DNA of 37,152 nt from a virus. Below the pieces are notes generated by a model, which was not told the origin of the DNA, did not search any database, and saw nothing but the letters and a program-made list of their open reading frames with translations. Position numbers and translations under genes: made by a program. Below, piece by piece: positions 1 to 37,152 of the stretch (positions are counted from its first letter, which is position 1; each line of letters opens with the position of its first letter). Location: the IMG/VR virus record IMGVR_UViG_3300010370_000097, positions 1-37,152 of that record; one strand, written 5' to 3'.

Positions 1-323
1 GTTGTTCCAATAGCAGCACCAATAACAGCGTTTGGAGCATTAGTAGCAAGCATAACCTTATCTCTTGCTGACTGAAACATAGCCACTTGGTCCTGTGGGT
101 TGTTGTAGCGATGAAGAATAGGCAAGCCACCGTTCATTACAACGGCAGCAGCCATTTCATCATTTACAACCGTATCCATAGGGGACGAAACTATTGGAGC
201 CTGAAGCACAATGTTTTTGACTTTGGTTCCAATGTCTACCTCTGACCTTGATTCAATGTCGCTAAACTGTGGAACGAGTAGCACATCATCAAATGTTATT
301 GTCTGTCGGAGGTTCTTGAACAT
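1..323 (-). CDS. guaB: IMP dehydrogenase / GMP reductase family protein (3' end cut by window)
   Basis: Only the first 107 codons are in the window; the gene runs off the left edge. The N-terminus carries the IMPDH/GMPR barrel entry: TFDDVLLVP near residues 9-17, then PIVSSPMDTV near 43-52, then a GGLPILHRY strand near 65-73. IMPDH oxidises IMP to XMP and GMPR deaminates GMP to IMP. Both share this start, and the catalytic Cys loop that would separate them is outside the window. The PMDTV and FDDVLLVP wording looks more IMPDH-like to me (inference). The ATG at 323 overlaps the upstream zinc-ribbon gene by 35 nt. It is the visible distal member of an operon with dUTPase, so it probably serves the nucleotide pool. 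Confidence 0.85.
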   Translation of the reverse strand, partial: MFKNLRQTITFDDVLLVPQFSDIESRSEVDIGTKVKNIVLQAPIVSSPMDTVVNDEMAAAVVMNGGLPILHRYNNPQDQVAMFQSARDKVMLATNAPNAVIGAAIGT

Positions 324-600
324 TATGTTTTCCTTCTAGGTGTTGTTTGAATTCAGAAATAAGTTGCTGGGCTTTACTCCAACATTCGGGGCAATAAAGA
401 CGAACATTACCCTTATCTTGGACTACAAACCAAGTCATAGCCATTTCTTTACTCTTCTTATCAAATGGCGCTTCACAAGTCAAACAAAAATCCGGGAGTT
501 TGCTAAACATCATTATTTGCTCTCCCATCTTTTGTTGGGCTGGGTCTTGGCTTTGTTTAGCCGCTTCTCTGGCTATTGCTCTTCGCTGTTGTCGGTTCAT
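289..600 (-). CDS. Small zinc-ribbon-like protein, function unknown
   Basis: 103 residues. Two CxxC pairs (CLTC near residues 39-42 and CPEC near 70-73) are spaced about 30 residues apart, as in a treble-clef or zinc-ribbon fold, so zinc binding is likely. The N-terminus is basic and rich in Arg/Gln (RQQRRAIAREAAK), which would suit nucleic-acid contact, and the tail is polar. It starts by a 4-nt ATGA overlap with the dUTPase stop and overlaps the GuaB-like start by 35 nt, so it is translationally coupled on both sides. I do not recognise the family; a regulatory or nucleic-acid-binding role is inference. Confidence 0.75.
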   Translation of the reverse strand: MNRQQRRAIAREAAKQSQDPAQQKMGEQIMMFSKLPDFCLTCEAPFDKKSKEMAMTWFVVQDKGNVRLYCPECWSKAQQLISEFKQHLEGKHNVQEPPTDNNI

Positions 601-1055
601 CGTCCCGTGCTTCCTAGCGCACCATCGCCGCGATTAGAAATGGTAATAGGATACCAACTATTGATGTTGTCGTCGCCAGCAGCCACAAAACGAACAGGAA
701 CAACTGGAATAACTACGCCCTGGGCGATCTTATCGCCAGCCTGAATAACCTGGGTGTCGGGGCCGATGTTGTGAAGGTTCACAAACACCTCGCCGTCATA
801 ACCAGAATCAACGACGCAAGCACCAACAATAAGTTTTCGCTTTGCTGCAACACCGGAGCGGTTCATAATTTGCATCATGTAGCCATGTGGAATTCCAAAC
901 TTTAGTCCAGTTCCCAATACTACGGACTGCCCTGGTTCAATGCGAACCGTTGAGCCGTCAGCAGGGTTGAACGGAAGGTCCAGCCCCGCATCAGAAGGAT
1001 TCGCCCGTGTTGGAAAATGACTTGTGTGTGGTAGGGCGTAATACTCCAAAATCAC
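597..1055 (-). CDS. dut: dUTPase (deoxyuridine 5'-triphosphate nucleotidohydrolase)
   Basis: 152 residues, the usual size for a trimeric dUTPase. It hydrolyses dUTP to dUMP and pyrophosphate, keeping uracil out of DNA and feeding thymidylate synthase. The five family motifs are in order: I, SDAGLDL near 21-27; II, NRSG near 66-69; III, VVDSGYDGEV near 81-90; IV, GDKIAQ near 107-112; V, a C-terminal RGDGALGSTG arm at the end. The start is a GTG at 1055 in a GTGA overlap with the upstream stop, preceded by GGGGTG. The downstream zinc-ribbon gene is coupled by ATGA. It works with the dCMP deaminase (17.8 kb) and ThyX (9.8 kb) of this phage. Confidence 0.96.
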   Translation of the reverse strand: MILEYYALPHTSHFPTRANPSDAGLDLPFNPADGSTVRIEPGQSVVLGTGLKFGIPHGYMMQIMNRSGVAAKRKLIVGACVVDSGYDGEVFVNLHNIGPDTQVIQAGDKIAQGVVIPVVPVRFVAAGDDNINSWYPITISNRGDGALGSTGR

Positions 1056-1321
1056 CGGGCACCCCGAAGAGTTTGGTAAGCCTCAACCAAGTCATCAAGG
1101 CTTTCGTTCTTCTTCAACATTCGGTAAGCACGGGTAATGGTAGAAATGTCTTCCTTGGAAAGAAAGCCATTCTTCACAAAGTCAGAACGCAGTTCGCGCT
1201 TTGACTCCTTGAAAGGCTCCATAGCATCTTCAATAGCCTTCAAGTTGCGGATATACTCAACAAGCTTCTCGCCCTTGCTCGCAAGGTCGGAACCAACATC
1301 ATCTTCAATTTCGTCAAACAT
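1052..1321 (-). CDS. Small helical protein, weak GapR/DUF2312-like pattern
   Basis: 89 residues, starting at ATG 1321, which has a clean GGGAG five nt upstream. A longer reading from 1372 would start before the predicted transcription start and was not used. The sequence is predicted to be almost all helix: an acidic start (FDEIEDDVG), a coiled-coil-like middle (EYIRNLKAIEDAMEPFK), then NGFLSKEDISTITRAYRMLKK. The order 'helix, K-x-GF-x(4-6), second basic helix' recalls GapR/DUF2312 DNA-binding proteins, but the similarity is by eye and weak. It is the first gene of the 1321-1055-600-323 operon and overlaps dut by 4 nt. Confidence 0.7.
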   Translation of the reverse strand: MFDEIEDDVGSDLASKGEKLVEYIRNLKAIEDAMEPFKESKRELRSDFVKNGFLSKEDISTITRAYRMLKKNESLDDLVEAYQTLRGAR

Positions 1322-1343
1322 TTTATCTCCCTTTTGTTTTATT

Positions 1344-1372
1344 AGTATAGCGTGGAATGGGTCAGCGGTCAA
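1344..1372 (-). promoter_or_regulatory. Sigma-70 promoter P1 for the dut/guaB-like operon
   Basis: Minus-strand TTGACC (1372-1367), 17-nt spacer ending in CGC, then TATACT (1349-1344). The start site should be near 1337, about 15 nt before the ATG at 1321. The -35 overlaps the last bases of the uvdE gene. No inverted repeat flanks this one. Confidence 0.85.
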
Positions 1373-2331
1373 GCAGAAAGTGTCTGGATTTTGTGAGCGC
1401 GAAGAACGGACGCAACAGCTAGTTCTTTCATCTTTGCCTCGATCATGCAGTCAAACTCTACACCGTGGTTGTTAGGCAAAGAAAGAACAAAGTCAGAATG
1501 TGCCTGCGGCTTGATCTTTGGGTTCTTCTGTTCAATAGAACGGCTTTCGGAATAATGAACGACAGGCTTCACATCACCCCAGGTAGAAGCGGCAAGAAGC
1601 AAAGCATCGCTTTCGCTTTGGCCTCCGTCGCATAGCGAGTGGTGATGGTAGTCAAACACAATAGGAATGCCGATCTTCTTGTGGATCAAGTTGTAAAGAT
1701 CAGCAGTAGAATAAAGACTTGGCTTGTCGTCGTTCTCAACAGTCAGGCGATTCTTGACTGAATCGGACAAACGCTCAAAGTTGCGACAAAACGAATCACT
1801 TGCTTTCTCCTTGTTGCCGTAGGTTGCGCCAACGTGAATGTTGATCTTGCCCCAGGCAGTTTGAGGAAGGTTAAGCTTGTCGTGGATCCAAGCGTGAATT
1901 TCCAAGTCGCGAACAGTCTGTTGAATAACTCGCTCGTCCGAAGAAGCAAGCTTGTTGAACGGACCAGGGTGAGCGGTCAAACGCAGGTTATTAGCAGCAG
2001 CAAACTCACCGCAACGTTGAAGAACAGAAACAATTTGATCGTGATCGGGCAGTTGCTCAAAACGATAGTCAGAAGCCCACGGCATAATGTCGGACGACAT
2101 TCGGTAGAACTTGTAGCCGTTCTGGTTGTTCCAAACAAGGATCTTGAATAGATCCCTTACATTTTGGAGGGCAAGCTGGGAAGCATAAGCCAAACCCTTC
2201 TTCTCAAAAGTAGAACGAATCATAGAGCGATTCGTGGTGATAGGCTCGGTCTTCTTTGGCTTTCCACCGTACTCGGATGGATAAGAAAGCTGCATGTTGA
2301 TGCAAGCATAACCGTAATTGATGTTAGACAC
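1369..2331 (-). CDS. uvdE: UV damage endonuclease (UvdE/UvsE family)
   Basis: 320 residues, TIM-barrel nuclease that nicks DNA 5' of pyrimidine dimers and other lesions, an alternative to UvrABC. Visible family marks: GYACINMQL at 7-15, KILVWNN near 63-69, RMSSDIMPW near 77-85, TAHPGPF at 119-125, INIHVGA at 163-169, ENDD at 199-202, VFDYHHH at 225-231, HYSES at 259-263, HSD at 278-280 and a C-terminal MIEAK near 296-300. These supply the expected metal ligands (His121, His166, Glu199, Asp227, His230, His259, His278, Glu298). The His usually following the SSD..P..S segment is Asp88 here. The start is GTG at 2331 with GAGG five nt upstream. It has its own promoter P2 and may serve phages exposed to sunlight (inference). 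Confidence 0.93.
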   Translation of the reverse strand: MSNINYGYACINMQLSYPSEYGGKPKKTEPITTNRSMIRSTFEKKGLAYASQLALQNVRDLFKILVWNNQNGYKFYRMSSDIMPWASDYRFEQLPDHDQIVSVLQRCGEFAAANNLRLTAHPGPFNKLASSDERVIQQTVRDLEIHAWIHDKLNLPQTAWGKINIHVGATYGNKEKASDSFCRNFERLSDSVKNRLTVENDDKPSLYSTADLYNLIHKKIGIPIVFDYHHHSLCDGGQSESDALLLAASTWGDVKPVVHYSESRSIEQKNPKIKPQAHSDFVLSLPNNHGVEFDCMIEAKMKELAVASVLRAHKIQTLSA

Positions 2332-2333
2332 TC

Positions 2334-2384
2334 TGACCTCTTGTTTTTACTCCACTATAATAGCAGCGCGGGGGCCAGAGGTCA
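2334..2384 (-). promoter_or_regulatory. Inverted repeat centred on P2, masking the uvdE ribosome site in read-through RNA
   Basis: TGACCTC (2334-2340 on the plus strand) and GAGGTCA (2378-2384) are perfect 7-bp arms whose centre coincides with the -10 of P2. On the minus strand the proximal arm is GAGGTCA, which contains the uvdE Shine-Dalgarno. The distal arm overlaps the -35, so it is absent from RNA started at P2. Confidence 0.6.
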
Positions 2385-2385
2385 A
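2357..2385 (-). promoter_or_regulatory. Sigma-70 promoter P2 for uvdE
   Basis: Minus-strand TTGACC (2385-2380), 17-nt GC-rich spacer, TATTAT (2362-2357). The start site should be near 2350, about 19 nt upstream of the GTG start of uvdE. Confidence 0.88.
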
Positions 2386-2397
2386 GTCAAGAGAACG

Positions 2398-2811
2398 TCA
2401 ATCGGATTTATTCTTCTTTTCCCACTTGAAAGAACTTTGATCGGTTTTGATAGGACCACCGGCACTCCAGGTCGCACAGGTACGTCTTGAGTGGCATTTG
2501 AAATGATGCATCCAACAATAGCCGAACTCTCCTGGACCTTCTATGTTCTCGTCGCTTACGGGCATACAAGTCTTCATTCTTGGCGAAACATCAAAAGCAA
2601 CGCAATTTCCACAAAGGCTTTTCTTTGCTTCTTCTACTGTTGCTCCCCACTTCTTGGCTATTTTATTCCAATATTCCAAAGAAGGTTCGTTTGGGTTTAG
2701 GGGGCCGTAGTGGTAGTCCTCTACGGCATGGTCCCTGTTTTGAGTGTTTAGTTTTAGGTCTTTCGTTGCTTTGGGACAAGGAGAAGAACCGGCAAATGTT
2801 ATTTTTATCAT
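2398..2811 (-). CDS. Cysteine-rich protein, possible metal or Fe-S binding
   Basis: 137 residues. The C-terminal half holds six cysteines and several histidines: CGNC at 67-70, then RMKTC near 82, GYCWMHHFKC around 97-106, and RRTCATW near 110-116. This CxxC-x11-C...C...C...C spacing with aromatic and His residues would suit a zinc or iron-sulfur site; which metal cannot be told. The N-terminal 65 residues look like a separate polar segment (HAVEDYHYGPLNPNEPSLEYW). I do not recognise the family with confidence, though it resembles hypothetical proteins of environmental T4-type phages. The SD is GAGG within TGAGGTCAAA before the ATG at 2811. It sits between dnaE and uvdE under a CTATTTATT motif rather than a sigma-70 promoter. 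Confidence 0.8.
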   Translation of the reverse strand: MIKITFAGSSPCPKATKDLKLNTQNRDHAVEDYHYGPLNPNEPSLEYWNKIAKKWGATVEEAKKSLCGNCVAFDVSPRMKTCMPVSDENIEGPGEFGYCWMHHFKCHSRRTCATWSAGGPIKTDQSSFKWEKKNKSD

Positions 2812-2814
2812 TTT

Positions 2815-2843
2815 GACCTCACAATAAATAGTGTTATGAGGCC
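2815..2843 (-). promoter_or_regulatory. CTATTTATT motif inside an SD-masking hairpin before the Cys-rich gene
   Basis: On the minus strand, CCTCA and TGAGG (7 bp with one G-U pair and an outer G-C) flank a loop containing CTATTTATTG (2831-2822). The downstream arm contains the Shine-Dalgarno of the gene starting at 2811. The arrangement resembles the hairpin-embedded late promoters of T4 genes e and soc. The motif lies directly after the dnaE stop. Confidence 0.45.
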
Positions 2844-5800
2844 AAACACTTCCAAAACTTACCGATTCTTCCTCTTGTTGAAAAACCCCATTCGTCGTTG
2901 TAGTCGGGCTTCACAAGATAAGGCTTATTGACCTCTAACCTATCTCCCATCGCAACATCAACACCCCAGCAACGGACAGTCACAATAGCGGAGTTTGAAT
3001 CAACAACCTCAACTTGGAAATATTCTTTGCCTGTTGCTGTTCTCTTTGCTGTGATCTTTCTTGGAATACACCAAGTAAGTTGTAGGTTTTGGTCAAACTC
3101 GGAGATAGGTGGAATCATTTTCTCTTCCAACTTTTCCAAGGTTTCTGGTGAGACAACCTTGGATAGTGGGAACTCACCAGTTAGTTCTGTGAGGAACTGG
3201 ATTTCTTCTTCTGTTGTAAAGTCTCCTTCTGGTGCGTAAAGAGAAATGTTCTCTTCTAGGTTCTTTGGCTTTCTTGGCCGGTCAACGGCAATAGCAGTCC
3301 AGAAATGCTTCTTACCAGTAAAACGACTATCAATGAGGCAGTTTGTGGTTCCCGAACGAACAAGAACGTCCAAGGTCTTTTTATTCAGCTTGGAATAACG
3401 CATCTTGTCGTTGAATAAAAAGTCCTCAACCTTGCGGAAAGGACGACCCTTGTAAATTTCCTCAATAGCTGCTTCTCCAAGACCCTTGATAGAGGTTAGA
3501 GGCTGAATCAAACTTGTTCCGTCCTCGCTAATTTCCCAGTAAGTTCCAGAGGTGTTGATGTTGAGAGGTTCAATCCCATAACCAAATGACTTGGCGATGG
3601 AAATAGCCTTCTCCTTCTTGGTTTCTGGTTCTTTATCAAGGAAGGCGGCAAGCCATTCACACTCATAATGTGTAAACAACCAAGCACATTGATAAGAGAT
3701 AATAGAATAACAAACAGCGTGAGACTTGTTGAAGCCATAACCAGAGAAGAACTTGAACTTTTCCCAAAGGTCATTAGCAGCCTTGCTCGTCATTCCCTTT
3801 TCAACACAACCCTCAATGAAGCGGTCATAAAGCGACTGAAGAACCTTATCGGTCTTTCCTGTGCCCTTCTTGGTTAGAACCTTACGAAGACTATTACCTT
3901 CATCAAGAGAAATGTTCTTACCCAACTTGTGAGCCAGCAAGGCAATTTGCTCTTGGAAGATAAGGAAGCCATAAGTTTCTTCGGTTACGTTCTTGTATTC
4001 TTGGTTGTAGTACTCAACGAGCAAAGGTGCTTCCTTCGCTTCAATGTAGTCCTTATCAACACCAGCCGACAAAGGACCGGGACGATAGATAGAGGTAATG
4101 GCAGAAAGATCGATAATGTTGTTTGGACGAGCCTGCTTACAAAGTTTCTGAACTCCATTCTCGGTAAACTGGAAAATTCCAGCCCACTTACCCTTGTGAA
4201 AGACCTTCTTGTAGACTTTCTTATCATTCATGTCCAAAACGTCTGGGTGTAGGAACTTATCATAATAAGCCCGAATGTCGTTGTAAGTCGGCTCCTGAAC
4301 CCCGTGATGACGCTTTAGAATGTGCCGAATAGCACCTTCGATCATTCGGAGAGTAGAAAGACCAAGAATATCAAACTTGATGAACCCAAGAGGCTCCAAG
4401 TGTCGGACGTTCTGCCCCTCGGACCAAGGAGTTTGGCGAACGTTCTTGGAAGAAATAAGAGGCATGTAATTATCAAGGTTCTCGGCAACAACAACGCCGC
4501 CAGCGTGGCGAGAGCAAGAACGCACCTGACCGTGGAGAGCGTCAATGTGGTTTGCTACGTCAGGGTAGTTCCGCAAAAACGCTTGTAGGCTTGGTGAAAA
4601 CTCTTTCACTTCCTCAAAGGTTGGAGTGTAAACGCCAGCCTTGATGCCGTGTCGCTGCTTGGCGAGTGGCGTAGCCTCGGACATCATCTTACTTGTAACC
4701 TTATTCACCTCGGGAAAGGGAATGCTGTAAAGTTTGGAAATGTCCTTGATAAGCGACTTTAGTTGTAGCGTGTTCCAGTTAGAGATAGGAACAACGGTGT
4801 TGTCTCCCCATTTCTCGATAAGAATGTCCTTGATAACCATAGGGTCAGCAACGTCAAAGTCAATGTCTGGATAGTCGGTTGCGTCAGCGCGGAGGAACCG
4901 CGAGAACAGAAGGTCGTATTTGATAGGATCGACCTGGGTGATCTCCAAAGCATAAGCCACAAGAGAACCAGCAGCAGAACCGCGACCGGGACCAGTAAGC
5001 ATGTGTTCGTTGGAAATAGTAGCGATCTGGTTCATTGTAAGAAAGTACTTTGAGAACCCGCGATCAGCAATAACAGACAACTCATAACGTAGTCTCTCAA
5101 CATAGTCGTTATTGGTGTGAAGACCCTTCTTACGCAGACCTTCCATAGAGAACTTTTCCAAAGCAGTATCAGCAGTCTCGCCAGCAGGAACAACAAAGCT
5201 TGGAAGCCTTACTGTGGTGTCTGGCTCAAAAGTCTCAATCCGCTCAAAAGCGATCTTGTGAGTTTCGGTAATAGAGTTCATCACCAAGTCGTCATCATAA
5301 GAAACACCGCAAAGAGCAGAGTACTTCTTGTAAGAAGCCCACATTTGATCGCCATTCTTCGGGTAAAGTTCATAACCAATTTCATCAACAGAAGCAGGCA
5401 ACTCGCTTTCATTAGCCCATTCGGGACGACCAGAACCAAGCCAACCAAGACGCTTGTAAAGTTCGCGGTCCTTCCAAGCATTATTGTTTGGATAGTGCGA
5501 ATCAGCAGTAGAAACAAGCTTGATCCCAAACTCCTTACTCATTTGGATAACATAAGAGTTTAGTTCGTGTTGCTCGGGAATGTTGTTCCATTGAAGCTCG
5601 CCATACCAACGGTCGCCAAAAATAGAAACCATGTTGCGAGTAAGTTCGCGCATGGCCTCCAAAATGGCCTCGGTGCCCTTATCGCGGTTCTCCCAATAGC
5701 AACCAGCATAGACACCACCCAAGCAAGCAGAAGACGCAATAATGCCCTCTGAATGCTTACGGAGCATATCAAAGTCAATGCGAGGATAGCGATAGTAATT

Positions 5801-6283
5801 CTCTTCGCGGTAAGAATCCGAAACAAGCTTGAATAGGTTATTCAAACCAGTTTGGTTTTGTGCGAGCAAAACAAGGTGCCGACGACGAGAAAGAATGCTG
5901 TTGGAAGCCTTCTTCGTTTCAGCCTCGTTCTCAATGGTCGTTCCAGAAGTCTCATCCTCTGCGACCTTGGACGCTTCCTTCTTATTCAGCATTGTCCGGT
6001 CATATTCGGTGCGCCACTCCGCAATAGAAGGAACAAAATAAGCCTCACACCCGAAAATAGGCTTGAAGTCCTTGCCCTCTGCTTTCATCTTGCGAGCATG
6101 GAGAACTTGCCAGGAAAACCCGTTCATGTTTCCGTGATCGGTTAGAGCAAGTGCTTCGCTTCCATTTTGATAAGTAAAGTCCATGTGATCCTGTGGGAAG
6201 CCTAAGCCGTCAAAGATCGAGCCTGCTACGCTGTGTGCGTGAAGCCCGACGAACGGGATAGAACTGGTTGCGCGCTCACTCAT
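2834..6283 (-). CDS. dnaE: DNA polymerase III alpha subunit (C-family replicase) with intact-looking PHP domain
   Basis: 1149 residues, close to bacterial DnaE. The N-terminal PHP domain has what appears to be a full metal set: His15, His17, Asp25, His50 (TDHGNM), Glu80 (GCEAY), His136, Cys187 (ACLGG), Asp261 and His263 (DSHY). Such a set is linked to built-in 3'-5' proofreading in other DnaE proteins. The palm follows: GPGRGSAAGS at 431-440, PDIDFD at 472-477 (Asp473, Asp475), and KFDILGL near 636-642 (Asp638). An HhH-type segment and an OB-like C-terminus (VTVRCWGVDVAMGDRLEV) end it. The ATG at 6283 overlaps the upstream stop by 8 nt. It is the last gene of the long operon from 12118. T4-type phages normally use a B-family enzyme, so this is a replacement of the replicase type. 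Confidence 0.97.
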   Translation of the reverse strand: MSERATSSIPFVGLHAHSVAGSIFDGLGFPQDHMDFTYQNGSEALALTDHGNMNGFSWQVLHARKMKAEGKDFKPIFGCEAYFVPSIAEWRTEYDRTMLNKKEASKVAEDETSGTTIENEAETKKASNSILSRRRHLVLLAQNQTGLNNLFKLVSDSYREENYYRYPRIDFDMLRKHSEGIIASSACLGGVYAGCYWENRDKGTEAILEAMRELTRNMVSIFGDRWYGELQWNNIPEQHELNSYVIQMSKEFGIKLVSTADSHYPNNNAWKDRELYKRLGWLGSGRPEWANESELPASVDEIGYELYPKNGDQMWASYKKYSALCGVSYDDDLVMNSITETHKIAFERIETFEPDTTVRLPSFVVPAGETADTALEKFSMEGLRKKGLHTNNDYVERLRYELSVIADRGFSKYFLTMNQIATISNEHMLTGPGRGSAAGSLVAYALEITQVDPIKYDLLFSRFLRADATDYPDIDFDVADPMVIKDILIEKWGDNTVVPISNWNTLQLKSLIKDISKLYSIPFPEVNKVTSKMMSEATPLAKQRHGIKAGVYTPTFEEVKEFSPSLQAFLRNYPDVANHIDALHGQVRSCSRHAGGVVVAENLDNYMPLISSKNVRQTPWSEGQNVRHLEPLGFIKFDILGLSTLRMIEGAIRHILKRHHGVQEPTYNDIRAYYDKFLHPDVLDMNDKKVYKKVFHKGKWAGIFQFTENGVQKLCKQARPNNIIDLSAITSIYRPGPLSAGVDKDYIEAKEAPLLVEYYNQEYKNVTEETYGFLIFQEQIALLAHKLGKNISLDEGNSLRKVLTKKGTGKTDKVLQSLYDRFIEGCVEKGMTSKAANDLWEKFKFFSGYGFNKSHAVCYSIISYQCAWLFTHYECEWLAAFLDKEPETKKEKAISIAKSFGYGIEPLNINTSGTYWEISEDGTSLIQPLTSIKGLGEAAIEEIYKGRPFRKVEDFLFNDKMRYSKLNKKTLDVLVRSGTTNCLIDSRFTGKKHFWTAIAVDRPRKPKNLEENISLYAPEGDFTTEEEIQFLTELTGEFPLSKVVSPETLEKLEEKMIPPISEFDQNLQLTWCIPRKITAKRTATGKEYFQVEVVDSNSAIVTVRCWGVDVAMGDRLEVNKPYLVKPDYNDEWGFSTRGRIGKFWKCLAS

Positions 6284-6671
6284 TGATAGTTTCCTCGGTG
6301 GTGGTGATTTGTTCTTCTAACTTAATGTCTGGGATGAATTCGTCAATGTAAGAACAAATTTCTTTGTATTCTTGTGATGTGCTATGGTAGTAATAGCGGA
6401 CGTAGTACTTGTAAGCTTGGGTAGAAACTCCAAGATACTTCTTTTCTGTTTGGAAATGTGCGACCATTTGATCACACCATTTCTTTACAACCTTCTTTGA
6501 TGTGCCCTTCAAGTCAATAGGGCAAGGACCGGCTGGGATGATAAGGTTGTAAGTAACTGCAATCCCCCGTTCATTCTTCTTTGCCTTCGCCTTTGAGAAG
6601 GAATTAGTTGCTGAACTCCTTGGCTTTTTAGGCTTCGGTGTCGTAATCGTCGTCTTCGTTTTCCGTGGCAT
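6276..6671 (-). CDS. Unknown protein with basic, proline-rich N-terminus
   Basis: 131 residues. The first 35 are Lys/Thr/Pro-rich and likely disordered (KTTITTPKPKKPRSS...). The rest looks like a small alpha/beta domain with an aromatic run (YKYYVRYYYH) near 87-96 and an acidic tail (EEQITTTEETINE). GGAGG lies nine nt before the ATG at 6671. It starts inside the preceding gene (44-nt overlap) and its stop overlaps the dnaE start by 8 nt, so it is coupled to polymerase production. I do not recognise the family. A polymerase-associated or DNA-binding role is possible from position only. Confidence 0.75.
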   Translation of the reverse strand: MPRKTKTTITTPKPKKPRSSATNSFSKAKAKKNERGIAVTYNLIIPAGPCPIDLKGTSKKVVKKWCDQMVAHFQTEKKYLGVSTQAYKYYVRYYYHSTSQEYKEICSYIDEFIPDIKLEEQITTTEETINE

Positions 6672-7536
6672 CTTCCAAATCCTCCGCGATTGGGTTCCAT
6701 TCGTGATAACTGATAAAAATCTTACCTGGGAATTTGATTAGGTCAGAAACAGCATCACCTAAATAAGCCTTGTAGCCTTTCCAAGTGTCTATCTGTCTGA
6801 ACCACTCCAACTCCAAAGTGTTTTTTAGTTTCGGTTCATTTCCGCTGTAGAGTATAGCCAAGTCGATTTGGTTTGTAAAGTGGTCTTTACGTTCCTCTAA
6901 CATTTCGCCGCTGATGATGGAGTTTTCGTAAAAACGGAAATTATCAACAAAAACTCCCAGGTCTTCTTGACTGAATGTAAAAGGTAAATGGTCGCCGGTC
7001 AAGGCAGAACGGCCCTCAAATGTAAAGAACAAGTCAGGAGAGACAGGGCTGGATAATGTAGTTCTATGCTGCCTTGCTAACTGTGTTTGATAAATGCCGT
7101 AAGGGAAACTAACAAAGAACTTTTGAGGCATAGTCCAGCGACTTATCTTACCACAAATTCTATTTGCTACTTGTGCGCCTTCAATAATAGACCAAGGAAG
7201 GCATTTTGATTTATAGTCTTCTTCCGGCCTTATTGGGACGTAATAGATAGGCACAAGACGACGCCACTTATCAGGTTGAGAAGAGAACTTTTTAGACCCG
7301 ATAGAAGCGGGGTCGTAAGTAAAATCGCCCATTCTTTTACGAATAAGCGGTGTTGCTTCATAGTCGCAAACAACCCAGATAGTTTCGCAACCAGCCCAGG
7401 CTGCTTGATGAACAGCGTGTTCAATAGCAAAATAGTTAGGTGCTACGGGCGTTAGGCAATCGGACCAAGGAAGGTTTATTCCAGTTGGTTTAGAAGCGGC
7501 TGGAACTATTCCGGCCAGATGAAAAGAGTTGGACAT
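6628..7536 (-). CDS. Nucleotidyltransferase-like (GT-A fold) protein
   Basis: 302 residues. The start (LAGIVPAASKPTGINLPWSDCLTPVAP at 7-33) resembles the nucleotide-binding loop of sugar-1-phosphate nucleotidyltransferases. It is followed by an A-x-x-x-A-W-A-G-C-ETIWVVCD strand-helix pair (47-59), as expected for a Rossmann-like GT-A domain. A later segment reads IYYVPIRPEEDY...CLPWSIIEGA. Similar proteins occur in marine T4-superfamily phages, to my knowledge without a proven substrate. The C-terminus is strongly acidic (EDLEDATENEDDDY). The ATG at 7536 lies 47 nt inside the upstream gene, suggesting paired expression. The actual activity (nucleotidyl transfer to sugar, DNA or protein) is not shown. 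Confidence 0.7.
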   Translation of the reverse strand: MSNSFHLAGIVPAASKPTGINLPWSDCLTPVAPNYFAIEHAVHQAAWAGCETIWVVCDYEATPLIRKRMGDFTYDPASIGSKKFSSQPDKWRRLVPIYYVPIRPEEDYKSKCLPWSIIEGAQVANRICGKISRWTMPQKFFVSFPYGIYQTQLARQHRTTLSSPVSPDLFFTFEGRSALTGDHLPFTFSQEDLGVFVDNFRFYENSIISGEMLEERKDHFTNQIDLAILYSGNEPKLKNTLELEWFRQIDTWKGYKAYLGDAVSDLIKFPGKIFISYHEWNPIAEDLEDATENEDDDYDTEA

Positions 7537-8338
7537 AATGTTTATTTGGCCTTATTTCGCTTTCTTTGTAAAAGTCTATTATCTTCTGTGGACTATCAAA
7601 AAGATAAGTAATGTTAGGTTGGTTAGAGGTCTTTGGCTTGAATTGATAATAAATTTCTCTTCCGGCGTGTTCTAACTCAATAAACTTTACGTCTATTACC
7701 TCTTTTAGTAGCCTGCGGAGTTTTATTCTTGTTATTGTTTCTGTGTAGTTGTCGCCTGTTATTTGGCTTTGGGTCAAGAAAGAACGAACAACGCAGTCTT
7801 TTCTATCTTGGTAGAAAGAACGCTTTGACTTGTAAAACCAAACCTCATTCACAAACTTATCGCTGTAAAGCAAATGTGTTTTATCATGCTTGGAACCTTG
7901 ACGCATGTTGAACCAGTCAATAACAACGTGTTGCTTATTGGCTATTTCTGGTGGGTCTTCCAAGCCTGTTATTTGCTCGGGGTCAAACACGAAAAGGTTT
8001 TCAAAATTGACTTTCGCCAACCTTGAAAACTCTGTCGTTATTTTTAGAATGTTTTGTTCTTCAATCCGAATGCTTCTCAACAAATCCGAACCAAAGATAA
8101 GTCCTCTCAAAGAGAGGAAGAACATAAGCTTTTCCCACAAATAAATTTGAGGAACTTTCGCTTTCGTTTGGAAGCCGAAATGTTCTGGGCTTCTTATTAC
8201 CACATCGTCAAAGACGAAAGGTGGTTTTGGTGTTATGAATAAAACTGGAATGTTATTGTAATAAGAATAAAGGAGAGAAGATAGGCACCCGCCTACTACC
8301 ATTTTTGGGTGGTTATAGATGTGCCTATCAAGTTTCAT
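7490..8338 (-). CDS. Unknown protein, partner of the nucleotidyltransferase-like gene
   Basis: 282 residues. It opens with a glycine-containing hydrophobic stretch (VVGGCLSSLLYSYYNNIPVLFI, near 14-35), like the first strand and helix of a Rossmann-type nucleotide-binding fold. Later parts are rich in aromatic and basic residues (KSKRSFYQDRKDCVVRSFL). No catalytic signature that I can name is present. It starts by ATGA overlap with the 51-residue gene upstream, and its 3' end overlaps the nucleotidyltransferase-like gene by 47 nt. The two are probably made in step and may act in one pathway (inference). Confidence 0.75.
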   Translation of the reverse strand: MKLDRHIYNHPKMVVGGCLSSLLYSYYNNIPVLFITPKPPFVFDDVVIRSPEHFGFQTKAKVPQIYLWEKLMFFLSLRGLIFGSDLLRSIRIEEQNILKITTEFSRLAKVNFENLFVFDPEQITGLEDPPEIANKQHVVIDWFNMRQGSKHDKTHLLYSDKFVNEVWFYKSKRSFYQDRKDCVVRSFLTQSQITGDNYTETITRIKLRRLLKEVIDVKFIELEHAGREIYYQFKPKTSNQPNITYLFDSPQKIIDFYKESEIRPNKHYVQLFSSGRNSSSRF

Positions 8339-8490
8339 CCCTTACCCTGACCGCGATAACGCTTACGATAACCCTTTGGGACGGTGCCACCTGAGCCAAG
8401 CTTCTTGAATTTGGAATGCTTACCATTTCCAATAGTGGTCTTCTTCTTTGTAGGGTTGTACTCCTTACCGTTGCGTCGTCCTGCCGTCAT
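8335..8490 (-). CDS. 51-residue very basic protein
   Basis: 51 residues, with about a third Lys/Arg (MTAGRRNGKEYNP, KHSKFKKLGSGG, YRKRYRGQGKG), likely disordered or nucleic-acid-binding. It is below common length cut-offs but is bounded on both sides by 4-nt overlaps: its ATG at 8490 shares ATGA with the glutaredoxin stop, and its TGA shares ATGA with the next gene's start. That double coupling is the main reason to call it real. Function unknown. Confidence 0.7.
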   Translation of the reverse strand: MTAGRRNGKEYNPTKKKTTIGNGKHSKFKKLGSGGTVPKGYRKRYRGQGKG

Positions 8491-8741
8491 TCCTCAACTC
8501 CTAATGTTTTTGCGAGGGTTCCTTCTCTATCTAACTTTTCAATATCGGTGAAGCCACCGATAAACTTATCTTCCACCCAAACTTGGGGGACGGTTCTACA
8601 ACCTGATAAAGTTGTAATTGAAAATCTCGTTTGTTCGTCGTTGGTTACATCAATAACGGAGAAGGAAACGCCGCGTGAAACCAACAGATCAACTGCCTTT
8701 TTACACCAAGGGCAATAACTTGCTGTGAAAACTCTAATCAT
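8487..8741 (-). CDS. grx: Glutaredoxin
   Basis: 84 residues, a single thioredoxin-fold domain. It has a dithiol active site CPWC at 10-13, a cis-proline TVPQVWV segment near 50-56 and GGFTD near 62-66, the glutathione-side motif of class I glutaredoxins. Phage glutaredoxins typically re-reduce ribonucleotide reductase. The class II RNR in this window (13.5-15.4 kb) ends in a CxxxxC tail that would need such a donor (inference). The ATG at 8741 overlaps the upstream stop by 8 nt, and the next gene is coupled by ATGA. Confidence 0.95.
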   Translation of the reverse strand: MIRVFTASYCPWCKKAVDLLVSRGVSFSVIDVTNDEQTRFSITTLSGCRTVPQVWVEDKFIGGFTDIEKLDREGTLAKTLGVEE

Positions 8742-8991
8742 TACTCAAATCTCTTGTGTGCTTATTGATTGCTTGCTCGTAAAGCATTCGGTCCTCTGTG
8801 GATAGAGAACGCGATGAAAGCCAACCTAAAACTATCTTGTTCCATTGTTCGTAAGACATCTCTAAATCTAACTCATCACCGTCAAAAGTCCAACTTTTTG
8901 GCTTTATCTCTAAATAAACGTGTTCATCATCAAAACATTCTTCGTAAAGATGAAATGTTTGGTCATAACTGATTGTTGCTTTCGTACTCAT
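8734..8991 (-). CDS. Small acidic protein, unknown
   Basis: 85 residues, acidic and soluble. It has a beta-rich start (HLYEECFDDEHVYLEIKPKSWTFDGDELDLEM) and a helical end (YEQWNKIVLGWLSSRSLSTEDRMLYEQAI). No recognised family. Its stop overlaps the glutaredoxin start by 8 nt, and the gap to the upstream membrane-protein gene is 11 nt. The SD is weak (AGAG upstream of ATG 8991), so translation may depend on coupling. Confidence 0.7.
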   Translation of the reverse strand: MSTKATISYDQTFHLYEECFDDEHVYLEIKPKSWTFDGDELDLEMSYEQWNKIVLGWLSSRSLSTEDRMLYEQAINKHTRDLSND

Positions 8992-9002
8992 TATAACATT
9001 CT

Positions 9003-9200
9003 CTACTTCTGTTGTCTATCTCTAAAATCTTGAATTTCTTGTTCTCTAGCAAGATAGGAAATCATTCCTGTTAGAACTGTTATACCAAACATCGGCAGCA
9101 AAGTCAAATAGGATTCTTGAATTACTAAAATCAAATCCACAACAAGCGCATTGCTGAAAGCATTGTAGGCATAAGTTTTGATCCAATGGTTATTATTCAT
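9003..9200 (-). CDS. Small membrane protein
   Basis: 65 residues with two hydrophobic segments (about 14-31, ALVVDLILVI core; about 34-50, LLPMFGITVLTGMISYL) and a charged tail (REQEIQDFRDRQQK). It is probably a double-spanning inner-membrane protein. It could be an accessory lysis, superinfection or host-takeover protein; nothing in the sequence decides. AGGAAG precedes the ATG at 9200, which overlaps the upstream stop by 8 nt. Confidence 0.65.
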   Translation of the reverse strand: MNNNHWIKTYAYNAFSNALVVDLILVIQESYLTLLPMFGITVLTGMISYLAREQEIQDFRDRQQK

Positions 9201-9447
9201 TTTCTTCTTCCTGTTTTTGTTCTGAAACCGCTTCTCTTATTAGAGAGTAAAGGTCTTCTTCCAGTTTTAGCATCATAGCGGTAAAATGAAGGCTATTTTC
9301 TATCTGTCTTTCTCGGTTAGATAGGCGACCGATGTAGAAGGCATTTTCCAGTTCTTCTATTACTTTCTTCTTATCCATAGTTCGTTCCTTGTTTGGTGGC
9401 GAGCATTCTTCACAAATAGAAACGCCCGCTAGACTTGAGTTATTCAT
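9193..9447 (-). CDS. Small helical protein, unknown
   Basis: 84 residues if started at ATG 9447. The only visible SD (AAGGA) precedes an internal ATG at 9378, giving 61 residues. The longer start was kept because genes here are packed without gaps and the extra N-terminus carries a CEEC pair. The core is a charged helix pair (DKKKVIEELENAFYIGRLSNRERQIENSLHFTAMMLKLEEDLYSLI) with a Glu/Gln tail. No recognised family. Its stop overlaps the membrane-protein start by 8 nt. Confidence 0.6.
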   Translation of the reverse strand: MNNSSLAGVSICEECSPPNKERTMDKKKVIEELENAFYIGRLSNRERQIENSLHFTAMMLKLEEDLYSLIREAVSEQKQEEENE

Positions 9448-9452
9448 AACAC

Positions 9453-9569
9453 TTATGTCGGCTTCGCGTATGGCGAAGGAAAAATACGTTCCATTTCTTT
9501 GCGATCATAGTCCTTTCTTCTTTCATCATTACGCTTTTCTTTGGCAGGGTGATTACGTTTTTTAGGCAT
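9453..9569 (-). CDS. 38-residue basic protein
   Basis: 38 residues, highly charged (MPKKRNHPAKEKRNDERRK then DYDRKEMERIFPSPYAKPT). It is short, but its ATG at 9569 overlaps the upstream gene's stop by 8 nt, and it ends 6 nt before the next start, filling a gap that would otherwise be empty. The composition suggests nucleic-acid or protein surface binding. Function unknown. Confidence 0.55.
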   Translation of the reverse strand: MPKKRNHPAKEKRNDERRKDYDRKEMERIFPSPYAKPT

Positions 9570-9834
9570 TCTTACTCCAATCCCAAAAATGTTCTTGGCT
9601 ATTCCATGTAAAGACACCATTATCCCAAAACCAAGTTATTACTCCGTCTTTTTCTACATCAGCCAGAGCATTTCTTATGTCTGAAAGACTGGTTAGATAA
9701 GGGCGTCCAAAAGAAGAGTAGTGGTTCTCGCCATTTACTCTTTCAAAATGGACTTCTACAAGTTCGTTTACATCTTCGTTGAAGCCCTCATCAAACCCGA
9801 CTTTGATTAGGGCGTATTTCCAAACTGGCGTCAT
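9562..9834 (-). CDS. Unknown small protein downstream of thyX
   Basis: 90 residues from ATG 9834, chosen because it makes a 4-nt ATGA overlap with the thyX stop; a longer frame extends into thyX without an SD. Aromatic-rich beta/alpha sequence: TPVWKYALIKVGFDEG, VEVHFERVNGENHYSSFGR, and VITWFWDNGVFTWNSQEHFWDW. Seven Trp/Phe in the last 30 residues suggest a compact domain. No recognised family. Confidence 0.7.
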   Translation of the reverse strand: MTPVWKYALIKVGFDEGFNEDVNELVEVHFERVNGENHYSSFGRPYLTSLSDIRNALADVEKDGVITWFWDNGVFTWNSQEHFWDWSKNA

Positions 9835-10550
9835 TCCCGGTTCTTCCTGAATGCTCCAACCGCTTCCGGCCAAAGGTCAGTTGCGATTTCCAAACATGCT
9901 TCGGCAACCTTTTGGATTTCCAGTTGTGCGCCTTCGTGAGTTCGCAGATCAATAAATTTTAGAAGGTTAGATAGGTTTACAGTTCCGTAAAACTCTGTGT
10001 AAAGGTTCTGTGGAAGAACGCCTCTTGCTTGTTCCCGACAAACACCAGCATCAATAAGGTTGTTGTAGAGTTTTACTGACTTTTCGTGCCAGTCCCTAAC
10101 GACTTGGTGTGCTGGACCGCGAAGACCAGCCGCCGTGTAAGGCAACATTATCATCGGATCAACTAGTTCATCTACATTTGATGCTTGTCGGTTTGAGTTG
10201 TGCTGGGTTCTAAACTGTTGTGGTTCGTAGAACTGTAAGTTTTCTTCCGTGTAGCGGCGTGAAATTTCGTTGTAAGACCATGTGCGATGCCTGTGATGCT
10301 GAGAACGGACAAACAAAGGAACAACAAACCTAAAAGTGGCAACATTATGCTCAAAAGTAGAGGTGTGCTTATGATCAACAAGATAATGAATGAGTTTCCT
10401 GTCTTTTTCATCTAACTCCTCCTTATGCTTGCCAAAACTAACCCTGGCGCTATTCACGATTGTTAAGTCAGTTCCCATGTGAGCGACATATTCTACCTTT
10501 CCAATGCCGTCGCCGTAGAGTTCAATTGTTTTTTGATATGGTGTGTTCAT
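9831..10550 (-). CDS. thyX: Flavin-dependent thymidylate synthase ThyX
   Basis: 239 residues. It makes dTMP from dUMP using FAD, NADPH and methylene-THF. The defining RHRxxSxNExSxRY motif is complete at 87-100 (Arg87 to Tyr100). HTSTFEH near 62-68 and a later AREQARGVLP-like segment fit substrate and flavin contacts. It starts at ATG 10550, 29 nt inside the upstream gene, with AAGG before it. With the phage dCMP deaminase and dUTPase supplying dUMP, it completes a phage route to dTTP. ThyX replaces the ThyA-type enzyme of T4. Confidence 0.97.
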   Translation of the reverse strand: MNTPYQKTIELYGDGIGKVEYVAHMGTDLTIVNSARVSFGKHKEELDEKDRKLIHYLVDHKHTSTFEHNVATFRFVVPLFVRSQHHRHRTWSYNEISRRYTEENLQFYEPQQFRTQHNSNRQASNVDELVDPMIMLPYTAAGLRGPAHQVVRDWHEKSVKLYNNLIDAGVCREQARGVLPQNLYTEFYGTVNLSNLLKFIDLRTHEGAQLEIQKVAEACLEIATDLWPEAVGAFRKNRE

Positions 10551-10950
10551 TAATTAGCCTTAGTCCTTCTGTTATTGCTTCAAATTTTGTTTTGAGAATT
10601 GGGTTATGTGTAATTCCATAACTTTCTGGCGTCAAGAGTTCGTAATGTGTGGGCCATTGATAGAATTGGTCTGTTGAACTGAAAAGTGGAAATACAAAAA
10701 TTCCTTTCTCTGCTAAAATTCTATTCTCAATAACTCCGATTGTTGCTGGGTCGTTGAGAAGAGGGAAAACATCTTTTCTTTTGCTTAACAAGCCCGCTTG
10801 TAGGTCATCACAAATTCTGTTGACGTAGCCAGTTGACCCATTATGGTCTGGAATTTTAACATAAAGCATTCCTGGGAGCCATTCAAAACACGAATAATTT
10901 ACAACCTCTTTTCCCATTTCATCAAGATCAAACAAATCTGTTTCTTTCAT
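10522..10950 (-). CDS. Unknown protein upstream of thyX
   Basis: 142 residues, mixed alpha/beta. Segments include CFEWLPGMLYVKIPDHNG near 21-38, NRICDDLQAGLLSKRKDVFPLLNDP near 44-68, and GIFVFPLFSSTDQFYQWPTHYELLTP near 83-108. No catalytic or metal motif that I can name, and no family recognised. It is coupled by an ATGA overlap to the zinc-ribbon gene upstream and overlaps the thyX start by 29 nt. Confidence 0.75.
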   Translation of the reverse strand: MKETDLFDLDEMGKEVVNYSCFEWLPGMLYVKIPDHNGSTGYVNRICDDLQAGLLSKRKDVFPLLNDPATIGVIENRILAEKGIFVFPLFSSTDQFYQWPTHYELLTPESYGITHNPILKTKFEAITEGLRLINEHTISKNN

Positions 10951-11366
10951 CCTTCACTCCTATCAAATTGGGTAGGGCGACTGTCTTTACGCTTTTGGTC
11001 GCAAGTAGAACAGACGTTTCGGATCCAGCCTTTGGTCCTAACTTCGGCAACATTACCGCAATATTCGCAAGTTCTGGCGCTAATAGACGTAGCAAGATCG
11101 ATAATAGAATCGGTTCTTTCATCGCCGCCGTCAAAGTAAATGCGAAGCTCACCGTACTTTTCCTTTACTTGGGAAAACTGAACGGGAGGCATTTTTCTAT
11201 GTTCCACGCTGTTTTGAATAACAGAACAAACACTATCAATAATGTTAAACCAACCATCACCAGCCTCAATTCCCCAACACATAGCAGAATGTGTCCTGGG
11301 AAGATCCTTCTGGACGAAAAGATTAGGGTACTTATCAAACAGTTTTTGTTGTAGTTCCGGGTTCAT
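10947..11366 (-). CDS. Conserved phage protein with C-terminal zinc ribbon
   Basis: 139 residues. The N-terminal domain holds CWGIEAGDGWFNIIDSVC near 30-47 and QVKEKYGELRIYFDGGDER near 66-84, wording I know from many phage and prophage hypothetical proteins. The C-terminus is a zinc ribbon: CEYCG at about 100-104 and CSTC at about 119-122, then a basic tail. Function is unknown; nucleic-acid binding is plausible. AAGGA precedes ATG 11366, which lies 32 nt inside the DUF3310 gene. Confidence 0.8.
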   Translation of the reverse strand: MNPELQQKLFDKYPNLFVQKDLPRTHSAMCWGIEAGDGWFNIIDSVCSVIQNSVEHRKMPPVQFSQVKEKYGELRIYFDGGDERTDSIIDLATSISARTCEYCGNVAEVRTKGWIRNVCSTCDQKRKDSRPTQFDRSEG

Positions 11367-11583
11367 TGTGTTTTCCTTCTAAATGGTCTATATAGCGTTG
11401 TAAATACCACGCTGCTTTCTTTAAGTCTTCTAACACTCGGTCATGCTTCTTGCCTGCTCTTGAAATGTATTTTACAACATTTCCAAGATGAAAACCCAAA
11501 TTCCAGGCTTCAATAACTTTTATTGCCTCGTAAATATTGGATTTTCCTCCATAATGTGAAGGGTGTTCTACTACGTCAGCCAT
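11335..11583 (-). CDS. DUF3310-family protein (T7 gp1.7-like)
   Basis: 82 residues. It carries the DUF3310 signature: HPSHYG at 7-12, YEAIKVIEAWNLGFHLGNVVKYISRAG spanning 18-44, and DLKKAAWYLQRYID near 53-66. The family includes phage T7 gp1.7, a nucleotide kinase, but most members are uncharacterised and this copy is shorter than gp1.7. A role in nucleotide metabolism fits the surrounding genes (inference). The start shares TAATG with the GroES-like stop, and its 3' end overlaps the next gene by 32 nt. Confidence 0.85.
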   Translation of the reverse strand: MADVVEHPSHYGGKSNIYEAIKVIEAWNLGFHLGNVVKYISRAGKKHDRVLEDLKKAAWYLQRYIDHLEGKHNEPGTTTKTV

Positions 11584-11879
11584 TACTCAACCCACGAAGC
11601 CATAATGTGGTTTTCTAAAATGAAACAAAATTCATCACCACGAATTTCTACCTTCTCTAATAGGTGAGTTGGGAAAACAACCTTTGTTCCAAACTCAAAC
11701 TTGGAAACGCAATCGCCCGAGGCTCTTACAACCATAGCGATAGTGTGTTCTCGCAAAACCTCTTTTGAGGTCTTAAAATCCTCTGGAAGAAGAATAAGAG
11801 AAGGTTGTTCTTCTTGCCCTGGGAGGTTCCGTTCCAACTCCACATAAACTCGTCTGTTGTGTGGTTCAATAAAAGACAT
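11583..11879 (-). CDS. GroES-like co-chaperonin
   Basis: 98 residues, typical for a Cpn10 subunit. It shows a first strand PHNRRVYVELE, a loop, then SLILLPEDF. Next come TIAMVVRASGDCVSKFEFGTKVVF (aligning with the G-V-V...G...V-K-G-D-V-V-F centre of GroES) and a closing EKVEIRGDEFCFILENHIMASW. The segment between SLILLPEDF and HTIAMVV lies where GroES has its mobile or roof elements. Phages such as T4 (gp31) carry such proteins to adapt host GroEL to a large capsid protein. The ATG at 11879 (GGAG five nt before) shares TGATG with the upstream stop; a TTG one codon earlier was rejected. Confidence 0.75.
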   Translation of the reverse strand: MSFIEPHNRRVYVELERNLPGQEEQPSLILLPEDFKTSKEVLREHTIAMVVRASGDCVSKFEFGTKVVFPTHLLEKVEIRGDEFCFILENHIMASWVE

Positions 11880-12118
11880 CAATACTCCATAAATTTATTC
11901 AGTTCAATAGCCCGCTCAAACAAACGAAACTTTTCAGTAGGCAAAAGTTGGTCGTGGATTTTCTTACAACGCTTACAGATAAAGCGAACGAAAACCTCGC
12001 CGCCATGCTTTGTTTCAATTTCGCTTGTTGAAAGCCAGTTGTGCTTTTTTAAGCCGCTAGGAGAAGCGGGACAATTTTCATTTTGGTTCTCCCCGGCGAT
12101 AATGTGGTTTAAATTCAT
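11879..12118 (-). CDS. Small protein with CxxC pair, first gene of the long early operon
   Basis: 79 residues. It has one clear CKRC pair near 48-51 followed by KKIHDQLLP, plus Cys16 and a His-rich centre, so it may bind a metal. The end is helical (KFRLFERAIELNKFMEY). The ATG at 12118 has a strong SD (GGAGGG) just downstream of promoter P3. It is followed without a gap by the GroES-like gene. No family recognised. Being promoter-proximal it should be among the most abundant products of this operon. Confidence 0.75.
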   Translation of the reverse strand: MNLNHIIAGENQNENCPASPSGLKKHNWLSTSEIETKHGGEVFVRFICKRCKKIHDQLLPTEKFRLFERAIELNKFMEY

Positions 12119-12119
12119 A

Positions 12120-12163
12120 ACGCCCTCCTTCTCCTACATAATAGCGCGGGGAAGAGAGGGCGT
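12120..12163 (-). promoter_or_regulatory. Strong inverted repeat centred on P3, masking the ribosome site in read-through RNA
   Basis: ACGCCCTC (plus 12120-12127) and GAGGGCGT (12156-12163) pair perfectly over 8 bp. After a one-base bulge, CTTC/GAAG adds 4 bp and two G-C pairs follow. The -10 lies in the loop. The promoter-proximal arm contains the SD of the gene at 12118; the other arm overlaps the -35, upstream of the start site. Confidence 0.65.
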
Positions 12164-12166
12164 CAA
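12138..12166 (-). promoter_or_regulatory. Sigma-70 promoter P3 for the 12.1-2.8 kb operon
   Basis: Minus-strand TTGACG (12166-12161), 17-nt spacer ending CGCGC, TATTAT (12143-12138). The start site should be near 12131, 13 nt before the ATG at 12118. No other clear promoter is seen before dnaE, so this one may drive about 9 kb. Confidence 0.88.
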
Positions 12167-12184
12167 GAGGTTAGAGAAAAATTA

Positions 12185-12727
12185 TCAGACCTTCGCTCTT
12201 TGTTGTAGAAGATAGAGGAAAGTTTCCAATTCGTTTGCTTGTGCGGCAAGCAAGTCATTTAAACCAAGGGGCAATTCGCCTGCTTCGTCAAGAGTTTGGA
12301 AAATTTCTGATAAGAGGTCGTGATGACCTTGTAGAACGTCCAAACCTTCACGAACTATTTGATCGGCTGGTTTATCAGTTAGACATTCCATTTGGCTCAA
12401 AATTTCGGCTGCTGCTTGTGTAATGTGAATAGGACAACCAAGTTCTTCAACTCCGGTGTTTCCAATAGCCTTCTCAACAAGACCGTCAAACTGTGCTTCA
12501 AGAGCGGGGTAAATGCCTCCGAAGAGGGTTGTGTGGTCGCCAGCAAAACCAACACCTTTTGTTAGGTTATGAGCGCCGTGGAACCAAAGTTGAGCGGCAC
12601 GGACAGAAGGAATCAACTGACCCATTGAAGAAACAAGCAAAGAACCTTGTTCTTGTGGTGCTTGTTCCATTGCTGCTTCTACTTCTTCTTTGATAATTCG
12701 GCGCAGTTGTGACGCTGTGAGTTTCAT
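12185..12727 (-). CDS. Dps/ferritin-like protein with putative capsid-targeting leader
   Basis: 180 residues. Residues 1-14 (MKLTASQLRRIIKE) form a basic amphipathic leader ending in I-K-E, which fits the (I/L)xE cleavage rule of T4-type prohead proteases. The rest is a predicted four-helix bundle. AQLWFHGAHNLTKGVGFAGDH near 45-65 matches the Dps 'HWN..G..F..LH' helix, and FDGLVEKAI near 80-88 matches the D-x3-E helix. His53, His65, Asp81 and Glu85 have nearly the spacing of Dps ferroxidase ligands (His51, His63, Asp78, Glu82 in E. coli). It may store iron or bind DNA. The leader suggests packaging in the head (inference). The SD is AAGGGG before ATG 12727. A CTATTTATTTGTG motif lies upstream instead of a sigma-70 promoter. 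Confidence 0.75.
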   Translation of the reverse strand: MKLTASQLRRIIKEEVEAAMEQAPQEQGSLLVSSMGQLIPSVRAAQLWFHGAHNLTKGVGFAGDHTTLFGGIYPALEAQFDGLVEKAIGNTGVEELGCPIHITQAAAEILSQMECLTDKPADQIVREGLDVLQGHHDLLSEIFQTLDEAGELPLGLNDLLAAQANELETFLYLLQQRAKV

Positions 12728-12742
12728 TTACTATCCCCTTAA

Positions 12743-12755
12743 CACAAATAAATAG
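12743..12755 (-). promoter_or_regulatory. CTATTTATTTGTG motif (putative late promoter)
   Basis: Minus-strand CTATTTATTTGTG followed by TTAAGGGG, the SD of the Dps-like gene. It differs by one base from copies before the kinase-like and sheath genes. There is no hairpin here, so it is not just a terminator U-tract. Confidence 0.5.
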
Positions 12756-12761
12756 TCTCTT

Positions 12762-12848
12762 TTAATGTAAAACTTCAATATGCTTCTTTATAGCTTTTAC
12801 CACCTGTTGTAGTAACATTCCGACCATTTGAGATTTGGAGCCATTCAT
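12762..12848 (-). CDS. 28-residue ORF overlapping the kinase-like stop (uncertain)
   Basis: 28 codons (MNGSKSQMVGMLLQQVVKA then IKKHIEVLH), amphipathic helix, sharing ATGA with the stop of the kinase-like gene. No clear SD. Base composition returns here to the AT-rich phage average. It may be a tiny coupled gene, or the remnant C-terminus of a former cargo domain replaced by the GC-rich segment. Low confidence as an expressed gene. Confidence 0.3.
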   Translation of the reverse strand: MNGSKSQMVGMLLQQVVKAIKKHIEVLH

Positions 12849-13462
12849 GGTGTACGCTTGCGGGCGGCGCGGGAGCCTTGACGCTGCTTCCGTCCAAGTT
12901 CCCGGCAATCCGCGAAGAGGGAGTACGAGTGGATGAAGCCATAGTCCACCAGTCGCCCGTCCTTCGCCACGTTCGAACTGTTGTATATGAAGTCGCCGAG
13001 CCCGCAGTCGTCGAGCACGCCGCGAGCCTCTGGCGTCACGACGCCGCCGACCTCGACCTCGGACATGAGCAGCCAGCCGTTGTCGTGAGCGTGGTCGAGG
13101 ACCGGCACGAGGTACTTGGCGACGCTGGCGGGGGCCTGCTTCCACAGCAGGGCCTCGTTGCGGTTGTCTCTGAATGGGGGCGAACCGCCCTCGATCTTGA
13201 GCGCCCCCTCGGGGACACGGAAGACGGCGCGGGCGTAACCTGCGCCGAGAAAGGTGATGCCATGCTCCCTCGCGAAGTCCTCGTACTCCTCTGTCGTCAG
13301 GTCGCGCTCGCCGCCTCCCACATCGGAAGCGTAGTCTCGGAACGCTTCCGCCAAGTAATCAAAGTCCCCTCGACGCGAGGGTGTGAGGGTGGAGCCTGTT
13401 TCCAGTTGTTCTTCTGAACCTTCATTTAAAAACCTCTTCCATCTTTCCAACAAAAGTTTCAT
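12845..13462 (-). CDS. Protein-kinase-like protein with putative capsid-targeting leader
   Basis: 205 residues. Residues 1-14 (MKLLLERWKRFLNE) are a basic amphipathic leader ending L-N-E, a good T4-type prohead-protease site, at the same position as in the Dps-like protein. The domain looks kinase-like: FLGAGYARAVF at 71-81 (glycine loop), ALKIEG near 87-92 (Lys89), NEALLW near 102-107 (Glu103), hinge WLLMSEV at 130-136, then GDFIYNSSN near 156-164 and RLVDYG at 170-175 (Asp173 as the DFG-type Asp). The HRD segment is not classical and the C-lobe is short, so it could be a pseudokinase or minimal kinase. Codons after about residue 25 are strikingly GC-rich, unlike the leader and all neighbours. 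GAGG lies 7 nt before ATG 13462. Confidence 0.7.
   Translation of the reverse strand: MKLLLERWKRFLNEGSEEQLETGSTLTPSRRGDFDYLAEAFRDYASDVGGGERDLTTEEYEDFAREHGITFLGAGYARAVFRVPEGALKIEGGSPPFRDNRNEALLWKQAPASVAKYLVPVLDHAHDNGWLLMSEVEVGGVVTPEARGVLDDCGLGDFIYNSSNVAKDGRLVDYGFIHSYSLFADCRELGRKQRQGSRAARKRTP
12850..13390 (-). other. GC-rich segment of foreign composition within the kinase-like gene
   Basis: By eye this roughly 540-bp block is well over 60% GC (runs of gcg, cgg, gcc) in a genome near 40-45%. It begins just after the leader-coding part and ends at the gene's stop codon, so the cargo domain but not the leader or the flanking regulatory DNA has the foreign composition. Confidence 0.85.
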
Positions 13463-13477
13463 TTATTGTCCTCTTAA

Positions 13478-13490
13478 CATAAATAAATAG
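13478..13490 (-). promoter_or_regulatory. CTATTTATTTATG motif (putative late promoter)
   Basis: Minus-strand CTATTTATTTATG followed by TTAAGAGGAC, the SD of the kinase-like gene (ATG 13462). It directly abuts the terminator stem of the RNR operon and could double as its U-rich tail. An identical 13-mer precedes the tail sheath gene. Confidence 0.5.
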
Positions 13491-13520
13491 CCCTTTCTGC
13501 CCGAAATAGACAGAAAGGGC
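13490..13520 (-). terminator. Intrinsic terminator after the helicase-RNR operon
   Basis: A perfect 10-bp stem (13490-13499 with 13511-13520, GCCCTTTCTG/CAGAAAGGGC) and an 11-nt loop, followed on the minus strand by the T-rich TATTTATTTATG. It lies just past the RNR stop at 13528 and separates an early-type operon from the leader-bearing proteins. Confidence 0.8.
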
Positions 13521-13527
13521 GCATTTA

Positions 13528-15381
13528 TCACTTAATTTCGCAGGCTCCGCCTCCGCACGCCACAGAGTCTGTGAGGTTGGTGTTGTCGTCTACTTCATGG
13601 ACGTAATTGAGGTTGATAGAGGTAAGCGTCTTCATCAGTCTTTCGTAGGTTTCTTCGTCGCAGTCCTCAAATGGGGCTTGCTTGTAAGTGTGCTCAAACG
13701 CTGGAAGGACCGATAGACCGTTGTAGAACGCTCGGTTTTCCCACATCCACTCACCAACTACATCCCATTCATCTTCTTTGATAGAAACCGTAGCAGAAAC
13801 GTTGTGGGTGTTTTGACCCTTACGGTGTCCTGCTTTGATCCAAGTTTGACTTACCTTCTTTACTCTTGCGAGTAGGTCAAGAGCCGATTCCGAACGAACG
13901 ATAGAACCTTCTGGTGCCTTCTGTGGAACAGAAATAACAGCGGTGTCGTGAGGACGGAAGAACTCATCTTCAATAAGTTCTGGGTGGTTCTCGGCAAGGT
14001 AGGTGTAAATGGCTTCATTCTTACCAACACGAATGCGACGAATGTAAGTGTCGTTGTGCCAAGCGTGAATGCCCGAAGAAGTTCCAAGAACAAGCGAGGT
14101 TGTGCCGGAAGGCTTGACGCAAGTGGTTCTTGCTGCTGGGTTGATTCCCAAAAGAGCCGCAGCGCGGACATTTTCTTCCTTTACAACTTGTGCTGCCTTT
14201 TCCATATCCAAAGAAAGAACCCTTCCAGACGCAATCCCGGTCATTCCCACGCCGATTAGAGAGTCCTTCTCGGTTGTTCTTTGCCAAACGGGGCGTAGAT
14301 AGTGGAAGTCGGTGTAGGACGCCTGTAAGGTGCCAATAAACGCGGCTGCGCGAACTCTTGCTTCGTATTCTTCCTGGCTTTCCACATCGCTTACATTCAC
14401 TTCTGTAAGGTTGCAGAACTGGTAAGGACGAAGGGCAATTTCGCAGCAAGGGTTGGTTCCCCAGTCTTTATCATTGTTTAGATAAATGCCTGGCTCGCCT
14501 GAACCTGACGCACGGATTCTGGCCCAAAGGTCCATAAAATAACTCTTATCTACCTTGTGGCGAAGAAGAACGGCAGAGTTATTAGCACGACCGCGTTGTG
14601 GGTTTGTTTCCCACCAGTTTCCAGACTTACAAGCGATCATTTCATCATCATCAGCAGAGAACAATGAAATAAGAGCAGCACGACGAATGCCGCCAGCAAG
14701 CACGGCATCTGCGATGTGGCACATAATGTCGTGTGCTTCAATAGGAGTTAGTCTTTCTCCGTCCTTCTTGACGTTCAACATTCCATCGATCTTTACCAAG
14801 CACTCAATAAGTGGCTGTGGTCCTGGTGCCTTGCCGCCTGACGTAACCAAACGGGCACCCTTGGGGCGAATGTCTGAAAAGTCAAAGCGAATGCGGCTTG
14901 TTCCTCTAAAATAAGACTGAATAAGAACACGAACAGCATCAGCCCAGCCTTCAATTGAATCACCAACAAGGAATCGCTTTTCGCGACCGGAAGGACGGCG
15001 GATCTCTGGTAGTTTCTCAACGTGGTGCTTTTGAACCGAGAAACCTACACCTGTTCCACCAAGAAGCAAGAACATAGCCTCGGAGAAAGAACGTAGGTCA
15101 TCAATAGGCATGTAAGCACAATTGAAGATTCGGTTTGGTGCGATCTCAATAGGTTTGCCTCCAAACTGCATAGAACGCATAGAAGGAAGAACTTTGCGAT
15201 CAAAAACAAACTTGTAGGCTGCTCTTATCTGTTCTTCAAGGTGAGGATACTTCTTTACATGCATTAGCACGTTTCGCTCCGTGATTTCCTCAAATGTCTC
15301 ACGGCGGTACTCTTCTGGTAAGTACCGAGCATACTTCATGTGAGTCGTAATATCCGACAGGATTCTAGTTTCAAGATTCAT
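13528..15381 (-). CDS. nrdJ: Class II (adenosylcobalamin-dependent) ribonucleotide reductase
   Basis: 617 residues, monomeric RTPR type. It reduces ribonucleotides to deoxyribonucleotides using a B12-derived radical, without oxygen or a second subunit. Visible: NC at 87-88 (first redox Cys), LLLGGTGVGFS near 105-115, NPCCEI at 310-315 with Asn310, Cys312 and Glu314 in the catalytic loop, and Cys323 as the second redox Cys. PSGTTSLVLGTSSGIH is the phosphate-binding segment. A C-terminal CGGGAC (609-614) gives the CxxxxC shuttle tail. Cys313 next to the radical Cys is an oddity. It is about 120 residues shorter than the Lactobacillus enzyme. The start at ATG 15381 overlaps the helicase stop by 11 nt. 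The phage depends on host cobalamin (inference). Confidence 0.95.
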   Translation of the reverse strand: MNLETRILSDITTHMKYARYLPEEYRRETFEEITERNVLMHVKKYPHLEEQIRAAYKFVFDRKVLPSMRSMQFGGKPIEIAPNRIFNCAYMPIDDLRSFSEAMFLLLGGTGVGFSVQKHHVEKLPEIRRPSGREKRFLVGDSIEGWADAVRVLIQSYFRGTSRIRFDFSDIRPKGARLVTSGGKAPGPQPLIECLVKIDGMLNVKKDGERLTPIEAHDIMCHIADAVLAGGIRRAALISLFSADDDEMIACKSGNWWETNPQRGRANNSAVLLRHKVDKSYFMDLWARIRASGSGEPGIYLNNDKDWGTNPCCEIALRPYQFCNLTEVNVSDVESQEEYEARVRAAAFIGTLQASYTDFHYLRPVWQRTTEKDSLIGVGMTGIASGRVLSLDMEKAAQVVKEENVRAAALLGINPAARTTCVKPSGTTSLVLGTSSGIHAWHNDTYIRRIRVGKNEAIYTYLAENHPELIEDEFFRPHDTAVISVPQKAPEGSIVRSESALDLLARVKKVSQTWIKAGHRKGQNTHNVSATVSIKEDEWDVVGEWMWENRAFYNGLSVLPAFEHTYKQAPFEDCDEETYERLMKTLTSINLNYVHEVDDNTNLTDSVACGGGACEIK

Positions 15382-16786
15382 TTTCTGTGTTCTCCGTTGT
15401 TTTAGCTCTGATAGATTGTCTAAACTTTTTGTATTTTTCTTTGATTCTGGCTGCTTGGTCTTTCGCAGTTAGGTTGGTAGTTCCACCGAGAGAAAGAGGG
15501 TCTTGGTTAGTGTTAGGTGGCCTCATAGTAATACTCACGTTTCTTGTGTGCATATTTACGGGGAATACAAGACCGTCAGGACCAAACCGGTTCTTTGCGA
15601 CAAAGATTCTGCCTGTATTGTTTTGCTTGTCTTCAACCGTTCTGGAAACAGTCAAAATCAAATCTGCGACGAAACATTTTGAGAATGCTTCGGAAATTGA
15701 CTCAATTGTAATAACCTCGGCGTTCAAGCCGGAACGGTTTGTTTGTGAAGCAGTCCAAATAGGGCAACTGAATTCTTGTGCTAAACCTCTTAGTCCTTCG
15801 TAAATCGATTCAAGTTCGTTTCTCTTTTCTTTCTCTTTTGTAACTGGTTTGAGTAGATCACCATAATCTACCACAACCATATCAACCTTTGTTCCTTTGG
15901 CTCTCAATCTTTCAAGGTGAGAGTGTAATGTATTCACGCTGGCTGACTTGGTTGGGTACTCTTTGATAATTAGTGCCCCCTTGACCTCTTCAACCGTTTC
16001 ACGAATCAAATCTTTATGGTCCATTAGTTCTGATAGTGGGATCTGAGTAATGCAACTATCGTATCTTTGAGCGATAGTCGTGTCGGAAAGTTCAAGAGTG
16101 TAGTGAACTACTGTCTTTCCTTGCTTTACTGCTTCTGCTCCCAAATGAACAAGAACCATAGACTTACCGGCACCTGTCGGAGCAATAACAACGCCAAGTT
16201 CTCCATTACCAACACCACCTCCGGTGATCTGGTCAATCTCACCCCAAGCTGTGCTGACGGGGTTTCTGGCTTTCAATTCAAAACGACGCTCAAAGTCTTT
16301 CAGATAGTCATAGCCAAAATCGCTTGATGAACCAAGACGAATAGCATCACTTATCAATTTAGAAATTTCATCAAAGGAAGAAGAGTTGATAAGTTTAGCA
16401 GACTTAATCATAACCTCTTTTAGCTTTTGCTTTTTACAAAAGTCTAATGAAGTGTCCTTGATAAACTCTGCGCCTTCAATTTCTTCTTTGGCAAAAACTC
16501 TTGCTACGAAATCTACAACTTGTCTTTTAGTTGCGTCGTTCTCTTCGTTTAGACCTGACTTGATAATAGTCACCATAGTCTTACGACTTGGGTGGATTTT
16601 GTACTTTGTTCTGTGATCTACGATCTTCTCAACAAACACGCGAAGATACTTCAATTCCAAAAAGTTTGGATCGAAAACTTCAAGAATTTGATCTGCGAAA
16701 GGCCGATCATCTAGAATCAAGCTGCATAGGTCTTCTTGGAAACTCTTGCCGTATTGAGCAAAGTTTACCTGTTTCTGTTCCAACAT
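15371..16786 (-). CDS. 41: Replicative DNA helicase (DnaB/T4 gp41 family)
   Basis: 471 residues. The N-terminal helical domain (about 1-150) is followed by a RecA-like motor: Walker A APTGAGKS at 202-209, a switch LELSDTT near 231-237, Walker B VVVDYGDLL near 304-312, a Gln/Asn sensor ASQTNRSG, and an arginine-finger-type segment AKNRFGPDG near the end. It should form a hexamer moving 5'-3' on the lagging strand with DnaE, gp32 and a primase (no primase in this window). The start is ATG 16786 with AAGG upstream, first gene after promoter P4. The RNR gene overlaps its 3' end, linking fork speed and dNTP supply. Confidence 0.93.
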   Translation of the reverse strand: MLEQKQVNFAQYGKSFQEDLCSLILDDRPFADQILEVFDPNFLELKYLRVFVEKIVDHRTKYKIHPSRKTMVTIIKSGLNEENDATKRQVVDFVARVFAKEEIEGAEFIKDTSLDFCKKQKLKEVMIKSAKLINSSSFDEISKLISDAIRLGSSSDFGYDYLKDFERRFELKARNPVSTAWGEIDQITGGGVGNGELGVVIAPTGAGKSMVLVHLGAEAVKQGKTVVHYTLELSDTTIAQRYDSCITQIPLSELMDHKDLIRETVEEVKGALIIKEYPTKSASVNTLHSHLERLRAKGTKVDMVVVDYGDLLKPVTKEKEKRNELESIYEGLRGLAQEFSCPIWTASQTNRSGLNAEVITIESISEAFSKCFVADLILTVSRTVEDKQNNTGRIFVAKNRFGPDGLVFPVNMHTRNVSITMRPPNTNQDPLSLGGTTNLTAKDQAARIKEKYKKFRQSIRAKTTENTENES

Positions 16787-16813
16787 CAGCCTACCTTTTC
16801 ATTGTGGACTATC

Positions 16814-16842
16814 ATAATAACTCCGTCAGCCTTGCTCGTCAA
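16814..16842 (-). promoter_or_regulatory. Sigma-70 promoter P4 for helicase-RNR
   Basis: Minus-strand TTGACG (16842-16837), 17-nt spacer, TATTAT (16819-16814), lying over the end of the exonuclease gene. The start site should be near 16807, about 20 nt before the ATG. A short direct repeat, AGGCTGA(C/T)G, occurs in the spacer and again at the ribosome site and start codon. Confidence 0.87.
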
Positions 16843-17818
16843 CCACTTTCTTATTGCTTGTTGAAATGCGACGGAGGCTTGAAACAATTTCCGACCAGTC
16901 AAAGGCAGGGAATCCGTTATTGTAAGAAATAGTTTTCAAGTTTGTAATGTTGAGGTCAAACTCAAAGTTTTCAAACACATAGTCGATCTTTCCGCGACCC
17001 TGGGGAGAAATGGCGGGAGGAGTGAGGTTCATAATTTTATAGTTGTCCCTCACAAGTTCAGCGTTAGACACAATGTTCTTGTAGGTGCTTTGCTTTTCGG
17101 TAGTGTTCTCACAATAGCGAATAACCTCTTCAAGATAATGCTCTTGGTCCTCCTTCAAGAATGGAAGACGCTTTGCGATTGTTGGAAGGCCAATTCCAGG
17201 CACACCAGCAAGACTATCCGACTTATCACCAGCAATAGCGCGAGCAACGGCAAAGTTCTTTGGGGAAATGCCGAACTCTTCAATAACGTTCTTGCTTGTG
17301 TGAATTTGCTTCTGGATAGGACGGAACAAGACTGTTTCATTATCCAGCAGTTGGAGAAAGTCCTTATCAGAAGAGACAATAACCTTTTGCCAACCAGCAT
17401 AATAAGAATGCTTGGAGACATAGGAAATAATGTCGTCTGCCTCAACACTATCAAGAACAAACTGCATAATAGGCATTTCGTTTAGAATTTCAAGCAAAAG
17501 AGAATGTTGCCAAACCTTATTTTGCTTTTCGGTTTGCTCGTCCATTCCATCAACTTCAAAGTTCTTCTTGATAGGCTTACGACCAGACTTGTACTCTTTG
17601 ATAAGTTCACGGCGTCGTTGAGAGCCGCCGGGACCGTCCCAACAAATAACGACCTGGGTTGGCTTCATTTCACGCATAAGCTTATTCAGCATTCCAATAA
17701 AACCAACAACTCCACCAACAGGGTTTCCGTTGGTAGTCATAGACGGGTTAACGATGTAGGCGCGGAGATACATGTTCAAACCATCGATAATAAGAACACG
17801 CTTGTTGGGATCAGTCAT
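16826..17818 (-). CDS. rnh: 5'-3' exonuclease / flap endonuclease (T4 RNase H family)
   Basis: 330 residues from ATG 17818, which overlaps the dCMP deaminase stop by 8 nt; an upstream in-frame extension runs through the deaminase gene and was rejected. PIN/FEN fold with acidic sites Asp12 (IIDGLN), Asp61 (CWDGPGG), the VEADD cluster near 125-129, SSDKDF near 149-154 and Asp198/Asp201 (GDKSDS). These are followed by the H3TH DNA-binding GVPGIGLPTIAKR at 205-217. It likely removes RNA primers and trims flaps on the lagging strand. The pair with dCMP deaminase is driven by P5. Confidence 0.92.
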   Translation of the reverse strand: MTDPNKRVLIIDGLNMYLRAYIVNPSMTTNGNPVGGVVGFIGMLNKLMREMKPTQVVICWDGPGGSQRRRELIKEYKSGRKPIKKNFEVDGMDEQTEKQNKVWQHSLLLEILNEMPIMQFVLDSVEADDIISYVSKHSYYAGWQKVIVSSDKDFLQLLDNETVLFRPIQKQIHTSKNVIEEFGISPKNFAVARAIAGDKSDSLAGVPGIGLPTIAKRLPFLKEDQEHYLEEVIRYCENTTEKQSTYKNIVSNAELVRDNYKIMNLTPPAISPQGRGKIDYVFENFEFDLNITNLKTISYNNGFPAFDWSEIVSSLRRISTSNKKVVDEQG

Positions 17819-18281
17819 TGATAATTTCCTTCTTGTTTTGAGGCTGGCGGGTTTGGTAGAAAAGGTCTTCTTCTGTAAGTCCGGTGTTGAGCTTGATAGT
17901 GGCGACATGTTCATCATCAACGGTGTAAATAACCTTCTTGATCCCAACGTGTTCCATCACACGGAGACACATAGGACAAGGCTTAGAAAGCCTGAACTCA
18001 CTCTTCTTACCAACGCGGGCAACATACATAACAGCCCCGTCAGTAACGTCGCGAGCAATACCGAGAACAGCTCCGACCTCGGCGTGCTGTGTGGCGTGAC
18101 CGCATTGATGGTTCCTAAAACGATTCGCCCACCAAACAGAACGCAGATCATTACAGGAAGTGTTGATGATAGAACCGCCCTTCACAAGAACGGCTCCGTG
18201 CCGGTAATCCGGCGAATCAGAACTAATAGCGATTCTCTTGGCAAGCTCCAAGTATCGCTTCTGTCGCTTTGTCAAACTCAT
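17811..18281 (-). CDS. cd: dCMP deaminase
   Basis: 156 residues, zinc-dependent cytidine/deoxycytidylate deaminase fold. The zinc site is complete: HAE at 66-68 (His66, Glu68) and PCPMC at 101-105 (Cys102, Cys105). It converts dCMP to dUMP, the substrate of the phage ThyX, and may also lower the dCTP precursor pool. The start is ATG 18281, behind a GAGGG that sits inside the 18287-18330 inverted repeat. The SD-to-ATG distance (about 12 nt) is long. The stop overlaps the exonuclease start by 8 nt. Confidence 0.93.
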   Translation of the reverse strand: MSLTKRQKRYLELAKRIAISSDSPDYRHGAVLVKGGSIINTSCNDLRSVWWANRFRNHQCGHATQHAEVGAVLGIARDVTDGAVMYVARVGKKSEFRLSKPCPMCLRVMEHVGIKKVIYTVDDEHVATIKLNTGLTEEDLFYQTRQPQNKKEIIND

Positions 18282-18286
18282 AAAGA

Positions 18287-18330
18287 CTAAAACCCTCTTA
18301 CGCTTCTATAATAGCGCATGAGGGTTTTAG
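18287..18330 (-). promoter_or_regulatory. Inverted repeat centred on P5, masking the dCMP deaminase ribosome site
   Basis: CTAAAACCCTC (plus 18287-18297) and GAGGGTTTTAG (18320-18330) are perfect 11-bp arms around the -10. On the minus strand the proximal arm carries the GAGGG ribosome site. The distal arm lies in the promoter spacer, so RNA from P5 lacks it. Confidence 0.65.
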
Positions 18331-18336
18331 AGGCAA
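18308..18336 (-). promoter_or_regulatory. Sigma-70 promoter P5 for dCMP deaminase-exonuclease
   Basis: TATTAT (minus 18313-18308), preceded by GCGC and a 17-nt spacer, with a weaker -35 TTGCCT (18336-18331). A perfect TTGACA lies 15 nt further upstream (18351-18346), too far from this -10 to pair with it. Confidence 0.75.
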
Positions 18337-18364
18337 CACGAAAGTTGTCAAGAGGAAGTGTAAG

Positions 18365-19483
18365 CTACTCTTCCGAATCAACGTCATAGTAGGCTTTTGG
18401 ATCTCCCTCGCGAGTTTCAAACTTAAGAATAACTTCTTCTTCCATAAGCTGTAAAACTCGATCTCTGAACTTGGAGTCTTGGAGCTTATCGCCCCAATGA
18501 GCGCCTTGGAACTTCTCTTTGGAACCGTCTTCATAGACGAGAGAATACCAAGCACCGCTTTGCTCCAAATGCTTTGAGGACTTGACCGCATTGAACCAGC
18601 TTTCTTCATCTTGGATCTTGGACGAACCGCCAGCCCAAAGAATCTTGAAAGTACATTCACGGTTCAAAGAACCGAAACGAGACTTCTTGATCTTGGCCTT
18701 GACTTCTGAACCAACTTGATAACCTCTTTCGTCAAGAATAAATGAGTCCTTTGCCTTACGACCTGTTAACCAAATGCGTAATGAATAAGCATAAGCCGGT
18801 GCTTTACCGCCTGGTGTAAAGTAAGGATCAGTCAGTAGTTCTGCTCTGTTTGAGGTAATGTTGGTTTTTAGCTGGTTGAGAATCAGCAATGTTGATTGTG
18901 TGTTCGCAATAGGAATAGTAAGCTTTGAGAAAGCTCTTGATAAAATTCTTGGCTTCATAGCCATAGAAGACATAGGATCAAAAGAACCTTCTACGTCTGC
19001 TGCTGCTGGTGTGTTAGCCAAAGAATCCCAAATAAAGAACATAGAACCGTTATTAGCAGTCAATAGTTCTTCAATTGTTTCCAACACGAACTCTGTTGTT
19101 GTTGCCTGAATGTAAAGTAGTTTTGATAAGTCGCAACCGGTAGACTCCAAAAAGTCTGGGTCAACTGCTGACTCTGAATCAAAATAAACTACGTCCATTC
19201 CCTTAGCCATAGCATTAGCCGCAATTTGAGCGGCCATGTAGGACTTGCCGGTTCCTTCCAAACCAGCGATTTCTGTTATTTTTCCAACCGGAATCCCGGC
19301 CAACTTTCCACGACAAATAATAGAATCAAGCCAACGAGAACCGGTTGAAATCCAATCGGAAACCTCTGTTGGGTTGTCTTTTGTTAGGTCGTGTGCTACT
19401 TCCTGTCCGTATTTCTTATTGACGAGGTTTCGCATGTCAGCAATGGATAGTTTGCCCGGTTTTGCTTCACCTTTTCGGGCCAT
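18365..19483 (-). CDS. uvsX: UvsX/RecA-type recombinase
   Basis: 372 residues. RecA-fold ATPase that forms filaments on single-stranded DNA for strand exchange and recombination-dependent replication. Walker A is GLEGTGKS at 74-81, the catalytic Glu lies in YFDSESAVD near 100-108, and Walker B is FFIWDSL at 149-155. Also seen are LLILNQLKTNIT, DPYFTPGGKAPAYAYSLRIWL (L2 region) and an acidic tail (YDVDSEE). The SD is GGAG upstream of ATG 19483. It lies 11 nt after a small membrane-protein gene and in the same direction as gp32, its usual partner. Confidence 0.95.
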   Translation of the reverse strand: MARKGEAKPGKLSIADMRNLVNKKYGQEVAHDLTKDNPTEVSDWISTGSRWLDSIICRGKLAGIPVGKITEIAGLEGTGKSYMAAQIAANAMAKGMDVVYFDSESAVDPDFLESTGCDLSKLLYIQATTTEFVLETIEELLTANNGSMFFIWDSLANTPAAADVEGSFDPMSSMAMKPRILSRAFSKLTIPIANTQSTLLILNQLKTNITSNRAELLTDPYFTPGGKAPAYAYSLRIWLTGRKAKDSFILDERGYQVGSEVKAKIKKSRFGSLNRECTFKILWAGGSSKIQDEESWFNAVKSSKHLEQSGAWYSLVYEDGSKEKFQGAHWGDKLQDSKFRDRVLQLMEEEVILKFETREGDPKAYYDVDSEE

Positions 19484-19494
19484 TAGAACTCCAT

Positions 19495-19704
19495 TTAGTT
19501 TAGTGTAAAAGCATTGGCCTTGGAATGAGTAAGGTCAGCAACATAAACAGATTCATAATGAACTACGGGTTCTTTATTTCTTTCTGGTAGTTTTGCTGGT
19601 CTTGGGAGGACCGGCGATAGAACCCACAAAGCTAAAACCCAAGCTACGCTGGAAACTATCACCGACCTACTCATTTCAGGCAAATTATTGAAGTATTCTA
19701 TCAT
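19495..19704 (-). CDS. Small single-span membrane protein
   Basis: 69 residues. One hydrophobic segment (SVIVSSVAWVLALWVLSPVL, near 14-33) follows a short polar N-terminus. The remainder is a soluble proline-rich tail (PRPAKLPERNKEP). No signal-peptidase site is obvious. The SD is AAAGGAG, eight nt before ATG 19704. It sits between gp32 and UvsX, an odd place for a membrane protein. Function unknown. Confidence 0.7.
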   Translation of the reverse strand: MIEYFNNLPEMSRSVIVSSVAWVLALWVLSPVLPRPAKLPERNKEPVVHYESVYVADLTHSKANAFTLN

Positions 19705-19740
19705 TCTACTATCTCCTTTCCAGGATAAGTAGTTTTAGAA

Positions 19741-20523
19741 TCACTTACCGCTAATTTCGCGGAACGCAGCACTCAAAAGATCTTCGGAATCACCCGAAGA
19801 ATTGAACTTTTGAATCTCTGGACCGGCACCATTTTGATCGCTCAAAAACTCATCAAGGAGATTCGCGACCTGTTGTGAGGTCAAACGCTCAAAGAGAGAA
19901 TCAAAGTCGGGCATTGAATCGAGAAGTTCAGCGCAGCGGGCAGCACCTCCGATTGCCTTGGAGCAAAGAGCAGAAGTCTTACGACGAGGCGCAACATCTG
20001 TCTCTGCGAAAAGCCGACCAGTCTTGGTGGAATACGAAATGGTGAGATCGGTTCCTTCCTCTGTGTCGGTAATATCTCCGTAGTCAGGGTTGAGAACCAG
20101 ACTTAGGAGCTTCTTGTAAACTGTGGTCCCATAACCCCAAACACGAATGCCTGTGGATTCCTCGCCACGAACAAGGACAGGAGAGAAATAACGCTCCTTT
20201 ACAAACAAAGACTTCGCAAGCTTCTTGTCTTCGTCATCGTTGTTGGCGACACCATCACGCCAAGTTTGTGAAGCGAATTCACAAATAGGACATTGTTCGC
20301 CATAGTTCTTCTTCAAACAAAGAACGGTCTTACGCTTACCACCGACTTCAAGATAATGGAAGTGGAAATCGCGGAATGGATCGCCGTCAGACGGACTGAC
20401 GATGCGAATGTCTTGCTCGCCCTCTACGGGCTTCCAGAATACGGAGGTCTTTGAAGAGCCACCCTCGCTCTTGTTTTCGATTGCGGAAAGCTTTGCCTTC
20501 ATCTTGCTGATATCAATAGCCAT
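19741..20523 (-). CDS. 32: Single-stranded DNA-binding protein (T4 gp32 family)
   Basis: 260 residues from ATG 20523 (AGGAAC upstream); an in-frame ATG further upstream at 20574 has no SD. The Zn module H-x12-C-x8-C-x2-C is visible: His56, Cys69, Cys78, Cys81 (CLKKNYGEQCPIC), nearly the T4 gp32 spacing. The basic N-terminus (KMKAKLSAIENK) fits the cooperativity arm. The end is acidic (NSSGDSEDLLSAAFREI), the usual protein-interaction tail. It coats single-stranded DNA at forks and loads UvsX and helicase partners. It belongs to the P6 operon. Confidence 0.93.
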   Translation of the reverse strand: MAIDISKMKAKLSAIENKSEGGSSKTSVFWKPVEGEQDIRIVSPSDGDPFRDFHFHYLEVGGKRKTVLCLKKNYGEQCPICEFASQTWRDGVANNDDEDKKLAKSLFVKERYFSPVLVRGEESTGIRVWGYGTTVYKKLLSLVLNPDYGDITDTEEGTDLTISYSTKTGRLFAETDVAPRRKTSALCSKAIGGAARCAELLDSMPDFDSLFERLTSQQVANLLDEFLSDQNGAGPEIQKFNSSGDSEDLLSAAFREISGK

Positions 20524-20589
20524 TTGTTTTGTTCCTTTATTTATGGTTAGTTGTGGGACTTGCCCTATAGTCAATAAGGAGATTTATCC

Positions 20590-21423
20590 TTACCGCTGCT
20601 CTTGTACGAATGAAGTATGTTCTATAACATACGCTAAATCTCTATCAAACTTTGTGGAATAGATAGAGAAAGAAACGGACTTTGTTTCCGTTGCTTTAGA
20701 CTTTACTTCGTCTTTTATGCGCTTCAACGAGTCATTCGATTTTTTCAATCGCTCTTCGTTGATGACATAAATATAATTCACTTCGCGAGTGTCGTCAAGT
20801 GGATAGAATAACTTTTCTTCGCCTGACCCAATATCTTTTAGACCTATGGTAGAAATTCGGTTTGTAATACCAGGCTCTTCAATATTCCCCATAACGGGGC
20901 TATTATGCTGATAAACATTCAGCATGTGGATAGTGTTGGAAATGAAATTGTTTATTTGTTCCCAATAACCTATTACTGGAAGGTCGCCAGCGATTTGTTC
21001 GATTTTCTGGTTATCCACAAGATAAATTCTTTCAAACTTTCCTGACCTTGTTAGGTGTTGTAGGACGTTGCGAACTATCTTTTCATTCAGCATTTTCTTA
21101 TGGTTTAGCAAAGAAACGTCAGGAATAACATAAACAATTCTTATTTGTCTTTCTTTTATGCTTTCTAAAATCCGAAGTGAAAGTGCGGACACAAGAGAAC
21201 CGCCACACACGATCATTATAACCTCGTCGCTTGTGAGGCAACCAGCCAACATTGTCAAATCGATGTTAGTTGCTTCATAGGCTTCGGGATCGTTATGTTT
21301 CTTTACAAGAATGGTTCTCTCAACTTGTGGTTCGTGATCGACGCAAACAACGTTATATTGAGGGAAACTCTCAAACTGTTTTGCGATTCTTGAACCAACA
21401 CCACCAACGCCAATAATATTCAT
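20590..21423 (-). CDS. Divergent tubulin/FtsZ-like protein
   Basis: 277 residues. It opens MNIIGVGGVGSRIAKQF, like the first strand and glycine loop of FtsZ. Then follow NVVCVDHEPQ (24-33, like the FtsZ 'NTDAQAL' strand) and VIMIVCGGSLVSALSLRIL (68-86), where tubulins have GGGTGTG. Next are IRIVYVIPDVSLLNHKKMLNEKIVRNVLQHL, RIYLVDNQKI (132-141, like 'IVIPNDKL') and YWEQINNFISNTI. The order and spacing match the tubulin nucleotide-binding half. The second glycine loop is reduced to CGGS, so GTP hydrolysis or polymerisation is uncertain. A ThiF-type Rossmann protein is the alternative. The ATG at 21423 overlaps the polymerase stop by 4 nt; gp32 is next. Confidence 0.5.
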   Translation of the reverse strand: MNIIGVGGVGSRIAKQFESFPQYNVVCVDHEPQVERTILVKKHNDPEAYEATNIDLTMLAGCLTSDEVIMIVCGGSLVSALSLRILESIKERQIRIVYVIPDVSLLNHKKMLNEKIVRNVLQHLTRSGKFERIYLVDNQKIEQIAGDLPVIGYWEQINNFISNTIHMLNVYQHNSPVMGNIEEPGITNRISTIGLKDIGSGEEKLFYPLDDTREVNYIYVINEERLKKSNDSLKRIKDEVKSKATETKSVSFSIYSTKFDRDLAYVIEHTSFVQEQR

Positions 21424-22601
21424 AGGTCAATCACTTTTAGATTTTCAAAATCTTTTCCTGCCTTCATAGTAGCAACAAAGCCTTCCTTGCGGATTTCTTG
21501 AAGGATAGGAAAAATAAGGTTTCTTTCGGACCAGTCAAAGTCAATCACAATAGAATCGTGGATAGAGAAAGCAACATAGGACTTTTTACCTTTCAGCAAA
21601 GAGAAAAGAGCAATAAGTTTTCTACCAACGTAATCTGCGGTTGTACTTTGAATAAGATATGAAATAGCGTGTTCTTCATCACACTTGATTTTACGACCAA
21701 ACGGGTTCTCAACTTCTTCACCATTCCAAAATCTCCTTATTAAATAATCACGACCATAAACTTTTTCAAGCCTATCGTCTCTTTTATTTAGGTCATAAAG
21801 CCAACCAAACATCATTTTCTTTGCTGTTTCTCGGTCTGTTGAAGAACCAAAAATGTTCTGGATGTTCCAGTCGTGAATATCGATGCTTGGTTGTTCCTTA
21901 CCGCGAATTAAAAACAATGAACGCAGATCGGCAGCATTGTAATCAATTTCCAAAAACATGTCGTTATTTGGCTTGATGAACCTACGAAGGTCTTTATCAA
22001 AGCGAAGAATAGGAAAAGAATCTTTCTCTGTTGAAAGCCTGCCCGTCTTTGTTGAAAAAAGATCATAAACTATCTTGCGAGGATAAGTCCGAAGCTTTTC
22101 CTCAAACTCACGAACCTTCTTCTTTGTTCTTTCTTTTCTAATAGCTTCATCATCGATGTTCAACTTGCGCGTTGAAATGTCGTGAAGAACAGAATAAAGT
22201 TGAACGAGATAATCGTGGTTTGCTGGACGCTCAACGTTGTTGAACACCCATTCACAAATTTTGTTCTTGACCCTCGCATAGTCAGCCAAGAAACCTTTAT
22301 TTACAATGTCATAAAAACAAACATCATTCAAGTTTATCTTCGCCAAGATAAATGAACGATAGAAAGCTTTGAGTTTATTTTCAGCACGTTCCAGTTCTTC
22401 TTTATAAGCGTCTGGACAAACTTGCGATAGTTCCCTGCCACCAACATAGACCTTCGCATAGTCAATTCCAGAGGGCAGATAAGAAGCCCAGGACCAGGTT
22501 TTATTAGCATTTGCGAAGTCCAAAGAATCAACGCCGACAAGTTTATCGTCGTGGAAAACAGCAGCACATTCGCCTTTTGAATCAAAAGTCTGAAAAAGCA
22601 C
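21420..22601 (-). CDS. Short family-A (Pol I-like) DNA polymerase
   Basis: 393 residues from GTG 22601, which has TGAGGG four nt upstream; an in-frame TTG at 22619 overlaps the -10 of P6 and cannot be in the transcript. Palm and fingers motifs are complete: STKTGRLST near 183-191, motif A EIDYNAADLRSL near 218-229, motif B R-x3-K-x3-FG-x2-Y at 257-269, and NPFGRKI. Motif C is HDS at 348-350 (Asp349 kept, usual Glu replaced by Ser). No 3'-5' or 5'-3' exonuclease domain fits in the first 170 residues. The phage also has DnaE, so this may be a repair, translesion or specialised polymerase (inference). Confidence 0.88.
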   Translation of the reverse strand: MLFQTFDSKGECAAVFHDDKLVGVDSLDFANANKTWSWASYLPSGIDYAKVYVGGRELSQVCPDAYKEELERAENKLKAFYRSFILAKINLNDVCFYDIVNKGFLADYARVKNKICEWVFNNVERPANHDYLVQLYSVLHDISTRKLNIDDEAIRKERTKKKVREFEEKLRTYPRKIVYDLFSTKTGRLSTEKDSFPILRFDKDLRRFIKPNNDMFLEIDYNAADLRSLFLIRGKEQPSIDIHDWNIQNIFGSSTDRETAKKMMFGWLYDLNKRDDRLEKVYGRDYLIRRFWNGEEVENPFGRKIKCDEEHAISYLIQSTTADYVGRKLIALFSLLKGKKSYVAFSIHDSIVIDFDWSERNLIFPILQEIRKEGFVATMKAGKDFENLKVIDL

Positions 22602-22618
22602 AAAACCCTCACACCACA

Positions 22619-22647
22619 AGAATAGCTCATCACCTTTTGGGAGTCAA
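22619..22647 (-). promoter_or_regulatory. Sigma-70 promoter P6 for the polymerase-tubulin-gp32-uvsX operon
   Basis: Minus-strand TTGACT (22647-22642), 17-nt spacer ending GAGC, TATTCT (22624-22619). The start site near 22612 leaves a leader of about 11 nt before GTG 22601. No terminator separates it from the virion genes upstream, so late RNA can read through. Confidence 0.83.
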
Positions 22648-22674
22648 GAACGTTTGGAAAAGAAAATTATTTTA

Positions 22675-24045
22675 TCAGTAATCGTAGCGGGAAAGCCTGA
22701 TAAGACCGAGTGCTTCATCAAGAGAGAAATTTTCTGTGTTGACAAAGTTTTTCTTATCTGGCATAAATGGTTCAAGGGCAAGACGAAGTTTCTCGTTGAT
22801 GTACTTTAACGAATCGTTCAAACCGTATCTATCATATATTATCTTGGAAGTTCTATCAAAACTTTCAAGTGAAGCATTACTATATTTGATTCTTGTCTCA
22901 GAATTCTTTAGTCTTATGTACAATGATAGCAAGAAAGAATCTGTTAGACCTAGATAAACTAATTCTGATTGATCCGAAAATCTTGTGATACGCTTAATAT
23001 GCATTGTATTATTATAGAAATTATTTACTCTTTCAGTCTTGAAATTATCTAAAAAAGAAGAGTAGGCAATAACATATAAGCTTTTGAGATAATCAAGATC
23101 AGCTAAGTAAGCAGGTTCAAAATAATAATTCACTATATCCTCAGAAGAAGATAGATAAGGGTTGATACCATTTAAATAATTTCTGTTACATGAACACATT
23201 GAATCTTTCATCTTTGCAGAGTTCAAGTTCGCTATTATTTTTGATGGATATTCTTTGCTGATGACAAACCCAAATTCCTTCGCAGAGTTAATGTAATAAG
23301 TGAAATTTGAATCCATAATGACGTTTCTAACTTTATCAGAATCAAATTCATAACTAATGTTTGCTATATCAAGACATAAACCATTGAAATTAATATCGAC
23401 TTTATCGGTCAGCAAAAAGGATGAATAAGTTGTGAATAAATTTTTAGAATTTGACAATAAGAAATTGGTAAAGTAATTTATAAAGTTCTGTGGAGTTATT
23501 ACCTTTTTACGATTTTCATTATCGCTTTTTGCGAAAGAAACAAACTTCTTGATGATGGTATCAAAGTTTTCTTGTAATGCTTTTTGACCGTCATCTCTCG
23601 CTTTCACAAGTTCAAGCTGTGCCAGGTTTGAACCACCAGTCATTCCTCTGCCTTCTGACAAACCTTGTGTATAAGCGTTTCTCATATTGATGTAAGCATT
23701 TATAACAAATTCAAGAGCAGCAAAACCGCCATTATTACCACCATAATAAGAAAGGTATTGCTTCTTTGGTTGTAGTGGGATAACATTCTTATCAACCGTG
23801 CCGAACAAAGGAAGATGTGTATCATTGAATATCTTATACACTTGTTCTAGCTCAATCCAGTCTTCCTGGTTATTTAGATCGGAATAGTCGCTGATACCTT
23901 GATAAAAATAAGCTTCTGTATCGTATAAGTTTTTGGCTTCAAATATCTTACGCGCACTTAGGTTATTATTGCCAGTAAACTTATTAGATATTTCATCTGC
24001 TTCAAGTCTATCGACTCTATCGCCTTTTAGTAAGTTGTATCTCAT
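22675..24045 (-). CDS. Large unknown protein of the virion module
   Basis: 456 residues, rich in Asn, Tyr, Ser and Lys, with no signal peptide or membrane segment. Features: YYGGNNGGFAALEFVINAYINMRNAYTQG near 99-127 and a CSCNRNYLNG segment near 285-295. Its codons look AT-richer than those of the replication genes. It lies last in the tail/baseplate gene run, 15 nt after the 883-residue protein, with GGAG before ATG 24045. I do not recognise the family; a baseplate or tail accessory protein is the best guess from position. Confidence 0.75.
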   Translation of the reverse strand: MRYNLLKGDRVDRLEADEISNKFTGNNNLSARKIFEAKNLYDTEAYFYQGISDYSDLNNQEDWIELEQVYKIFNDTHLPLFGTVDKNVIPLQPKKQYLSYYGGNNGGFAALEFVINAYINMRNAYTQGLSEGRGMTGGSNLAQLELVKARDDGQKALQENFDTIIKKFVSFAKSDNENRKKVITPQNFINYFTNFLLSNSKNLFTTYSSFLLTDKVDINFNGLCLDIANISYEFDSDKVRNVIMDSNFTYYINSAKEFGFVISKEYPSKIIANLNSAKMKDSMCSCNRNYLNGINPYLSSSEDIVNYYFEPAYLADLDYLKSLYVIAYSSFLDNFKTERVNNFYNNTMHIKRITRFSDQSELVYLGLTDSFLLSLYIRLKNSETRIKYSNASLESFDRTSKIIYDRYGLNDSLKYINEKLRLALEPFMPDKKNFVNTENFSLDEALGLIRLSRYDY

Positions 24046-24060
24046 TTTACACTCCTTACC

Positions 24061-26712
24061 TTACTGGATAGCCTTATCTGTTATACCAATAGGATTATTA
24101 TAAACATAAAGTTCTTTGTTTGAGACAGCCGAAGGATCACCAGTAGCCTGATGTCTACCAGATATATTGTTTGTAAACCTACCCGAAGCAACACTCCAAG
24201 TAATTTTATTTATAAAGTAATATCCTCCAAGACCCATTAGGTTAGCTAAAGAACCTGCTTTATTTGGAAGTCCAAGACCTCCACCCATACCTGTTGGAAG
24301 CAAGAAGAAATATGTTCCCAAAAGAAATAAACTATTTCCATAGGTTTCCATATCTACGTCATATAATGAAGCAAGCGCAACAACCGGATCGAAAGACTTA
24401 CCTTCTTCGGCAATTCTTCTTTCTCGGTCATAAGGAATAGGATTTTTTCTAAAAGTAACCTTTTTTACAATACCTCTATCTCTACCCATAAATACATGTG
24501 GAATGCCTCTTTTTCTATCTTCTTCGTATTCCCCTCTAAAATTAATAGGGTCATAAACATCTTGATATATCATTAGGTAGTAATAGTAATTCTCAGGATT
24601 TCTTTCTATTGTTGAAGACCGTAAAAACTTATCAGCGTTTACACTTTCAACGGGTACCAAGTCGCCAATTAACTGCTCAACAAGTGGAGCTTTCGGATAA
24701 AGAGGGTCAATACCCTTTTCTTTAGAAAAAACTCCAAGGTTTATATAGTTTAGTTTTATTTGCTGCTTTAGCTTCCTACCAGCAATATAAGAACGGTCAA
24801 GGAAGATATCTTTCACTAGATCATTCAACATATCTCTGATAAAATCATCAACTGTATAGTTCAAGTTTCTTGCGCTTATAATTTTATTATAGAAGAATAC
24901 TGTGAACTTTTTCATAGAAATAGGTATGTGAGCCAAGTTTACTCTTATTCTTTCACCATTACAGTAGTCCGTAAGTTGAACATCACTAAGAATAAGTTTT
25001 ACTCTCTTAGAAAAGTCCTTTCCGAATCTTCTAACTAAACCTTCGGTATCAGATACTTGTGTATCAAAAGCTCTTCTCATAAGAATTTCCATCAAGTCGC
25101 CTAGATAGAACCAGCTTAGAGTTAGATACTCTTGTCCATCTTCGTCAACAATGATGGGATCCTTCATGAATTCATAAAGTGATACTTTTTCAAACGGTTC
25201 AACTTGAATTGGCTTGAAAACAGTATAGCTAATACCATTATCTATTTTTTCTTGTGGTAGCCATTCAAGATTGCAAAAGTCTACGGTCGCAGTAGTTTTT
25301 GTGCGGCTAACTTTTTTTGTTTCGTAATCTTCACCTGAGTATCCAGCTCGATCCCGTGCGGAAGCGGGTTTCTGACCAGCCTTTACCGTTACAGTCTCTG
25401 TTTGGGTTATTGTTATTGGAGGCGCTTGTTCACCAATAGCGAAAGCAGCGAAATGTGATGCGGCTTTTCGGGACATACAAGTTTGATATACTTTACTATA
25501 TGTTGTTCCACTACCAACGGTTGTTCCAGAATTACCTTCAAGCAATTCTCTTACTATTGATTCAAAAGCTTCTTTGCTAATAGTCGTCTGCCTACTGACT
25601 AATTGCTGTCTAACAAATTCAATTTGTTCTTTATCATTCGTCTTTGTTGCTTCTTGTATTAGCTGGCTTAGATCGTCTAGTTCTTTTTTCAAAGCATTTG
25701 TGAGAATAATTCCTGCTCTAACGTCTCTTTGAGCAAAATCAAAAGCACCAACATAATTTAGTGATAAAGTTAGAGTACCATTTTCGTTGATATTTATTTC
25801 GTGCGTTGGTGTGTATAACAAGAAAGAAAGTCTTGAATTTCTCAAAGCCTTTGCGATGTTCTGCCTTTCTTTCTCAGAAAAGGCCGAGTTTGGACCCATG
25901 CCAGAAACAGACCATCCAATATCTGCTCTTATTATGAATGCATGTGGATCCGAAAATACATCTCTATGCTTCTTGGGAACAGCAGGTTCAGCATCACTAA
26001 CTTTGGGAGGCTCGGGGTTTTCGGCTGGTGGCTGTACTATTAGGTCCAAGAATGTATATGTTTTATTATCTCTATTTGTTCTTTTGGCTGTAAGCTGGTC
26101 AAACGACTGGAAGAAAAGTTCTAACTTTGCTGTGAATTGCTTATCTGCTGTATAGAATGTTGTGCCCTGCGTTTCAATATCAAATGACTGTATACCATAA
26201 GAAGAGCGTCCGATATCTTTTAGAACATCTCCAGCATTTCCAACAGCACCAATGTAAGCTGGGAATTCAAACTCAACTTCTTCCTTGAAGTCTTGATTCG
26301 GGGTGTAATATTGTTTGTACAAACGGATATGAGGAACCAACTCAGAAATTTGTGCTGGTGTGAGGTTTAGCAAAGCTTCCTTCTTGAAGAAGTCAGCATT
26401 CAATAACCTATTAAGCAAAGCTGTATTTTGACCTTTCAATAGGTCTATCTTTTCGTAGGTTCCATGAACGAAAGAGTGCGTATTATTGTGAAGAGGAGCC
26501 AACTTTCTTAGGTTGAACATCAAGAAAGCTTGTTCATCAAAGTTATGGATATTTATAGTTTTCTTTCTATCTTGTTCCAGTTTCTTTTGTTCAGCTTCTA
26601 AACGAGCTTTTTCTTTTCGTTCTTCATCAGATTTTGCTTTTGCCTTTTGTGCTTCAGCTTGTTCCGCATATCTATCGTAGGCCCCAGGCTCGACATATTC
26701 CTCTCCAGCCAT
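24061..26712 (-). CDS. Large tail/baseplate protein, possibly hub-like
   Basis: 883 residues. The start is a charged coiled coil (about 16-55, repeated KAKAKSDEERKEKARLEAEQKK type). The middle has beta-rich segments such as IQSFDIETQGTTFYTADKQFTAKLELFFQSFD near 172-205 and STHEINI/GTLTLSLNYVGAFDFAQRD. The C-terminus reads GLGGYYFINKITWSVASGRFTNNISG. This 'yyvi..v.h.i..g.f.t...g' ending is typical of beta-barrel baseplate-hub proteins of contractile tails, so a hub role is possible but unproven. The start shares TAATG with the LysM gene. Confidence 0.7.
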   Translation of the reverse strand: MAGEEYVEPGAYDRYAEQAEAQKAKAKSDEERKEKARLEAEQKKLEQDRKKTINIHNFDEQAFLMFNLRKLAPLHNNTHSFVHGTYEKIDLLKGQNTALLNRLLNADFFKKEALLNLTPAQISELVPHIRLYKQYYTPNQDFKEEVEFEFPAYIGAVGNAGDVLKDIGRSSYGIQSFDIETQGTTFYTADKQFTAKLELFFQSFDQLTAKRTNRDNKTYTFLDLIVQPPAENPEPPKVSDAEPAVPKKHRDVFSDPHAFIIRADIGWSVSGMGPNSAFSEKERQNIAKALRNSRLSFLLYTPTHEININENGTLTLSLNYVGAFDFAQRDVRAGIILTNALKKELDDLSQLIQEATKTNDKEQIEFVRQQLVSRQTTISKEAFESIVRELLEGNSGTTVGSGTTYSKVYQTCMSRKAASHFAAFAIGEQAPPITITQTETVTVKAGQKPASARDRAGYSGEDYETKKVSRTKTTATVDFCNLEWLPQEKIDNGISYTVFKPIQVEPFEKVSLYEFMKDPIIVDEDGQEYLTLSWFYLGDLMEILMRRAFDTQVSDTEGLVRRFGKDFSKRVKLILSDVQLTDYCNGERIRVNLAHIPISMKKFTVFFYNKIISARNLNYTVDDFIRDMLNDLVKDIFLDRSYIAGRKLKQQIKLNYINLGVFSKEKGIDPLYPKAPLVEQLIGDLVPVESVNADKFLRSSTIERNPENYYYYLMIYQDVYDPINFRGEYEEDRKRGIPHVFMGRDRGIVKKVTFRKNPIPYDRERRIAEEGKSFDPVVALASLYDVDMETYGNSLFLLGTYFFLLPTGMGGGLGLPNKAGSLANLMGLGGYYFINKITWSVASGRFTNNISGRHQATGDPSAVSNKELYVYNNPIGITDKAIQ

Positions 26713-27053
26713 TAGTTACTGCCTCCGTACAAGGCCAATGCTCTCTCAAACGGAGTTGGAATAATAACAATATCTCCAATGGCAAAATGACTTTCTGTTG
26801 GTTTTTGGTTGTACCACGCGATAAGCCACCAATAAGTTGGGTCATCATAATATTGACTAGATAATTTCCATAAGCGGTCGCCAGCCTTCCAAACGTGTTG
26901 GATTCTGGTCAAACTCAAACTGCCCTCAACTTCTACGCTTGCAATGGTAGGAGTTAGATATTGGTCAATATGCTTCAACTCTTTGTCATTCAAGAGATCA
27001 GCATAAGCTTCCTCACTATTTCTTGCGATAGTTCTTCCTTCGTAACGTCCCAT
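26712..27053 (-). CDS. 53: Baseplate wedge protein with LysM domain (gp53-like)
   Basis: 113 residues. After a 50-residue polar lead-in, a LysM-type module spans about 52-102: IQHVWKAGDRLWKLSSQYYDDPTYWWLIAWYN, then FAIGDIVIIPTP. The GDRLWKLS...YYW.LIAWYN wording is that of phage baseplate LysM proteins, including T4 gp53, which joins wedges into the baseplate ring. It is much shorter than T4 gp53. AAGGTGA precedes ATG 27053. It is followed directly by the large hub-like gene and preceded by the tandem cap proteins. Confidence 0.75.
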   Translation of the reverse strand: MGRYEGRTIARNSEEAYADLLNDKELKHIDQYLTPTIASVEVEGSLSLTRIQHVWKAGDRLWKLSSQYYDDPTYWWLIAWYNQKPTESHFAIGDIVIIPTPFERALALYGGSN

Positions 27054-27076
27054 ATTGTCACCTTATAGTATTTAGT

Positions 27077-27841
27077 TTACTTCTTAGGTTTACCAGAAGT
27101 ATTTCCCAACATGCTTGCTGAATCAAGTATTCTTTGGAAAGTAGATGAGTCGTTTAGCTGTTCAGTAGAGCTTCCAAGTATATCTTTGGCTTTCTGAAGT
27201 CCGTCTATTGGTTGCTTTGGAATTTCTTGTTCGTCTTGTTTGGAGCCTTTACTTTTTGGTTTAGTCGGGGTTTCCTTTTCCAGAGCTGAAGCAGGAAGTG
27301 TTCTTGGACTTTCTTCGTGCATTACATCCATAGAAATACTCAAAGTCAAAAGTTTTGGAAACAATGACTTACCAACATCATAAAAACCATTTTCAACAGC
27401 GGGAGATACTGCAACACTTGTTATTCTTCCGAGTAACGCGCCGTCTTCTCTGCTAAACCCTCTACCAATAAAATTAGAAAACCTAACGCGAAATAATGGT
27501 GGCTTATCAATAATATTAGCAATACCGTTCACCAGTTTATATGTTGGATACAGATATGTAGCAAGGTTCTTCACCTTCAGGAAGTTTTGTTCGCCCTCTT
27601 CCGAACTAGCACTTGGAATATCTATGGAAAAACTAATTGACCTTGTTGTTTGTCCAAAAGAATATATTGGCTCATGCCGACCATAAATGTTATCAGCAGT
27701 CCAGTTTGACTTGTAACTATCCGAGAAGTCCTTCAAAAAAGCATGGAATCTTATTGTATCTCCCTTACCATAGACACGCTCAAAGGAAATGTTATATCCT
27801 TTTAGTTCAGAATAAGTTATAATAGCTGCATCTGTATACAT
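27077..27841 (-). CDS. Tail-tube cap / baseplate protein, paralog 2
   Basis: 254 residues. It shares its whole order with the next upstream gene: IRFHAFLKDFSDSYKSNW near 31-48, NIYGRHEPIYSFGQTTRSISFSIDIP near 52-77, YLYPTY near 96-101, PPLFRVRFSNFI near 113-124, and HEESP near the end of the domain. A Lys/Pro/Glu-rich tail follows. The 'W....YGR.DPI..f..T.R...fs' wording is found in proteins at the tail tube-baseplate junction of contractile-tail phages, a role filled by gp48/gp54 in T4. The start is ATG 27841 with AAGGAT upstream, 3 nt after the paralog's stop. Confidence 0.7.
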   Translation of the reverse strand: MYTDAAIITYSELKGYNISFERVYGKGDTIRFHAFLKDFSDSYKSNWTADNIYGRHEPIYSFGQTTRSISFSIDIPSASSEEGEQNFLKVKNLATYLYPTYKLVNGIANIIDKPPLFRVRFSNFIGRGFSREDGALLGRITSVAVSPAVENGFYDVGKSLFPKLLTLSISMDVMHEESPRTLPASALEKETPTKPKSKGSKQDEQEIPKQPIDGLQKAKDILGSSTEQLNDSSTFQRILDSASMLGNTSGKPKK

Positions 27842-27844
27842 TGT

Positions 27845-28576
27845 TTATCCTTTTGCTACTTGGGCTGCCCAACTAGTAAAAACTTTTAGTACTTGGGCTT
27901 CTGAAGCTTTCGCATCTGCCTGAGAACTATTGGTAGCTGGCCCATCAGTATCTTGTTTAATATTTGGCTGGTTCTTTGTTGTAGTCTGTACTTCAGGCTC
28001 TCCTGTACCCGCTGGAACATCAGCAGGGTTGCCTGGATAACTTTCGTGGATAACATCAAAAGGTACTTGTAACTTATATACTTTAGCATATAACTTTGTG
28101 TCTGGGTCAAAGAAACCTGGTTCAACCTCTGGGACTATGGAAATGTCTTTTACAACTCCAAGTAAACCTCTCCTATCATCTCCATTGACAGTTCGACTAA
28201 TAAAGTTAGCAAACTTAATTCTTATTAGAGGAGCTTTCTTCATGGTGGTTGCGTTTCTATCGTTCTCGTAAGTTGGGTACAAGAACCTGCTTAATTTTCT
28301 AAGGTCTTTAAGAACTTTAGCTGATTCTTTTTCATCTGCACAAGGAATGTCTATGGAAAAGTTGATTGACCTCGTTGTTTGTTTGAAAGTAAAAATTTCA
28401 TCCATCCTGCCGAATACCGATGTTGAGTCCCAGTTTGATGTGTAAGTATCTGTGAAAGAAGTAAGAAATGCTGGGAAAGAAACTATTCCCCCGGTTGGAA
28501 TATGGGTGAAATGAATTACATAGTCTCTTTTCTTTACATAATTATCAATAATGCTTGTATCATAATGAGAAGCCAT
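27845..28576 (-). CDS. Tail-tube cap / baseplate protein, paralog 1
   Basis: 243 residues, tandem paralog of the gene just downstream: IVSFPAFLTSFTDTYTSNW, SVFGRMDEIFTFKQTTRSINFSIDIP, RFLYPTY, APLIRIKFANFI and IHESYPG in the same order. The duplication must be old, as identity looks only moderate (roughly a third by eye). Two related proteins in a row after the tape measure match the gp48/gp54 pair of T4 in number and position. A Gln/Thr/Asn-rich C-terminal tail (PEVQTTTKNQPNIKQD) differs from the paralog. The SD is GGTG before ATG 28576. Confidence 0.7.
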   Translation of the reverse strand: MASHYDTSIIDNYVKKRDYVIHFTHIPTGGIVSFPAFLTSFTDTYTSNWDSTSVFGRMDEIFTFKQTTRSINFSIDIPCADEKESAKVLKDLRKLSRFLYPTYENDRNATTMKKAPLIRIKFANFISRTVNGDDRRGLLGVVKDISIVPEVEPGFFDPDTKLYAKVYKLQVPFDVIHESYPGNPADVPAGTGEPEVQTTTKNQPNIKQDTDGPATNSSQADAKASEAQVLKVFTSWAAQVAKG

Positions 28577-28585
28577 TTGTCACCT

Positions 28586-30805
28586 TTACTTTAGCGGGTT
28601 GAGGTTTTCAACAATAACATTCTTGACAAATGCGCGAAGCTCTCTGCCTTCAAGCATTACTGTAAGGTTTATGTTTGGAGTTCCACCGAAACCTCCACCA
28701 CCTACTTGTTTGACAGCTTTAGCAAGTGGATCAACCAAATAGTCTTTGCCGTCTTCAAGAGGAATAACAGCTTCTCTGCCTCTTTCACCTATTGTAACGT
28801 TATTGACTTCTCTGGTTACGATACCACCAACAGCCATTTCTGTTTCTTCTTCCTGCGCTTCCTTTGACTTCACACCTGTATACCCAGCATAATCGGAAGC
28901 CATTAAACTAGCATCAATACCCAACGATACTGCGGTACCCCAGCCTGGTATCATGGCCGCAAGTCCAGAACCAAATTCAAGTGCTGCTCCAGCATAATCA
29001 CCTTCCATCCATCTACTAATAGCCATCATTCCGCCAATCAAAATGGAAAGACCGGGTATTTTTTTAAGGAATTCCATACCAAAAACTTTACCAAACATGC
29101 CACCTATACTTTTTATTTCTTTTAAAGCTGTGAAAAAACTCTTTGTAACAGTAGTAATTTCTCCAAACAGCTTAAAAAGGGTGCTTACTTTATTAATCAT
29201 TTTAGCAACGCCCATTGCGGCAAAACCAACGTTGTCTCCGAAGCTAGCAAAAAATTGCATTACTGACATCATAGGTCTTAGGATTGCTGTTAATGCCTCG
29301 CCGCTCAAAGCCATTTGCTTCTGAATTGCTTCAAGCGATTCAGCTATAGTTAAAGTAGCTTCTGCTTGTTTTTTCATAGTGTCTGACGAATCATCAGAAC
29401 CTTCGATAAAGCTATTGATAGATTCGGCAGAGTCCAATACTCCTTCGTCAAGCTGACCGAATAACTTTTTCATCTTATCGATGTCACCGTTAATACCCGG
29501 AATGCTACCCGCAAAAGCTTGAAGTTCTCTTCTATGCATGGAGTTAACCGACTTCCCAGCAGCGTCGAATGCTTGCTTCATCTTCATTATTTGTTCGGCA
29601 GGGTCTTCTGTGTTTAGCATATCAATTGTGTTTAAGAACGGGCCTCCCAACAATGCATTAAACTTACCAACTGATTCAGAAGCACCATCGAATTGATCAA
29701 AACCCTGTGCAATAGATTGAAGGTCTTCAATAGCAACACCAGTCTTTCTTGTTATGACTTCCATTTTACGGAATATATTTTCATAATTTGAACCAAATTG
29801 CGCCAAGAAACCTTTTACTTTACCGAAATCCGCCATGACTTCTTTGGTAGACTTTCCGATAGCGTTAGAGAAAGTTCTCATTTCACGCATATTTTCTTGG
29901 GCTGCTTCTATAGAATCTCCAAACCCTTTGGTCATATCTTGAATAGTAGAGGCATAGTCCTCATTAGAAACACCAAACTTTGTCATCAATGCCGAATCAG
30001 TTGCCAGAGTTTCTATTTGATCATCTGTTAACTCGGTAAAGTCGGACATGTTGACGTTTAATGATTCAACAGCCTGGGATGATTCTTCATACCCTATATT
30101 TAATTTTCTTAGATTTCTTTCAATTGAGTTTGTAGAATTGACTAATTTATCCCCGTATTCTGGACCGTAAGATTTTCTAAGTTCTGAAGTGACTTTCTGA
30201 AGTGAACTGAAAAGCTCTAAGTTTGCGTCAATAAATGTGTTTACTATAGAAGTAGCAATTTTGGTAGCAGTAAAAGAAGACTTTATACCTTCAATATAAC
30301 CGCCAATGGAGAAATTACCTTCTTCAATATTTTCAAACAAATTAGATAAAGCACTATCAGTAATACCAATTGACTGTGCGAATTGGTTACCGGCTGATGC
30401 GCCCATCGTCATGGACGAATTAAATATACCTAATGTTTCTGTAGATTTATCTAGGTTTTTGTTGAGTTCTTCTAGCTTTTTATCATACTCTGCGAGAAAT
30501 TTTAGCTGTTCCTCGTTCGCCTTGTCCTGTTCTTGGAGTAAGTCAAAATATCTTTGGGTTGCTTCTGCTTTTTTTATCTCGGCATCAGCAATTGACTTTT
30601 CGATTTCTAAACGTTGCTTTTGTGTTAACGCTAGAGATTTAAGTTTTTCATTCAAAGCCACAACAGCAGCTTCTTGACTCTCAAGTGATTTTTTTGCTTG
30701 ATCGGCTTGTTTTTGTAGTCTTCTTGCTTCAACTTCCGTCATACCAGGAGGCGAACTTCCACCTCCTGTACCACCACCTCCAGTTCCTCCTCCTTCAGCC
30801 CCCAT
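28586..30805 (-). CDS. Tail tape measure protein
   Basis: 739 residues. Order: Gly/Ser/Pro-rich start (3-21); long coiled coil (about 25-130, with LQKQADQAKKSLESQEAAV and similar); helical central region; hydrophobic helices near 515-660 (LSILIGGMMAISRW, ALEFGSGLAAMIPGWGTAV). The tape-measure-type end reads AVGGIVTREVNNVTIGERGREAVIPLEDG. At about 1.5 Angstrom per residue this implies a tail near 110 nm, similar to T4. AGGGAG lies seven nt before ATG 30805. It sits after the tube and tail-chaperone genes as in other contractile phages. Confidence 0.9.
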   Translation of the reverse strand: MGAEGGGTGGGGTGGGSSPPGMTEVEARRLQKQADQAKKSLESQEAAVVALNEKLKSLALTQKQRLEIEKSIADAEIKKAEATQRYFDLLQEQDKANEEQLKFLAEYDKKLEELNKNLDKSTETLGIFNSSMTMGASAGNQFAQSIGITDSALSNLFENIEEGNFSIGGYIEGIKSSFTATKIATSIVNTFIDANLELFSSLQKVTSELRKSYGPEYGDKLVNSTNSIERNLRKLNIGYEESSQAVESLNVNMSDFTELTDDQIETLATDSALMTKFGVSNEDYASTIQDMTKGFGDSIEAAQENMREMRTFSNAIGKSTKEVMADFGKVKGFLAQFGSNYENIFRKMEVITRKTGVAIEDLQSIAQGFDQFDGASESVGKFNALLGGPFLNTIDMLNTEDPAEQIMKMKQAFDAAGKSVNSMHRRELQAFAGSIPGINGDIDKMKKLFGQLDEGVLDSAESINSFIEGSDDSSDTMKKQAEATLTIAESLEAIQKQMALSGEALTAILRPMMSVMQFFASFGDNVGFAAMGVAKMINKVSTLFKLFGEITTVTKSFFTALKEIKSIGGMFGKVFGMEFLKKIPGLSILIGGMMAISRWMEGDYAGAALEFGSGLAAMIPGWGTAVSLGIDASLMASDYAGYTGVKSKEAQEEETEMAVGGIVTREVNNVTIGERGREAVIPLEDGKDYLVDPLAKAVKQVGGGGFGGTPNINLTVMLEGRELRAFVKNVIVENLNPLK

Positions 30806-30834
30806 AATATTACTCCCTTATTATATAAAACAAA

Positions 30835-31173
30835 TCAGTTCTTGAAAGGCCAAGGAATACCAGTCTTGCCTTCAAAATCACGAATAGCTTTCTCTAATAC
30901 ATTTTTAGTTCTATACGTTACTGGGTTATCAAGACCATAACGTTGAGCATCAGCCATATAACGACGCTCCAAACCCATAGCGGAAATAAGAGCAGCTAAT
31001 TCGTTTCTGGAACCAACCAGACGGAAAGGAAGTTCAATTCCTTTGGAACCATACGTTGCTTTTAGGAGAGTGCTTGTCCACCAACTCATAGCGTCAGCTA
31101 ACGCTTCGTTCAGTTGGTTGTTGAACATTTTCTTGACTTCATTTAAATCAATTACATTATCGTCTTTTGGCAT
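30835..31173 (-). CDS. Small virion-module protein, unknown
   Basis: 112 residues, mostly helical, no Cys. Segments: NVIDLNEVKKMFNNQLNEALADAMSWWTSTLLKA and LVGSRNELAALISAMGLERRYMADAQRYGLDNP, ending GIPWPFKN. It lies between the tail-chaperone pair and the tape measure, after a terminator and under a CTATTTATAATG motif, so it is expressed as its own late unit together with the tape measure. The family is not recognised. A tape-measure partner or tail component is plausible by position. Confidence 0.75.
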   Translation of the reverse strand: MPKDDNVIDLNEVKKMFNNQLNEALADAMSWWTSTLLKATYGSKGIELPFRLVGSRNELAALISAMGLERRYMADAQRYGLDNPVTYRTKNVLEKAIRDFEGKTGIPWPFKN

Positions 31174-31183
31174 GGTTACACCT

Positions 31184-31195
31184 CATTATAAATAG
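31184..31195 (-). promoter_or_regulatory. CTATTTATAATG motif (putative late promoter)
   Basis: Minus-strand CTATTTATAATG directly before the SD (GAGG) of the gene at 31173, and just downstream of a terminator. The plus strand of the same site reads TATAAATA, the exact T4 late consensus but in the antisense direction, so the orientation should be treated with caution. Confidence 0.45.
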
Positions 31196-31196
31196 T

Positions 31197-31228
31197 TGAT
31201 AAATAAAAAGACCGCCTTTACGGCGGTC
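31197..31228 (-). terminator. Intrinsic terminator after the tail-chaperone pair
   Basis: Minus-strand 7-bp all-strong stem GACCGCC/GGCGGTC (31228-31222 with 31216-31210), a 5-nt loop, then CTTTTTATTTATC. It ends the sheath-tube-gp26 unit before the tape-measure unit. Confidence 0.88.
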
Positions 31229-31232
31229 AGGG

Positions 31233-31439
31233 TTATTTCGATTTGCTTCTAGCTTTCTTTATTTGTTCTGCTTCTTTCTTGAACTGTTCGCCCAAGCGAT
31301 TCAGAAACCAACGACGAATATTGATAGGGAGGTTATAAGATTCAAAAATGGAAAACCCACCGTGATACTTCAATTGAAATATCTCTTCATAAACTCCCTG
31401 GATATACTTATGCGTCAGGCCAAAAAAACTTGATGCCAA
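31233..31439 (-). CDS. Small tail-assembly protein overlapping the gp26-like gene
   Basis: 68 residues, helical (HKYIQGVYEEIFQLKYHGGFSIFESYNLPINIRRWFLNRLGEQF then a Lys-rich tail). The FSIFESYNLP..LRRWF type is common downstream of gp26-like genes in T4-superfamily phages. It overlaps the gp26-like gene by 32 nt. The start shown is a TTG with a good GGAGG six nt upstream; there is no ATG. The overlap also contains seven T residues, and the second frame is +1 relative to the first, so the segment could instead be made as a frameshift extension like lambda G-T. It occupies the tail chaperone place between tube and tape measure. Confidence 0.7.
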   Translation of the reverse strand: MASSFFGLTHKYIQGVYEEIFQLKYHGGFSIFESYNLPINIRRWFLNRLGEQFKKEAEQIKKARSKSK

Positions 31440-32241
31440 TCGGTACCTCCACGACCGATTGAGTATTACACTTATTACAAGACAAGCTATATTTCAAGTC
31501 AACGTTTGGAGTACTGGACTTAATAGCCTTTCGCAAGTATCGTGAATCAAATGCGGACATACCTGTAACATATGCGTTGATGAAGGCTATATCTTCATTA
31601 CCATTTATGGTAAGAATCAAACTTTTTAACTGGTCTGTGACCAACGTACTAGCAACGGATGTCTTGTCAACATTGAGAACTTCTTTTTCGTCGTAACCGG
31701 TAAGAAGTCTAAACTCAATCGTATCACCGCTCTTTGGAAGCTTTACAATGCAAGAGCCACGATCTGAGAAATGTACATCTTCTGGTTTAACATACTCAAT
31801 ATTTTCTGCTTGTTCAAGGTCATAGTTGATATCATGCTTTTGTCCACAAGCAGGACAAGTAGCTGTTGCCTCATACTCTGGACCATAGCCAGTAATGCGA
31901 ATAGCTATTAGAATAGCATTTCTATCACATACCAATAGGCTTGAAGGATCTATATTCTTATCAAGAATAACACTTTGAATTAAACGGTCCAATACAAGAC
32001 CTTTCTTGATCAAAGCTTCTGACGTAAGGATATCTTCTTCCTTAGCTGTCATATGCTTTATCTCAATAGAAGGTTTGCGATGAAGCGGGTGGCTTGGTGG
32101 ATAAAACATTCCACGGGATGGTAGCTCAACAAACTCACTTGGAACTGAAATACTAATGTGCGTTTGTGGCATTGCGCTCACAGGATCAACGGAAAAAGCA
32201 GGCTGTGGAGCTTGCAGCCTGCTCTGGTTATTTCTAGACAA
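31408..32241 (-). CDS. 26: T4 gp26-like baseplate hub / tail assembly protein
   Basis: 277 residues from a TTG at 32241 with GAGG five nt upstream; no ATG occurs before residue 24. It matches the T4 baseplate protein family: ELPSRGMFYPPSHPLHRKPSIEIKHMTAKEEDIL near 38-71, LDRLIQSVI near 83-91, and LLVCDRNAILIAIRITGYGPEY near 101-122. Zinc-ribbon pairs are CPAC near 129-132 and CNKC near 257-260. Proteins of this family sit where other phages keep tail-chaperone genes. Its 3' end overlaps the small partner gene through a T7 run. Confidence 0.85.
   Translation of the reverse strand: MSRNNQSRLQAPQPAFSVDPVSAMPQTHISISVPSEFVELPSRGMFYPPSHPLHRKPSIEIKHMTAKEEDILTSEALIKKGLVLDRLIQSVILDKNIDPSSLLVCDRNAILIAIRITGYGPEYEATATCPACGQKHDINYDLEQAENIEYVKPEDVHFSDRGSCIVKLPKSGDTIEFRLLTGYDEKEVLNVDKTSVASTLVTDQLKSLILTINGNEDIAFINAYVTGMSAFDSRYLRKAIKSSTPNVDLKYSLSCNKCNTQSVVEVPIGIKFFWPDA
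31422..31428 (-). other. T7 run in the overlap of the tail-chaperone genes (possible frameshift site)
   Basis: On the minus strand the gp26-like frame reads AAG TTT TTT TGG and the partner frame AGT TTT TTT GGC. A +1 (or -2) slip on the T run would fuse them 5 codons before the first stop. This is sequence-visible, but use is unproven, since the partner also has its own TTG with an SD. Confidence 0.4.
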
Positions 32242-32261
32242 TTTTACCTCTCAAATATAAA

Positions 32262-32882
32262 TTATCTTCTATTGCTCAAATCAAAGAAAGTGTTTCTAAC
32301 TGACTGGAATGGCTCGGCCACGTTTGTTGGTTGACCAGAAATATCGACCGAAGAACCAGCACCAGGGACAAAGCAAGTAGCCCAATCGTATTTTAGGGTA
32401 AGAGAAATTTCTGATAAGTCTTCAGTACCATAAGATAGGTCGCCCAAGTCAATACCGGCGATAAAGGCATTTCTTAGGGTCCATTCTTCAAGGACATCAA
32501 GATCACCTTCGGAACCAATCTGCTTGATGATGACACCCTTTAGGGCACCAACAGCACGGGACTTGGACATTGTGGATAAGTCTTGAACGTCCATTGGAGG
32601 ATGATAGCCTGCATTCTGGATAATAGCCATTGTGTTTGCAACAGCGTCTGGTTCAACTGGATCGACCAGAGTAACTGATACATCCTGCCATTCGACCTTA
32701 CCTGGGTAATTGAAGGTATGGTTTAAGAAAGTATGTTGAGCAGAACCAATATTAAATTTTGGCTTAGTAACTGTTTTAGCATACCAAGTAGCAGCACCTG
32801 GATATGCTAGAAGTTGTACTGTGAACCGAAACTTTCTTTTTGGATCTCTAAGTGTTGCGTCTGTCCAGAAAGCATTTGCCAT
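32262..32882 (-). CDS. 19: Tail tube protein (gp19 family)
   Basis: 206 residues, typical of myovirus tube subunits (T4 gp19 has 163). It starts MANAFWTDATLRDPKRKFRFTVQ, then has the beta-sandwich features YAKTVTKPKF near 34-43, VEWQDVSVTLVDPVEP near 63-78, and a C-terminal strand LSEISLTLKYDWATCF. The WQDVSVTLVD and 'Y..E....SLT..YDWA' pieces are the family's most constant parts. It polymerises into the inner tube inside the sheath. It lies 44 nt after the sheath gene, as in T4 (18-19 order), with AGGAG before ATG 32882. Confidence 0.9.
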   Translation of the reverse strand: MANAFWTDATLRDPKRKFRFTVQLLAYPGAATWYAKTVTKPKFNIGSAQHTFLNHTFNYPGKVEWQDVSVTLVDPVEPDAVANTMAIIQNAGYHPPMDVQDLSTMSKSRAVGALKGVIIKQIGSEGDLDVLEEWTLRNAFIAGIDLGDLSYGTEDLSEISLTLKYDWATCFVPGAGSSVDISGQPTNVAEPFQSVRNTFFDLSNRR

Positions 32883-32926
32883 TATTTGTTTCTCCTATTC
32901 TATAGTAAGTAGTGTGAACTTATTTT

Positions 32927-35878
32927 TCAGTCTTCGAAAGAAGCACCGGTTCTGGAGATAACGAAGTCAACTGCGATGAATTCGATAGCTCTTGCTGGTT
33001 TCAAGTAGATCTTGGCGTATAGAATGTTACGATCTATCAAGTCTGGAGTTGTTGTAGTTTCATCAAGGATAAGTCTGTATTCGGTCAAACCCAGTCTGGC
33101 TTGGACTGAACCCAAGAATGGTTCAACAGCAGCCTTGAAACGATTCCAAGTTACGGTGACGTTTGGATCGAAAAGAACGTTAGCAGCAAATCTAGAAATC
33201 TGCTTCTTGACGTAGATCATTAGTCTACGAACATTGATACGGTCAAGAGCAGAAGGAGTGACTTGAAGCGTCTTTTGACCAAAGACCACAATGCCCTCAG
33301 ATGGGAAAGAAGCAATTGGGTTGATGTTTGCGGCGTAAAGGTCATCACGTTGCTTAGAGGTTAGCTTCTCAACAACGTTGACGACAGGCAAACCAGCAGC
33401 ACCTGTGCTTAGACCACCACGGTTGAAACCAGCAGGAGCAAACCAAACTTCGCTAACTCTTTCAGAGGAAGCCATAGTTCCGAGTGCGACAACTGAAGGT
33501 GGAACCCAAACCAATTGACCATTGATTGAATCGCGAATTTGTACCCAAGGGTAGTAAGTACAAGCATACGAGGAATTGATTCTACGGGCGCGGAGGTTGG
33601 TTACTGCGTTGTTAACAGAACCAAGTCTTGACTTGAATGTTCTTGTAGTAGCGTTTGCTTCGGTAGAAGCTTTGTAACCATCATCAATATCAATGACAGC
33701 AAGAGCGTCAGCACGGGATTCGCAAGCAGTAATAACCTTATCTGTGATTGCACTATTACGAATGCCTGGGACAACGATCATGTTTGTTTCAAGCATATTT
33801 GGATCAGAAGCCAAGTCAATAGCTACTTCAACCGAGTTGTATTCTGCGCTAGCCTTGTTGTTGGTACCAGACAATCTTCTGTATTGGAAAGGTTCGGCTT
33901 CTTGAATGTTTAGACCATCAGAGCCGCCTTGGAATAGTGCTGTGAAGCGTGCGAAGCCAGCATTGATGACTGACTTGTAGCCAGAGTCACTACCGGTTGC
34001 AGAGGCATTTAGAGCGGTCTTGGAGGTACCAGCAGCGCGAGAACCGCTTAGGTAATAAGCTTGGTTATTATTGCTGCCACCGACGATAAGATCATCAAGC
34101 GAGAATACCCATTGATGTTCAAATACAGAGCTAGCGGAAAGACCACCAATACCAATGTTTTGGCTCTCATCAATACCGTATAGTCTTAGGCAATCTGGAA
34201 CGCTAGCATCGTAGCGGCTAGAGTCAGCACTAATGGTTGTACGAGCGCCAAAGTAAGCTTTGGTTGGATCTGTGATAGAACCATCAGAAGCAGAAAGTCT
34301 TTGTGAAGTACCTGGGAATACAACCGAAGAAGTAAAGGTACTAGCACCACTAATGTAAGAATCAGTTCTACTGGCAGGCCAGAAGCTACCGTGTCCAATC
34401 ATACTAACAAGTGTACCAGCGGTTGTGCCGGTTCTTAGTTGAGAAACAGTCTTTGGACGAATTGGACCATAGACACCAAACGGTAATAGTTCTGCTCCAA
34501 ATAGACCTTCTTCCAAAGAAGGATTAACTTCAACGCGGATATAACGTGATTGGTTATCATATTGACCATATTCTTTATTGATACGAAGTGTGTAATCAAA
34601 CTTTCTTGTCTTATCACCAATACGCACACCGATATAATCGGTTGAGTTTGGATTTAGATTTACGTTATCGAATCTTTCAAGAACAGTTGGCGAAGCATCT
34701 GTATCGCGAATTGAGCGAATAACAACGCTGAACTTTCCGTAAGGTTCGACATCGGCATTTGGAGATACTTGTAGATTCTCAATAGAAACTTTGATATTCT
34801 TTTGTGTCCATTCACCGGCATCTAAGCCGTGGAAACGGAATAGCTTAGTCATCGTATCGTAAGAATAAGAGCCTGTATCTGTGTTTAGATCTTGCGAGAA
34901 AAACCAACCAGTTCTTGCATCAATGATGTTGGAATCTGTACGCATTGAGAAGTTTGGACCAAATCTCATTCCGTTGTAGGCATATCCATCGGATAAAACT
35001 GAACCGGTTGTCTTAGCAACTGGTGAAAGCCAAGCGAATACTTCGCTGAATGTACCAGTTAGAATTTGCTGAACTTGTGTTTCGTAAGTCTCTCCAAGCC
35101 AGTAAACTCCTTCATTCTTGGTTAGAGATGTGGAATCAACAAGAATGGTGTTGGTCAACACAGGGTTGGTATTGAACACATTTCTTGCAAATTGTGAACT
35201 GTCTCTATCAAGATTGAACTTGAACTTGATTGGAGTTCCATAAGCATTAGTGGAGAAAACTTGTGCGGTAAGTTCAACAGCAGCGTTAGAACCACTAAAG
35301 CGAATAACTTCATTAGAACCAGTACCTGCCGCACCAGTTCTATCAAGTGTACCAGAAAGTACGATACCGCCCTTGGTAACGTAGAATACAGCAGCCAAAG
35401 TGGCTGTATGTTGACCATTGCTAGCAGATGGAGCAACGAATAGACCATAAGCTCCACCACCAGTAGCGGTGCCATAAGAAACTGAGCTAGGTGATGAGCC
35501 GCCTGAATAATCATAGGTTGTCCAGCCTGCTTCTCCATTAGCGTCGGTTGTTTCAGCGTGTGGAGTTCCAAGCAAACGAATGAAGTTAACTGGTCCAACA
35601 CCAGCAGCGAGATAAGCTTGTGCGCCATAAACACCGTAGGTGGGACCAGCAAAAGTGGAAGCTCTGTAATCAGAGTCAATACCACCAGCTACAGGAGGAC
35701 CGAATTGATCAACGAAATCGGAAAACGAGTCAACCTTGATTGGGTGCATAGCGCGACCCTTTGTAGCGCGACCAATGATGGTTGGTCCAATAGCACCTGG
35801 AGGTTGAGGAATTTGGGAGTTATCAATCTCGTTGAGAAAGATACCTGGTGAAACAAACTTAAAACTATTAGCTGGCAT
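32927..35878 (-). CDS. 18: Tail sheath protein (gp18 family), enlarged
   Basis: 983 residues against 659 in T4 gp18. The N-terminus is canonical: FVSPGIFLNEIDNSQIP near 8-24, then GPTIIGRATKGRAMHPIKVDSFSDFVDQFG near 31-60 and GVYGAQAYLAAGVGPVNFIRLLG. The conserved C-terminal core is also present: VPPSVVALGTMASSERVSEVWFAPAGFNRG, then SEGIVVFGQKTLQ and NVRRLMIYVKKQISRFAANVLFDPN. The extra length is in the middle (about 130-640), Ser/Thr/Gly-rich and probably surface-exposed domains on the contractile sheath. AGAGGAG precedes ATG 35878, downstream of CTATTTATTTATG. Confidence 0.95.
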   Translation of the reverse strand: MPANSFKFVSPGIFLNEIDNSQIPQPPGAIGPTIIGRATKGRAMHPIKVDSFSDFVDQFGPPVAGGIDSDYRASTFAGPTYGVYGAQAYLAAGVGPVNFIRLLGTPHAETTDANGEAGWTTYDYSGGSSPSSVSYGTATGGGAYGLFVAPSASNGQHTATLAAVFYVTKGGIVLSGTLDRTGAAGTGSNEVIRFSGSNAAVELTAQVFSTNAYGTPIKFKFNLDRDSSQFARNVFNTNPVLTNTILVDSTSLTKNEGVYWLGETYETQVQQILTGTFSEVFAWLSPVAKTTGSVLSDGYAYNGMRFGPNFSMRTDSNIIDARTGWFFSQDLNTDTGSYSYDTMTKLFRFHGLDAGEWTQKNIKVSIENLQVSPNADVEPYGKFSVVIRSIRDTDASPTVLERFDNVNLNPNSTDYIGVRIGDKTRKFDYTLRINKEYGQYDNQSRYIRVEVNPSLEEGLFGAELLPFGVYGPIRPKTVSQLRTGTTAGTLVSMIGHGSFWPASRTDSYISGASTFTSSVVFPGTSQRLSASDGSITDPTKAYFGARTTISADSSRYDASVPDCLRLYGIDESQNIGIGGLSASSVFEHQWVFSLDDLIVGGSNNNQAYYLSGSRAAGTSKTALNASATGSDSGYKSVINAGFARFTALFQGGSDGLNIQEAEPFQYRRLSGTNNKASAEYNSVEVAIDLASDPNMLETNMIVVPGIRNSAITDKVITACESRADALAVIDIDDGYKASTEANATTRTFKSRLGSVNNAVTNLRARRINSSYACTYYPWVQIRDSINGQLVWVPPSVVALGTMASSERVSEVWFAPAGFNRGGLSTGAAGLPVVNVVEKLTSKQRDDLYAANINPIASFPSEGIVVFGQKTLQVTPSALDRINVRRLMIYVKKQISRFAANVLFDPNVTVTWNRFKAAVEPFLGSVQARLGLTEYRLILDETTTTPDLIDRNILYAKIYLKPARAIEFIAVDFVISRTGASFED

Positions 35879-35901
35879 AGAATTCTCCTCTATAGAAACT
35901 T

Positions 35902-35914
35902 CATAAATAAATAG
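35902..35914 (-). promoter_or_regulatory. CTATTTATTTATG motif before the sheath gene (putative late promoter)
   Basis: Minus-strand CTATTTATTTATG, identical over 13 nt to the copy before the kinase-like gene, 24 nt upstream of the sheath ATG. No terminator stem is adjacent, which supports a promoter reading over a terminator tail. Confidence 0.55.
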
Positions 35915-35942
35915 TTATTATTGCTCCCAAACGTCTTTTCTC

Positions 35943-36866
35943 TTAGCGTTTGTAAAAAGAACGTGGGGTATAAATTGGTTCTTCTCCAAGAATTACTTGT
36001 TCTCTTCCAATTTTGAATTCAACTGCATTCTCTCTAATGGCTATCTTTGGTCTATCAGAGTTAGAAGCTTCACCGAGCAAATAACCAAGAACTTTAATTT
36101 CAATATCGGTTTTGTATATTCTTTCTTCGTCTTGAAATGACTTTACGTTATAGTTCTGTCCAAAACTACCTTGAATAAACGCTTCGTATTTGTGGCCTTC
36201 GTTTCTAATAGATATCGCAGTTATCTGCCCTGTTCTGGTCAAGAACGGAGTTATCAAATCGTTTATCTGTTGTTGATATTCGGCTCTTATCGAAATGCTA
36301 TATTTTACTTCAATGTAGGTTGGAATAGGCATTGATAAGGTTTCATATACAACTTTAGAACTTGAACCTGGATAGTTATCTTGTCCTGGGCCTCTACCAG
36401 TAGTAAGCGTAGGAACTGTGCGACGTTTATCAGCATTTATAAAGTTTGCTGTTTTATCTTGTCTGATACGACGAGCAACTTCAATTGCCCCTCCTTTCTC
36501 ATCAGCAATGTTTCCAAGATGTGCCGAAGCAACTCCCTTAAAGTTCGGATCCTTTGAAATACTAGTTCTTTCCAAAGTCATCATTGGAAAAATCAAAAAA
36601 CCGTTTTCATCTCTAAGTTCTTTCTTATTCTTTATTTGGTTGGATCTTTCTGATGCAACCCAAACAACAGGAACCTTTTTGAAACCTTTGTTTGTTTGAG
36701 TGTGGAGGTTCAAAGTTTCGTTAAGATAATTGTACATTGCCACATCAATCGTTTCAATTGTAGAAGGCATCATAGTAATTTCACGAATAATCCTATCTGC
36801 ATCCTTTATACCAGTATGAGAATACAACTCTTCTGGTGGTTTATCCGGTGGTGTTTTAGGTGGCAT
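35943..36866 (-). CDS. 15: Tail terminator / sheath stabiliser (T4 gp15-like)
   Basis: 307 residues from ATG 36866 (AAGGA seven nt upstream). A GTG at 36893 with its own AAGG would add nine residues and cannot be excluded. The pattern recalls gp15: VPVVWVASERS near 65-75, IFPMMTLERTSIS near 92-104, YETLSMPIPTYIEVKYSISIRAEYQQQINDLITPFL spanning about 173-208, then a strand pair with TDIEIKVLGYLLG near 255-267. In T4 gp15 caps the finished tube and sheath and joins them to the neck. The place just before the sheath gene fits; the terminase genes that separate 15 from 18 in T4 are not here. Confidence 0.75.
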   Translation of the reverse strand: MPPKTPPDKPPEELYSHTGIKDADRIIREITMMPSTIETIDVAMYNYLNETLNLHTQTNKGFKKVPVVWVASERSNQIKNKKELRDENGFLIFPMMTLERTSISKDPNFKGVASAHLGNIADEKGGAIEVARRIRQDKTANFINADKRRTVPTLTTGRGPGQDNYPGSSSKVVYETLSMPIPTYIEVKYSISIRAEYQQQINDLITPFLTRTGQITAISIRNEGHKYEAFIQGSFGQNYNVKSFQDEERIYKTDIEIKVLGYLLGEASNSDRPKIAIRENAVEFKIGREQVILGEEPIYTPRSFYKR

Positions 36867-37152
36867 CGAAAAGTCCTTGTCTTGAAATTCCACATGTAGC
36901 CTTCACTTCAAGTGAATTGCCAATTTGACCGAACAACTGCTTTGGCTCTTCAAGAGTAAAGATTTCATAATAAAGACCATCATACCTCAAAAAATCACCT
37001 TCACGAACAAAAAGGTCTTGATCTTCTTTTAATCTTCTACGATGGAAGTGAACGATAATTTCTGATTTTTTATCCATACCGAAACCTTCGGTCATAGCTG
37101 AACCATAAGAAGACCACTCAACCAAAGCGTAAATTCTTATTGGAGGTAGAAA
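36856..37152 (-). CDS. Head-tail connector / neck protein fragment (5' end cut by window)
   Basis: The last 98 residues of a gene that enters from the right edge; an internal TTG at 37125 is not its start, as the frame stays open to the edge. Visible: IIVHFHRRRL, DLFVREGDFLRYDGLYYEIFTLEEPKQLFGQIG and EVKATCGISRQGLFD. This beta-rich, 'G-D-F-L-R-Y-D-G..YEI' style is seen in neck and connector proteins. With a gp15-like gene next, a gp14-like neck protein is the likeliest identity (inference from order). It overlaps the gp15-like start by 11 nt. Confidence 0.6.
   Translation of the reverse strand, partial: FLPPIRIYALVEWSSYGSAMTEGFGMDKKSEIIVHFHRRRLKEDQDLFVREGDFLRYDGLYYEIFTLEEPKQLFGQIGNSLEVKATCGISRQGLFDAT

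Follow-up and report, generated by a model that had tools for sequence, protein, structure and literature searches.

Two adjacent genes of an uncultured T4-like phage begin with short N-terminal leaders of a kind that recurs, in related phages, on hundreds of unrelated proteins. We put at roughly 0.76 the probability that these leaders are interchangeable capsid-targeting propeptides, whose cargo proteins would be packed into the head, freed by an S77 prohead protease and sent into the next host. This reading is built on sequence and on the analogy with phage T4, where the internal proteins IPI-III and Alt, which are cut by gp21, carry, as here, a short MK... leader (CTS) that ends in (I/L)xE and stands on otherwise unrelated proteins. 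An earlier note on this DNA had proposed such a modular cargo-into-capsid system. It is strongly, though indirectly, supported by the hundreds of bodies found behind the leaders, by swaps joined at the predicted cut, by co-occurrence and adjacency with the S77 protease and by candidate sites in the relative L001; the leaders themselves are not recognisable homologues of the T4 CTS, and profiles of the two leaders, termed A and B, gave no match in the T4 genome, only the general form MK...(I/L)xE being held in common. The best reading is that the system is new in sequence and in scale; its function is likened to that of the T4 CTS, and homology is not claimed.

Two putative cargo genes and a variable slot

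The window, that is, the whole 37,152-base IMG/VR record analysed here, derives from a divergent T4-like contractile-tailed phage, with genes for the sheath, the tail tube and further tail proteins (PHROG/Pfam). Its closest records in the phage collection show a partial sheath match only, at an identity below 60%, and relatives of the window are numerous in IMG/VR. The window holds neither a protease nor a capsid gene; the head region is not reached. The features that matter here all lie on the minus strand:

11583..11882, minus strand: Cpn10 (GroES)-like gene (PF00166, E 2e-4), next to the cargo slot on its downstream side
12185..12727, minus strand: Dps-like cargo gene, 180 aa, with leader A (PHROG 3636 'DNA binding protein', E 3.5e-4; fold)
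12686..12727, minus strand: codons 1-14, leader A, MKLTASQLRRIIKE; conserved across the family as far as about codon 16
12746..12755, minus strand: CTATTTATTT before the Dps-like gene, first base 28 nt ahead of the start
12762-12848, minus strand: 28-aa ORF (MNGSKSQMVGMLLQQVVKAIKKHIEVLH), its ATG overlapping the stop of the kinase-like gene (ATGA)
12845..13462, minus strand: kinase-like orphan cargo gene, 205 aa, with leader B (named from motifs only)
12845..13396, minus strand: GC-rich (about 65%) part of the kinase-like gene, beginning at codon 23 (GC change point, composition)
13421..13462, minus strand: leader B, codons 1-14, MKLLLERWKRFLNE, 29% GC; 86% nucleotide identity with an unrelated same-slot gene of L051
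13481..13490, minus strand: CTATTTATTT before the kinase-like gene, first base 28 nt ahead of the start
13490..13520, minus strand: terminator-like 13-bp hairpin (from sequence), adjoining the kinase-like gene's CTATTTATTT copy on the upstream side
13528..15381, minus strand: reductase-like gene, upstream of the variable cargo slot (translation read by eye)
32927..35878, minus strand: tail sheath gene, 983 aa (PHROG 23, E 7.8e-68), the late-gene reference and the key to relatives
35905..35914, minus strand: CTATTTATTT before the tail sheath gene, first base 36 nt ahead of the start

The N-terminus of the Dps-like protein is MKLTASQLRRIIKEEV and that of the kinase-like protein MKLLLERWKRFLNEGS. 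As the earlier note had observed, and as the translations confirm, both start with MKL and carry an (I/L)xE that ends at residue 14 (I-K-E and L-N-E, respectively, at residues 12-14), and the bodies behind these starts are unrelated. The description of the leaders as basic amphipathic helices stands in part: the model of the Dps-like protein has a helix at residues 5-21 and the net charges are +1 and +2, but amphipathicity is weak, the hydrophobic moments being modestly high relative to shuffles (fractions of 0.083 for the Dps-like and 0.070 for the kinase-like leader). Strong amphipathicity, not clearly above that of shuffles, was rejected as a property of the leaders.

The assignment of the first cargo as ferritin-like is supported by its predicted structure. 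The AlphaFold model (pLDDT 90) places a low-confidence linker (residues 22-27) between the leader helix and a four-helix bundle, and in a PDB fold search the best 50 matches were nearly all Dps or Dpr proteins, with TM-scores of about 0.6-0.7. These mini-ferritins have the four-helix fold in common with the phage protein, at an identity to it of under about 20%. Six residues that may include ferroxidase ligands (H50, H53, D64, H65, D81 and E85) are invariant in 16 homologues. The protein of the window bears the leader and linker as an extra, unlike the phage homologues L059-L067, which have no recognisable leader.

The kinase identity given to the second cargo has fared less well and is a guess from sequence. 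Motifs occur in a kinase-like order, namely LGAGYA (glycine loop), ALKI (VAIK lysine), NEALLW (αC glutamate) and VDYG (DFG), with what would be a very short C-lobe; the protein is an orphan with motif-level resemblance, no kinase domain having been found by profile or fold and no relative of its body in viral contigs, bacterial genomes, the PDB, NCBIfam or Pfam. A predicted structure of the protein alone (pLDDT 36) was uninformative and was discarded. The GC content of its leader is 29% against 64% for the body (p 9e-6), and the composition shifts most clearly at codon 23. The body was thus probably imported behind a phage leader.

The slot between the reductase-like and Dps-like genes holds different leader-bearing genes in different relatives. 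Upstream of it, the product of 13528-15381 reads as a putative ribonucleotide reductase; the corresponding gene of L045 (3890-4936), L055 (445-1491) and L057 (3444-4490) seems to contain an intein-like insertion (...NHNFFANELLVHN/CEIALRPYQ), which is absent from that of the window. A homing-endonuclease-like gene of about 190 aa lies in the slot beside the Dps-like gene in L050 (1527-2108) and L052 (1247-1819). The 28-aa ORF was considered as a remnant of an older cargo, and relatives were sought for it, of which none matched.

That both cargo genes share an upstream motif with the sheath gene, as proposed earlier, was upheld: CTATTTATTT occurs exactly three times in the window, against a mean of 0.09 in dinucleotide shuffles, which never reach three. 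In three large relatives it lies upstream of the sheath, scaffold, a baseplate-like gene and leader genes, and in L001 also upstream of the gene that follows the capsid protein gene. Since it precedes both structural and leader genes, the motif behaves as a late-gene signal would. The hairpin at 13490-13520 abuts the copy at 13481-13490, which thus overlaps a possible terminator tail; the copies before the Dps-like and sheath genes have no such hairpin, and a similar stem is also found upstream of leader genes in relatives. The late promoter of T4 is TATAAATA, from which the motif of this clade differs; read on the other strand, CTATTTATTT gives AAATAAATAG, which resembles the T4 promoter in the opposite orientation.

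Leader families and their exchange

Leader A has the consensus MKhTxxQLxxIIKEE and leader B MKLLxExWxxFLNE. [IL]xE is itself short and frequent, ending somewhere in residues 10-19 in 20% of ORFs. A search for further MK...(I/L)xE starts, which the earlier note had suggested, covered 672 ORFs from the window and related contigs. MK together with [IL]xE at residue 14 occurs in 12 of them and stands above chance, all 12 being recognisable as leader A or B. Back-translated scans of viral contigs for both leaders, which give a lower bound on prevalence, recovered with a wider pattern at least 461 leader ORFs (319 A, 142 B) on 320 body clusters in uncultured T4-like contigs. Comparison of N-termini free of any pattern yielded one component of at least 503 ORFs, whose bodies fall into 331 families; other leaders appeared in smaller families. 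Even where an ORF did not fit the scan patterns, residue 14 closes an [IL]xE in 145 of 168 cases for leader A and in 27 of 56 for leader B.

A third leader type, ...KRIDPRYF(L/M)xE (e.g. ...KRIDPRYFLHE), has 19 members in 17 body families and is found in L129, L207, L220, L271, L292, L314, L330 and others; its L/M and E are conserved in 11/11 sequences and conservation drops thereafter. Rarer leaders, such as MSTKDWKNKExxxLLAEAWG, likewise end in LxE. The cargo domains recognised include zeta-toxin/AAA kinases, GNAT, DUF192, YkuD, NUDIX, HD, HNH, nucleotidyltransferase and 5'-nucleotidase. Dense leader arrays were also seen, with six exact leader A matches within about 2.2 kb (L188:2731-4897) and nine leader B hits within about 6 kb (G026:2807-8747).

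Leaders also change places on related bodies. Eleven body clusters include members of both types, the leader differing from phage to phage; at least one of the 11 looks to be chained by charged segments and was set aside, the clear cases being a P-loop kinase, an HHMTI phosphodiesterase-like family and INSWFN. The Dps genes of L050 and L051 agree at every nucleotide after codon 22 (100% identity), whilst their leaders are 69% identical in codons 1-14 and 50% in codons 15-22. An assembly chimaera is a less likely cause of this swap, as the join keeps the frame and both genes have an intact leader. Conversely, L051 has an unrelated 159-aa gene in the slot that the kinase-like gene occupies in the window; the two are 86% identical in nucleotides over codons 1-14, after which identity falls to 46% and then 25%.

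Searches of phage records by tblastn, with both proteins and with leader queries of 20-21 aa, gave no match but one, at E 4, in a podovirus. Such searches are too insensitive for short peptides, as they missed LR756508, an uncultured 484-kb phage with 18 leader A profile matches. No paper on these leader families was found in the open-access literature.

The S77 prohead protease and the candidate cut sites

The earlier note had pointed to a gp21-type protease with matching sites in capsid protein and scaffold, and the protease and candidate sites of this kind were both found outside the window. The protease (S77, PF03420) is encoded by the relatives G001-G005, with H85, S140 and D168 (T4 numbering) invariant in 25/25 aligned S77 sequences including that of T4, so that the catalytic positions are the same as those of T4 gp21. 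It is present in 21 of the 25 leader contigs longer than 100 kb, and in 21/21 of those that hold a capsid module; the remaining four also lack a Gp23 gene, so the capsid module is probably off the fragment. Amongst shorter leader contigs it is found in 23 of 50, against 0 of 43 random contigs (p 4e-8). Since the random contigs come from phages of every type, the comparison indicates that leaders belong to S77 phages; that they need S77 does not follow. A profile search of T4, cyanophages, pelagiphages and others with S77 found no convincing leader A or B, so the leaders mark a lineage within this group. The S77 match of LR756508.1 (156507-158102) falls in two pieces of a 576-aa frame, perhaps owing to an intein or insertion.

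Of 15 contigs, 9 have a leader no more than 1.5 kb from the S77 gene, where chance would give 1.7 (P 5e-5). Leader and S77 are on the same strand in all 82 pairs, which was not counted as evidence because nearly all genes of these phages share one strand. In G001-G003 a leader A gene directly precedes the protease gene, the position of T4 genes 67/68, and it is from this position that the first alternative draws its strength: the leaders would bind the prohead core, but their proteins would be mainly assembly parts (core or scaffold helpers), degraded or expelled in maturation and never delivered. The core proteins of T4 are indeed cut into fragments (PMC9026906). We consider this unlikely, given that enzymes and enzyme-like proteins (zeta/AAA kinases, NUDIX, GNAT, YkuD, HNH) are common among the cargoes and that the genes of one slot are replaced rapidly, which would not be expected of essential assembly parts.

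Gp21 is specific for L/I-x-E, and the CTS propeptides of T4 internal proteins are 10-19 residues long (PMC9026906). L001 shares 9,781 bases with the window, 22 of them mismatched (99.8% identical), and carries capsid genes as well. Its major capsid protein (QLLKE/STT) and scaffold (PLTE/SVD) each have a candidate site of this form, read from sequence and alike to RIIKE of the Dps-like leader and RFLNE of the kinase-like leader. Across the Gp23 proteins sampled, the stretch that corresponds to the T4 propeptide contains (L/V)L(K/R)E, and the next residue is in most cases A, S or T. Leader A retains E at residue 15 and L/I at residue 16, where the capsid-protein site has a small residue after the cut; the conserved E15 makes the exact cut in leader A uncertain and a cut after residue 14 doubtful. 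A second [IL]xE ends at residue 22 in 37 of 168 pattern-independent leader A ORFs.

The same E15 suggests a docking surface, and leader genes lie among tail genes in L058, as would suit an alternative in which the leaders dock to a host target or, like the N-terminal signals of contractile injection systems, to the tail tube or baseplate, (I/L)xE being part of a docking helix that is not cut. This too is improbable: the gene adjacency is to the prohead protease, the unrelated leader types have little in common but a terminal (L/I/M)xE, and conservation of leader B and of the third type ends right after the E. Lastly, although hairpin, motif and leader recur together before different genes in the reductase-side slot, it is very improbable that the shared N-termini reflect a DNA-level cassette (hairpin, promoter-like motif, ribosome site, first codons) copied ahead of genes and encoding a peptide with no role, since leader A is kept as protein with varied synonymous codons (within-locus pairs differ synonymously at 1,853 codons) and the Dps leaders of L050 and L051 are both leader A despite different upstream DNA.

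A proposed delivery system and its meaning

Under the capsid-targeting reading, and following T4 for docking, cleavage, packaging, ejection and the roles of the cargo, the cargo genes would be expressed late, together with the structural genes. The leader helix would dock each protein on the prohead core (scaffold plus core proteins), and assembly of the shell would enclose it. Cutting after (I/L)xE by the S77 protease would then free the cargo inside the head, the propeptide comprising perhaps the first 14 residues for leader B and extending to about residue 22 for leader A, and the cargo would exit with the DNA at the next infection. There, the Dps-fold protein could plausibly serve in DNA protection or in iron/peroxide detoxification on entry, and the orphan kinase-like protein may act on the host.

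Both T4 and this clade have L-x-E sites in the capsid protein and scaffold, and cargo genes in variable spots. In contrast to T4, this clade has several leader types and hundreds of cargo families, and leader A differs from the T4 CTS in having no aromatic residue and in continuing past E14. In giant phages such as SPN3US and phiKZ, propeptides of packaged ejection proteins are removed after a short x-x-E motif (PMC5694885). As judged from the published description, the SPN3US motif is A-x-E, the propeptides are other ones and the protease is of the S80 type (MEROPS family S80), a distant relative (PMC5694885).

The leader-tagged IPI-III of T4 counter host defence by blocking type IV restriction, and the leader has served to identify many such genes in T-even phages (PMC12373910). 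On balance we favour the view that several unrelated, interchangeable leaders served by one prohead protease would form an open address code, allowing a very large and fast-changing effector repertoire to be loaded into the head and making injected proteins readable from sequence. If the leaders act similarly to those of T4, hundreds of uncharacterised proteins of uncultured phages would become testable candidates for injected effectors. A further gain would be new natural tags with which to direct proteins into phage heads, together with an example of a targeting signal that spreads through swaps at or near its own cut site.
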